Shown: piece after piece, positions 1-64,000 of the stretch | How the letters are laid out: every line of letters begins with the position of its first letter | How positions within the stretch are numbered: position 1 is the stretch's first letter | Assembly (NCBI RefSeq): GCF_020921035.1 | Contig: NC_063151.1 | Span: 29,580,934-29,644,933 of the forward strand | From: Rhodamnia argentea | Taxonomy: Eukaryota > Streptophyta > Magnoliopsida > Myrtales > Myrtaceae | Length of the DNA stretch: 64,000 bases | Direction of reading: 5' to 3' | The notes under the pieces: generated by a model | The model's input: only the letters and a program-made list of their open reading frames with translations | The model's database searches: none | Told to the model about the DNA's origin: nothing | Position numbers and translations under genes: made by a program

Positions 1-760
1 TGCGAGGGATGACGATCCTCGCCCACTCTTAAGCAAAGGCCATGCGTGTGACATTTTTGGATAAACTCATTTGAAGTATTGCCTATCTTGATCCGTCTTA
101 TTTCGAGTCTCGTGATATTATCTTTTGGCATATAAATCGACACTCTCCAAGGAGGTCGTCATTCCGATAGTACTTTAGCCCGAGTATGCTTGACTTTGGA
201 GCTCCAAAGTAAAAATCGTAATTACGTCAAAATACACTTCTATAAGTTAGTTTCATTTTTCACATCCGTATTTCAAGCACGGTCTCTCCATGTTCGGTGT
301 ATAGTTCAGTTCATTATTGACCTTTTCGCCGTTCTAGAAGCATGTTGGGAGCTGCTCATTGTCCAAATCTTTTAATCCCAGCGATCACTCCACGCACTCG
401 TCAGACTGAATCACCACAACAAACACTTGCTTGTCGCGATGGTGGTGGATAACAGCCCTCGATTGTGGCTGAGCAAGGGCAGTGGCCCTCGCTCGCAAAG
501 CAGAGTGCGTTAAATCCTTCATGTGAACTTTTTTCTCGCATTTTGCTTTTATTTTATTTTTACCTTTTTAGCTTTTCCTTTTTAAATTTTCTTTTGAAGC
601 TTTCTGTTGACGTGGCGCCACAATCACCGTCACGTTTTCTAAGAAAGTATTAAAAGATGCCATGTCAACATGGGAAAGGCTTTTTAAGAGTCAACTCAGT
701 CATTTTAGGTTCCCCAAGTACAATCTAAGAAAACTAAGCTCTTCGACGAGTCAGCTATAC
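1..760. other. Intergenic left edge, no supported gene
   Basis: No open frame here resembles a protein family I know; the longest are about 60 codons and low in complexity. The only recognisable item is a degenerate 5S rRNA-like stretch, listed separately. From 540 to 600 the sequence is T-rich. A phrase at about 474-491 (a GC-rich 'gcaagggcagtggccctcg') resembles the GC core words of the Mutator-like elements elsewhere in the window, so part of this may be a decayed element. Confidence 0.5.
144..208 (-). repeat. 5S rRNA-derived relic (degenerate)
   Basis: Read on the minus strand, this stretch follows the plant 5S rRNA internal promoter region in order. It has a box-A-like part (GAGCTCCAAAGTCAAGCATA compared with the usual GAACTCCGAAGTTAAGCGTG), then a GGGCTAAAGTACTAT part, then a box-C-like GACCTCCTTGG. 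The 5' and 3' arms of 5S are not recognisable. Such relics occur as dispersed 5S pseudogenes, in 5S-derived SINEs and in the LTRs of Cassandra-type TRIM elements. Which of these it is cannot be told from this fragment at the window edge. Confidence 0.55.
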
Positions 761-990
761 TAGACATGGCCGGTTTGTTGGAACCGCCGATTCCGATTTC
801 GATTCCTAAAAAAGGTGAAATCGGAACCGGCCCTTAAAGGGGTTAATTCTGATTCCGGTTCAAAACCGCCGGTTCTCTAGCCCAACAGCTTTTTGCCCCC
901 GAGCCTCCTTTTTAAAAAATAAAAAAAAAACCAGTTTCGGGCTAGCCAACGGGCCGATTTCGAGCTCCTGGTTCTATTTGGCCATGTCTA
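761..990. mobile_element. Small hAT-like MITE
   Basis: A 230-bp segment bounded by an exact 11-bp inverted repeat, TAGACATGGCC at 761-771 and its complement at 980-990. The interior is rich in GGTTCCGGTT/AACCGG words, which are common in the subterminal regions of plant hAT (Ac-type) elements. No coding capacity. An 8-bp target duplication is not visible (flanks agctatac and atctgtag), so the hAT assignment rests on the ends and interior style. Confidence 0.5.
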
Positions 991-1353
991 ATCTGTAGCA
1001 GCGAGTCATTTGTGCTTTTTTTTTTGCAGTCATTTCTGACCAAGACCGAAACTATTGCACTGGCAGAAACAGAAAAAGGCCAAAAACAAAAGCGACAGGT
1101 ATTGAGCCCCACTCATGGATTGGAGCGAGGATTTTGTCCACTCCTAATTTGGTCAGTGCGTTCTTTTTGCAATGATGTGTATGTTTTACCGGACATTTTC
1201 TCTTTATTAAAGATAAAATGGTGGTTCATGCTCTTGTCTTTCTCCTATTACACTCAGACCTAAAAGCATGCCCACACTTGGAAAATCACGTGTAAAATGC
1301 GCATATCTCGATAACGGGACTATTTGAATCCAAAGGTACCACGAGTTAAACGG
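991..1353. other. Intergenic, nothing recognised
   Basis: AT-rich sequence with a short open frame at 1012-1263 that resembles nothing known. The last nine bases (1345-1353, gttaaacgg) form the left target duplication of the next element. Confidence 0.5.
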
Positions 1354-2374
1354 TTAAAAAATTATCAAAAAAATTTTAAATTTATTATAATTATGTCGAT
1401 TTATCCTTAAATATTTTTTTTCCTATTCAATTCTCAACCTTTTACAATTATGCCATTTCAATTCATTCGACAAATTTTGATCGGCTAGTAGTGATATGGA
1501 TGCCGATTAGCCGACATCATAATATTTTAATATTTTTAATTCTTTTAATTTTTTTTTTCCCTCACCTCTCCTCTACCACCTCCAGCCGGTCGCCAATTGG
1601 CCATGGTGAGGCCCGACCGTGCCCTCGGCGGGCAAGGAAGTGACGGCAAGGTCGAGCCTTGCCTCGCCTCGCAAGCCCAGATCTGGAGTACATATCCAAC
1701 AAAGCAGTCGAAACAATCACCGGACATTCAACTCCAGCTCTCACAGTATAATCGGGTTATCGACTTGCCAATCCTCGATAACCCAACAGCGGCAACAGCA
1801 GGCCAAATCGTGACCAAGGGGATGGAGTCAGGCCTCTGTCCTTCCTCCAGCACGTGCAAAACCAACTCAAGGGCAGGAGCTTCCCAGCAAATTCTGGGCA
1901 TAACCAGAAAGGATCGTATTCCAGGAGACTAAGTCTCTACGCGGCAATCTGTCAAACATTTCACAATCCCAGTCATGACAAACACATTGGAGGCGATCGC
2001 ATTAGCCACCAGTTGTCCATGAATCTCCTTCCCTCTCCTAAGGTCTGCAGTGTTGTCGCCGGGTGAGGAAGCGACGGCAAGGTCGAGCCTTGCCCGGCCA
2101 TGGCGAGGCTCGGCCTTGCCGGCCATCGACTTTGGCCCGTCGCCGATGTTTAGTGACCGGCTGGAGGTGGAAGAGGGGAGGGGAAGGAAAAAAAAAAGTA
2201 AAAAGAAAGAAAAAAATAAAAACATTAAAATATTATGTCGCCGATGGGCTGGTGTCCACGTCAATGTCGATGCCGACCAATCAAAAGGTTTAGGACAAAA
2301 TCGACAGAAAAAAAAAAATTAAGATTGAAATGGTACAATTACAATGGATTTATGACTTTTTTAATAATTTCTCT
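1354..2374. mobile_element. Pack-MULE: Mutator-like element carrying a PPR gene fragment
   Basis: A 1,021-bp non-autonomous element. The ends are long inverted repeats: about 180 bp of AT-rich sequence continuing into a GC-rich block, with CCACCTCCAGCCGGTC near 1576-1591 and its complement near 2156-2171. The flanks are a 9-bp target duplication with one mismatch, gttaaacgg (1345-1353) and gctaaacgg (2375-2383), as expected for Mutator transposition. No transposase. The unique middle (about 1679-2047) is a piece of a pentatricopeptide-repeat gene in antisense orientation, listed separately. The mismatch in the target duplication and the divergence between the inverted repeats indicate an old insertion. 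Confidence 0.85.
1679..2047 (-). pseudogene. Captured PPR gene fragment (CRR22-like), inside Pack-MULE
   Basis: Translating the minus strand gives consecutive blocks of a PLS-type pentatricopeptide repeat protein. In order they are DLRRGKEIHGQLVA, ASNVFVMTG, then VFDRLPRRDLVSWNTILSGY, then ALELVLHVLEEGQRPDSIPL, then RIGKSI, then VECPVIVSTALLDMYSRSG. The blocks lie in different frames, so the copy has at least two frameshifts or small deletions and also lacks the usual 'DMYAKCG' step after the second block. The wording is closest to my memory of Arabidopsis CRR22 (At1g11290) and relatives, which are organelle RNA-editing factors. It covers about two and a half repeats, has no start, and cannot make a functional PPR protein. 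It may give antisense transcripts to its parent gene; that is inference. Confidence 0.8.
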
Positions 2375-2383
2375 GCTAAACGG

Positions 2384-4621
2384 ATGTGTATTTTGTCTAA
2401 TTTCGCGTTCCCTGCTAGAGAACAAGGAGTTAGCAAGACAGGGACAATGGCAATAGCTTTGGAGCGGCTTCATAATCGGTTTGGATTTAAAACTAATCTT
2501 AGTTACAATCAGTTTCTTAAATTGTGAAAGTCGGAACCTATCGTACATACCTCACAAGAAAAATTCACATTTTGCAAATAGCAACAATCCATAAAAAATG
2601 AACACGTAAATTAAAGTAAAAAATGAAAAGTTCAAAACACGTGACATAAAACCTGGACTATAGAATTTCAATCCTCAACCATCCATGAAAAAATTGCTCT
2701 AAATCCTAACCACTTGAAATAAAAAAGAAACAACAAACACATAAACCGCCGGATGATAGCTTTTAAATAAAATTATAGTAACTAACTAAAATTATTATTA
2801 CAAAGGCTCACCACATATATTCATTCCACTTTAGCTCATAAATGTTATTAAACGACAATAGTCTTATCACTAAAACAATCCATACAAAAAAGGAGAGGCG
2901 TAGTTTGTTATTGCTAGCAATAGTAAAAAGAGAATTACGATTAACTCAAGTCGGTTTCATCGGTTCTCGGTTCCATGATCCTGGTTCCTGGTCCAGTTCT
3001 TCGGTTCCCACAGTATTGCACAGTATGGGTTTCACTTTTTTTTTTTTTTTTAATAGAGGAACCAGATTGGGAATTGTGGGAACCTGGAACCGGACCGGTT
3101 CCTATGGATGATTCAATCTGGTTGCCGGTTCTAACGTAAACCCATGCTCACCCCTAGTCTTGGAGAAGCTCTTTTTAAGTGGTTCTTCGTTTTAACTTCC
3201 TTTTGTAGTTTGGGTGGATATTATGGCTTTCGCGCTCTCGTTTTCCAATTAATTCAAAACACCAGGAAACTTTCAAAATACATAGATATCAACATTTGAA
3301 ATATAGAGGGAAAATCATAAGCACAATTTTAGAAGTAAAACGAACGAGTCGTCTGGAACGAGTTCTTAGGTTTATACATGGTAGATAGAATGATGCTGAT
3401 TAATCTTATTTCTGCTCGCAGTATTTGCCGAACTAAGCAGTACTTGCTTGACCTGAATTTGAAACTGTATTTCAATGTCGACAATGTCGAATGGTCAAAG
3501 GTGGTGTTTGTGATTAAATTTGGTTCATCGCAAACCGAGTGATCGGAGCTACCGGACACGATGGATCTCACTCGAGGTTCACACATTGGACGGTTTAGAC
3601 CATCTCGGTCCATACCGGACAAAGTCTAGACCCCAGACAAGGCGGACGCCGGGTTGGAAAACGCTGTCGCCGCAATGGGATGTCGAATGCCGTTCCTCTA
3701 AGGCTCCTACTCGAGATGGGGAGCGGGCCGCGTTCTTTTGTTTTGTTATCCAACTCCCACATTGGGCTTGTTTCGGCCCAAAGTGTTGCAGGCCCATAAC
3801 GAGAATTGACATTCATTGTCCAGTGTCATCTCCTAGATCTATTCGGTCGGTTTATGCAGGGTCGGCGGCGCGTGCTGAGGACCCGTTGCTGTCCAAGGAC
3901 GAGACAGATTTCTGAACGAAAGGTTGAAATTGTAGATGATGCTCCGCTTTATTCTTCTTTCCGGCATCCTTCGATCCTTTCCCTTCGTTGCCAATGCGCT
4001 GTTATTTTCTGTCGCTTTGAATGAACACCCGACGACCACAAGCGAAAAGGAAAAAGAGTCCGTTCGAGGTGGCAGCACACCACAAGAGTCCCAGTCTACT
4101 GGAATTTCAATGCGATTGGGCAAATTTAGGAATGCAAGTTTTTTTGAATTAAAACTGTCAGGTCTCTTTCAGCGACGACTTTGGTGGCGGCGTCGGATAA
4201 TGGTGTTCACGGAAATGCCACTCCCCCCCAAAGATCAATGAACCTGTCCCCGTTTCGTCACTTTTGAGCTCTTTCGATGCCCTTTTTGGTCGGCATTGGG
4301 AACGTGTGACCACCCCTTTTTGATCGTCAAATTCGTGCTCATTTAAACCGTGCATTCTTCGGAACGAAAAAGAAAAAGGAAAAAAACCATGCACTTGATG
4401 AGAATCATCATCTTGTTTACTTGGGTTTGGCACGGATCCGGTCCTATCCTCACGGGGCTTTGTCTCGGTGTCCTCGAACATTCGAGTGCCGTTGCCTAAT
4501 CGACTAAGATCCAATGATCGTCGCTGAACATTATGCCGTTTTTCAAGAAATTGGAATCTCGGCGGCTGATCTATAACACATTTAGTCCAGGTGACAAACA
4601 TGTCAAGGACACAGTTTATTT
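2384..4621. other. Intergenic, one hAT-like relic, otherwise unrecognised
   Basis: Apart from the hAT-like piece at about 2940-3156, I recognise nothing. Open frames at 3520-3915 (131 codons) and 4158-4655 minus (165 codons) have no family motifs, unusual composition and no splice context, and are probably chance frames. Confidence 0.45.
2940..3156. mobile_element. hAT-like relic with GGTTCC-rich body
   Basis: The body is dense in GGTTCC/GGAACC words, and the right edge reads ccatgctcacccctag, the complement of the TAGGGGTGAGCATGG-type terminus seen in plant hAT elements. The left terminus is not recognisable, so the copy looks truncated. No coding sequence. Confidence 0.4.
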
Positions 4622-5352
4622 TGGGGAAAAGTACAAAAGAAAGTCCTGAACACAATTGGATTTGGTACTAATTCAGCCAGGACAGCAAAAAGAAAATGTT
4701 TTGCGTTAGTCTTTCTTCACGTGATGAAGACAAGGAACTGACAGATGCAAAGGATGGATAGAGACTGAAATGTATTATGGTTCATATAAGCAAAGGCAAG
4801 ATGAAATCATTTGAACACAATTTGGTGCACATCGGTTAGAGGCGGCCGACATGTAGCTCTAAACCTTTTTATTTTGTACTAATTGAGTTCATTTAGTTAA
4901 TTTTAGCCAGAAACCGTTGACGTGAATTTTATTTTTATTTTTTTCCTTTTATTTTCTATTTTTATTTAATTATTTTTCTCTAAGGGGTCGGCAAGGGCCG
5001 CCGGCCGACCCTCGTTGTGGCCAATGAAAGCTTGGTGAGGGCCACCGCACCCTCGCCGGCCAAAGGGAGGGCATGCGACCCCTCGTCCGGATCTCGCGAG
5101 AGCCGAGATGCCTTTTCAAAAAAATATATTAAAGAATAGAAAATAAAATAAAAAATAAAAAATATATTAAAAATGTCCCCGTTAGTTTCGGCCATGCCGT
5201 GTGGGACGGTCGGCATTTACGTTAATGGTTTCGAATCAAAATTGATCGAATGGACTTTATTGATATCCATACAATAAGTTTAGAACCAAATTGATTAAAT
5301 TAAAAAGGTTGGACATTGAATCAATACCAATGTAATATGTTTACGATCTTTT
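4622..5352. mobile_element. Long-TIR Mutator-like element, decayed
   Basis: The left part (4622-4680 and 4850-4935) and the right part (about 5225-5352, complemented) are inverted copies. Shared wording includes the 'GTCCTGAACACAATTGG' / 'GTAAACATATTACATTGG' line and the 'GAAACCRTTRACGT' line. The left repeat is interrupted by about 170 bp of unrelated sequence. The centre (4982-5100) is a GC-rich block (GGTCGGCAAGGGCCGCCGGC) like that of other elements here. No clear target duplication and no transposase. Confidence 0.55.
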
Positions 5353-7989
5353 TGGGTTCGTCGAGAGATTTGAATTTGAGGACACGCCGTCGAAGAACTT
5401 GTGTGTTCCGGGTAAGTTTAACGTGCATTCCACTGTTGATGAGAAAAGAGGAAAAGAAAAGACGAATTCGGGGTGGTTCTTTTATTTCCCCACGTTTGTG
5501 TTTTAAAGACGCACAGCAGTCTCCCCTCTTATAATTGAGCATTTGACATATCCATTCGTCCCCGGTGTCACCATCGAGGTATTAAAAAAAGGATTGGCGA
5601 CTCTCTTTTTCTTTCCTTCATTCTTCTTTTTGGGTCGCAACATCGTGGTTGGGCTTGGAAATGAGTCATTTGGAATTTAAATTAAACAACCGAAAGCGAC
5701 AATTTCCTGTGCATGGACCGTAATTCCATTCTTTATTTTACCTTAGAAAATGCTTTTTTAATGGTACTGTTAGAGACGGTATGGTTTCAATCGTAAATCC
5801 ACACGTCATTATCGCGTGTTTTACATAAAACACTCATTGATTGAGAGATCGTGTGATTAGAAATAACTGATTGTACTATCAAACTTTTAAGTTAACAATT
5901 TCCTTTCACCTTTTCAATCTAGTCAATAGATGAAGCCTCGTGCTTCTTTCCCCTGCACAGTCATCAAAAGCATCCTCTATACAAAACTGGATGGTCACAT
6001 CCACAAACCTACTTAGCCACTCCTAATTGCCTTTTTCTTCTCTCCCAGTTGCTTAATTAATTATCTTTTTGTTTTGTGACAAGGCAAGATAGTGATTTGC
6101 CATTGAAATTATGCACCGATGTATATAAACTTCCCATCTCACTTGATTATTGCAATTACCTAACACGTCGATTTTTCTGACCATATAAAGATTTACTGTT
6201 GGCCGAATGACTAAAAGTTTGATTTGGATAAGGTCAATTTTGTAATCGAACCCCGTCTCCCCGTGCAAAGTAACCGTAGCGGAGCGGCCGGATCCATTAC
6301 CCTCGGCTACGGATGACACCTTACCCGATTCATGTGGACACGGTGGTTTGAGCTCATTTCCGGAGATCAGTCAAAGTGTTTATGGTCCAAAAACTTACTC
6401 TCGTACTAGGCATGGTTTGAGTCAAACCCCCAGAGGTTATTCTGCAACTTCGGACCGAACGTTGAGAAACAGAAGACCTGCGAGAGCATCTTGATGTCGG
6501 GGGAACGAAAAGGTAGAATCAAGAAGCCAAAAGGCCAAAACACATCATTAAATGGACTCAGGAAAACCTCCAATAATTGACTAAGGTATCAAGCTTTTTC
6601 CTGTTGGCACGGCCTTACCTGTACTTGGTGTACAAACTGAGCGAAAGGTCCACGACCGCGGTTCAAATGAATTTTCTTTTGCATATTTCAACGATTTTTG
6701 CGTTATTACAATTAATTTGTAATAACTCTTATTGGATTTATTTCTTCAATCAATTTGTAACGGCTTTGATTTGATTTATTTCTTTATTAACTCCCTTCTT
6801 TATCTGCCTATAAGGAGAACTTCCTATTACAATAAAAACATACCAAAACAAGAGACCCTTTATTATTTCTTTTTCTTCCTTAGTTGGGTTTTACGTGAAG
6901 TTATTATTCATGTTCTCTCTATTATTCTGTGTAGAATATAAATGAAGATTTGTTGCATTTTGGGAGAATAATCGCTAGAGCCTTATGTACGGAGTTTTGT
7001 ACTCCGAGGGGGTGTAATTATCCTTCAAAACAGTATTTACACGCCTCGGTTAATTGTTGTTACTTTCTTATCTTTTCTAAATAGATTTCTAATGATTTTT
7101 TTTTCACGGTATCTGATAATTTTCCTCCCGGAGTAGAGCTAAGCATCGTACGATTTTGTGACGATATGAAGGCCTTTGCATTATTGGCTAGGTCCTACGG
7201 TTTGAACGCACAGATTTGGCGTGGGCGCATTGATCCTGCGACAATCAAGTGGACTCGGGTGACTCTGATCACGCGAATCCCTCGTGCGAACTCACACGAG
7301 AGGGCTTAGTTGGTTCATGACCATCTGCGATTGGTTTCTAAGATCGCTTCCGGCTCTTGTGCATGTTATGCTGGACAAAGAGAGACGCATTTTATATCGG
7401 AAAAAAAAAAACGATGAGAATTGAAGGAAGTGGAGTAGAAAACCTCCGATTCATGCGTAGAATTCGTTGCATGCACTCGATTCATGAGGTTAATTATGTT
7501 TTAGGCCATGTGGGGATCGTCAAATCTAATACCTCCACGCATGCTCGGGTCACAACGTTGAGGCATTCTTGAGTCATGCGACGGTGTCATCTTTCATCTT
7601 TGTTCTCACAAAGCTCGAGACTTTGATTCAATTTCAATCCACGGACTTCATCCAGCCTCGTGTGAAGACCGGATTACAAAATCTGTACAGGAAAATGGGG
7701 CTTTCATTCGAATACAAATTTGAAGTTCTTTATATTGTTGTACCAATTGAATCCACCCTCGCATAAAGACACGCACACACTTGGAAAAATCGGATTGCTG
7801 CATTCAGATCATGAAAGGACCATCATCTCGAATTTGGAATAGAGATGTTCCATACCAGTGACCGGACCTTGCCGGCCCTTGGCGATGGCAAGGTTTGGCC
7901 TCGTCGTCGCTTGGGTGAGCTTGCTCTCGTCGGATCTGGAGAGGGCGAACCTTGCCCAACCCCTGGCAAGGTCAGCCACCGTTGAAGTC
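5353..7989. other. Intergenic, possible LTR-retroelement debris
   Basis: No gene is supported. Around 5590-5620 the phrase ggattggcgactctc resembles the primer-binding region that follows the LTR in some Ty3/gypsy (Tat-like) elements; this would be a small old fossil and the call is weak. 6980-7060 has an LTR-like look (a gtacggagttttgtactccg inverted word and a T-rich tail) but no defined ends. 7860-7985 is GC-rich with GCCGGCCCTTGGCGATGGCA words like the element cores elsewhere. Confidence 0.35.
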
Positions 7990-8232
7990 GATAGGCCTCA
8001 TCTGTCTGATCGAGAACACACGGGGTTAAGCTTTAGGACGCAGCGAAGGGAGGGGTTCAGGGTTTGAATTCGGTACAGGTAGAAGTCAACGAACTGGCGA
8101 GATGTGAGCCTGTTTTGGGCGAAGGCGAGGTGGATGGATTCGATGGTGGCTTCGAGGAAGGTGAATTGACAATTGTCCATGGTAGTTGTGATGAATGAGA
8201 TGGAGAGGAGGAGTGAGATGGAGAAGAGGGTG
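7990..8232 (-). pseudogene. Amidase gene fragment (first exon, signal peptide plus N-terminus)
   Basis: On the minus strand 8232-8175 encodes a hydrophobic segment (LTLFSISLLLSISFITTT, a signal-peptide-like stretch without its start codon). It is followed in the same frame by FTFLEATIESIHLAFAQNRL and then TSRQFVDFYLYRIQTLNPSL. This is the conserved start of plant amidase-signature proteins (the 'LEATI..L..AF....LTSRQLV..YL..I..LNP' line of putative amidase At4g34880-like proteins). The frame breaks near 8010, where the expected residues (LDQTDEA) continue in another frame until about 7990. No catalytic Ser-Ser-Lys region is present. GC-rich repeat words lie on both sides (7860-7985 and 8230-8300), so it was probably picked up by a mobile element, though I cannot see terminal repeats. 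Confidence 0.7.
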
Positions 8233-8898
8233 AGCCTCGCTCATGCGACGGCGAGGCCAGATCTCGCCGCCCCTCACGAGACAAACCTCGCGCGTCACCG
8301 GTGGTCGGCGGGGTCCGATCAATCGGTACCGTGAAAGTACCCCGTGGGAGACCATAAAGGACCCCAGCGTATTCTCTATTTCACGTTTTGAGTCTTAACT
8401 GCGTCTCGGTCGTTATCGCGACTTTTAGAATAGTTAACAAGGATTTCACAAAATATCACATCATATCAGAGCGGGAGATCTCGAATTCAAATCTTTTCAT
8501 GCCCCATTTGTCTTTTCAATTAAATATTTTCAGGCTTAGTACTAGGTAAAATGACTAGATTAAACGTAATGGAGAGTAATAGTCATCTAACATCTTAAAC
8601 TTATAAAATAGTAACCAGTGATCCCGTAAAATTTCACACATTCTTCGTCATTTGCCAATACTAATGATTTGGGATCAGTCGAGAGATATCCCGATTCAGT
8701 GCGCGTCACGTGAATCCCCTAGTTAGGTGGAGCTAATCGTATTTACGCGTACTCTCCCAGTACATAAACGCTGAGACGGGCTTTCGGGTGCATCGCATCC
8801 GGACAAGATCTCGTAACCCGGAGGCAGAACCTTTGAAGGGAATCTAGTAAAGGAATGTGAAACGGGAAACGAGGAAGGAAATCACGGGCTTTTCAAGC
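8233..8898. other. Upstream region of LOG, no gene
   Basis: 8233-8330 is the GC-rich repeat block next to the amidase fragment. 8400-8700 is AT-rich with nothing recognised. The phrase tcagagcgggagatctcgaattc near 8465 looks slightly tRNA-like but has no companion promoter box at the right distance. Confidence 0.4.
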
Positions 8899-8907
8899 AC
8901 ACGTGGC
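8899..8907 (+). promoter_or_regulatory. G-box/ABRE-type element upstream of LOG
   Basis: ACACGTGGC, a CACGTG G-box core with ABRE flank, about 55 bp upstream of the TATA box. It suggests bZIP or bHLH input, for example ABA or light; the regulatory role is inference from the motif alone. Confidence 0.4.
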
Positions 8908-8953
8908 GCCGCGAGATTCCACGGGCGAAGGCACTTTTCATTAATTTAAAGGG

Positions 8954-8961
8954 CTATATAT
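8954..8961 (+). promoter_or_regulatory. TATA box of the LOG gene
   Basis: CTATATATT context about 155 bp upstream of the LOG start codon, followed about 30 bp later by a pyrimidine-rich stretch (cttcttcttcttcctgg, 8986-9002) suited to transcription start. Placed by position and sequence only. Confidence 0.5.
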
Positions 8962-9115
8962 TCACGTCCCAGTCGCTGGCCACTTCTTCTTCTTCTTCCT
9001 GGTTCCTCTGTTTGGTTAAAAAGAGGGAAACACAACAAGCACATCAACTCTCTGCAAAATCCTCCCAGAATTGTTGGAAAAAAGAAAAGAAAAGGACGGA
9101 CAAACGATTCGAGAC

Positions 9116-11431
9116 ATGGGGGAGGAGAAGGAGACGAGAGCGCCGGACGAGTCGAGGTTCAAAACGGTGTGCGTTTTCTGTGGAAGCAGCATCGGCAAAA
9201 GACAATCTTATGGGGATGCTGCACTTGAGCTTGGCCGAGAATTGGTACTCGTCGTGTACTATTTGCTTCTCATGATATGATATTCGCTCTACGGAGGGAT
9301 TAGATCGCTTGGGTTTCTTCTTCTCAATCTTTATTTTCGCCTTATCATGTAATTCTAAGGTTTCGCGGAGCTTGGACCTTGTCTATGGCGGAGGGAGCGT
9401 TGGATTGATGGGATTAGTCTCTCGGGAGGTCCATCGCGGAGGCCGCCGTGTTCTCGGGTACGTACCTTTGCGATGGCACGTCGATGTTCTCTTTCTCCGA
9501 CAACCACGAATCTCGCCGCACCGACATAAAGAGTAGGCCGACCGACGATCCCAAGCTCGACACAAAAAGTGCAAAAATCACCTCTTTTAGGGCCTCTTTG
9601 GTAACACTCAAGAAACTCCAATTCCTGTTCTTTTGTTAAAAAAAAAAAAATAGAATTCTATTTGAAAATGTAAAAAGTTTTTATGTTCTCGGGAACAGAA
9701 ACAAGAATTTAAAAAAAAGTAGATTTTTTGTTTCTGGGAACAAAATAAAAAATAATGCATTTTAGAAAGAGTCCAGCACCAGTTGTCGTCGGTGGTAATA
9801 TGAAAAAAATTATTTCTGATCAACAACTGCTTTCGAGAACAAAAACGTTGCCGGCCAAAACATTATTTGGAATTGTAAAAGAGCACACGACAGGTTCATC
9901 CACGAACCTTTTGGTTTTCTCGACTGTCGTTTCGGTTCAAGACTTAATGCGCGGTGTCGTGTGGTTCTTTCTTTTTGCAGGGTCATTCCCAAAAGTTTGA
10001 TGTACGAAGAGGTATCAAAGTCAATCTGTGTACATCCGACCTCATTTTCTTTTGGGGAAACAAATCCATGTCTGCCCTTTTGCTTGCAATGGGCTCCCAA
10101 GCATAGGCTTGTCCGGCTAGTTTGACCCGCGACTTAGACATTAGTTAAGTGAGATTAAAACTTTAAAAAGAATGGGGTCTGTTTTGATTGGGGATTACTG
10201 AAATTGTTCAGCAGATAATCGGAGAGACGGTCGGGGAGGTCAAACTGGTCGCCGACATGCACCAAAGGAAAGCAGAGATGGCCCGCCAGTCTGACTGTTT
10301 CATTGCCTTGCCAGGTTCTATTTCGCTGCACTTAATTAACTAATCACGTTACATCTTACTGAACAAATTTGCAACTCACCCTATATTCTGAGCACAATCT
10401 ATTGGTTTTTTTTTTTTAAACAAAGAATGAGCCTCTCCACAGGTGTTTTTTTTTTTTTTTTCTTACGAGCAAACAATTTTTAAAAAATATTCTTTAAAAT
10501 ATTCATATATTGCGAAATAAACAGATAAATTTAGATAAGTGATCATTTGTGCCTGCCTTTTTCACATGATTAGGTGGGTATGGAACTTTGGAAGAGTTGC
10601 TGGAGGTGATTACGTGGGCCCAGTTGGGCATCCAGGACAAGCCGGTAAACCTCTCGAGCCACCTCACTTAGTCAGACAAGTCCATCAGTCCAACTCGAAG
10701 CAAAACAGCTAATCAGAAAGACGCTTCATTTGACTACGAGCACGCTACTGTTCATGAAGATATTCAAAATACCATAACAATTTATCGAGTTAATTATATT
10801 TTCAATCCGGATTCCGTCGGAAATAATAAGGATCCTCCTAGTCGCGTCCTATCTTGATGTGTCTTGATTAGCTCTTGTGCGCCACGTCAAGAGCAGAATA
10901 GGAAGCCCTTTAAAGTTGGCCCAATTGATGGGACGTCATGACAGGAGACTATACTAGTTCGAATCCTATCAACTTTGTGCGAATGAGTCTAATCTTTAGC
11001 CCCGTTCATGAGACTTGCAAAAGCCTCTGGATAACTGGTCGAGGATTTTTGTTTCTTATCCTGATTATACCTGGCAGGTCGGTTTGCTAAATGTGGAAGG
11101 GTACTACGATAGCCTACTCGCCTTCATCGACAAAGCCGTGGACGATGGATTCATCAAGCCCTGTGAGCGAAGCATCGTCGTCTCCGCCCCGAGCGCTCGG
11201 GAGCTGCTTCAGAAGCTCGAGGTTTGGAGCTCGCTCCCTCTTTTTTTCTCTCCGCGGCACATACGATGCGACACAGTCCTACTTGCGCCCTCTTTGTCAT
11301 CTCCTCGTGATGCCGTTTCGCTTTCTGTACAGGACTACGTGCCCCGCCACAGTGTGGCGGTAGCGAAAGCGAGTTGGGAGGCTGAACAGGTTGAGTTGAA
11401 CTCGGCCTTGCAGACCGAGATCGCTCGTTGA
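9116..11431 (+). CDS. LOG: Cytokinin riboside 5'-monophosphate phosphoribohydrolase (LOG family)
   Basis: LOG enzymes remove ribose 5'-phosphate from cytokinin nucleotides to release active free-base cytokinins, in the cytosol and nucleus. Seven exons fit: 9116-9244, 9360-9457, 9981-10011, 10215-10314, 10574-10644, 11078-11221 and 11333-11431. All have GT-AG borders and phases that close to 672 nt, 223 residues, the usual LOG length. Family motifs are intact: [12 protein letters not shown] (18-29), [14 protein letters not shown] (50-63), then [15 protein letters not shown] (101-115) and the catalytic and nucleotide-binding [12 protein letters not shown] (119-130). The start is the first ATG after the TATA box, just before the variable acidic N-terminus. 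The C-terminus ([14 protein letters not shown]) is slightly longer than in Arabidopsis LOG. Intron 2 holds a MITE-like insert and intron 5 a SINE-like segment. The gene looks functional; which LOG paralogue it is cannot be decided. Confidence 0.95.
9590..9880. mobile_element. MITE-like insert in LOG intron 2
   Basis: The left end TTTAGGGCCTCTTTGGTAAC and the inner words tgttctcgggaacagaaac match the style of the TTA-duplicating element at 55530-56649. The right part (about 9825-9880) carries a loose complement (ttcgagaacaaaaacgttgccggcc). It is AT-rich and non-coding. The right boundary is uncertain. It lies well inside the intron and leaves both splice sites untouched. Confidence 0.4.
10905..11010 (+). 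mobile_element. SINE-like tRNA-derived segment in LOG intron 5
   Basis: A TGGCCCAATTGATGGG word at about 10917-10932 resembles a pol III box A (TGGCNNAGTNGG). About 25 bp later AGTTCGAATCC (10956-10966) matches box B. Spacing and order are right for a tRNA-derived SINE head. The acceptor-stem pairing of a true tRNA is absent. The tail and target duplication are not visible, so the extent is approximate. Confidence 0.35.
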
Positions 11432-14400
11432 CAAGGACGTCAACTCAGTTGATCTCGGACCTCGAAGAAGACGGATCGACTGTAGTTATTAATAGTTTTT
11501 TAATTAGCAAGTAGGGTTAGCTATGTTTCTCTCGTTTTTCTTTGCACTTTCTTTCTTTTTTCGCTGTTCTGGCATCATGTATCTTAAAATTGGACCTGCT
11601 TAAACTAATTTGATAAAGAAAAAAGAAACATGTACATAACAATCACATTTTTATACGTCTAAAACTTTAGGCGCAAGAGAGAGCACATAGATGTAATTAA
11701 AACGAGGGTGCAATCGTTTCTTCACACAGAGAACCGCCTCTATCATATTCCACACCTCAACAATATGATCGAAGCATAATAGGTGTTTTAATTAAGGCTG
11801 GCTGGGATTTAAAAATAAAACAACTTATGGCCATTCTCAACGGAGCAAAATGTAATCGCGTGTTGGGTCCGTTCGAGCTCAGTGCATCGTAGCCCTCGAT
11901 ATCGATGGATTTCGCGAAAGATCTGCATTCCGTGATGTATTGAACCGATTGACCTTAATGAACCGATGGTGCAATGGCAAATCCGTCTCTGTGCCTTCCG
12001 GCATACACACATAACACAATTAAAGCCAAGTACACTTACGGTCCGTTTATTTCGCGAAAGAAAAATGAATCAGAAAATATTTTTATCGTCCACAAAAATA
12101 ATTATAGATAAATTGTTGTCGATAATAAAAATATTTTTTATCGACTAAATATAAACAATCATTCTTAAAAAAAACTTCTCAATTATTCAATTTATGCGAA
12201 ACTATCGCATCCTGGGAATACAAACTTCGGTCGCAGTCGGTCGCAGTAGCTCGATGGACCACGAAATTTTGGTTCACGAGAATGAATATTATCTGGCGTA
12301 AGCAGGGACCTCCAATTCTTATCCCGTCTCTGTCTCTTACGTTGTCTTTCGATCCCTGCCCGAACTCATCACCTTTTTCTAGGAAGCTGTCTCTATGCCT
12401 TATCCCCATTTCCGGGATGAACGGGGGAGGGCAGGGTTGTCATTTGACCATTCGGAGGTCCTAGACCCTCGTACCGAGCTCTACTTGCTTTGGCAGGTTT
12501 GAGGTTTATCGTCTCATTCCAAAAGCTTCCGATCCTATTTTGTTACCTGTCTTTGTAATTGTATCATGTATATATAGTTTCGAAGCTGCCACATGACGGG
12601 TCCCTATGGATCTGGATCACAATCTTCACCGAAAAGAGAATTGAACGGCAATACACAAGCCCATCCGCTTGAGATCATCTATTCGAAGGCTAATTCGACT
12701 CATCCAACCCGGTCACGACAGATATTCTGATGATGATTCGAAAAGTGAATCTCTTAAAGTCGTTCTCGATATTCATTATTATGTCTTCGCGATTTGAGAC
12801 GTAGACCTGTATCTTTTCCGAAGCTATTAATCCGCTTGTTATGGGGTATCGAGTTCAAAGATCATGAGAGGTATCGAGAGTGACTTGTCATTAATGTCCA
12901 TGCTTGAGTTTGAATTGCGACCACCGACGAAGTCCTTTGAAAAAAGGTACCGACTGCACACGTTTTTAACGAAAAAAATTTATTAACTTGTCGATTGCAT
13001 TGTCTTGGTAATTAGAATATCAATATAAAAAAGCCCTTAGGATTTTGCTGGAGGGTCATAGAAGGCGGAGGCCACGAATGTTCATGTTAGGTGTCGAGTC
13101 GCTACTCCAAAGCTTTTGGAAAAACCAAAATTCAATTTGACTGGCCGGATGCAATTATAGGGGTGCCAGCTCCAGTGGAAGTTGGTCCTATCTTCTCCGT
13201 ACAGTCACCATTGGTCCCTTCTTGATGGGCCCATCACTGGGCCTCTCGAAAGCCCAATCATTCACCGACAGCCGTTATGCTTCCCTGGCGCAGAGAAAAG
13301 GACAACGAATCTCACTCTCCACACCCCCACACACACCCGTGGACCATATCGGATTTGGATAGGTACCGAAGATGGTCCGACCTAAATAGACTCATTAAAC
13401 TTATTTTAACCCATTTTCATGAAATATAAATCCAATGACTTATACCTGACCCGACCCGTATTTCTAAATTTTTTTCATATTTAAATCAACAAAGGTTCAT
13501 ACTCCCGTGGAGGCAAGAGTGCGAAGCGAGCGAGCAAGCGCGATATCGAGGAAGCACGAGAGAGAACAACGGAGAGAGTTTAGAGGTGGGTTGGGTTTAA
13601 GTGAGTGTATACTCATTTATGACCTATTTAACACACATATAATATTTTAAACCCATTTATTGAATATAATTAACCCATACAACAAATTAACCAATCATGT
13701 ATGAGTTAAAAATGGGTTTGTGACCCATTTTGATAGGTTCCTCCACCCAAAAACTTGGCATCTCTTTTTTACGTTGCAATTTCCCTCTCCACAAAATAAG
13801 AAAAGGGTGGACCTAAGCAAGCCCTCAAACTACTTTATCCGAAATCCGGGACTTAAAAATTCGGAGGCATTTCTTAGGATGAAAGGGAAGAAAAATAATT
13901 TCTCTTAAAGTGGTGGGTAACGATGGTGAATGTAGATTCCACATCATCTTCGGATGACTACCCCCAGATAGAGTCATATAGCAGCATCCCACGCCTATGG
14001 TGAATTATCGGAGTTTCGGCTCCCGCTTTATCTATTCGTGCTTCGTACAATGCTTGTTAATCGCCTTACTAGTAGAGTGCCCTCGATTAACGTGCACCGT
14101 GGAACTTTATAATGTCCAAGCATTGTCAGCAAACATGACACGTGTGCGAATTTGACTATGAAAATCGGTGTAAGCTTACATATCGTTTCGTTTGATCCAA
14201 CATGTTAGAATATTGATCAAATCATGTATTTATCTAATAATTTAAGCTTCCATAACAATTGGTATTGATCTCGCAAGGTGTTAGTGCACAAATCTTTCTA
14301 GGCTCTTTTATTTTCTCGTCATGGCACGCATTGATTGCGGAAGCATGTTGCATTGTTACGTATTCTCGTTCCGAAGAAAGCTATTCAGCCGGTCCATAAA

Positions 14401-14475
14401 ATTATCATGCAAAGGGTCAGTTTTGGATGGTGGGTTCTCCAACGCTTACGTACCGCTCCGCGATGTAATTCAATC
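11432..14475. other. Long intergenic region, repeats only
   Basis: After the LOG stop there is T-rich 3' flank. A MITE relic (about 12039-12200) is listed separately. 12890-13130 contains gtgtcgagtcgctactccaa, a phrase like that near the LTR ends of Tat-type Ty3/gypsy elements, so a small retroelement fossil is possible but weakly supported. 13385-13740 is full of ACCCATTT/AAATGGGT words and may be a hAT-derived non-coding element with unclear ends. No open frame resembles a gene. Confidence 0.4.
12039..12200. mobile_element. PIF/Harbinger-type MITE relic
   Basis: Begins CGGTCCGTTTATTTCGCGAAA directly after TTA, matching the left end of the MITE at 38980-39199. It contains the same inner wording (AAATATTTTTATCGTCCA). 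The right end is decayed. Non-coding. Confidence 0.5.
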
Positions 14476-14775
14476 TTCGTGTGAAAATAAGTTTGGCTTG
14501 ATGGAAAAAGAGAAAAAAAAAAAACCCCCCAATGATCGTATTGTTAAACTCAACTAAAAAAAAAAAAAAGTCAAAGAAAGGAAGAATGAATTTCTTGAAG
14601 AGTAATCCTGATTTGAAGAGTCACGTCTTTTAGGCCCAAATGTTACCTATGGTTTCGCTTTTCGGACTTGATTTGGTCTCGATATGCTTGCTGCGTTGAC
14701 GATCATATAGAGTCGTGCATGGATACTTCGCTACGGCAAGGCGACCCTTTGGCAAGGGCAGTGGCCGGTGATCGT
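14476..14775 (+). repeat. Dispersed duplicate of an FtsH-linked segment, copy 1
   Basis: This stretch aligns along its length with 22956-23216, 8.5 kb downstream. Shared wording includes gtgaaaataagtttggcttgatgga, gaatgaatttcttgaagagtaa, caaatgttacctatggttcg-like and the run ending ttggcaagggcagtggccggtga. The final 45 bases correspond to the Walker A region of plastid FtsH (…LLARAVAGD). After 14775 the similarity stops. Copy 1 thus carries only the left border and the first dozen FtsH codons, while copy 2 continues into a longer pseudogene. Confidence 0.7.
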
Positions 14776-15750
14776 CGCCGAACCACTCCGATCACTCGGA
14801 CTGAATCGATAATTTTATATAAATATTTTTATTACTTTAAAATTAAAAAAACCCTATTTATCTATTATTTTCTCTCCAGCATGCTCACTCTCGGTCAGGC
14901 ATCTCACTTCACACCTCCCTCCTTAGCCCCTCTCTCTTGCGGCCGGATGCCGCCCTCTGTCCCTCTCGCTCGACGCCGTCTCGAGTCTTGCCTCTTAATT
15001 CGCCTCTGTCAGCCCGCGAAGCTCTCTCGCCCTCGCCTCTCATTGGACTCGCCCTCCATCGCTCCCTCTCCTAAAAGTGACTTTCTTCGTCGTAATTTAC
15101 TGATTCTGATATTGCTGTTGAGCCGGAATGCTGGTTTCTCGATGATGGTTGGTCCTTTCGATGTCGCTATTGGACTGGGATGCAAGTTTGGTTGTTGTTC
15201 GTGGAACGATGGAATGGGAATTGTGCTTTTTGCAGCAAACATTGTGCTCGTGCTGTTTTTTTGTGGCTAATGAAGGATTTGATGGCGATGTTTTTTTTTT
15301 TTTTTTTCCAATTGAATGTTTTATAGGAGAAAACGACAGTCTTGATATTTCAATTTCACAACTGGTCGGTTCGATCGGATGCCAATGCTTTATCTTGATG
15401 AGATAGGTAAACGAGTATATAAATTGAATATTCAAGCGTGATCGCCACGTCATTGTAAGCATCTATACTTTATTAATTGAAATTTCGATTGAGTTTCAAT
15501 TATTTTTAACAGGAGATTCAATGGTGCGATTAAGGATATTACTTAAAGGGCTTATAATTTTTTATATGATTAAGATCGAAATTGTATGAGATATATACTA
15601 CGAGGCCGGAAGTTTTGTCAACCAAATGCCCTCGACACGTAATTATGACCCGATTATGTATATTTCCAAACAGTTGGACTCAATGGTAAACTTTCGAAAT
15701 ATTTAGACTTTGTACGAGTTTTAGAACTTGTAATAGTTCTTATATATAAA
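14776..15750. other. Intergenic, no supported gene
   Basis: The open frame that runs 14668-15270 (200 codons) begins in the FtsH-derived segment and crosses AT-rich and C-rich sequence without any family motif, so I do not call it. 14900-15075 is GC- and pyrimidine-rich. 15285-15310 is a poly-T tract. Nothing else recognised. Confidence 0.45.
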
Positions 15751-16195
15751 GCGAAAAATTTTGAATAAGGGCTTGAAGTGTCGTCATTTTCTCAAATAAA
15801 GGTCCGAAGTTGCCAAATCAATCTAAAAAAAAAAACCTAATCTCGGTGGCTGCTCAAAGACATTTTCGTCATTTAATTTTTTTGATATTTTTTTTTCAAA
15901 AAATAAAAAAAGAAACTAAAACTTGAAAAAGAATGTCGGGCCACCACAAAATGCGGAGGAGTGCCTGAGTTTCTTCTTATTCTCCTTTTTAAGTTTTAGC
16001 TTCCTTTTGTTGGCCGATAAGGTCAGATTTTTGTTTTTGAAATTGATATAGCCAGATCTTTATTTGAAATAAGATATATTTTAGAATTTTATTGGAAAAA
16101 ATAACGACGCTTTTAATTTTTATTTAAGGTTGAATTCACTTCAAATCATTATTTAAAAAAATAAAGTGCTCGAGTGGTTATTTGAAATTTTTCCC
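15751..16195. mobile_element. Inverted-repeat DNA element, non-coding
   Basis: Left end GCGAAAAATTTTGAATAAGG (from 15751) and right end ending tttgaaatttttcccg (16195) are inverted copies over roughly 100 bp. Internal agreement covers the 'CTTGAAGTGTCGTCATTTT' line against the complement of 'aacgacgctttt…ttcacttcaaatc'. This is the GGGAAA-type terminus of the Mutator-like elements in this window. No clear 9-bp duplication and no coding capacity. Confidence 0.5.
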
Positions 16196-17261
16196 GAAAT
16201 ATAACCTCGCTTAGACCCTTTCGTCAGACTCACTTCCTAACCCCACCTCGCCGCACCTACGCCGCGCCAACTCGCCACCGCGCCTTCTTGAGCTCGAGGG
16301 CCATCTCTCTCTCTCTCGCCACCTCACCGTCGACTACGTCTGTCGCTGAATCTCAGGGAGCGCGTGTGTCTCCTTCTCTCTGCGTTTTCTCATACGTGCG
16401 ATTGCTCCGTGCATGCCGCCTTTTCGCCTCTCTGTTTCGATCTTGTGGAGAGCATTGCACGTTCCATAGGTGTTGAGTCCAATCGGTTGTTAAGTTTTAG
16501 TTGCATTACTTTTTCACGGTAGTCTTTGCCCTCTGAAAGTCTTGATAACGTAATCATCGATGTGTGGGGGCGGACCCGGTGGTGCACTGCGCCTGCGGGG
16601 CACCGCCTTACTCCGCGGAGACGGACGGGCTGCCCTGCCTTGCGTCGGGCACGGGGCAATGGCAGGGCGGCGGTTTGCCCCGCCGGATGGGGCCGGGGAA
16701 CGTGATACCCAGCCCGCCCCCGCCCTGTGCACTTCCCTGCTTGGCTCCCCTATGTCAGCATGCTTCAGTGCTGTTTCTTTGCAATTACTTTCACTTTGTC
16801 AATTCGAAGGGGCAGAATATGTATGATCACATTGCTTATTCCCCCGTTGCTCTCACCTGCAAACATCTATCTCAGGAGGATTTTTTATTTATTTTTTAAT
16901 CTCTCTGGAGTGTGTAACAATGGTCAGAGTGCCGCAAATCTAGGCGCTGTTTTTTCCCTTTATATCGAGGTTATTGTTGTTAATTGCTAAATTGTTGAGT
17001 GGCCAACTGCTGTTGGCTATAGGAGGTTGTAGCGAGTCCGAAGTTGAGGTAACAATAGTTTTCGGAGAGATGTAATACGTCCTTTCCAACCGGCTGTAGT
17101 GTCTGGTGCTTTAAGTATGAGGATGATTTCTTCAGCATAAATAAGATTTGAGATATCATTTTTTTTTAGCACTGTTTAATTTTTACATCAATTGAAAGTT
17201 CAAATCCGAAACTATTTTGACGGGAATGAGTAACACTTCTCTGGTAATTCTGTGGGCAGTG
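16196..17261 (+). other. POP1 upstream region, probable 5' UTR and a GC-rich insert
   Basis: 16230-16480 is C/T-rich with TC runs, like a dicot core promoter and first non-coding exon. The sequence before the POP1 start (ctgtgggcag at 17250-17259) looks like a splice acceptor, so the 5' UTR is probably split. 16562-16735 is very GC-rich with CGGGGC/GCCCCG words, a style known from non-autonomous hAT-like elements, and probably lies in the 5' intron. Confidence 0.45.
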
Positions 17262-20200
17262 ATGGGCTCTGATGGAAGTAAAAGATCAATGGCTCCTCGG
17301 ACTCTCAGTGTTAGAAAGTTTGCAGAATCTAGAGCTGCTGAAGTTGAGAATCTGCACTCCGTCGTAGCCGACAGATTAAGCAATAATTTTCGCTCTCGAA
17401 GGAATAAGAGGAGGAGAACCACTGCCCATGAAAACCAACTGGCCAACAGAAGGCATAGGCAGAAGCAAAAGGATTCTCAGGTGGCTGGTGCTGATCGCAA
17501 TCCTGCAGCTCCAGGCAATGTTCCTCGACGTGTACGACGCAGAAATGAGCTGAAACAAAATCCCCAGAGTGGTTTCTGTACATCAGGGGATGGAACTAGG
17601 AGACTTAGAACTCATGTTTGGCATGCGAAGCGGTTTACTATGACCAAGTTGTGGGGCTTTTACCTTCCTCTCGGTTTGCAGGGCAGGTGATGAAGCTGTC
17701 TTTTTCATCACTATTATCATGATTGATACACTGTTTTTAACGGATTAGAGCAATTGACAGGCTATGTTAAGCTCGGTGTTTTTTCTCCCCTAGACGGTTT
17801 GGTCTACAGAAACTTGTCTTTTGCGCCCTTCCTAAACTGGTTTATTTATAGGTGTGACTGGAATTTGAATCCATAGAAAGACATATGCACCGAGACTTTT
17901 CAAGATATTTATTGTAAATTTTCTGTGCTGTAGAGGGAGGGGTTCAAGAGCTCTCTTGAAGTGGTATAAGCAAGGAGTAGTCATCCATGACGCTAGTTAC
18001 CATTTTGATGTCCAGTTGGAGGGTCCTCAGGTGGCATCTTATATCTTTGAACTTGCATAATTGGTGTCATTATGTATATGTGAGCACATTTCTTGTTTAT
18101 ATTGTTACTTTTGTTAATTTATTTATATACGCCATATAAGATAGAGCTTTTTGCATTGAAGCTTTAGCAGCTTAAGCAAACTGATTATCTTTTTAGCTTA
18201 CAACTGGACATTCTCCTCTTTTGTTCAGTAATATCATAATTAGACTCGTGATTACTTTCTATGGTTGCAGGATTCTTTGATTTCGGTGTTAGATAGAGTA
18301 CTAGTTCCATCTCCGTCTGCTCATCCAATAGACATATCTCAGTCAATTCTTTCTGGTGTTACATATGGAAGGGCTATGGTAAATAAGTTCAATGGAATTC
18401 AAAGTAAACGAACAATGAATTTGGATCCAACAGTTGTAACTTATTAACTCGTGTCTTTCAGCTTCACCATGTTGGAACACCTCTTTCCAAGCCAATTGCT
18501 CCAGTTATTTATATGTGGAGATGTTTGGACCAGCATAATACTGGTAAAGGTCAGCAGGATTGCGCTGTAAATGGCGAAGGTGTGCCTGAGAATATCGATG
18601 GCTCTGTTCCATTTCGTCGGCTATGGGTCTGGGTACATGTATCAGCCTTTACTGAAGGATATGATGCTCTAAAGTGTGCATGTCAAAAGGAGGTATCACT
18701 TTCTTATAGTCCTTTCACTCAATTTATCAATGAAGTACATTAGGACTATGGAATTAGTGGTAGAAAAATTGTATCTCCACTTTTCAAAGAGTCAAAGTCA
18801 AAGCTCATAGGTCGTAGCAGTTTTCTGTTTCCAATTATTGCTGTGATTATTGGAATCCCTACCCTGCCCTCTACTGAAAGAAAAGAAGAATATCAAAAGG
18901 AATAATGTTTAAGAAACTCGGCTTTATATTTAGAGTGTTGCACTAACTAGTTAATCCTCTTGAGTGGACTTCCTGCTCATTCTGTTGAATCTATAATTGA
19001 CGATGCCTTCCGGCTGACAAGGCCCTTTTCCCAATTTCAAAGATGATTATCAAATCACTAAAATATTGGGCTCCTAGCAAAGAATAGTGGCTGGTATGGC
19101 ACTGATTCTCTTCATCTCCTTCATTTCCTTTCTTTCACTTCAGATGGATGAATTTGGTAGTTTGATCCATTGCTCTTCGCTCGAGGGTCATCTTACAAAG
19201 TTGGAAGTTATGGGATCAGGTGCTTTTAAGCTTCTTCGGAAGATTTTACATCCAATAAAAGAGTGAGTTATGAAAGAGCACGATAATTCCATTTTTTCCT
19301 AGTTGCTTATTTGAAGTAGGCTAAATGGTTCTGGTTGTTTGGGCAGTGTTTTAGAAAGGCCTTTTCAGTTGAAGAAGCATTCTTCTGTCGAGGCTAGTAA
19401 GGATGAAAAGAAGATGGAACGTGACTTGCTTCACAGTGAGGACGGTTTCCCTTCATGTGCAATTCTATCTCTTAATGTCAAGGATCCTCGGGAATACAAG
19501 GATGAAGAAACTGTTAGTGATTCAAAAATGATAGCTGTTAACACAGTTGACGAGGTTTTATCACATGTAACTGAAAAGCAGCCATCAATGACACAACCTT
19601 TTGCCAAAGGAGGAGGTTTATTCCTATTGTCACAGGCACATCATGATTTGTGGGATGTTTCTTCAGGAATAAGAACCCCAATTGAAGAGAATGTTCTTCA
19701 CACGGAGAGGCACAAGAAGCGCATGGATTTCTTGTGCTTGGATAGTTTTAATTCCGGGATGACAAATTCTTTACATAGGTCGCAGTCTTCAAGATCCTGC
19801 CCTATAGTGCTTCTAAGAAATGGGAGCGCAGATGACCATCTTAAAGGGTAATTAAATTTATCTTTTGTTGCCATGAGATTCTTTACATGAAGGCTTCATT
19901 AGGTTTTTCTTTTGTTATATTTTCTTATCTCTTCTTTGAGGAATCTGGACATCTTTTGCTCACTTGAAAGTACGTCACGCCTATCTGGGCAGCTGTAATG
20001 TAAACTTTTATTCATCATTGGAGAGATTTTCTTGGAGAATTTATCTAACCTTTAAGTCTGAATTGGAAAAGTTCTTTACCTTGTGCTTGGCTTATCTGAT
20101 AATCATCCAATGAAAGAAATTATTAATAATAGGTGCTGGAGCTGTTCTGTAGTTGCTTGTCATTTGCAACCTATTAGTCTTCTTTTTTCCTTTTATTTTA

Positions 20201-22365
20201 TCCTCAGCAGTAATGGTTATTATTCACTCCTGATTATGGCTTTTGAATGTCAAGTAGTTTGCTGATTAGTCTATGCAATAACATAAGGTGGCAATGAGAC
20301 AAGCCTCTGATCTGAATATCCAAGTTTAAGGACTACTGTGTGTGCGTGTGATGATTATTTGCCACTTCCATTTTTTTCCAACCCCATGTAGAACACACTA
20401 CATATGAAAGATGAATTCATAATTGTCTTGTTCTTTTTAGATGGTCAATCATACTCCCTTTGAGTTGGGTCAAGGCCTTCTGGATTCCTTTTATTTCAAA
20501 GGGGGCTCATGCGATAGGTCTGAGGGAGAAGCACTGGATTGCAAACAATGTAAGTTCTGAAGCACGAAACATATGATCTACTATGGTTGGTTGTTAAAAT
20601 TAGCATACAATTTCATTTGGCAGGCTTACATGCCCTACTTTCCATGGGATTTTCCTGATTGCAATGCGTATACATCCTTTATGGCAATCGAAGCTGTTGC
20701 TTCTCAATCAAAAGCAGATTGCCGTCCTCCTGCAGTCAGAGCTCTAAAAGGTCCCATTCCACCTCCGTGGAGTGCTATTTGCCCTTTTGACAAAGCATAT
20801 ACTGCTAGGCTAGATACTCTGATCTCAAGTGAAAGAAGCACAAGCAACAGCAGTTCTGCATCAAGCTTGACAAATAGTAGCTCAGGTGTGACGTCATCCA
20901 GACTTCAAGATCATTTGTGTGGTTTTAGGGGTTCTGTAGTCAGAACAAACAAGGAGCTGACCTGCTTCCTTAAAGATTATTACGGGGGTCATTCATTTTT
21001 ATTTCCTTACAAAATGGTGAGCGATAGGAGTTTCTTGAAGGCTCCGAAGGCCAAGAGCAATGTTGGCGGATTGGCAAATGGGATCTCTCTAATCATGGCT
21101 CTTCGTGACTTATGTTTTCTAAGGGTGACACTGCATGCCTTAAAGGAAGGTTTCTTCGAAGAAGGAGCAATTGTATGTGCGCCTCGTTTCACCGATATAT
21201 CATCAAGGGCTTCGAGGTCGTTACTTTCCTCAATTTTATGCTATCATTATATGTTGCTCTTTTAGCTTTCTAGAATTTTCTCTCATCATTATATGCTGTA
21301 TCCATTCGGGTTGTTATTATCTCCTGATTTTTCTTTGGCCATGTTATCTATATGTTTCTAGAGAATATAAAATAGGAGGATATGATGTTTGACCAGTCCA
21401 ATTTGATGGGTGCAAATACATCTCTCATGTTGTGAGTTTGGCTAAATTTTGAAATGCAGTTTTGAATTGCAAAGTCTATGGATTTAAATTTTGGTGCTTG
21501 GTGAATTATTTAGAAGTTCTCGACCCCAAAGCCTGCCTTTCACACCCACAGTCCAAAGCAGCACCTGCTTTCACTAAATCACTTTGAGAAGCCAAAGCTG
21601 CTATTCAAAATTCTCAAAAACTCACCCTTAAGAGGGTTTGATTTTTTCTTCGTGACGGATGAGGGAGGTGAAACATCAATAGAAGCATGCCTTTTTTATC
21701 ATCATATCTCCTTAACCCAATGCTTGGACTTACTTTATTGGCTTTGTACTGTTCTAGCTTATTCATCTGAATGCTTCCACTTGCCATGCCGTTAATATGC
21801 CTTCTCGGATCTCTCTCTCTCTCTCTCTCGTATGCTTCAGATTAGTATGTTGCGCTTGATGCAGGCTTGAAAACAACAAAATTGGTCTACAAATGCCACA
21901 GTCAGCTGCAGCATCATACTTCAAAGAGGTTTGTCCTGGGGAATGGGAAATCCAAGTGCCAGAGGACCCAATTGCTAGGGAGAGTCACCGTTGGCCTATT
22001 GGATTTGTCACAACGGGATTCGTTCGGGGCAGGTTGGAGAACATCCTTTCGTGTACATCTATTCTCAATTTAATGCATAAAGATATTTCTGCGTATATAC
22101 TGCACATGCTCCCAAACTGTTGTGATACTGCATGCAATAATTTTTTTTTTTTTTTTTGTTATTCAGCAAGAAGCTGACAGCAGAAGCTTTTTGTGAGGTA
22201 AACTATTTAGCTCATCTTAGAGAGGAGCAGTGGACAGAGATGCACGTGGAACGGAGGAAAAGGGAGATATATGTTCTAGTCAGGAATATGAGGTCTTCAG
22301 CATATAGACTTGCTCTAGCCACTATTGTTCTGGAACAGAAGGAAGATGATTTGGAATTCATGTAA
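17262..22365 (+). CDS. POP1: Ribonuclease P/MRP protein subunit POP1
   Basis: POP1 is the largest protein of the nuclear RNase P and MRP ribonucleoproteins, which mature tRNA 5' ends and process pre-rRNA. Ten exons fit: 17262-17686, 17934-18030, 18271-18378, 18462-18692, 19144-19262, 19347-19847, 20441-20549, 20624-21216, 21865-22032 and 22167-22365. Phases all agree, giving 2,550 nt and 849 residues, close to the Arabidopsis protein. The N-terminus has RTLSVRKFAESRAAEVENLH and a basic block RSRRNKRRRTTAHENQ. The POP1 domain follows with RLRTHVWHAKRFTMTKLWG and LKWYKQGVVIHDASYHFDVQ. The POPLD region has AYMPYFPWDFPDCNAY (exon 8). The C-terminal domain has HRWPIGFVTTGFVRGRSKKL and the final REEQWTEMHVERRKRE. 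The start is the ATG just after a probable acceptor; an upstream in-frame ATG (17226) lies in that intron. Structure and frame look intact. Confidence 0.95.
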
Positions 22366-22955
22366 GATGGCGGTATCCTGTTTTTACCTGATGACACTGG
22401 ATAAGCTGGTAAGTGTAGGACAATTTTGAGTTTGCATTCAGTATATATGCAGCATCGATCTATGAGTTTTTGGAGTCTATTTCTTCTGAGGACAAGGAGC
22501 TAGCGATAGATACGAAAGCCTGGTTCTTTTGAGTTTCTCAGATACCTGCTTCTCCTGAGGTTTTCACAAAATTTCAAGAGGTGTCAAAGCTAAAGGATAA
22601 TTTAAGAAGTGAGGAGAAAGCAGCAACAGTTTTGTTAGAGTGTGTCTACCTCTTTTTTGTTGGAACTTTTTTTTGGGTCTATCTTTTTTGTTATATTAAA
22701 TAACCTATGACTGGGGAGTCATGGAAGAGGCAAAGAAAATGTAAATAATTTGAGGTTTTATTGAAGAGTGCCGAGAGAGCATCATTGGTACAGCTCCAGC
22801 GTCCCGAGGATTGTACAACCCCAGTTTAGGCTCTCAAATATTGCCTGAATCATTAGCTGATTAGGTTGTGCTCTATACTCATGGAGTTGACTCTCTTTCA
22901 ACAGTGGGAACTCATGCCTCAGTTTTCGACGGTTCACTTCTGTTTGAAGGATGTT
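22366..22955. other. POP1 3' flank, no gene
   Basis: 3' untranslated and intergenic sequence with T-rich tracts. No recognised feature before the duplicated segment that leads into the FtsH pseudogene. Confidence 0.5.
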
Positions 22956-23216
22956 AGTTTTAATGTGAAAATAAGATTGGTTTGATGGAATAAAAACCGA
23001 TGATCAGATTAATAAACCAAAAAAAAAAAAGAAGGGGGGAAAGTAAGAATGATTTACTTGAAGAGTAACATTTTTTGGGCACAAATGTTACATATGGATT
23101 CGCTCTCTGGGCTTGGTTAGGTCTCAGTGTGCTTGCTGCTCTGTGGACTGTCATATTGGGCTGCATGGATGCTCCCTTTCGGCAAGACCCTTTTGGTAAG
23201 GGCGGTGGCCGGTGAG
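22956..23216 (+). repeat. Dispersed duplicate of an FtsH-linked segment, copy 2
   Basis: Pairs with 14476-14775. The non-coding lead (gtgaaaataagattggtttgatgga and the gaatgatttacttgaagagtaa line) runs without a break into FtsH coding homology ([12 protein letters not shown]). The gene fragment therefore already carried this lead before the segment was duplicated. Confidence 0.7.
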
Positions 23217-25175
23217 GCCGGCATGCCGTTCTTCTCTTGTGCGGCATCCGAGTTCGTCGAGGTGTGTGTGGGCATTGGTGCTTCGAGAGTTGGGGACTTT
23301 TTTGAGAAGGAGAAGTCGAAAGCAACTTGCACTGCATTTATTGATGATATCAATGCGGTAAGGAGGCAGAGAGGAGCTGATCTTGGAGGAGGGAACGATA
23401 AGAAAGAGCAAACTATTGCCTGAGATGGATGGTTTTTGGGGGAATTCAGGTGTCATGGTATTGGCAGCTATGGACAGGCCAGATGTTCTCGATTCAACTT
23501 TGTTGAGACCTGGGAGGTTTGATCGGCAGGTTACCGTGGACAGGCCTGATGTTGCTGGAAGAGTGAAGATCTTTCAGGTTAGTTATATTGTTGCTTTATT
23601 TCGTTGGCATGTTTGTATGAGATACCATATCGATGTTGTTCTCGCTAAGTATTTTCAGGACTTGAAGGCAGGAATGTGAATTTTGAACTAAGCGAAGTCT
23701 TTTGGGTTTGAGTAACATGAATGTCGTTGACTTTTTATTTTGCTTTATTAGTGGAGTTGAAGTGCAAAGTTGAATAATTAGGTGAATCGGCTATAAACTT
23801 TTACCTAACACCTCTGGAATGCTAGGCGTGGTTCTGACCTCAGTTTACTATCTACCACTTTCCTGATTGAGCTCCCTTTCATGGCAGGTGCATTCTCAAG
23901 GTAAGTCACTTGCCAAGGGTGTTGACATTGAAAAGATTGCGAGAACTCCGGGATTTACTGGGGCTGACTTGCAGGATGAAGTTATTTGCTTCTTATGGTA
24001 TACATGGCAACAACTTTTTCTTTGACCGGTTTTATACCTCCACGATAATGTAATTATGGATGTTGACTGTATGATGAAAATTATGCAGAGGCCAGGCACG
24101 CTTTAGTTTGTGCGCTGATGCCTGCATATGATTCTGTAGCCAAAGATATCCATCATCCCCTGTGGCGAAGCCGGAGGTCTTATCTTTTGCGCTTCAAGTG
24201 AAGAGACTTGAGTCTGGGCTATACAGAAGAAGCTATCTCGAGAGTCAGTTGGCCAGTGCACTCCAAGTGAAGTTGCCAGTTCTGGTGACTGGTTAGCAAT
24301 TCTATTATGCAGGGTCGCTGAGAAGGTGATGGGTGGGTTTGGTTCAGCATTCCCAAGGGGCTTTCAGCTCTCAAAGCCCATTGGGAGAATGTTGAAACAT
24401 TTGGTTCAGCTTTAAACCAACATTTGATCAAACGTTGGTCTTGGAAAAGCTGAAAGCCCAATGCTGGTAGGGACTAGTATTGGGCTTTCAGCATTTGGCC
24501 AAATGTTAAGAGATTTTTTTCCTTCCAAAACTAACCTCATCAATTCCCTATATTTTCGATTTTGCCTTCTTTTTTACTGTTTTATCTTCTTTGCCGGTCT
24601 TGCAATGGGTAATTTTTTTAATTAAAAAATAAAAAATTTGTACTCAAAGCCCATTTGGAATGTTATTTTTACCAAATATCATTCAACTCGGAGCTCATTT
24701 TCAAATGAGATTTTACAAAACGCAATTAGCATTTTTCTAAACTCCTTTAGGTTGAAGACATTTGTATTTCTCCAAAGCTCATTTCAAATGCTGAATCAAA
24801 CCCACCCGATATATGGGACCAAGAATGTTACATCAGGAGCTTCCAATGACTTCCAATGACTTTATGCAAGTTTGTTGTGTGGCAAGGCAGATGGTTGAAA
24901 GGTTTGGCTTTAGCGAAAAGACTGGTCAAACAGCCATTGGTGGACGATTTTCTCTTGGTGAACCTGGTGGAAATCCCTCATTGAAGTAAATTCATTTTAG
25001 GTGCTTACCCAGTCATCTAGTATGAACAATTAGACTTTAACCCACCTGAATCGCGCTGAGACCTACAGTATTTCGCATCCTCCACAAGCTTGCTCAAATC
25101 CTTATAGACAGAGAAATTGTCTACGGAGAACAGTTCGCAGGCCTCTTCATTTATGGAAAAGCCAAAGCTGTATGT
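23150..25175 (+). pseudogene. Plastid FtsH metalloprotease pseudogene (FtsH1/FtsH5 type)
   Basis: FtsH1/5 are type A subunits of the thylakoid FtsH hexamer that removes damaged photosystem II D1. Ordered homology runs from Walker A ([15 protein letters not shown], 23169-) through [40 protein letters not shown], then [20 protein letters not shown]. It continues, after an intron remnant, through VHSQGKSLAKGVDIEKIA and PGFTGADLQ, then ARHALVCALMPAYDSVAKD, GTKNVTSGASNDF and HKLAQILIDREIV, to a C-terminus near 25160. Intron remnants at the usual places show it is a duplicated copy, not a retrocopy. Damage includes frame changes (for example after EQTIA at 23423), in-frame stops, loss of the zinc motif (HEAGH reads EARHA) and a MITE insertion at 24331. 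The N-terminal membrane part is absent. [12 protein letters not shown] points to FtsH1/5 over FtsH2/8. Confidence 0.9.
24331..24807. mobile_element. MITE inserted in the FtsH pseudogene
   Basis: A 477-bp non-coding element with 20-bp inverted ends, GGGTGGGTTTGGTTCAGCAT (24331-24350) and its complement with one mismatch (24788-24807). The flanks are a 3-bp duplication, gat at 24328-24330 and at 24808-24810. The site is certain because the two gene halves read VAEKV and IYGTKNVTSG when one gat is counted once. A 3-bp duplication and GGGTG…TTTGG ends are usual for PIF/Harbinger MITEs, but the duplicated triplet is GAT instead of the usual TTA/TAA. Inside are repeated GGCTTTCAGC / GCTGAAAGCCC words. 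Confidence 0.85.
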
Positions 25176-25495
25176 TAGCATAACTTTCTTTATAGGAGTT
25201 TGGAGGAAAAGAACAATCAGAATTTACGGTAAGTCCCTTATACCTGGTACACCTTGGTGACCACTTTATCAAATCTTCTGACCCAGATTAGAAACCATGG
25301 CATTCATGAAAGCATCACTTTCCCATATCACTTTGTATATTATTGAAGCATGAGCACCGTAAATGTTGCCCTTTGTGAGCTTTATTATGTCAGCGTAGCT
25401 AAAAAGCATGCAATAAGGATACATGTCATGGTCCTTTCCTCGAAAAAAAAAAAAAAACAGATCTTGAAATAGAGGGACATTGCAAGGCTTTATGA

Positions 25496-28400
25496 TCAGA
25501 AACGTTTTGAGCTTTGTCGAGAATATGGGTATTCTTTGGCACGTGTGCATAGCTCTTCACATGCTCTCACTGAATCTGCTGACAAAATCTCCATGGCCTT
25601 GAAAATGTGCTTGAGACATGGCTGTACGCTACTCCCAGTTGTAACTTCACATCGAGCCCTTAGGGGTGCAGTAGAATCTTCCCGAAACTTCAATACCACG
25701 GATCGGTCCTTGGCTTGCATCTCCTTGTGAATCTTCTGCTCCTTCCTCTCTATTAGCTTAACCTTCCTCTCTATTTCCTTGTCTGCTGGGATTTTCTGCT
25801 GCAATGTCGCGTAGTGTTGCTCGCTGATCTTCTGGACGGTCGACAAAAGTTCTTTCATTGCGTCAACAACCTCCTTCTCACAGAGCCTTTCCAGAGACTG
25901 TGACCACTGGTTACAGATCACAAAAACCGGCGGCGCTCCAATTCTGCCGGGAGAGAAGGGGGCGACACCGTCGGTTGTCTGTTCTGGTTCGTGCGAAAGG
26001 CATCGCATGAGCCAGCTATTTAAAGCTCTGATGCAGCCCTTTTGGGCAGAGATCCAGTTGGAGAAGCATAAGGTCCAGTTCTGAATCTCGAGCTTGATCT
26101 GGACGAGCTCTTCAAGATGGTCCGCATCATTTTGATTGGGGGAGGATAAAATTGAGTCCAAGTTCTTTGCTTTCGCAACTGCTTTGTACTGACCCCTGTG
26201 GCACTCTTCCATAGACTTCCACATCTCCAACCATCTTTGAGACAAAAGATAGAACAAGAAACGTGAGCAGAAGTACATAAGAAGACACGTTTTTGGAGAT
26301 TCCAGTCTAAGTTCTCAACTGACATTGACTTCATAAAACGAGTTTAAATATTTGTTAAGAAGCAAGAGAGTCGAGACATATATACCCATTAACGAGTTGG
26401 TGGATCCAGGGCCAGAGCTCATCGTCCCTGAGCTTGTTCGCCTTGACCGAGATCTTGTGAATGACGTGAATCGCGATCTGCAGCTTTGTGGACAATGCCC
26501 GGATCATGGCCCGAGTAGCCTCAATTTTGCCCGCTTCGGCGCCTTTGTTGGTCATGTGGCTTAGCTCCCTACACTTCCTCCCGTACATCACCCGCAACTT
26601 TTCCTCAGCCTGATAAGAAAAATAGGATGACATTGTGTAAATCTTCTGTTAATGAAGTAAGTACACAAGCAAAAACACCCCAAAGCCTCGTGACTTTCTA
26701 ATCTTAACCCATCACAATAAATTATTCGGATAAAGTAAGAGCCAAGAGGGGAATCTAATTAAAAATTGATTAGCTGTGCAGAAGAATATGCGACTTTTTC
26801 TCGTTCAAGATTCTACCTAAGCACCTTTTAATTGGGTTTACTTTAGACCTAATACAAAACGGGAACTAAACTAGCCAGCTCGACCTTGGAGTCAACCCAT
26901 TTTTCGAGCTTAGTATGTCACGACTGTCGAGGACAACTGAAGCATAACAACATATATCGCACTCGGCCTAACAACATATTCCATATGCTTTTTATCCGGG
27001 TTCATCCTCTCCACGTGCAAAACTCGAACTCCCTTTTATGGTAAAAAGATTGATTCAATGCGAATTTCAATCGAGAACACAATTGACCAGGCCGATTCTA
27101 GTCGGTTCTCATCAATTGACCTAGGAAGTGAGATTCGATTCACATTCATCCCCTAGCATCTTAATCTAGACCCACCTAAATTCCAAATGTGAAACTGGAG
27201 GAAACATCAAAATCCTCTCGTCATACTAGTTTTTGCTGAAACTTAATACCTAACAACGGTTGGGCTGGAGACCCATGTAGAGTAAATATGCATGGCCGAA
27301 GTAATACAAAAGTGAAACTTCCATAAGCATGACAAAAAGGAAAAGCTAAGAAAAGCGAAAGGGAAAAATAAAATGGCAAAAGCGAAAGCGAGATTCAATT
27401 CAAAAGCAACTCCACTCAGCACACTCCCACAAGAATACAAAAGGTGGATACCCTCAAACTGACCTTGACTTCATTGTAGAGCTTCTTCTCCCACATGCAC
27501 AGCTTCTTCAAGGTGCCCGAGAAATTCCCCGGCGAGCCCACCACCGCATCCCGGCCTCGGTCCCCATCCCCTTTTGCAGATGCGCCCTCTGCTTTTGCAG
27601 CGAGGCTTGTTCGCGACGTGGGTATCGCATGCAAAGTCGTCTTGCTCGAAACTGTCATTAAGGCAATTTCGTTAAGTAGGGTTCGGCCCTTTGCTGATGG
27701 GAGAGACAGAATCAATAAAGATGTGATTTGTACATTTAAGCGGAATCGTACGTAGCGCAGTTGATGATTAAGTTGATTTAGCGGGATGTGTTTACACACT
27801 CTATTCGCTCGGAATGCCGTTAATAGTCTCTTTTTTCTCACAAAAGCGTGAGAAAGTAAGTAAGACTCCTTTGATTTTCAGTTCGCAGATATTACCTTGG
27901 TAGACGCCATTTTTGTGGTGGTAACGAAACTTTGCGAGGTCGAGTAATCTCGAGACCTTGTCGCCGGACTCCGAAGCCGCCTTAAAGAGGGATTCGACTT
28001 CTTCGACGATCTCGGACACGTCCCTTCCACTTCCGCCGTCTTTCGGCTCAGCTGAATAACTGCACTTCTCTTTGGGTCCAACTTTCTCCGACACCGAAAC
28101 TGAAGGCGCTTTAACGTAGTAATTACTCTTGACGGGCTCCCTCTGTCCTGTTTCCACTCCCTCAACAGTACGTCCATGACCTCCATGAGTAGTTTCCTTC
28201 AGAACTTTGCTCTCTTCCTTCGCTCTGTTGTGACGAGCAACAGGCACTGCGTATCCGTCGTACCCGTCGAAGAAATTCAGAATGTCCCACGTCGAGTCGC
28301 TTGGTGGCGGAGGAGGAGGAGGAGGAGGAGGGGGCGGCGCATTCGACGCCGACTGGCCATCGTGTTGCGAAGAAGGATAATAAAAGATCTGACTGGTCTC

Positions 28401-28936
28401 GTTATGGTCGTTGTAATGATCGTAAACAGGGAGAGTGTGAGTAATGGATCGAGCAGGTTGATTCTTCATGTAACTGATCGACACGAATCTCTCGAAGAAC
28501 GGATTCAACGACTCGGGATTGTAATAATCCTCGTGCTCGTCGACGACGACGCGGGCGTCGCTCGCCGAAAGAGAAGCCGTCGAGCTCGCCACGTTGTTAG
28601 CGTTGTCATCATTGTCGTCGCCTTCGGAGTCGTCGAAGTGGATGTGAGAGCCAGACGAGGAGGTCGAGCCGGAGGAGGAGGAGGGGGAGTGACCGGGCGG
28701 TGCGGCGGCGACCTGAGCGGGCGGCTTCTTCGAGGGCCTCCCGCCGTCGGTTCGAGGGGGCTCCGATCGGAGAGGCGGCGGAGAGCGGCGCCGAACGAGC
28801 GGAGGGAGTGGAGGTAGGCCACGTGGGCGTCGGCGAGGGCGTAGCTACGGTGGAGCGCGTCCTCGAGGAGGTCGGTGCGGTCGCGGCAGAGGGAGACGGC
28901 GGGCAGGCGGTCGAGCTTGGAGCTGCTGCATCCCAT
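25496..28936 (-). CDS. DUF630/DUF632 protein (REL2/NRG2/APSR1 family), exon 1 frame-shifted
   Basis: Members of this plant family (NRG2, APSR1, rice REL2) act in nitrate or phosphate signalling and leaf shape, at the plasma membrane or nucleus. Four exons fit: 28936-27896, 27651-27464, 26609-26386 and 26234-25496. The start MGCSSSKLDRLPAVSLCRDR is the family's N-myristoylation-type DUF630 head (about residues 1-60). A proline and serine linker follows, including a run of 12 Pro, then SGSHIHFDDSEGDDND. DUF632 follows, with DVSEIVEEVESLFKAASESG, KLRVMYGRKCRELSHM, RWLEMWKSMEECH and WTLCFSNWISAQKGCIRALN. The head and the linker lie in different frames: exon 1 (1,041 nt) is one base short of the phase required by exon 2. 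The shift falls within 28700-28775, a GC-rich stretch. Either a one-base deletion disables the gene or there is a base-calling error. Exons 2-4 are intact. Confidence 0.85.
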
Positions 28937-29499
28937 GAGCGCAGCCACGTATCCCGCTCGGAACGCCAACAGCGAGGCTTGGTTTCCCGGAACCGCACGC
29001 CGGAGAGGTCGATCGGAGAAAGGTTTTTCTCTGCTCCGGCTTTAGGGCTTTTAGATAGCGGCGAAAGTGAGAAGGACGAGGGACGGACAGACAAGACGGA
29101 GAGGAAGATGCGGAAGGATGGATGGAGGGTTTTATTGCGTTCTTTTTTTGTAGTGATGCGACATTGGGTTTTGAGGGCTTTTAATTTAATCCCGAAACTG
29201 GGAAGTGATATTTTATTGGGCTTTGCTCGCATTATAATATTTGAACCACTATTATGGTGAGCAACAAATTTTTGGAAGTTTCGATTTCGACCCCAAATTT
29301 CTTTTTCTTTTTTGAAGAACGGACCCTGTAATAATTCTTACTTTTGTTTTATTTATGTTTTTGTGATTCAGAATAAACCGTTAATCCGACAATAAATTAA
29401 TGACAATCGCATAATGTTTCTCTATCTTCTTTTGCTTTGTTTGACGCCAAACATGGACGCCTAAAATGAGGGATAGATGAAGTGGGATTAGTGGAGCGA
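28937..29499. other. Upstream region of the DUF630/632 gene
   Basis: 28937-29230 is the probable 5' UTR and promoter for the minus-strand gene; short frames in it are shadows. 29230-29499 is AT-rich with nothing recognised. Confidence 0.45.
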
Positions 29500-30315
29500 G
29501 GCTCAATACCAAAAAAACTCCAACTTTAGCATTTATCCCAATTATATCCAAAACTTATTTCTGTTCCATAAAAAAAATAGTCAATTTTTATTTTTTTTTT
29601 TCAATTCTATTGCCCTAATATCCAAAAAAAAAAAACAAAAACATCAACTTTAGCATTTGTCTCAATTATATCCAAAACAATTTTTTTGTCTCATAAAAAT
29701 CCTCAACTTTTACTTTTGTCCCAATTTTACAACCGTTAGCATTTCATCCATAATCACCATTAGTTAATCCTACGTGACATTTTCACGTCGCTAATGAGTT
29801 ATACCTCAGCAAAGCTCACATGAAAAGAACCCCCAACTTCTCTTTTGTTGTATACTTCCCTTACATATTATCGGGAAATACAGAACTACTCAAGACAAAG
29901 CCTTTCGGATTCTCTCCAGCACTCAACGACCCAAAGAATGGATAGATGTGGAGATCTGATATTTGGACAAATGATATCGAATCTCGTCGTCCGGGAAATC
30001 TGCTGTTTTCGAATTTCAAAGATTCATTGGTAAGTTCGGCTAGAAAATTCGAGTCATGTAGGATTAACTAACGATGGTTATGAACGGAAGGCTGACGGTG
30101 GTAGAATTTGGACAAAAATAAAAGTTGAAGAATTTTTATAAGACAAAAAAAAAAACGGACATAATTTAGACAGATGCAAAATTTGAGGATTTTATGGGTA
30201 TTATGCCAATAAAATTGAGACAAAAGTAAAAGTTATAGGTATTTTTATGAGATAAATTTTTTTTGGATATAATTAGGATAGATATTAAAGTTGAAATTTT
30301 TTTTAGTATTAAGCC
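29500..30315. mobile_element. Foldback-type DNA element with about 260-bp inverted repeats
   Basis: The left end GGCTCAATACCAAAAAAACTCC pairs with the complement of the right end (…attaagcc at 30315). Pairing continues through repeated 'CAACTTTAGCATTTRTCYCAATTATATCC' and 'CTCAACTTTTACTTTTGTCC' lines to 'AACCATYGTTAGTTAATCC' near the middle. The unique centre is about 230 bp and holds no gene. The flanks (gtggagcga, cgcgaagtg) do not form a clean duplication. Confidence 0.65.
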
Positions 30316-30579
30316 CGCGAAGTGAAGAAGATTAAGGTAATTTAACAAAACAAGTGCGTGATGCACTGCACGCTGTGAATCCGTGATTAATTAATTATGT
30401 GTTTTTTTTTCTAACAGTCATGTGAAACAAGAATCATTAAAAAACGAGAAAGGCAAAAAGGTGGCGGGGAGAGATTCTTATTCTTCGCATGGGCAACTCC
30501 ACTCTTTTTGTTTTTGTCATCTGCCTTCATTTAGATTCTAAGGGGCGTGTTTGTTTCGGAGGAAATTTCATGATAAAAT

Positions 30580-30950
30580 AAACAAAAAATGACACAAATA
30601 TTTCATGAATTTTGATCAAATGTGCAATACGATCTGTGAATTTTTGATTTATTTGATGTGATCCCTAAACTTTTGGCACGTTTTTAATTTAGTTCCTGAC
30701 CTATAAGAAAATGTTCAATATTGTCGTGTCCATTAATTCAAGTTCAAGGACAAATACAATTCAGGTTTTAAATTAAACATGTACCAAAAATTTATAGGCC
30801 GCATCAAACAAATTAAAAATTCATGGACCATATTACATATTGGACTGCAGTTAATGGACCACATTGAATAGATTAAAAGTTCAAGGAATCATATTGCACA
30901 ATGAACCAAATTTCATGGACCATTTGTGTTATTTTTCCTAAAGGAAAATA
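30580..30950. mobile_element. Short inverted-repeat element (AT-rich MULE-like MITE)
   Basis: The left part (ATGACACAAATATTTCATG… ATGTGCAATACGATCYGTGAA…TTTGATGTG) is the complement of the right part (…cacattgaatagattaaaag… catggaccatttgtgttatt). The arms are about 110 bp. Non-coding. Same wording family as the elements at 31797-32314 and 32689-33231. Confidence 0.6.
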
Positions 30951-31796
30951 CATTTCGGGAAGTCATTTTTTTTTTTTCAGAAAAATGCTTTGCCCTTTTC
31001 AAGTTAAGGGACTCATTTTACTGACATTAAGAGTGCATCTTTTCTTTGACCATAAATGATTTTTCATTGATTGATCATTTTCAACAAACAAAATGACTGA
31101 AAGTCCGAAAAAAAAACACATTCGCGGAGAATCTTTTCACTCAAAACAAACATCCGATGCGCGATTAGGGTTTCCGCCTTCCCTATTATCGGGTTCTTCA
31201 AACGGGAAAAATCGAGCAGGGAAACATTAGGCACACTACGATCATATCATATTACAAAACCGGCAGACTAAGTTATTTGTCGGAATTTTGCTAATGGGTC
31301 ATTGAGTACGACTCGTTTGATTAACCGAAACCCACTTAAAGATCCGCTCTTAGGTATGGTCCGCCACTGAGGGAGAGAACACTGCATACAGACAAAGATT
31401 GCTCGAGTCGAAATCCCACCGAGACCACCTTTTATGGACAGAACGAGGTCAGATTCAAAATCCCCATGATGGGAACATCGCTTCCTTACTATTTAACGTT
31501 GTAATCATCTCCCTAATTTTCATGTTATTGTCGTGCGAACCCTACCGAGCAATTCGATGTACGGTTTTCCCATATGACAATCATTTTGGACTTTTGATAA
31601 AACCACACCGTTGCGATGTCTTAGCCCCGCTTTTTCCCCGAATCATAACGTTACACAGGAAACGAGCTCTTTAACGAGTCATGATGAAGGAAGTATCATT
31701 GTCGGTTTGAAAAAAGGAAATTCGACCTTGGATTCCTGCCTCTCTCTCTCTTTTTTTCTCGTTATCCAGCAGTACCCCGCTGCATTGGAAATGTTC
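30951..31796. other. Intergenic, nothing recognised
   Basis: Contains short open frames (31399-31674) without family motifs and a TC run near 31740. No supported feature. Confidence 0.45.
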
Positions 31797-32314
31797 CTAG
31801 TCAACTTATTTTGTTTGTTCAATATGATCGTTGAACTATTGTTGAATGTTCAATTTAGTCTTTTCGTTTGTTCAAACGACCAACCCGATAATATTTGATG
31901 GCGTGATGTATTATATACCTGAGTTTGATTTTTAAAGATGACGAGTCAACGTGTCCATCTTTTTATCTATCTAGTTTAGCAAAGGAAAAAAGAAAAATTA
32001 GGGTGTTAACATGTTCATCTTTATTTGGTGTTGTAGATTATTATTATTGTATCTTGATTTGAGATGAATAGCTAACGTGTATAATCCATAAGTAACTTCT
32101 TTTTTGTCCACCGTTCATGCTCAATGAACCGAAAACCACGTCAACAGTTTTTTCTTAATTTTAAAGTAAAAAAGGACGACTTTGAGCATTTTCTTACGAC
32201 CCAAAGACTAAGTTGAATATTTACTTATTCAAGGGCCAAATTGGACAAATTAAAGGTCCAGAAATAACGCTGCATATTGAGCCAAAGTTTAAGAACTATT
32301 TGTGTGATTTTCCC
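31797..32314. mobile_element. Decayed inverted-repeat element
   Basis: The right arm ends tttgtgtgattttccc (32314), the complement of a GGGAAAATCACACAAATAG terminus. Its 'TTCAACTTAGTCTTTGGG' line pairs with 'gttcaatttagtcttttcg' on the left (about 31850). The left terminus is missing. Non-coding; related to the next element. Confidence 0.45.
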
Positions 32315-32688
32315 TTTTGCATCCTACCATCAAGTTGCCCAATTTTCCTTTTTCTTTTTAAAGGATTATGTTAGAAAGTGCTCTTGATAGACAACTAAAA
32401 ACGCAGATATTGTACCAAGTGCTGACTATCCTCGTGATAGGCACAGTAAATGCTTTGAAAATTAAATATTTTTTCTTTAAGTATGTTTAAGTTTAACCTT
32501 ACATGATTTGAAAATTAAAAAGTGTTTCGGGAGCACCGGTCGAGTCTTTGTATTTGTAACTGTTTGACCATTTGTGTTTTACGTAAATGGACAAGAAATA
32601 CCATGTAGAATCTCTCTTTTATTGAGAAAATATGCCACGCGGGCGTACTTTATTAGAATTAATTAATCAAGTGCTCTTATTTTTAAAT
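32315..32688. other. Intergenic spacer between elements
   Basis: AT-rich sequence without recognised features. Its last nine bases (32680-32688) are the left target duplication of the next element. Confidence 0.5.
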
Positions 32689-33231
32689 GGGAAACTTGAC
32701 ATTAACGGTCTCCGAACTTAAATCAAACATATAATATCATTCATTGAATTTTCATTTATTCATTGTGATTCTCGAGTTATCGATAATTATTAAATCCAAT
32801 CCTCTCAAACAATAAATCAAACGTATAGCCCTATGTGTCGAGGTGTAAATCCTATTGACGGCTTCTTTGTAAGAGATTATCATACATTGAGTTGAATTGT
32901 TAATGATTTTTCACAAATGATGAGTCGATATATCTGTCTTTTTAACCATCTAGTTTGAAAAGTAAAAATGAAGGGGCTTCAAATATACCAAGTGAAGATT
33001 TATTTTTTTGAGGTGTAAATTTTCTTTGCCTACTGTCCAAAAGTATTAAGTCCCACTAACAGATTTCATTAACTTGAATTAATGAAATGACAACATTAAA
33101 TATTTTCATATAAGCTAAGAATTATATTAAATATTGACTAATAGTGTACTAATCACATTGAATAAATTAAAAATCCAAAAACTATATTACAAATTGAGTT
33201 CAAACTTAGAAATTATTGGTGTCAATTTCCC
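32689..33231. mobile_element. Mutator-like MITE with 9-bp target duplication
   Basis: A 543-bp element with GGGAAACTTGACATTAA at the left and the complement of GGGAAATTGACACCAATAA at the right; arms are about 100 bp. Flanks tttttaaat (32680-32688) and tttttattt (33232-33240) form a 9-bp duplication with one mismatch, although such AT-rich words could match by chance. Non-coding. Confidence 0.65.
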
Positions 33232-33365
33232 TTTTTATTTATTGAACACATACTCAAAGACTCTATTTGGAAAAGGACAGAAAAAAAAGGGGATATAATT
33301 AAACGTGGAGAATAAATGATAGTCAACCCAAGTCACTAGTCCGAAACTCAAGAATTTATATTAGA

Positions 33366-34457
33366 GATATGTTAATTAGAACTCCTAAAACTTGTGATCA
33401 AAGTGCAATTGAGTTCTCAAACTCGTAAAAAGTGCAATAGAGTCCTAAAATTTGTCAAATTAGTGCTATCGAATCATTCCGTTAACTCTATCCAACTTGG
33501 CTAACGAAAAATGTTTAGCTAGCTTGTTTTTAATATTTTCTCTCGCCTACGTGTCGATGATGTAGCTAAATCAACATCATTTTGATCTAAATTTGATTTT
33601 CAATATAATTTTTATTTAAATTAATCTTAAAAATAAACTATAAAAAAAAGGGATTTGTAGAACTAGCAGCTTCGGCCCCCGCCAAGACACTGGCGGCGTT
33701 GTACAGTCCACCTGCAACCGGTCAGCAAGACGGAGACCCTATTCCTAACACAAAGAAAGCCACGGGCCGGGAACCGAACCCGGAAGTCATTTCCGACAGA
33801 GCCTTGAGGGAAATTCTGTGAGCTCGGAATACTCCGACCTAGAAGAAGGAATCAGACATGACTTTATTGCCTCAGTGAATCGCAAAGTATGGCACAAAAT
33901 CTTCTCGTCCGTGTTCTTTTTCAGGAAGCATTGCCACTGCATGCCATACAAAATTTCCTTTCGCCCCTAAATTTAGCAAGGGATGATCTTCTCTATATGG
34001 TACAAAACAATCCTCTAGATTTGGGCAAGGTTCGCCGGCCCTCGCCCAAATCTGGATGACGGCCAGCAGGCCCTCATTTGCGGTTGGCAAGGGTCATCGG
34101 CCCTTAGGCATGGCCCAGCGATCCCGGCGCCGACCACTTCCCACCATCGCCGGCGGAGGCGAGGCCAGCAAATATTTATTTTATTTTATTTTTAGCTTAT
34201 TTTTAAATTAATTTAAATAAAATTATGTTAAAAATCAAATTCGAACCAAAATGACGTTGTTTTAATCATGTCATCGCCACATAGGTGAAAAAAATATTTA
34301 AAAAAATCACGTTAGTATTTTTCGTTAGCCAAGTTGGATGGAATTAACGGAAAGATTCGATTGCATTAATTTGATAATTTTTAAGACTCAATTGCACTTA
34401 CAAAATAAATTTTAAAATTCAATTGCGATAAGTTCTAGGGGTTTTAATGAATATATC
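33366..34457. mobile_element. Long-TIR Mutator-like element with coding-like cargo
   Basis: About 1.09 kb. The arms, about 270 bp each, share GATATGTTAATTAGAACTCC… , GTGCAATTGAGT…, GTTAACTCTATCCAACTTGG and AACATCATTTTGATCTAA with the complement of the right side. The centre has two parts. 33660-33975 looks coding, with SEYSDLEEGIRHDF followed by IASVNRKVWHKIFSS in one frame (33820-33968). Another frame before it reads GREPNPEVISDRALREIL. I do not recognise this protein. 34020-34165 is the GC-rich core also seen in other elements (GCCGGCGGAGGCGAGGCC). No transposase and no clean target duplication. The right end lies about 20 bp from the ABRE cluster of the next gene. Confidence 0.6.
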
Positions 34458-34476
34458 ATGACGCGATTAACTAATT

Positions 34477-34527
34477 ACACGTGGCAGCAAAGTAACCCCA
34501 TCACGTCAGCAACAGCACACACGTGTC
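34477..34527 (+). promoter_or_regulatory. ABRE cluster (ABA-type promoter)
   Basis: Three ACGT-core motifs in 51 bp: ACACGTGGC (34477-34485), TCACGTCA (34501-34508) and ACACGTGTC (34519-34527). They lie 80-130 bp upstream of the small seed-maturation-like ORF. Paired ABREs of this kind drive ABA- and seed-specific expression through ABI5-type bZIP factors, which fits the downstream gene family. Confidence 0.6.
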
Positions 34528-34605
34528 AGAACAACTTGGGACCTGCAAGTCGCCTCTACGGTGCAACTTCGAATAATTCATCATTTTCCGAGAAACCGAA
34601 GACAA

Positions 34606-34884
34606 ATGGAGGAGATGCGGGAGACGCAGAGGAAGGAGCAGGGGAGACAGAGCGAGCCACCGCACGTGACGCCTTTGAAGCCGTTGACCCACGATGCTTA
34701 TGGCGGCGGAATGTACGGCAAGGACGATCAAGGCCAGCAGGAGCAGCCGACGAGCAGGCCGCCCGCCAGCGACACGTAGAGCGCCGATGGGCCGGTCGGG
34801 CCCCCGGTCCAGCCCAAGCACAGGTCGCCTCCCTCGACCGGGGACAGGGACCTCGATATCACTGGCCAGTCGTACATTCAATAA
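34606..34884 (+). pseudogene. Small seed-maturation-like protein gene with one in-frame stop
   Basis: From ATG at 34606 the frame reads MEEMRETQRKEQGRQ, PPHVTPLKPLTHDAYGGGMY and SRPPASDT. It then meets TAG at 34777-34779 and continues without further stops as SADGPVGPPVQPKHRSPP, then STGDRDLDITGQSYIQ and TAA at 34884. The 'AYGGGMYG … SADGP … STGDRD.DITGQSYIQ' layout is that of small hydrophilic plant seed-maturation (LEA-like) proteins, as far as I recall. They accumulate in late embryos and are ABA-induced. Relatives usually have Q at the stop position, so CAG to TAG is the simplest change. Without the stop the product would be 92 residues; with it, 57 residues lacking the conserved C-terminus. 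No intron is needed. It may be a recent pseudogene, an allele, a sequencing error or (less likely) a readthrough gene. Confidence 0.6.
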
Positions 34885-35039
34885 TTTTGATTTGGTCGCA
34901 GTTTCTGGTTTATTTATTTCTCTCTGTTTTTGTTTTTGTTTTTGTTTTTTTGGTTTTTTGTGGATGTTTCTATGAGGGGAAAATAGGAAACGAAAAATGT
35001 AATCGCCGATGACCAAAAATTACATCAAGAATGTGATTT

Positions 35040-37228
35040 TCATTGGACAATCGCCAGGCCCAGGCTACATATTTCCTTCGAGGACGGCGCGTCCCAATTT
35101 GCAGTCCGACCCTTCAAGTCCTCGAATTCACTCACGCACTCCTCCAACCGCAGACCCCGAATTCTCTTCCTCCCACGCGCCACCTCCTTCCCCGCGACCC
35201 CGTCGAACATCCTCTCCCACCCCTTCTCCCACGGCCCACGCGCGTCGCACAGCTGGAGGCTCCCGTTCTCCCAGTTGGTCCAGCTCCACCACCTGTCCAT
35301 CGACCGCATCGCACGCGCCACGCACCTACCCCGGCACGCCGCCGTGCAAGGCCTGCACTTGGCCCCGCTGAGCGGACCCCGGCTCGACATCGCGGCCACC
35401 GGCACGCCATAGCGAGTCGGAGGGAACGCGTACCGACGGTCGGTAACGACGCAGAAGGGCACGCGCTTCGCCACGTGGGGCACGCGCCGGGCTCGGAGTT
35501 GGGCTCGGAACGCGGCCTCCGAGTTGAGCTGGCGGAACCCGGCCGAGTCGAGCCGCGGGATCAGCGACAGGCGCGAGAGGGCAGCGATTGACGTGCCAAG
35601 ATCGCCTACGCCGAGCCTATCGTTCAGACCGCCGTAGTTGGAGCCCTGTGGGACCACATATTTGCCCGGTACAAAGTGTTCGGGGCCCAAGGGGGCGGTC
35701 CAGAATCCGTCCACTCGGGTTCGGACTATCCAGTCGTAAGTGAAGTTGTTTTGGGTTTGGTAGGCTCGGATCATGTCGAGGCAACCCTCGACTAAGTTGA
35801 AGTATTGAAGAAGGCCCTGCATTGAGTGCAAATGATCAAAGCTAAAACTACAAGCATAGGGAAAAAATTTGAAGAATATGTGATCACTATTGTATATTTA
35901 TAGTCATAGTGAAGATAATATAATCAATTTTGTCAGAAGGTACACTTCTGACGATAATTCCTTAACTTAGGGCCAGTTTATTTTACGGAAAACTCAAGAT
36001 TTAAAAAATATATTTGAAGAAATAATTGGTTATATCACTCAAAAAAATTAATCAACGAAAAATATTTTCATTATCGATAACAATTTATAATTAACTATTT
36101 TCATGAGTCATAAAATTATTTTTAATTAATTCATTTTTAAAAGTGATGCAGATGAGTATTTTTCGAATTTTTTTTCCAAATCTTGAATTTTTCATGAAAC
36201 AAACGCACCCTTAATGATTTTCCCTCTACAAGTTTTTATCTTTTATTAGATAGTTCATTGAAGTGGAATTTATTTTACAGGTTTTATTAACTTAAATATT
36301 TGAGTTTAAATTTGAAGAAATAAATAAGAATATCTTTAAATGATAATTAACTTATCTCGTTAATTAAAAATGTGACATGAATTTTAGAAGAAAAAAATTT
36401 TGTTTAAAAATCAAACCACATATATATTTATATTGTCTATGCTTTGAATCAATAACTTACATCATTTGATTAAATTTTACTTACGAAAATAAATATACAA
36501 AATGATTACTCTTAGAAATTCAAATTTAGCCTCTTCCTTTACATTGGAATAAAGATAGTTAGAGAGAAAAGTTGAAATGAAAAAACACAAAACATTCAAA
36601 TTGTTGTTGACTAAAACGTAATTCAATTTCGTTGAATGAAGACAGAAATATTAAGCAAGAGCTAGAGAGGGGGAGAAAAACGAAACCACCCGACCTGAAT
36701 GCCACTGGGGGAGTTGAGGCCGGTGAGAACTCGGGCCTGCGACTCAGTCTCGCAAATCCGCTCGGGACGGAAAATGCGCACGGCAGCAATCCTCGGCGAC
36801 TCCTTCAGCAGCAACAACTTGTACGAGTTCTCGTCGTACGGGCTATGCAAGAACAGATCCGAGTTGGGATGCCCCTTGAGTATGTGCTCCACGATGGAGG
36901 GCCCGGTCAGCTCGAACCGCCGCGCTGCTCCCACCAAGCAGACTGCCATTCTCGACTGGTCCAGCTCAGGTCTCCGCTCTGCCTGAGCCTCTGCCGTGCT
37001 GTTCTTCAATGGTGGCAGTGACCTTGGTTTGACGGGGGGCTCCGAGCTGCGAGGGGTGAGGAGGAGGAGGAGGGAGGAGTCTGGATGGAGAAGCGTAAGG
37101 AGAGAGAGGGTGGAAACGGTGGTTATCATGACAAGGAGACACGAATCGAGGGACGGCAGCCGCGATGAGGGCGACGAAGATCTTCGGGCGATCATGTGCA
37201 TGGTGATCTGTGGTGGGAATTCGAGCAT
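35040..37228 (-). CDS. Membrane-anchored plant protein, DUF7796 type (glycosyltransferase-like)
   Basis: Two exons, 37228-36695 and 35816-35040, with a GT-AG intron in phase 0, encode 436 residues. Near the N-terminus is one hydrophobic segment (about residues 30-48, [19 protein letters not shown]) after a basic head, as in a type II Golgi protein. Then come [56 protein letters not shown], and [20 protein letters not shown] with a D/RVDG motif. The C-terminal part is Cys-rich ([16 protein letters not shown]) with [21 protein letters not shown] recognise the layout from uncharacterised plant proteins now grouped as DUF7796. A glycosyltransferase-like role is inference from topology and the motif. 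Exon 2 is very GC-rich, which gives long antisense frames. The intron contains a MITE. Confidence 0.75.
35970..36210. mobile_element. PIF/Harbinger MITE in the DUF7796 gene intron
   Basis: 241 bp. The left end GGGCCAGTTTATTTTACGG and the right end, the complement of GGGTGCGTTTGTTTCATGA, are inverted. Both run on to TCAAGAT. A TTA triplet flanks each side (35967-35969 and 36211-36213), the classical Harbinger target. Non-coding and far from the splice sites. Confidence 0.75.
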
Positions 37229-37560
37229 TTTTCTTCTCGTTTGGTTGAGGAGGAAGATGACGGTGCCATGTTTAGATCAGATCAACGTCTTCCAAGGTTT
37301 TCAAGTCAACTAAGCCAGTATCGAAGGGTACTACATCTCGGGGAGGTTTATGTGGAGGAAATGGTACTGCCGTATCCATGTGCCTAAGTTGACTTTGATT
37401 ATTCATAGGTCATGATAAACGAGTCGGAGGGACATTCCGGGAGGAAGTCGAGTGTTGACTTTAGTGGAATAAGCCGCGTTCTGCTCGGGACGGATGACGT
37501 GCCTAAGATTGTCCATATATAACTAGCACAAGTTCACAACTCCATCAAGACTCGAGAACA
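37229..37560. other. Upstream region of the DUF7796 gene
   Basis: Probable 5' UTR and promoter for the minus-strand gene. The plus strand frame at 36996-37313 is a shadow. No clear TATA box found. Confidence 0.4.
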
Positions 37561-37569
37561 GTGACTTTT

Positions 37570-38790
37570 GGGAAAAATTATAAAAAAAATCCTAACCTAT
37601 TATACTTTTGTCAATTCAGTTCTAAATCTTTTTTTTGTACCAATTCTGTCCTAAGCCTTTTGCATTTAGACCGATTCAGTCTATTTGACCAACTTTGACC
37701 GTCGGTGCTGACGTGGACTCGATCGACCCTGACGGGAAACTTTTCATAATTTTTAAATATTTTTAAAATTTTTTTATTGATCTTTCTTTTATTTAACTGT
37801 TCATCTTCTTCCCCTCAATTTGTTCAACTTGTGACCACTGTAAGTGACTTTTCCAATTACATGTCGAAAGCTTAAGCAAATGGATGTCATAAAAAGGATA
37901 GTATTTGCCAGAACCCTATGCTAACCGTATGGGATAGAAATAAAAAATGGCACCCTCAGATCGCTGTCTAGTTTCCTAATAAGGACAGCAGCAGCCGTGC
38001 GAAGCTAATCCACCCATGGCTGCGGCGAGGCTGACCTCACGCAGCCATGGCATCGCATCGCCGTCATTGGGCAAGGTTCGGTCTCTCTCGAATTTGGTGA
38101 TGCTTGGCTGTTGCCATTGCTGGGTGAGGCCGGACCTGCCCAAGCTGCTTGTCTTCCACGCCGTCGACATTACCCGTGCCTCCTCCAAGCAGACCGAGGC
38201 CAAGGTTGACATCCACCGCCCTCCCCCCTCCAGCTTTGCCCATCTGTGACATCAACTCCATCACGAGCCATGGATCCTCATCGACAAGAACGACAAGTAT
38301 AATGAGAAGGACAGTCATGGTGTCGCCGTTGCTTGGTGAGGTCGAGCTCGCCCAGCGACAGGGAAATGACGCCATAGCTATGCGAGATCAGCCTTGCCCA
38401 ACTACGGCAGCGGCACCAGGGTCCGACGAGAACTCTCTGGAGAAAGATGCCAGCGACCTCTTGGAGAAGGGAAGGAAGAAGATAAACAGTAAAGACAAAA
38501 AAGGAAAGAAAAGGAAAAATTAAAAAATTAAAAATGTATATTAGATATAGTTAAAAATTGCCTAGTCATCGTTGCCTGACGTCCACGTTAGCATTGACCA
38601 ATTAAAGTTGCTCGGATGGATAAAATTGATAAAAATACAAAAAAGTTTAGAACTAAATTAGCACAAAAAAAAGTTTAAAATTGAATTGGCACAAATGCAA
38701 AAGATTTAGGACTGAATTGATAAAATTAAAAAGTTTATGACTAAATTAGCAAAAATGCAATAGGTTTATGACTTTTTTGACAATTTTCCC
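37570..38790. mobile_element. Mutator-like element with 9-bp target duplication and GC-rich core
   Basis: 1,221 bp. The inverted ends are about 200 bp: GGGAAAAATTATAAAAAAAATCC at the left, GGGAAAATTGTCAAAAAAGTC (complement) at the right. Both continue with 'CCTATTRYAYTTTTG', 'CAATTCAGTYCTAAATC' and 'GACCAACTTT…GACGTGGA'-type lines. Flanks gtgactttt (37561-37569) and gtgtctttt (38791-38799) form a 9-bp duplication with one mismatch. The core (37976-38510) is GC-rich and starts with CAGCAGCCGTGCGAAGC. Parts look coding, for example DKNDKYNEKD and LLEKGRKK in different frames, but I cannot name a source gene. No transposase. Confidence 0.8.
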
Positions 38791-38979
38791 GTGTCTTTTG
38801 TATTATATTCGAGCACTGACCAAAAGCTTTGGACCAAAATAGATGAAAAAGGCAAAGGGGAAAGACTTGTCACGAACTAAAATTGACCGGGATTATTTTT
38901 CAATATATGTTCGGTAAATCAGCCATAAAAGATTTGCATTTGTGTACCGAGTCCGAGCTTTCATGTCGCCCACAACTTA

Positions 38980-39199
38980 GGTTGCATTTATTTCGCAGAA
39001 ATTGAATGATAACATTTTCTTGGCAATAATATTTTGTATCGCTTACAAAAATGAATAAATGAAAAATATTTTTATCGTCCATAAAAACGTTTAGATAATG
39101 AAAATTTATTTATTGATTAATTATTTCAAGCAATATAAGAAATTGCTTTTAAGAAAATATTTTTTTGAATTATTCGTTTTTCGAGAAGCAAATGGAGCC
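38980..39199. mobile_element. PIF/Harbinger MITE
   Basis: 220 bp between TTA triplets at 38977-38979 and 39200-39202. The left end GGTTGCATTTATTTCGCAGA is inverted at the right (complement GGCTCCATTTGCTTCTCGA). The inner AAAAATATTTTTATCGTCCA line matches the relic at 12039. Non-coding. Confidence 0.75.
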
Positions 39200-39202
39200 T
39201 TA

Positions 39203-39604
39203 TGAAAGGGAAAAAAAATTGAAGTTTTATTAATGGAAGCGGGGCTGCAAAATGGAATTATTTGCTCAGGTTCATCTATTTGCACTTCGTGCTAGTTATA
39301 GGCCTAGTGTTCAATATATGGTCCGCGACCCTGGATCCGTGCGAGCATCTCTCCATTTGCAGAGTTAATGAGCAGCACGGGTGGAAATGCTGGTTCCGTG
39401 GGTAGCAAGACACAGGAAGAGTGAGTTCGTGTCCTTGTCTTACCTTCTTCGGACAAAAGACTGTTTCGGCTTATGATCCCTTCAAACTCTGGTCTGAGCT
39501 CGCATTAGTTGGGCCGCAGGCCCATTTACTGATCTTAGCCCACATTGGTTCGTATGGGCCGTAGGGGCCTATTCACGACATCATCTCAGTTCACAGGTCG
39601 CACC

Positions 39605-39643
<39 letters not shown>

Positions 39644-39747
39644 AGCGAACATGTGAGTACCAGAGCAAACGGCAAAAGAGGAAAAGCATGCGACTCGGCT
39701 AAGTTGGTTCAGCTCAATTGCAGTCCGCGATCACAGTCGCCGCATCA
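39203..39747 (+). other. DWA2/EIPR1 promoter and 5' UTR, with GA microsatellite
   Basis: Contains GGCCCA-type words (for example gggcctattc near 39563 and aggcccattt near 39517), common in promoters of plant housekeeping genes. A (GA) run of about 13 units at 39619-39645 probably lies in the 5' UTR, roughly 100 bp before the start codon. Confidence 0.45.
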
Positions 39748-42700
39748 ATGCAGGGAGGATCATCGGGCATTGGCTACGGTCTCAAGTACCAGGTCCGCTC
39801 CGTCAAAACCCTTGTCGTCCCTCCCGCCAAATCTCTCCTCGACCTGGTTTCGTCGTTCTCCTGACGATTCTCCGTTGATCTTCGCAGGCCAGATGCATCT
39901 CCGATGTGAAAGCGGACACTGACCACACCAGCTTCCTCACCGGAACTCTCAGCCTCAAGGAAGAAAATGAGGTTCGTGTCACGCGACTTTCCGTAAAAAA
40001 AAAATTTCGCGGGCTTCGAAGGTCGAATCTAATCAACGTGTTCTCTGTCAGGTCCATTTGCTGAGGCTTTCATCGGGCGGTACGGAGCTGATTTGCGAGG
40101 GCTTGTTCTCGCATCCGAACGAGATCTGGGACCTCTCTTCCTGTCCCTTCGATCAGCGCATCTTCTCTACTGTTTTCTCTACTGGTGATTGATCGATCCC
40201 ACGATCTGCTTGAATGATATTATGGTCACTCTGTCAAATGTGCCCGCACTTTGGTTTAATTTGTTTTTCTGAGCCTCGATGGTATGATTGTTTATACGTG
40301 TTCTACTGCATGCATTGTCCATGGCTAACCTGCAATTATTGTTCTTCAGTATCGATGTCTTCGCCCAGTTAGACTTGACTCCATCATTTGGAGTGAATTA
40401 TCCTTTGTACGAAACACTTTCACCGCGTTTTCTGTTGCATAAATTCTATTCTTTCATGAAGTTTGTAATTTCATTTGTTTTTGTCCCGTTAAATTCCTTA
40501 ACCTCTCTGCCCTTGTTTACTATGGATGCTTCAAGGGTGTGCGAATCACTAAATGGTGATCGTTTGCTGCTCCAGTGGATGATTGAAGAAGTCTGTTTAT
40601 GACAACATTATTGTATGTAATGTAATGATTTTTCATTGGAGTGGCGTCATAAGAATTAAACCCAAGGCAGGCAATTTTACTTATGAACTGTTGTTGCCCT
40701 TGATGAATCATCGTTCAGCTACAGTGTACTTTTTTTTTCAGCTGACTTTGTTGAATGACAATATTCGTTGAGGTTGAAGGACTAGTTCAAGTGTTTTGAA
40801 ACTCGTCCTATTGTTGAAGGTGAATCTTACGGAGCCGCTATATGGCAGATTCCAGAGTTGTATGGACAGTTGAATTCTCCTCAGTTGGAAAAAATTGCCT
40901 CACTTGATGCACATTCACGAAAGATCAGTTGGTGGGCTTCTTCGAGGTCTCTCTATTTTGTCATTTGAAAACTTTACTTTGCTTGCTGACTTAGGCAATG
41001 CCTGCAACAGCGTACTCTGGTGGCCATCTGGACGGCATGACAAGTTAGTTAGCATTGATGAGGAAAACATCTTCTTATGGAACTTAGATTGTTCAAGAAA
41101 GTCAGCTCAGGTATATTCAAATGGAACCTCTCTACTGGTTACTTCTTTAAGAATGAAATGGAGTATATAGTTCTCCATACATTCTTTAGACATTTATAAG
41201 TAATATAGCTCCTTTGCGATTTCCTTTAAATTCTGTGACGTAAGACAACTAAAAGTGGAAATAGGGAGAGAGAAGTAAATGGATACTTATATTGACGTGG
41301 TCCAGAGTCACTTTATGTGATGGAGATACAATGTTTTGTACACATGAAGACCATTGAGCTCTTTTTTGCGTGGAGTTCTAGTGATCGCTTATTTGACTAC
41401 ATGGGACTCTTATATATGGCTTTCACATGAGTGTTCTAGTTGATGTTGAAAATGGATAATCCTTGTTTGGTTGTATGGAGATTGGTGAAGTACCAATTGA
41501 TGCAGTGTGTTTGTGATAGTATTTGTGGGAGATGGACAGTAGGAAGAGTGACAAGTAGTCATCTATGTCTGCATGCCTCTTATAGCTTTTATCCTATCCT
41601 CTCTTTTTGAGAAAATGGTGTATTTATATGACACAGCCATTTAACATCCTTGGTGGAAAACTGAGAAAAACATGCTCTACTTTGGGTCCATCTCAGTGCT
41701 TAAATTAGTCTGTAGATGCATAAGTGTTGTCTTTGCATGCCTTACCTTTATCCTATTCAAGAAAAGCAATCTTGCACTGCATCCTTTGTCCTTAATTCTT
41801 ATCCTTATGTGCTGATCCTTATTCAGGTCTTGTTTCAATTCTAGGTCCAGTCACAGGAGTCAGCTGGTATGCTGCACTACCTCTCTGGTGGAGCATGGGA
41901 TCCTCATGATGTAAATACTGTAGCTGCAGCCTGTGAATCATCAATCCAGTTTTGGGATCTTCGGACTATGAAGTAGGTTGCGTCATCCTATCCACATATG
42001 ATGCATAGGGTCTAAGTGAGATGGGACCACCTTTTCTATTTGCGGTTGGTTAATGAACTTTGTCCGGATCATGTATTGGTTCTGTTAAGTACTCTATTCA
42101 TAGTGCAGTCAGAACTTACCCGAGAAGGAATTTCGATACCTTAGGATTGTAACTATACGGCCGCCGTTCATTTTAAAATTTTCACTGTTTTTCTTTGTGC
42201 ATATTTTTCTTCCAAAGAAGTAAAAAAAATGCAATAACCAGTTAAACCGGAAGTAATTGTCTTTCCTTTGATTTCTTTTTAAAGGTGAACATGCCATTTG
42301 CCACTTGGGACAAATTTTCAGGTGGTATACCCCAGTTGCCAATTATAGTTATAACTTTGAGGGGTAATAAACTGAAATGGAGCTAGCTTGAGTTTCGCTT
42401 GCTTAGTTTCTTCTAATCCTGTGGAGATTCTACAAGTTTCTGGAATGTGTGCTGACAGGCTTCATATGGTGACAGGAAAGCAAATTCACTAGAATCTGTC
42501 CATGCTCGTGACCTGGATTATGACACACGAAAGAAGCACTTACTTGTAAGAAAGCAACCGTGGAATCCAGTCTCTATCTTCATGCATATTTGATTCATTG
42601 CTGATGTTAATTAGATTAATAGAGGATGTTTCACAAACATTTTAGCATATGCATTCACTTAGAATCAATTTATGACTTTGAAAAAAAGTTGATCTGAATT

Positions 42701-45700
42701 GCATCTGAGGCTAGACTGATACTTTCCTTTTGATATTAGTTCCACTTGATGTACTGCTAGTGTGTAGGGACAATCTTTCTGCAAGATTAAAAGGTTAAGA
42801 GAACAGGGATTTTGATTAAACTTGGTTTCCAATCTGCAGTGGATAGAAGAGTCTAGTAACTTATTGTTTCATTTGGAAATGGCAGCCAGTTTCAGCTAAA
42901 GTAGCTTACTTGGATATGACTACCTACTTATTATTAGTATGAATAGGCTAGGCATGAAGTGTAAGTCTATTTCACGCCCATTTTATCAGCTTGGGGGAAG
43001 AATCATGTTCCATGAATTATTGAAAGATGCCAGCATATTGACTGAGCACCAATTTGATGAATTACGCAATCCACAATAGGTAATGAAGAACTTGAATATA
43101 GGGAGATTTCAGGACATTGCTCGGATAAAAATGGTGAATCACGTATTTCTGTTTGATATCCAAGCACAAGCTACATAAATTTATCCGAATAGGAAGCTAG
43201 TTATATGCGTTCTCTGGCAGCCAAATCACCTGCTATATTAATGAGCAATGAGGGCTTAGATTGATGAACGGTGCACCCTGTTTGCAATCAGTTGAGACTC
43301 TTATCACATGGTTTGTTCAGTAAATTTGGGTAAGGAATCTCGTTTAGATGAAGTCAGGAAGTCAATCTGAAGAAATACGTGAAGTATGTGGACCTTTTAG
43401 AGAAGACAGCGTTAGGAAGGGGTATAGCATAAAACATCCCTATTAAAATATCACTTAATGGGAAGTATGTCTGGTGAAGTAGTATGCTATCCTTAATTTG
43501 TTCCTTGAAAAGCAGATGCGTCACGTATAATAATGGCAATAGAATATATTCTACGATGGATCACCTGTACAAGTAACTTCCTTGAACAAGTTACTTTCTA
43601 GTTTGGCACATGGTAAGTATCATTGACTTTGTTTCCAGAGATGAATGATTTTTCCCGGAAGTTGACATGGTTGATGTCTGGCTCCACTAATTTTTCTTGA
43701 GGGAGCTGGCACTATGAACTACCTGGTGTGACGAAGAGTGAGCAACTGTAGCAATAAGCATTTGTGTGTATTATGTATATCAGAACCACTGATGTAGTAT
43801 CAGGAATTTAGTGGGGAGTCCTCAAGGATGTGAATTAGGTTCTTTGTGATGTCATGGCATGCCATGATGCAGTTTGCAGTCTGCTTCTTTTTAGGAAAGG
43901 GACTGCATAGACTGGAGGGCATTTAGTCTTTCGATTAGAGTGATCACACTGTTGAGTTCTCTATCCTGTTATGGATACTCAATACTAATATCGTAGCCAT
44001 GTCAAGGAAAGTTTTTCTTTTTCATTGCTTCATGGCGATTACTACCTGCATTCCACTAAACAGCACTATTGTAATGTTTGTGTCCAATAAACGGATGAAG
44101 TCGTGCATTGTAACAAGAGAATTCATGTCATTTCAAGATTTAAGGATGTCTAAGCGTTGAAAGATGATTTTACGCGAGCTTACTCATAGCTGTATGGTTG
44201 CCTTGAGATCATCCATGCGAAACTCAACATTCAAATATTCTCTTTTTAATTTTGAGAAAATTGCACATACTTTTTTTTTTCTTGCTGTGGGTCCCCTCGC
44301 TTCTAGAGAATAGCATAGAATATATATCATCTGTTCATGTCCTCTTTTTGTTAAATAAAATTGCTTCCATTTGTTACAGGTTACCTCCGAGGATGAATCT
44401 GGTGTACGTGTATGGGATCTCAGAATGCCTAAAGCTCCTATTCAAGAGCTTCCTGGTCACACACACTGGTACAGTATTGTATTCCATCTGTTTTAATTTT
44501 GACAGTTATGTGATCTATGGACGATTTATCATACTCAAATTCCAAAATTTCTCCCTGTAACATGCTCAAATTTTTGGCAGGACTTGGGCAGTTAGTTGTA
44601 ATCCTGAGTACGGAGGACTGATTCTGGTTCTCTCTCTCTCTCTCTCTCTCTCTCAAACTCGCATCATGAACACAAAAAGATGGATGTTTATTGTATTATG
44701 AGAGTTTGCAAAGTGTTTTGACTTGTGGAGGCTTGCATTTCGAATCAGCTTCATTCATGTCTATGTTAATCTTCCCTGCAGCAAATCTGTTTCTTTCCTC
44801 TTAGATTGTTCCAGTCTCAGTAATTTTTCAATTGAAAATGTTGTTACAGAGTGCAGGTACAGACTCAGCTGTCAATTTGTGGTGGTCATCTGCTGTGAGT
44901 AGTGATGAGCTGATATCTGAAAGGTTAAATTCTTCATTGTGCATCTGAAAACTGTCTCTTTTTCATTTCGAGATAAGTCAAAGATTCTCTATACTTAACT
45001 TTTGCAGGCTAATTGACTCGCCTACCAGAAAGCTCGATCCATTGCTCCATTCATACAATGACTATGAAGACAGTGTTTATGGTAACTGCTGTGGCACTGA
45101 AATTCTTTAAGCACTAGCTATCTGTTTAGCAGGCTAATTAATTTAACTGTTGATGTAGGCCTAGCATGGAGTTCACGAGAACCATGGATTTTTGCATCAT
45201 TGTCATATGATGGGAGGGTAAGCACTATAGACGTTGATAAGTAAACTATGGATAATCCAGAAGTTTTTTTCCTTCATGGGCCGTTTGTTGCTGGCATTGC
45301 TCAGGGTGATGACTATTATTTTAAGTGCTTTTTAGCTAAAAACAAGGTTTCATTTCAGCAACCTGGCTAATATGAACCATAGTTTTCCATACCTGGTATG
45401 GCCCAAAAACTTTATCTCTATTGAAACATGATAAGTGCAGCCAATGGCCAAATGCTTTTTCACATCGGCATGGGGTTTTAGTGAAAGTGTTTTCCGGGAA
45501 TTAGTTTTCCTAACATTCACCCGTTTGGTTCGCCGAAAATGACTAAGTCAACAAAAAACACTTTCTGAATCTGCTCCTCTCGAAATTTTTAATTTTTAAT
45601 ATGTTAACGTTAAATATTTTAACATCTATATGTTTATTTTTTTTTTTTCTTCTCCCACTGCCGGTTGCTGAGCCTTGGCGATGGCGGGTCGGCTGGCAAG

Positions 45701-46163
45701 CCTCGAGCTCGTCCATGGCCGCCGTTGGTTGAAGTGGAGGAAGAAGGAAAGAAAAAAAAAATATTTAAAAATTCGATTTAATTTTTTTTTTGCTGAAATA
45801 AAGTGATGAGATTGAATATCTAAATGAGATCCAAACACAAAAAAACATTTTCGGTCGCGTATCACCAAATAAAGGAAAACAAATTCTCAGAAAGTATTTT
45901 CCTTTAACATCAAAACTTTCCCCAAACAAATGCACCCTAGGTATCGTTTGACATGCAACTCTGGTATTGCTGTTGATATATTAAGCATGTCGGGTTAAAA
46001 ACTTTGACGGGTGTTTTTTGTTACTAGTATATGTACACTTCTGACAACAGAGAAGTGTTCATCTAAATTAATTATTGGAAAGTTTAACCAGTGGTAATCT
46101 TCTCTTTTTTCCTGAAAACAGGTGGTTATAGAATCAGTGAAGCCCTACCTGTCCAGAAAATGA
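39748..46163 (+). CDS. DWA2: WD40 protein of the DWA2 / EIPR1 (TSSC1) family
   Basis: Arabidopsis DWA2 is a CUL4-DDB1 substrate receptor that limits ABA signalling; its animal relative EIPR1 serves EARP/GARP tethering at endosomes. Thirteen exons fit: 39748-39792, 39888-39971, 40052-40184, 40820-40931, 41011-41110, 41845-41972, 42476-42545, 44380-44468, 44581-44626, 44850-44923, 45008-45081, 45159-45217 and 46122-46163. They total 1,056 nt, 351 residues, the family length. Motifs: MQGGSSGIGYGLKYQARCIS, LFSHPNEIWDLSSCPFDQRI, VLWWPSGRHDKLVSIDEENI, SGGAWDPHDVNTVAA with the DWD-box-like FWDLR, VRVWDLRMPKAPIQELPGHT, LAWSSREPWIFASLSYDGRV and the end VKPYLSRK. Five or so WD repeats are visible. Intron 7 is 1.8 kb and intron 12 contains a mobile element. 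The intron 9 donor is weak and sits in a TC repeat. All else looks intact. Confidence 0.95.
44629..44654 (+). repeat. TC microsatellite at a 5' splice site
   Basis: A (TC) run of 13 units that begins two bases after the GT of the inferred intron 9 donor (ATTCTG|GTTCTCTC) of the DWA2-like gene. The donor has almost no match to the usual AG|GTAAGT beyond GT. Confidence 0.8.
45517..45943. mobile_element. Inverted-repeat element in DWA2 intron 12
   Basis: The left CACCCGTTTGGTTCGCCGAAA … ACACTTTCTGA pairs with the complement of the right …tcagaaagtattttcc…ccccaaacaaatgcaccc, arms about 50 bp. The centre (45650-45725) is GC-rich (CTTGGCGATGGCGGGTCGGC), as in other elements here. Ends and target duplication are not exact. 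Non-coding. Confidence 0.45.
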
Positions 46164-48002
46164 CTTCCGTGGCACCAAAATAATGTTCATTGCCCCTTTG
46201 CTGTCCTGGCATTTTACATCTGGAGATGCTGCGATGTATTTCTTCTCGCTTTTCTGGTTGGTTAGGGAATTATTCTGCTTCTCATTTGATGAATTCTCGT
46301 TGTAGATTATTTTCTCCAATCATTGATTTTGAACATGTTATGATTGAGAGAGCATTCATCTTCTACCAAGCCATGGAAACGCTGGCTGATCTTTGGATCA
46401 TTAGCGAGTGAAGTTCCCAACTGATTGAGGCAAGATGTGATAGGCCGTACATTCTTTCTGTAATGTATTCAATGAGCATAAACCTGACTGAAAAAAAAAA
46501 AAAAAATCATCGAATCGCTATAGAACTTTTGCCTGGTCATTTCTGCTTCCTGCCCAATTTTTTTACATTCCTGGAGTTCTTTATGTAGCGGCTACCTGCT
46601 TCCTCTATAGAGGCTGGCTCTTCATTTTATTTTCACCATTGATTGTCCAGAGAAAAATTCTTGCCCAATTGGAAGATAGTTGTTGTAGAGTAAGTCATCT
46701 CTGGAGCTGGTTAATCGATTACTTGCATCGTGCTTTCGTTTTCTTTAAGAGAGTATGTGCCTTTGGTTCTACTTGTCTAAGCTACCTCGTCCCAGTTACT
46801 GCTACTCTGGTGCTATTTTCATGTAACAGGTCATATGTTATTGCTGTAGTTGCAATTCCTAATTGTTTTATGCAAATTCTTGCAGAACCCTCTTATAGAT
46901 TTGCCAAAATTGCCGCTTCCCTCTTACGGAAAAGAGGAGTCCTTGATCGGTATTGATTCCCAGTGCCGTAAAAGAAATCGACACGGGTCATTCGTTGACT
47001 GGTTGCTTACTGCATGTCGGAATTACCTTTGCCATTTTCACGCAGCCCGGTACCTGAAACTCCATCCTTCTTCTGTAATATGATGGTCGGCATTCAAACT
47101 CCCAAGCGATGCTGCGAGTCCCAAATACAACCAATTGATTTGTGCCACTCGTTGTCTGTGAACAGAAAGAAAAGTCGTGATGAGAATAGTGGATCCTCCC
47201 AGCCTCCAATTAATGCCATCGGACATCTGGTAGTCCGCCGTCGCAACAAAGGTACCTTTCCGAGACTGTTACTCAATACGAAGCGACGCGAAGCTTATCC
47301 GGAAAAAAGAAAGAAAGAAAAAACTGGGAAACTCTTGTCCCATCCCAAGATGCTCGGTCGCCTCTTGTTTCCGAGTCAACAGCATCAGCTGAGTCTGTCC
47401 CTCTTCCCCCCCGACGCGTGGCGCTCAGCCTAACCACGTATCTCCGCCACGTCCTGCGTGACACGTAAGCTCGCCACACCTTTTAGCTTATCCAAATCTT
47501 TGGAGTTTAACCTCGTGGTTCTGCCATGTCAAAGGCGTACGGATCGCGACACGTGTCTTGAGCGGTGTCACGTGGCAATGTGAGGAAGATATGCTGTGCT
47601 GTGCTGTGCTGACTTCGCTCGGATAAGGCGTGAAGTCGCATTCCTTACGACTTTCGGGATTTGCTTTTCCTCGTCATCGATTAGTTTAAGAAAACCATCG
47701 ACATTATCTTTGTTTCTCGTTTTGGTATCTGAGGTGGTTGGCAGATAAGTGTGGAGGAGAAGTTTTATCATCCGCATCATCATCATGGAGAATGGAGCGG
47801 GTGGATATCGTTCTACTTTACCAACACCTTCTGGATTTTTCTCCACAAAAATTACGGCTCAATTGAAATGCGTCAGATATCTAAATCGAAATGTCGTTTG
47901 TCGTTGAAATGGTCACGCTTGTGCCGATTAGCCAAAAAGACTCTGATGGTCTTTATGTGCAGAAGCAAGGAACAAAGAGCTGGACTCCTACTTGAAAAAC
48001 GG
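46164..48002. other. Intergenic region with a G-box cluster but no gene
   Basis: 46164-46500 is the 3' UTR and flank of the WD40 gene (A-tract at 46490). The open frames at 46639-47433 have no family motifs. 47435-47576 holds five ACGT-core motifs, listed separately. Short (CTGTG) repeat at 47592-47611. Confidence 0.4.
47435..47576. promoter_or_regulatory. Cluster of five ACGT (G-box/ABRE-like) motifs
   Basis: CACGTA (47435), CCACGTCC (47447), GACACGTAA (47460), GACACGTGTC (47548-47557, a perfect palindrome) and TCACGTGGC (47568-47576). Such density suggests an active or former ABA/light-type promoter, yet no gene that I can recognise starts on either side within 1.5 kb. Confidence 0.4.
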
Positions 48003-48240
48003 ATAATTACTAAAAAAGTGCTAATTTGTTATAATTATGCTAATTTAGTCATAATTTTTCTTTTTAGACATAGGATTGGGAGTCTCGAGGTGCCCTCGCC
48101 AACACTGGGTAAAGGTGTCGCGGCTCTCATAGCGGGTCGGCCAAAATTAACCGGATGGATCGAATTGTTACAAATGCAAAATGCATTACTAAATTGGCAT
48201 AATTGTAATAAATTTAAGACTTCTTTAGTAATTTTTTTGG
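48003..48240. mobile_element. Small inverted-repeat MITE
   Basis: The left ATTACTAAAAAAGTGCTAAT and the line TTATAATTATGCTAATTTAGT pair with the complement of the right …actaaattggcataattgtaataaatttaagacttctttagtaat. Arms are about 45 bp around a 130-bp centre with a small GC-rich part. Non-coding; no clear target duplication. Confidence 0.55.
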
Positions 48241-48815
48241 ATTAATTTATTGCTAAAACTTTCGCATTTGGGTGCTAATTGAGTTTATCCGGCTAATTTT
48301 AACTAAAAATTGAAGGCATTTATTTTTGAAAAAAAAATTGAATTTTTCTTTTTTTTTCCTTTTACTTTTCTTTTTACAAGTGACATTGGCCATAGGCCAC
48401 GATTGGTGCCCTATTGAGTTACACCTGGGCGAGGGCGAATGCTGGAGATGCCCCCCTCACTAGATTTGGCGAGGCCGACTCTCGCACATGCTAGCGTGGT
48501 CTTACTAACTCTTGCCTAAGCATATCAATATCCTTGACATGAGGCCAAATTTGGTGAGAAGGTCCTTCCCAGTGACCGACAGAAAGGAAAAAGGGAAAGG
48601 AAAAAAAAGAGTAAAGAATATTGTTAACATTCGTTAAAAATGTATACGTTACTATTGATCGCACTAATTAGGACAATTCGTGTTTAAGTCGGCGATTTTA
48701 AACCCAAATTGATTTGGATGAATACGAAAAGATTTAGGGCAAAATGAAACCAGTCAAAAAAATTTAAGATTGCATATATGACAGCGCAATAAATTTAATA
48801 CTTTTTGGTCTTCGC
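48241..48815. mobile_element. Mutator-like element, GC-rich core, abutting the previous one
   Basis: The left 'GCTAATTGAGTTTATCCGGCTAATTTTAAC' side loosely matches the complement of 48650-48760 (caattgatttggatg…tttagggcaaaatga). The core (48380-48560) is GC-rich with TTGGCGAGGCCGACTCTCGC. Ends are not well defined and it may have been truncated by its neighbour. Confidence 0.4.
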
Positions 48816-49378
48816 TAAGTGGCTCTGATGGGGCCTAATCAAGCAAAGGAAAAAGATAGGGGTTGGGGTGAGTCGGCGACACGCGGTAAATCCAGCGAGG
48901 CAAGAAAAAAAAAATGGGGAATCAAAATCCCGTCCTGCGGGGCCCACTTGCTCACGTGGATGATTAAATCTCGGGATTCGCAGCAGCCATGTCCGTCGCG
49001 GTCTCCAGGCTCCCTCGGAGAAAAGAAAGCAGAGAGCAACCCCCCCAATCAACCGGCCGATCTGATCTTTCCCTCCGAAGCAAGAAGAAGACGGACAGCG
49101 CAGAGATGCGTCCACGATTCGCTCTCGCTTTCCCACTGGCTCATTAAATCAAATTATCAGAGCTTTTGCTTCGCTTCGTCCTCATTGACCCGAACCCAAC
49201 ATAGGTCTTCTCCTTCTTTCGGGACTTCCAACACGAGCTCTCTGTCCCGTTTAATACGGCTCTCTACCCAACGGTCCCCTGAGTCCTCGAGCTTTCCCGG
49301 TTTCTCCCCACTGCTAGGGCTTCCTCCTCCTCCTCCTTCTCCTCCTTCTGCCCATGGCATTTTGGTGAAGCGCGGGCA
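48816..49378 (+). other. ESV1 promoter and 5' UTR
   Basis: GC-richer sequence with GGGGCCCAC (about 48938) and a CTCACGTGG G-box-like word (48951-48959), followed by C/T-rich and CTCCTCCTCC runs (49320-49350) just before the ATG, typical of a 5' UTR. The frames on both strands here show no family motifs. Confidence 0.45.
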
Positions 49379-52300
49379 ATGGCGGCGAGTTCCAGGGGAT
49401 TTGCGACTCAGCTCGACTTCAGGCTCGAGTTTCCGCTCGCCCGGAGCGGCAAGCTGGAGCTGGGGAAGCGGGCGCGGAGGAGAGCTGTTCGCGTGGAGGG
49501 ACTGGGGGATCCGGTCGGAGCGAGTCGGATCGGGTGCTGCTGCTCCGACTCGGTGGTTCCGGCTCGGAGGACGGCCGGGAAGGGCGCGGAGAAGAGCGAC
49601 GATTGGCGGTTCGAGTCGAAGAAGATCGCCCCCACGCCCGCAATGCCCTTCGCTTCTCCGCAGTACGTTGCTCTCCGTGAATGAATCGTTTTAGATTTCT
49701 GTTGATCACTGCGACCTGTATTTCTTAAGTCATAATTTGGCATGCTCGGGATTTTGAGGTTTTAGAATATGAGAACGTGTGGATTGCAATTAACTTTTAG
49801 GTGACCCAAGCTGCAGATACTAATTCGAAGGTTCCAATTGTTTAGGACAAACATGTCATCCACAGTCTGCATGTGTTCTCCAATGTGCATAAAACAAGAA
49901 TGTTTTTCATTTCTATGATGTCATACTCCGAAAACTGGTGAAAGTTATGTTCTTCTCCCCTGCCAAGTTATCTCACACTACTTAGACTTGAGAAACTTCT
50001 GAAGTGAACCTTTCCTTTCTGTTTTCTGTTCTTAACTTCATCGTAAGCAAGGGAATGAAATGGCTGGCAGTTTGAAAATCAAGAGTTTCTGTGCAGCCTT
50101 AGGAGTTTGAGCATTTAAGTTTCGAAAATGGTGGAAAGCCTCGAAATATTTTGTTTCACCTGTGAAAAGAGAGAATAGTAATGTCCACATGTCCTAAGGT
50201 TATCCAATTGGTGGACGCGACTTCCGTGCTCTTGTTTCATCCCATCGGAATGTAAGCATCTGTGAATTTATCCAGAAGGAGCTTATTACATAATCAAACT
50301 AGTTATTGTCCTATAAGAACAAGATGAGCATACTTTTAATACTTTTCTTTACCCCTCGCATTATTCGAACGGTCCAAATTGTGGCATTGAGTTGTTCCTC
50401 CTTGGGCTCTTCAATGGAAATAACAGTGATGATTAGCTAGCAAAAATCTCACTGATATCGAACTGTTTCATTCTACAGGTCTCATTTTGTTTCTAAGCAA
50501 GAAAAGTTTTATCCACGATGTACCCCCAGAAACTCTGGTCCACAGTCCCATGATACACCGCCGAAAAGAGGTAATGTAAAATATCAGCACCATTTTTTAG
50601 TGTATCCTGAACAGTAATATGCATGGCCATAAGTCAATAACAATGGAATAGTTACTGCTTTATTAATTCTGGATTTATGAGATAAATTAGCATCTAGAAC
50701 CAGATGTCTGATCATGCATCTCCTGGTTGATTCCTTCACTGTAGACACCGGTATTGCAAATGAGAAGGACTGGGGCATCAACTTGTTAAATGAAAACGTT
50801 AATGAGACTGGCACTAATGAAGACGGCAGTACTTGGTACAGAGAGAGCGGGGAAGACTTGGGCGATAATGGATACAGATGTAGATGGACAAGGATGGGTG
50901 GTCGATCTCATGATGGTTCTTCAGAATGGAAAGAAATGGTATAAAGTCGTCTGATGACACATATATATTGCTCTTAGGGATTAAATCAACTCCATGAAAA
51001 GTTGTCATTATGCATAACACTATTTTAAACAGTTATGTTCAATCTTTGTTGTGTCCTCATTTTTTCTTGTTACCAACACTAGAGGTAATCTTCCTAAAGC
51101 TAAAGAGTTGCTAGTTTTATCTCCACTGCATCTCTCTGGATATATGGAGTTTAGGTATAGAGTAGGGACAATGACCAATTTAGACGTTAGATTAGCTTTT
51201 ATCATACATAGAGAAGTTATGTTTTGTTTTAGGTTTTTTATTTTGTGAAAGGAGAGATCAACAAATTTCTAAGTCAATCCATGGAAACAATGAGATGATT
51301 GTCAGGGAAATTCTTTAGCTTTAACTAATAGTCAGAGGCCTTGTTAAATGCCGTCCCTTGTACAAAAACATGTCCCTTGTATATCCATATAATAACATTG
51401 TCCATGTCCAGTTCTCCATGTATGTATGTATGCATTGTGTATATGTGGAGCTTAATGCACTCAACTAGATTGCTTTTAAGAACATATTTGGTGGGAGGAA
51501 TCGCTTCTCAATGTTCACTGATTCTAATGATGATTTTCACTTTCTGCGCTTGTGTTGTTTTCATAACTTACTGAACATCATCCTGGGTGGATGCTTTATA
51601 TTTGATTTACTGATTATTGATCTCCTGACAGTGGTGGGAGAAAAGTGACTGGAGTGGTTACAAAGAACTAGGTACATTCCTGACATTCTCAAATATTGCA
51701 TGCATGTACTTTAACCGTGCTATTCATGCTTACATTTCAGAATTCTAGCAATTGCTCATGACCGCTACCTTTCTCATCATAAAATATATTAACAATGAAT
51801 CTTCGAAGCTGGTCAATGGCATTGTTCTTTAAACTTCTTTTGGCTTCAAGTATCAAACTAAATGACAGATTTATTATTTTAGCCATCTTATCCAGTGATC
51901 AAGCACCGGAGAATTCTCTTCAACTGTTGTCCATGAAGTTCTGCATGGTGATTATTCATTACCTAGTAGCACCTCACTGATAACGAAGATAGTTTTGGTT
52001 AATATCTTATCTCATTCACAAATTCTCAAGTGCTGATCATAGGCTAGTAAATGAGGAAGCTTACACTTCCACCATCTCAATCAAGCTGCATAGCGTCATC
52101 TTCAACTACGAATCCCATGGTTTTTCATTTTGGTTGTTTTCAATGAACCAAAAAATTAGTCAAAAGGCAATTGTCCAATACCAAACTACAGTAAAATAGG
52201 TCGCTCTTAACTGTGACACTCAGCTTTGAAATCCATCTTGAACATCCTTGATTTCCTGCTATTCAGTGTATTTATTGTTAGGTTACTGGACTTCTTGTCT

Positions 52301-55047
52301 ATATGTGTATATATGTATATTGTGCATGTGTATATGGAGGATCACTTGTTTGCTGAACCTGTTGAAATTTTTTTTGTATTAAGTATATTAACATACGTAG
52401 CTTTTTTATAGGAATGCAGTACTCAGATTTCTTCCGTTTTTGCTACATCTAATTAATGATACTATGGATGGTTATACAAAAGAAAAGATGTTGGTGCAGG
52501 CTAACTCCATTCAGTTACTTAGTCTTGATTATTAATTTTTTTTTTGTGGCCTAAAACTTGCTCATCATGCTGTTCATGCCATAGGAGTAGAGAAATCTGG
52601 AAAAAATGCAGAAGGGGATTCATGGTGGGAAACATGGAATGAAGTTTTGCATCAAGATGAATGGAGGTACTCCACTCGAGTTTTTCTTTTCTCTGTTGCT
52701 CTCAAGAGATCTGTCTCTTGATTTGCATGATCTGAATTTGGTGTTGTATTCCAATTTGGTAACTAAGTGGTACCATTTGAAACTGCAGCAACCTAGCGAG
52801 GATAGAGAGGAGTGCACAGAAACAAGCAAAATCAGGCACTGAGAATGCTGGTTGGTATGAGAAATGGTAAGTAAATATTGTGGTATGAGAATGCTATTTT
52901 ATTCATATTTTGTACGCACAGGGGATGTTGGCATCCTGCATTCATATGATTGATGGATCATTATGAATCTAGGTGGGAGAAGTATGATGCCAAAGGGTGG
53001 ACTGAGAAAGGGGCACATAAGTATGGTAGACTCAATGAACAGTCGTGGTGGGAAAAGTGGGGAGAGCATTATGACGGACGAGGATCTGTCCTAAAATGGT
53101 ATTCTCTAGTACTCAATTTTAGTTTCTATCTTACCTTTTCTATTTGAGATTCTGAATTTGAGTCTCATATTTCCGACTGTTTTGAGAAATAGGAAGAATT
53201 CATTTTCTGCTCTGTTTGAAGCAAAAGAAAGTTGCTGGACTTTGAGCTGAAAGTATGTTGTGAGTTGATGAGTATCTTAAATGGCAGTAATAGCAGCCTG
53301 ATTGCTGTCTCTAGTAAAAATGTTATTAACATCACCCTGACAGGTTTTCTAGCACACAGAAGGTTGTTTTGTTTTTCTACTTTGTCAATGCCATGCCACA
53401 TAGGGACTGATTTACACAGTTCATATACCTTCGTTTAGAACTCCATGTAAAGGGTCAAATGAAGGATCAATTCTTCTGAAACCATTGTAACTTTATTATT
53501 ATCAACTTTCTTGTGGAATCATCTTCTCAGGACAGATAAATGGGCGGAGACAGAGCTTGGGACCAAATGGGGAGACAAGTGGGAAGAGAAGTTCTTTGCT
53601 GGCATAGGTTCACGTCAAGGGGAGACATGGCATGTATCTCCAACCGGCGAACGTATGTCTAGTTGTTTCTTCCTCACCATTCCCTTTTCTCGAAATAATT
53701 ATAGGAACATCTTTGCTCATAAATTTAAGTTAATTCTTAGTGTCTACAATCCACATGCTATGGTGGTATCACAGTTGAAATTGCAGAATGATTCTCTCTT
53801 TGTTTTATTCTAAATAAGTAATCTAATCTGCATCAGCTGTTGGGTGAAATGCAGGGTCTGTGTCGTTTTACATTTACTACTTTATTCTGAAAACTGAAAC
53901 TAACCAACAGCACATTTAGTTCTACGTCAGTCCTTGATCTCAACCCTAGAGTAGTTCTTTGATTTAGCTACAGGTTACATGTGTGAGCAGCCACATCAAC
54001 TGGTACAGTTTCTGCCTCTGGTGGACATGTTTGAGGGGGTAAAACATGCAACTGTAACCAAGATGTCCTTGTTGCACAAGAGGTGCGATAATCTATGGTT
54101 TTCTGAACAGCAATAGTCAGAAAGAACATATCAATGCTAAAACTTGTATATTCAACTTCGTGACAGGATATAGCTTATGTTTAAACAGGGCTGGTGTTTC
54201 CACAAACGAAAATGGATTCAGCAACCTGAGCGAGTATTCCCATCTTCCACTATTCTTAATCATACTCTGCTCAAGTTTTAGAGGGTCTTCTGGTTATGAG
54301 CTAGGAATATGTTGCTGGAGTTAACTTGTTGAATACTCTGTTAAGCACTATAGTATGGTAATAGTGAAGACGTCGGTGATGGGAAGTTCATTAGTTTCCG
54401 CCTCTAATATATTATCAGATGCCATAGGTTACTTAGATTCATCAATAGTCTAATGCATGAGGTCTAATCTGGGCAAAAGTTTCCCCTCTTGTGCAGGATG
54501 GTCGAGGACATGGGGGGAGGAACACTTTGGAAATGGGTATGGAACTTTCAGTACTTACCTCCCAACTTGTAATCTTTAAAATGATTGATCTCTATTCCTG
54601 AGAGATCACTATTTCAGAAATTCCTTGCTTTTCTCAGTGTATTCCAGGTCTACAACTTACATTCTCCTCCTGTTTTTGTATCAGCAAGGTGCACAAGTAT
54701 GGGAAGAGCACGACCGGTGAAAGCTGGGATATTGTTGTCGACGAGGAAACTTACTATGAGTATGAACTTGCTCACTCAGTATGATTTATTTAATTGAGGA
54801 TAACCAAACAATTTAATCTGGAGACTAGATTAGATTGGTATTCTGACTTGGTTGCCAAATTGTCTGGAAATATTGTGGAAGGGCTGAACCTCACTACGGG
54901 TGGGCAGATGTAGTTGGCGATTCAACCCAGTTGCTCTCAATCAATCCCCGTGACAGACCGCCTGGTGTTTACCCGAATTTCGACTTTGGCTCAGCTGCTT
55001 CACCCCCTCCTGACGATTCTCAGGATCCACCAGCAGCCCCTTTGTGA
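49379..55047 (+). CDS. ESV1: EARLY STARVATION 1 (ESV1), plastid starch-binding protein
   Basis: ESV1 binds starch in the chloroplast and, with LESV, controls how glucans are ordered and how fast starch is used at night. Eleven exons fit: 49379-49662, 50479-50570, 50745-50938, 51632-51671, 52585-52666, 52789-52866, 52973-53098, 53531-53652, 54497-54536, 54685-54759 and 54882-55047. They total 1,299 nt, 432 residues, near ESV1 (about 426) and shorter than LESV. The basic, Ser-rich N-terminus is a transit peptide. The core is a Trp- and acid-rich repeat region: WWEKSDWSGYKELG, DSWWETWNEVLHQDEW, WWEKYDAKGWTEKGAHKYGR, WWEKWGEHYDGRG, KWGDKWEEKFF and GKVHKYGKSTTGESWD. The tail is proline-rich (NPRDRPPGVYPNFDFGS). 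The evenly spaced aromatic residues form the glucan-binding surface in known ESV1. All splice sites and phases agree; it looks functional. Confidence 0.93.
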
Positions 55048-55529
55048 TAATGGAGGAGGATCTAAGTCATCAGCATTGTTCTTTTCTATTGTTCGAGTCC
55101 AATTGTATTCGTCCGAACTCCTCATGTAGCATTAGTTATGTGAATATTGTTTGATTAATTCATTCTTTCCATAGTTGATTCCTCTTAAACCTCCAACTTA
55201 GATCAGCTCCTTTGTGATTGTTTTTAACATCTCTTTCCCCAGACCTCAGCTCACCCATGTAAACTAGCCATCTGCATCCTATCCGACAGCTTTTGGCTTT
55301 CCGATACAAATTGAATTTTTCGTGTTTTGACTGTTGGTGAAAACTGTTGTATTTCTTGTCTTACACTTCTTATAAAATTGTATTTTAAGTGCATAAAAAA
55401 GTGTCTGGATCAACGTCCACTGTCTGAGTTGCATGATCTAAATGGTCCAAATTTTTACTTACTAATTCACCATCATACAAAATTCTGCTGGCATTTCCTT
55501 TTCCCAAAACAGTTCTCATTGGACACTTA
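55048..55529. other. ESV1 3' UTR and flank
   Basis: No gene. T-rich 3' sequence with ordinary composition; ends at the TTA target of the next element (55527-55529). Confidence 0.5.
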
Positions 55530-56649
55530 GAGCTTGTTTGGTAATGTTTCTGTTCTTCGGAACAAAAAACAATCAGAAACATGTTTGGTGATGTAAATAA
55601 TTTTGATTTTGATTCTGTTCTCGAGAACACTTTTGGACCAAAAATAAGAAACAAAAAAAAAAAAATTTTTTAAAAAAAAAAAACACTTTTGAGAATTAAA
55701 AAGGTAACGATAGTCTTCTTTCACTTTTATCGAGGGCTCGCGAGGCGTGGGCCAAGTCAGCCCGACTCGGTCCGGATAATTTTTTTTAATGAAAATTTCG
55801 GACAAAAAAATAAAAAAAATATTAAAAAATCCAAAAAATGAAAAATTCATAAAAAATATATTTAAAAAATTAGAAAAAATCAGAAGAAATTTCAAAAATT
55901 CCAAAAAAATCTCAAAAACTAGGAGAAGTGTCATTTCAATTGGGCAATCCTATTTTTGACGATTTTACCTTTCGATTTCTTTCAAATGACGATTTTGCCC
56001 CTCATGGACAAATTATTCCAAAAAATCCCAAAAATTTCAAAAAAAAATCTCAAAAAGTAGGAAATGTGTCCATTCAATTGGCCAATCTTTTTTTGGCGAT
56101 TTTACCTCTCGATTTTTCCTAAGCCTTGTCTGATTTGTTATTGGAGTATCATGCTACATCGGTGACCATTCGCATGGTACACAAGGGTAAAACTGAGCCA
56201 TCTATATGGCAGAGGTGGATTTTATTTATTCTGAGTAACAAAAGATAATCAAAGTCACCTCTTTCATCCTTGGCATATGCATAGCCTCAAAAGAAGTATG
56301 GGAAAATAATAATTTTAACGTATTATCCTTCCAATGAACAAATCTAAAGCATCCCTATTTTGACCAAAAAGATGTCATGGTGCAAGAGAATCGCAATTGT
56401 GGGGTTTGAGGAAAGTCATCAAATGTGATTATGTAATTATTTTATTAAAATGACAAATAAAGAAGAAAAATGATTTCCCATAACATAAAATTTGTGCAGT
56501 TACTAAACGCGTTTGCGTTTCGGGCATAAAAATTTTATGCGGTTACCAAACGCATTTTGATTCTCTAAAACTCATTTAGGCAACAAAATAAAAAAATTGA
56601 TTCTAATTAGAATCACTTTTTTAGAATAGAGCCGTTATCAAACAGACCC
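55530..56649. mobile_element. TTA-flanked DNA element (Harbinger-like), 1.1 kb
   Basis: Between TTA at 55527-55529 and 56650-56652. The left end GAGCTTGTTTGGTAATGTTTC and the right end (complement GGGTCTGTTTGATAACGGCTC) are inverted. Both are followed by TCT-containing words (CTGTTCT/CTATTCT). The inside is very A-rich and includes a local tandem duplication. No coding frame of interest. Related to the LOG intron 2 insert. Confidence 0.6.
55893..56117 (+). repeat. Local tandem duplication, period about 138 bp
   Basis: The unit at 55893-55981 (aaaatctcaaaaactaggag … caattgggcaatcc … gacgattttacctttcg) recurs at 56031-56117 (aaatctcaaaaagtaggaaa … caattggccaatct … gcgattttacctctcg). About 85% alike by eye, so the duplication is not very recent. 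Confidence 0.65.
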
Positions 56650-57811
56650 TTAATTTTTCTAATTATCCTTTGTACAAGAAAATGCATAGGATTGAAATAA
56701 ATTCAAGTTTGCTTAATGGCGGGGTCAAAATTGTTCTCGTGCTCTGCACAGCACGAGGGAGCATCGGGTCTAGCTTCTACTCAAGAGTCGGATCGAAGCG
56801 ATCAGGTTTCCATTGCAAGGCAAGAACATACCCATGAATTGGGAGTTGGTGTCTTAATATGTTCACTAATTTTGAAATGCATGGCACGCGGTTAATGTTC
56901 TCTTCACGGTATTGAACTTAAAATATAATATATGTATCATTGATGTGGTAAAATCATAACATATTCCAAACATATCATAAGATTTTCTCGTCAACTGTTA
57001 AACTGTGTTCATGAATAACATTAGATGAATCAAAACAGTGTAGACTTATTTATTATCTTCTTTTTTTTAAAAAAATTTACCTATTAAACATCAACACCTC
57101 TTATCTTCGGTACTTCCCAGTAAGACAGGTCTTGTGCTATAGATATGTTTTTCTCTTCATGTTCATGGTAAAGGTGTCCCAAATCTGATAAACGGATTTT
57201 ATTTGCTGCAAATGTGTGTGAATATGATAAAACGATTTTACTTGTGGTCAGTTTGTATATACATGACATTAAAATAACATTTTCACACGTTTAGAACATC
57301 AAACTATGGTCTTTAACACGATGTTTAATTTTTTTAAAATTTTGGTTTCTTTTGTCCCGATTTCAATTTTTCGAAATCGGAAATCACGGCGCCCGGAAAC
57401 CGATCCCGCAACCGATGAACCTGCTGCACGTCGTCGTGTCAAGTCAATCGGTAATCAGACAAAGATGATGAACGGAGATTAGCGGAGGCCCCAAGCTCCG
57501 CTCCGAATCCGTCAAGTCCTTGCTGCAATCACAGCCGTCCGAACCCGCGGTCGCCCCTAACGAACGGTGTACCGAGCTTCGTCGTTTTGATCTCCTACGC
57601 ACCAACCTACATTTTCCAGCGACCGCAACAGAAGCCAGGAACCGCACCCTGCCCACTCTCTCTCTCTCTCTCCAGCCCTCTGAAAAAGTCACCGCAAGCC
57701 TCTCTCACCACTCGGCAATGGCGACCTTGGAGCTGATCTTTTAGTTCAATTCCGGAAATTGCAGCGGCTTCCCTTTTCGTTTCTGCAACATATTTTGGTT
57801 TCTTGGTGAAA
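56650..57811. other. Intergenic region and DUF760 gene promoter
   Basis: AT-rich up to 57340, nothing recognised. 57380-57811 is GC-richer with a TC run (57657-57673), and is likely the core promoter and 5' UTR of the next gene. Confidence 0.45.
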
Positions 57812-60800
57812 ATGACTTCTTTGGCTGCAAAACCCTCCTTCGTACTTTTCTCCCACGTATCATCCTCTATGTCGTCATTGTCATCATCATCATCATCTTC
57901 TTCTGCTTCTTCTACTTCTTTTGCATACGAGCCTCTTTCCTTCGCTCCGATTAGCACTGCTAGGAAGGAGCGAAATGGTTGCAGTGGCAACCGAAGGAGA
58001 CCTTCTTTGAGAATTGCCGCTTACGATTCTTCCAAGGGCGACAACTCTAATGGCACCAATGGCGACTCTAAAGCACCTAACGGCACTCTGGTACACTTCC
58101 CCTCCCCCCACTCTCTCTCATCCTTATGCCCGACTCATTGGGTAGTGTTTGATTAGCTGTGAATTGCGAGTGTCGATATTGGGACTCTGCTGGTTAGCAT
58201 CGGTTGTAGTTATTCGACCGATTGTTCAACTGCTCACAGTAATTGGTGGGGAATTACGGATTTGCTTCTTAAGATAGGTACATTCGGATGCTAGATTTGA
58301 TTCCAATCTAGAAACCCGCCTGTCGCCGTGAAGTACTGTCTTTTTCATCTGCATTTTTGGCAAGCCGAATGGTGATACAATTTGTCGGGCGTACCACCAG
58401 GCACTCGGCCTAGTGGCGTGGCACGGGTTTGGACTTTGGAGGTGCATGGAATAGGACATGTTCGGGGTTTTAATCCCGGCAAACTTGGTGCAAGTTTGAC
58501 ATATGAGGAAGAAAAAGTTAATCGAGAAGGGGATGTTGGAGCCCGTGGTTCCCGGATAATCGTGAACCTAAACCCACTTGGCAGTTAGCAGGTTGGTTAG
58601 GACTCAATTTGTGAACATCGCGGAAATTTGATGATTTGCAGGTTGTGCTGACTATAGCAACATTGCGAACAATGGTTGCTTTATTGTATATATGTCCAGT
58701 ATCCATCGACCTTCTGATCTCCATATACAACCAAATCGAAAGTGAAAATATTCGAAGGTTTCAAGCTGATAAGTGGCTGTAGGGCCTATCTCTATTTCAA
58801 TTTTCGTAGCTTAGTCTCAACAATATTCCATTGAGGTGTTGGTGTTATGCTTGCCCTCCTCTTCTATAGTCACATTTCATGGGTCTCCTGTAGTTATGTC
58901 ATCACAAAAGTTGTTTTTAGCTGTGCAGTCAGGAAGAGTTGTCTAAACCCGTGAATGTATAGTCATACGATGTCTGACACATCTTCCTTATGTGAAGTCA
59001 AAAAGCAGGAAAGATCTTCTTCTGGAGTATGTCAAGAATGTGCAACCAGAATTCATGGAGCTGTTTGTCAAAAAAGCTCCGCAGCAGGTTTGACTATTCT
59101 CCTGTATTTCGACTTGTATTTATTTTTGTCTTAGGACAGAAAAAAGTGAAAGAATAGGCTAGTTGTTTAATTGCTCTATTTGTATGGTTCTGTTCTTAGG
59201 TAGTCGATGCTATGAGACAAACTGTCACAAATATGATTGGCACACTACCTCCCCAATTTTTTGCGGTGACTGTGACTACTGTGAGTGATTCTGAGGAACT
59301 TAACAGGATATAATTGTTGATATGCTACCCCCTAGTGGTATCTTATTTTTGGTTTTCTCTCTCAGGTTGCTGAAAATCTTGCTCAGCTCATGTATAGTGT
59401 TCTGATGACTGGATACATGTTTCGGAATGTACAATACCGCCTAGAACTACAACAGAGCTTGGATCAGGTTGCTCTCCACGAAAAGCCAGATAAAAAGGTA
59501 ATCTTTCTCTTTTTTTAAATTGGACTGCCAGAACTTATCAAATTGCCAGTTGTCAAGGATGTTTTTGATGATTCACTGCTCCTGCTATTTGAGCATAAAA
59601 GCAGCAATAATAGCTTTGAATGTATAGGACGATAACACGAGCTTAGCTTCAGGAACATATGTGAGGAGTCCAAATGCTTGCTTGTGGTTTGCTTTACTTA
59701 AGCAGTAGCCCATTAGAGTTTACCATGTCGTGTTTAGCGAAGATATAAGACAGATAACATGCTGAGGCAAATCTCTGCTTTTGTCGGTCAATGTGTAGTC
59801 CTTGAGTTTAGTTGTGTTTGTATGCTAAGTATTGCTCTGTGGGTAAAATAGTTGGTTCATTTTATTTTTCACTAAGTGAAAAAAATAAGAGAAGAAAAGT
59901 GAAGTTTGTCCATTGTAAAGTAGTTACTTCTGATTCCAAAGCATGTCTACTATGTTGATAATAATGATGCCCACTGAAGGGATCGAAATAGGATAAAGGA
60001 ACTAGATATCAACTTATACTGGCCAAATATTGTACTCTTATAGCTAGTTCATACTGTCAAGCTAACTCTATGTGCATGATATCCTTGCGATGCTTTCTTT
60101 CTGGAGAAGTATTTAATGGTGTGTTTGACCTCATTCCTGTTAAATGAAGGCGTATTATAAAGATCTCAGCTTCACACAGTGGCTGATCATATTGGAATTC
60201 ATATGTAGCCATAGATTTGAACATTACGCAGATATACCTTTGCTTCCGATAACTAATGATATCTATAGCATCTGCTTTAAGGCATGCTCTAGCATGAACA
60301 AAATCCTACAGTGGCTGATCATGTTGGAATCCCATATTTAGCCATAGATTTGACTTTTTGAGTATTCTGTGGATATAGCAGTGTTTGCGATTTTTCTTAA
60401 GTGATTATATGTATGTATCATGGGTACTCTTATAGATAGCATCTGCTCTAAGGCGAGCTTGAATACCAGCAAAATTGTGCTGGGAATGGTCCAATGGAGC
60501 CTGAAAGAAATATGTGAGCTGGTGATATTTGGGGTCTCGTTCTCATTTTTGCATAAGCAGCTTGATCTTGCAACATCGGAAACTTGACATAGTTGTGGGA
60601 TTGGTTGGTATTGCCAGTTCCATTTCTTTGCTAAATGAGTTAATCGCATTTCAGGATGCTCCGGATTATGCACCGGGTACAGAAAAAAAGGTGTCAGGCG
60701 AAGTGATCAGGTGGAATAATGTGTCTGGCCCTGAGAAAATTGATGCTGTGAAATACATTGAGTTACTTGAAGCAGAAATTGAGGAATTGAATCAGCAAAT

Positions 60801-61689
60801 AGGTAGAACAACCAATGGACAAAATGAATTGTTGGAATATCTCAAAACTCTCGAACCACAGAATCTTAAGGTGAGTTTGTCCCGTTACTTTTCTTCATTT
60901 TCTCTGAGGTGCCTGATTTGCTACTTTGATTGACGGTTGTTAGTTAGTGCTTCACCTACTTCCTTGATTTTTGTGTGCTTTCATGAATGATTACATGTTA
61001 TGGTTATGTTGTGCCACTGCTTCTTAGATAGGCCTGCCTTGGCTGTTCCAGTGCCATCTTCAAATCGTTACCTTTTATTCATAAATTTGCAGGAGTTGAC
61101 CAGTAGTGCGGGTGAGGATGCTATCCTTGCCATGAACACCTTTATAAAGCGGCTTCTTGCCGTCTCTGATCCTGGTCAAATGAAGGTTAGTTTAATAATT
61201 AGCTTTGCTTTTCCCCCATTTTGATATATCTTGTAATGCAGGCCGTGAAACCGAGGATTGTCCTTTTTTCCTTCAGTGATATAGCATTGCACCATTCAGC
61301 CTGGTTTTCTCAATGACTGTCATGTTACCAATCATACTATACAGCAAATTATGTCTGCAAGGAGAATAATTTGACCTTAGATACAATCTTCAGTTGTTTA
61401 TGTGCTGAAAACATTGTCCATATAGTTTATTCATATGTCCGGTATCTTGATCAATAGCAAGTATTTATAAGACCGATTCCCTTGTCTTGATGATGAATAT
61501 GACTATACTTACAATCCGTGCTTACAGACAACAGTGTCGGAGACAAGTGCACCAGAACTTGCCAAGCTTCTATACTGGCTAATGGTTGTGGGCTATGGCA
61601 TACGGAATATCGAGGTTCGTTTTGATATGGAAAGAGTATTAGGAACTTCTCCCAAGCTCGCAGAGTTGCCTCCTGGTGAGAACATCTAA
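57812..61689 (+). CDS. DUF760 plastid protein (At2g14910-like)
   Basis: Seven exons fit: 57812-58090, 58998-59087, 59200-59280, 59366-59497, 60655-60870, 61093-61185 and 61528-61689. All are in phase 0 and give 1,053 nt, 350 residues. The first 90 residues are a Ser-rich transit peptide (a microsatellite-coded Ser run) with little acidity. The DUF760 body follows: SRKDLLLEYVKNVQPEFMEL, VVDAMRQTVTNMIGTLPPQF, NLAQLMYSVLMTGYMFRNVQ, APGTEKKVSGEVIRWNNVSG, VKYIELLEAEIEELNQQI (coiled coil), AGEDAILAMNTFIKRLL, then LLYWLMVVGYGIRNIEVRFD and the terminal LAELPPGENI. Relatives include At2g14910 and the UV-B-induced At3g17800; they are plastid proteins of uncertain function. Start chosen as the first ATG in frame with the transit peptide. 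Intron 1 holds a SINE-like repeat and intron 4 a local duplication. Looks functional. Confidence 0.9.
58385..58615 (+). mobile_element. tRNA-derived SINE in DUF760 intron 1
   Basis: CTCGGCCTAGTGGCGTGG (about 58404-58421) matches a pol III box A. GGGGTTTTAATCCCGGC (58464-58480) matches box B at the usual spacing. The layout resembles plant Au-like SINEs (…GGCCTAGTGG…GGTTCGAATCC…). The 3' end is not certain, with no clear poly-T or target duplication. Confidence 0.5.
60176..60475 (+). repeat. Imperfect direct duplication in DUF760 intron 4
   Basis: The line agtggctgatcatattgga … agccatagatttga (60179-60220) recurs at 60312-60352. The following line atagcatctgctttaaggc (60265-) recurs at about 60437 (atagcatctgctctaaggc). 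Two decayed tandem units of about 135-170 bp. Confidence 0.6.
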
Positions 61690-62523
61690 TGCCCATCCGA
61701 ACGGCAAATTGCAAGGTTTCTAAGGAGCTGGAAGTCATACTATTTTCCGGGGCGATCATGTGAAGATTTTGCTTCCTCCATGGAGAGCTTTTCTTTGCAC
61801 CGAGAAAGCAGTCTCAGGCTTAAAGAAAACCTAAAATGTCGATACATCTAAGTGCTAACAGTGCTACAGGCGCACCTGCAAGTCTTTATTGGTATGTTCA
61901 ATAAGATTATGAAAATTACGGCATTCTCGGTTATCTATCTACTTTTCTCATATCAAGTGAAGCATCCTCTGATGTGTCATCTGATAACCCCGAACCCTGT
62001 ATATGATTTATGGAAAGCTTCGTGGCTTTGTGAATGAAGATCCAGACGTGCTCCCACTATTTTCGAGCTTTTGTAGGATGTGTTAACATCTGATTCGTGG
62101 TAGTAAAGGCTTCTCATATATAAGAATACGGTGAAGAGATTTGACAGTAGTTACGCAGAGGACAAGGCAACTGTTCTGAGAAGTAAACCAGGCTAACGAT
62201 CAATGACTTTTTACGTGCTTAATTGATCTACGAACTTCTTGAAGTCCAACGCGGGTTAAAGGATCCACGTTTTTATCGTGTGAACAGAGGAGAAAGAAGC
62301 AATGTTGTAGTTCTTCGGAATTCTCGTACCTGGATCACTCCAACTATTTTCAGCCTAGAAGACCCAACATAGAAAGACCAAAATCGGCTGAGCAAACTCT
62401 GATCGCAGAGTACGCTCATCTTCTTCTTCGAAATGAACGTCGACCCTATTAAATTCATCACGGGGGCAACTCGGATTTCGCCTTCTTCAAACGTCAAGCT
62501 AAGTCTCGGAAGAATTCGCAGCA
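61690..62523. other. Spacer between DUF760 gene and BAHD pseudogene
   Basis: 3' UTR and flank of the upstream gene, then about 100 bp of probable former BAHD 5' leader (62430-62523). No other feature recognised. Confidence 0.45.
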
Positions 62524-63900
62524 ATGGAGGTCGAGATCATTTCCAAAGAGCTTGTCAAGCCATCTTCCCCCATGCCGGCTCATCTCCGGACTTACGGGCT
62601 CTCCCTCCTGGACTCGCTCGTCCCCGCCGCCCACATCCCCATGATCCTCTTCTACGACCGCCCAACTGCTTTCTCCACAGACGAAGCCCTGCGATGCCTC
62701 AAGCGATCCCCCTCCCAGGCCCTGCCGGAATTTCACCCGTTTGCTGGCAAGATCAAGGACGACCTCTATATCGACTGCAACGACGACGGCTTCTACTATG
62801 CTTAGGCCAAGGTCGACTGCTCTCTCTACGATGTCCTCGTGCGGTCCGATGCGAAAGTCATCCGCAAGCTCCTCCCGGACGAGCCTTCTCAGTTGGAATC
62901 ATCGAGCAGCGACGGAAATGGCATTCACGTCATCATGGTCCAGGTGAACGTGTTCGAGTGCGGGGGGATTGCCCTCGGCACCTACCTCTCCCACAAGATC
63001 ATCGACAGCCCGACTTGCATGACCTGCTGAAGGCCTGGTCCGCTGCCGCACGCGGAGCTGCTGGAGAAGTCACCTGAAGTTTCATCGCTCTGTCACTGTT
63101 CCCGCAGAGTGAGTTGGTCCCGAGTGACTACATGCTCGGGATCTGGCCGGCGCAGCTGAAATTCGGCACCTGCACGACCAAGCTCTTCATCTTCGATGCC
63201 ACTGCCATTGCAGCAATCAAGTCCGCAGCGGCGCACCGTCACTGGTGGCACACCTGACGCGGATCGAGGCAGTCTCAGCCTTCATATGGGGGTGCTGCAT
63301 CGCCACCACTGAGGCCTGCCAGAACGGCGCACGCCAGCCTTCCATGCTCTCCCACATGATAAACCTCTGGAGCAAGAACAAGAGCTCGGCGGCAGCACTG
63401 CTGGAGCACGTGATCGGGAACCTGATCTGGTTCATGACGGCGAGATCCGAGCCAGAGTCAGAAAGGAATCTCCAATCCCTCACGAGCGCGCTCCGAGAGT
63501 CGCTCCTAATGCTGAATGTCGAGTTCTTCGAGGGATTGGCCGGCGAGGAGGGGGTGTCTCAGGTGTGCGAGTTCCTGGAGGAGATGAGCGAGGCGTACGG
63601 GGATGAGGGGGCGGACCACTTCGGCTTCAGTAGCCTGTTCAACATGGGGGTTTATAAGGCCGATTTCGGGTGGGGCAAGCCAGTGCGGTTCAGCCCAAGC
63701 GGGATCAACCTGCCGGTTTATCAGAACGTGGTGTTCCTGATCGAGACGAGGAGAGGGGACGGGATTGAGGCGTGGGTCACGCTGGGCGATGAGGACATGG
63801 CCGTGCTCCAGCACGACGGCGAGCTTCTCTCGTGTGCTTCCGTCGAGCCAGAGCCCTCTCCCAGCTCAGTAGATGATCGGAGATCGTCTCTCTCCTGTCC
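62524..63900 (+). pseudogene. BAHD acyltransferase pseudogene (vinorine synthase-like)
   Basis: BAHD enzymes move acyl groups from CoA thioesters to alcohols or amines. The intronless copy begins MEVEIISKELVKPSSPMPAH and LSLLDSLVPAAHIPMILFY, reaching LPEFHPFAGKIKDDLYIDC. It keeps the catalytic HxxxD (SHKIIDSPT) and the structural DFGWG motif (VYKADFGWGKPVRFSPSG). At least four lesions break it: TAG at 62803-62805 (codon 94); a one-base loss just after IIDSP (about 63012), where LHDLLKAWSAAARG continues in another frame; a TGA before SFIALSLFPQ (about 63076); and another frame change near 63235, where AHLTRIEAVSAFIWGCC resumes. The last 225 codons are open. The start fits clade III (vinorine synthase-like) members. 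Both motifs surviving suggests fairly recent loss. Confidence 0.9.
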
Positions 63901-64000
63901 TGCTCGTTTGGAATACGAATAAGAGCCATTTTATTCGAAATGTCGTTCGTTTGGCGCTCTTGAACTTGCTGCTGTCCGTTTGCATTGGGGAGCTCACTTT

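Follow-up and report, generated by a model that had tools for sequence, protein, structure and literature searches.

Structure of the element

The interval 1354-2374 of the window, the 64,000-nucleotide stretch of Rhodamnia argentea DNA analysed here, is occupied by an element of 1,021 bp (G000:C2:29582287-29583307, in a genome of 346.7 Mb and 74 contigs). The AT-rich left inverted arm covers 1354-1596 on the plus strand; it is related to the family tip GGGAAAATTACCAAAAAAGTCCTAAACC... but diverged, and the arm has matches elsewhere in the genome. It is followed by a GC-rich inner part (1597-1685), whose last 17 bp (1669-1685) form a filler beside the cargo, which is common to a sibling element on contig C9. 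The cargo is located at 1686-2053 on the minus strand and is read here as a captured fragment of a PPR-DYW gene on contig C5 (L032:4569-4974), carrying a 40-nt deletion and two 1-bp insertions; the captured segment has a GC content of about 50%. On the other side, a second GC-rich inner part (2054-2149), with family matches elsewhere in the genome, leads into the right long inverted arm, which lies on the minus strand (2150-2374). The cargo is bracketed by two copies of a 44-bp direct repeat of the repeat family D4, both on the plus strand, of which the first is found at 1625-1668 (86%) and the second at 2056-2099.

The arms are about 225-243 bp long and are identical in 124 of 164 columns (76%) across about 200 bp from the tips, the longest ungapped pair being 72 nt with 81% identity (1525-1596 and 2150-2221). 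Their local alignment score is 89, compared with a maximum of 39 among 500 first-order Markov shuffles, and the long inverted ends described in an earlier note on this DNA are thus real. The same note had found no transposase. Indeed, arms, GC-rich inner segments and cargo fill the whole interval, and none of the 150 listed matches to the MULE transposase domain PF10551 lies inside 1354-2374. Directly outside the arms, the sequence reads gttaaacgg on the left (1345-1353) and gctaaacgg on the right (2375-2383), which agree at eight of nine positions and represent a target site duplication with one mismatch.

The arm family and its target site duplications

The left arm has at least 48 further matches in the genome (best E 2.5e-36) and the right arm at least 56 (best E 3.3e-31). 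A tip consensus, GGGAAAATTACCAAAAAAGTCCTAAACCTATTGCAATTGTG, was read by eye from aligned arms, the arm tip also being given as GGGAAAATTACCAAAAAAGTC; it matched 330 places with at most three mismatches, whereas the reversed-pattern control matched none. A point against the reading is that the window element's own tips are more diverged than this three-mismatch limit; its link to the family rests on the arm alignments.

Target site duplications were scanned in 35 fetched loci, in which 25 arm pairs were found, the window's pair included. Flanking 9-bp repeats that agree at eight or nine positions are present in 12 of the 25 pairs, compared with only 5 of 600 mispaired flank combinations, a background that bears out the 9-bp duplication with one mismatch proposed earlier for the window element; on the opposite side, 13 of the 25 pairs lack a good 9-bp repeat. 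Five loci outside this count were inspected by eye: L061 has a perfect repeat of 10 bp, L062 a perfect one of 9 bp and L063 one matching at eight of nine positions, L060 has one arm only in the stretch examined, and L057 has a 1.1-kb arm pair with flanks that show no repeat. Target duplications of MULEs are given as 8-11 bp (PMC6446971), and the combination of long arms and a 9-bp duplication fits the Mutator superfamily.

Genes for MULE transposases are abundant in this genome, with at least 150 matches to PF10551, out of 474 candidates, that scored above the cut-off. By-eye comparison of the listed tip matches (about 100 of the 330), the arm matches and the 150 listed transposase matches revealed no transposase-bearing element with these arms. 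L057 was considered as an autonomous partner, as it had been opened as a near arm-transposase pair; it turned out to be an arm pair without transposase and was rejected. An empty site was not found in the plant's own genome either, the joined C2 flanks matching their own halves only. Two further stretches of the window belong to the same family: another arm pair of about 1.2 kb at 37573-38787, inside which related arm segments are repeated, and arm-like matches at 48002-48237, which occur in both orientations about 0.2 kb apart.

Besides the window's own pair there are 24 arm pairs, and the interiors of three of these were used for genome searches. The first (L040) was found at 13 places, itself included, 12 of which match over at least 649 nt and one over 323 nt; the second matches itself only, and the third has several full or partial relatives. 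No second captured host gene was identified, as 10 frames chosen from 48 listed ones, three frames of L040 among them, gave no Pfam match at E 0.05. The earlier note had suggested a search for sibling elements with other cargo; further family members are present, including one on C9 with the same cargo, and other host cargo did not appear in the three interiors and 10 frames covered. L040, L061 and L062 form an amplified sibling subfamily with a common interior of about 840 bp, and 6 of the 13 places are clustered on C2 at 17.57-17.63 Mb. The arm pairs L004 (C8) and L063 (C11) also have interior sequence in common; further relatives are located close by on C8, and C6, C7 and C10 contain more distant ones. 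Judged by these matches, it is possible that this represents a second amplified interior.

The cargo and its donor gene

A search of the whole genome (346.7 Mb) with the cargo gave three candidates, all of which were scored: the window, C5:1572568-1572973 and C9:26266443-26266862. The C5 parent, for which the earlier note had proposed to search, is a PPR-DYW gene. The match falls within an open frame of 816 codons that contains PPR repeats, an E motif and a DYW deaminase domain, and the gene may be CRR22-like (Arabidopsis CRR22, At1g11290), as the earlier note had it. The donor stretch of about 406 bp is internal to the coding sequence, and its counterpart in the window is 1686-2053, which corrects the previously assumed cargo limits of 1679-2047. 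The C5 gene can be aligned with the window over the cargo only, and no family arms were found in the surrounding 9.9 kb. The earlier note had held that a captured fragment should have ends that recur in the genome and PPR homology that does not run past the inverted repeats; many further copies of the ends are present, and the parental homology ends inside the arms.

Relative to its parent, the window cargo is frame-broken by the two 1-bp insertions and the 40-nt deletion, and its PPR pieces therefore lie in more than one frame. The PPR blocks reported for the minus strand are real, but the two that were quoted sit in different frames, and the peptide given as VFDRLPRRD... actually reads MFDRLPRRD....

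The sibling element on C9 and its shared junctions

In the C9 copy (L033, about 4154-5165), the cargo is flanked by arm sequence on either side. A single unbroken alignment with the window element begins in the left arm, crosses the cargo and extends into the GC-rich segment on the right; the right AT-rich arm forms a separate match. Both copies depart from the parental sequence at the same two break points. At one of these junctions, the 17-bp filler GCAAGCCCA.A.CTG is common to the window and C9 copies apart from two differences, and the parent differs there. The same cargo with the same junctions is thus present in more than one insertion, and since the C2 and C9 copies have identical break points and the same filler, there was probably one capture, followed by at least two separate insertions.

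The right arm of the C9 sibling is interrupted at L033:5165 by a sequence beginning TGTCACGCC... / TGTCACGCCCCGA, which looks like the end of a retrotransposon. A diverged copy of the first part of this sequence (69-71% identical) lies 4.7 kb further on, and the two may be an old pair of long terminal repeats. A search of the next 24.5 kb on that side with one fuzzy pattern did not recover the missing right tip. As this sequence cuts off the right end and the tip was not recovered, the target duplication at C9 cannot be read. Another element with inverted arms, which are 76% alike and have partial similarity to the arms of the window family, adjoins the C9 sibling (L033:3214-3966).

In the cargo, parent and sibling differ at 38 of 406 positions, parent and window at 38 of 366, and sibling and window at 51 of 366. 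Ten changes are unique to the parent branch, a figure that takes in any change in the copies before their split, 23 to the sibling and 27 to the window, in addition to one three-way site; a shorter parent branch would be expected from drifting copies and a constrained donor. The sibling-window distance is 0.154 after Jukes-Cantor correction. Transposon sequences change at a rate near 1e-8 per site per year, at which this distance would mean some 6-8 million years, or more under the slower rates of woody plants.

The arms of the window and C9 elements are 72-79% identical over 160-190 columns (70-82% by segment), compared with 86.5% for the cargo. They are no closer to each other than the arms of unrelated family members, which are on average 76% identical (s.d. 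3.5%, 1012 comparisons); this counts against a special relationship of the arms, and the case for common descent therefore rests on the cargo and the junctions. As the arms are less alike than the cargo, arm swapping among family members was considered. However, in the control trio L040, L061 and L062, the interiors are 92-96% and the collinear arms 81-91% identical, arm divergence being about 1.1-2.7 times interior divergence. Greater arm divergence is thus usual, and arm exchange, although it may have taken place, was dropped as unneeded.

Origin of the element

Taken together, the interval 1354-2374 is almost certainly an old non-autonomous Pack-MULE that carries a fragment of a PPR-DYW gene. 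The earlier note had come to the same reading, which is now supported on several counts: the parent gene is open and no arms were found around it, a sibling carries this cargo with identical junctions, the arms belong to a large family, and 9-bp duplications occur in this family. According to the proposed course of events, about 406 bp of the interior of the C5 gene were copied into the GC-rich centre of a member of this arm family, probably by gap repair with template switching or by the fusion of two neighbouring elements. Capture from C5 is shown by the common sequence, by an open donor near which no arms were found and by sharp break points. The element would then have been mobilised at least twice by a MULE transposase that was supplied in trans and recognised the arms, giving rise to the C2 and C9 copies, and insertion would have produced the 9-bp target duplication that is seen at the window copy and at roughly half of the arm pairs in the family. 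Both copies have decayed in the meantime: the reading frame is lost in the window, and at C9 nothing points specifically to coding constraint. For the plant, the element is probably without a function today.

The direct repeats at the cargo sides, which are shorter in the C9 sibling (30 bp, 87%), would fit gap repair that restarted upstream, or a fusion of neighbouring elements as modelled in PMC8903248, but they are only suggestive. The GC-rich module is also repeated in several other family members, and a capture mechanism based on these repeats is therefore not secure. As in the tandem-insertion model for Pack-TYPE elements (PMC8903248, PMC13317346), at least as outlined there, the cargo is central between element-derived segments and the GC modules are in direct orientation; unlike in this model, no arms were found at the C5 donor gene (9.9 kb). 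Tandem insertion is thus neither shown nor excluded as the mechanism of capture here.

Alternative explanations

It has to be considered whether the parental PPR gene is regulated by antisense or small RNAs that originate from the element. MULE arms are described as being able to carry promoters and to be associated with siRNAs (PMC3310237, PMC6446971), and exact matches to the parent are retained by 30 of 348 21-mers of the window cargo and 54 of 386 of the sibling. However, the majority of the 21-mers no longer match the parent, and the antisense orientation is by itself no evidence, as the cargo at C9 has the opposite orientation on its contig; such a regulation is very unlikely. A wider proposal, in which either the C9 frame is translated into a short PPR peptide whose tail is encoded by the arm or both copies are a source of small RNAs by which the parental editing factor is tuned, would be similarly improbable.

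It is hardly credible that the C9 sibling serves, and the window copy formerly served, as a functional chimeric gene whose 172-codon PPR-plus-arm protein is under selection. The C9 copy has kept an open frame of 172 codons (L033:4488-5006) with a PPR_2 match (E 8.7e-08), and a comparison of parent and sibling gave a dN of 0.069 and a dS of 0.227 (NG86). Furthermore, 18 of 38 changes between the two are synonymous, compared with 11.4 under the null (P about 0.01); however, this count includes the parent's own changes. On the sibling branch, which was also credited with the differences in those 40 columns that the window copy lacks, 12 of 28 changes are synonymous (null 8.4 +/- 2.2, P 0.08), while the frameshifted window copy gives 10 of 28 (null 7.1, P 0.13). 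Since a copy with a broken frame behaves in much the same way, the synonymous excess of the sibling is not specific, and the branch-wise synonymous test revealed no specific signal of coding constraint on the C9 frame. Constraint is not significant on the parent branch alone either, where 5 of 10 changes are synonymous (null 2.8, P 0.11). In addition, a frame free of stops is expected in 43% of neutral simulations, a short PPR tract is all that remains of the gene and the right arm is broken.

The least probable explanation is that a truncated PPR pseudogene, either a retrocopy or a segmental duplicate, ended up by chance within a MULE or with MULE sequence at its sides: the 44-bp direct repeats that bracket the cargo would be compatible with it, and the parental frame is uninterrupted over the captured part, which makes intron loss useless as a test, but the fragment begins and ends within the coding sequence, neither a 3' end nor a poly-A tract is present beside it, the homology stops inside the arms and the two junctions common to the C2 and C9 elements largely refute it.

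Relation to known Pack-MULEs

The capture of host sequence by a Pack-MULE is an ordinary, known process; Pack-MULEs have been published before, and so has a PPR fragment inside a transposon of grapevine. Like the Pack-MULEs described for rice, tomato, Arabidopsis and sacred lotus (PMC4858842, PMC3310237, PMC4053705), the window element is non-autonomous, has long arms and contains a host fragment whose parent lies elsewhere, and a single capture is present in more than one copy. With 1,021 bp, it falls within the size class of 1,000-1,200 bp reported as the most abundant among tomato Pack-MULEs (PMC3310237). It differs from the published elements in its genome and its arm family, and its cargo of about 50% GC contrasts with the strongly GC-rich captures reported in rice (PMC4858842).

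The earlier note had regarded such captures as less described in woody dicots, which is weak as a claim of novelty. A grapevine study of 2008 already reports transduplicated fragments in all class II superfamilies, among them a Mutator family with cellulose-synthase sequence, as well as the CACTA element Cactavine-5, which contains an inverted fragment of a PPR gene and for which its authors raised the idea of an antisense transcript (PMC2528002). As far as the account given there goes, Cactavine-5 and the window element are thus both class II elements of a woody dicot with part of a PPR gene; the grapevine fragment, however, lies downstream of a transposase frame in a CACTA element, whereas the one described here is part of a Mutator-like element without transposase. 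In sacred lotus, a non-woody eudicot, 1,447 Pack-MULEs have been counted (PMC4053705).

The general view of Pack-MULEs is left unchanged by this case. As the donor, two daughter insertions and the junctions are all visible, the capture is well resolved and might serve as a worked example in this genome; it shows that elements with these arms have carried host coding sequence to new places.
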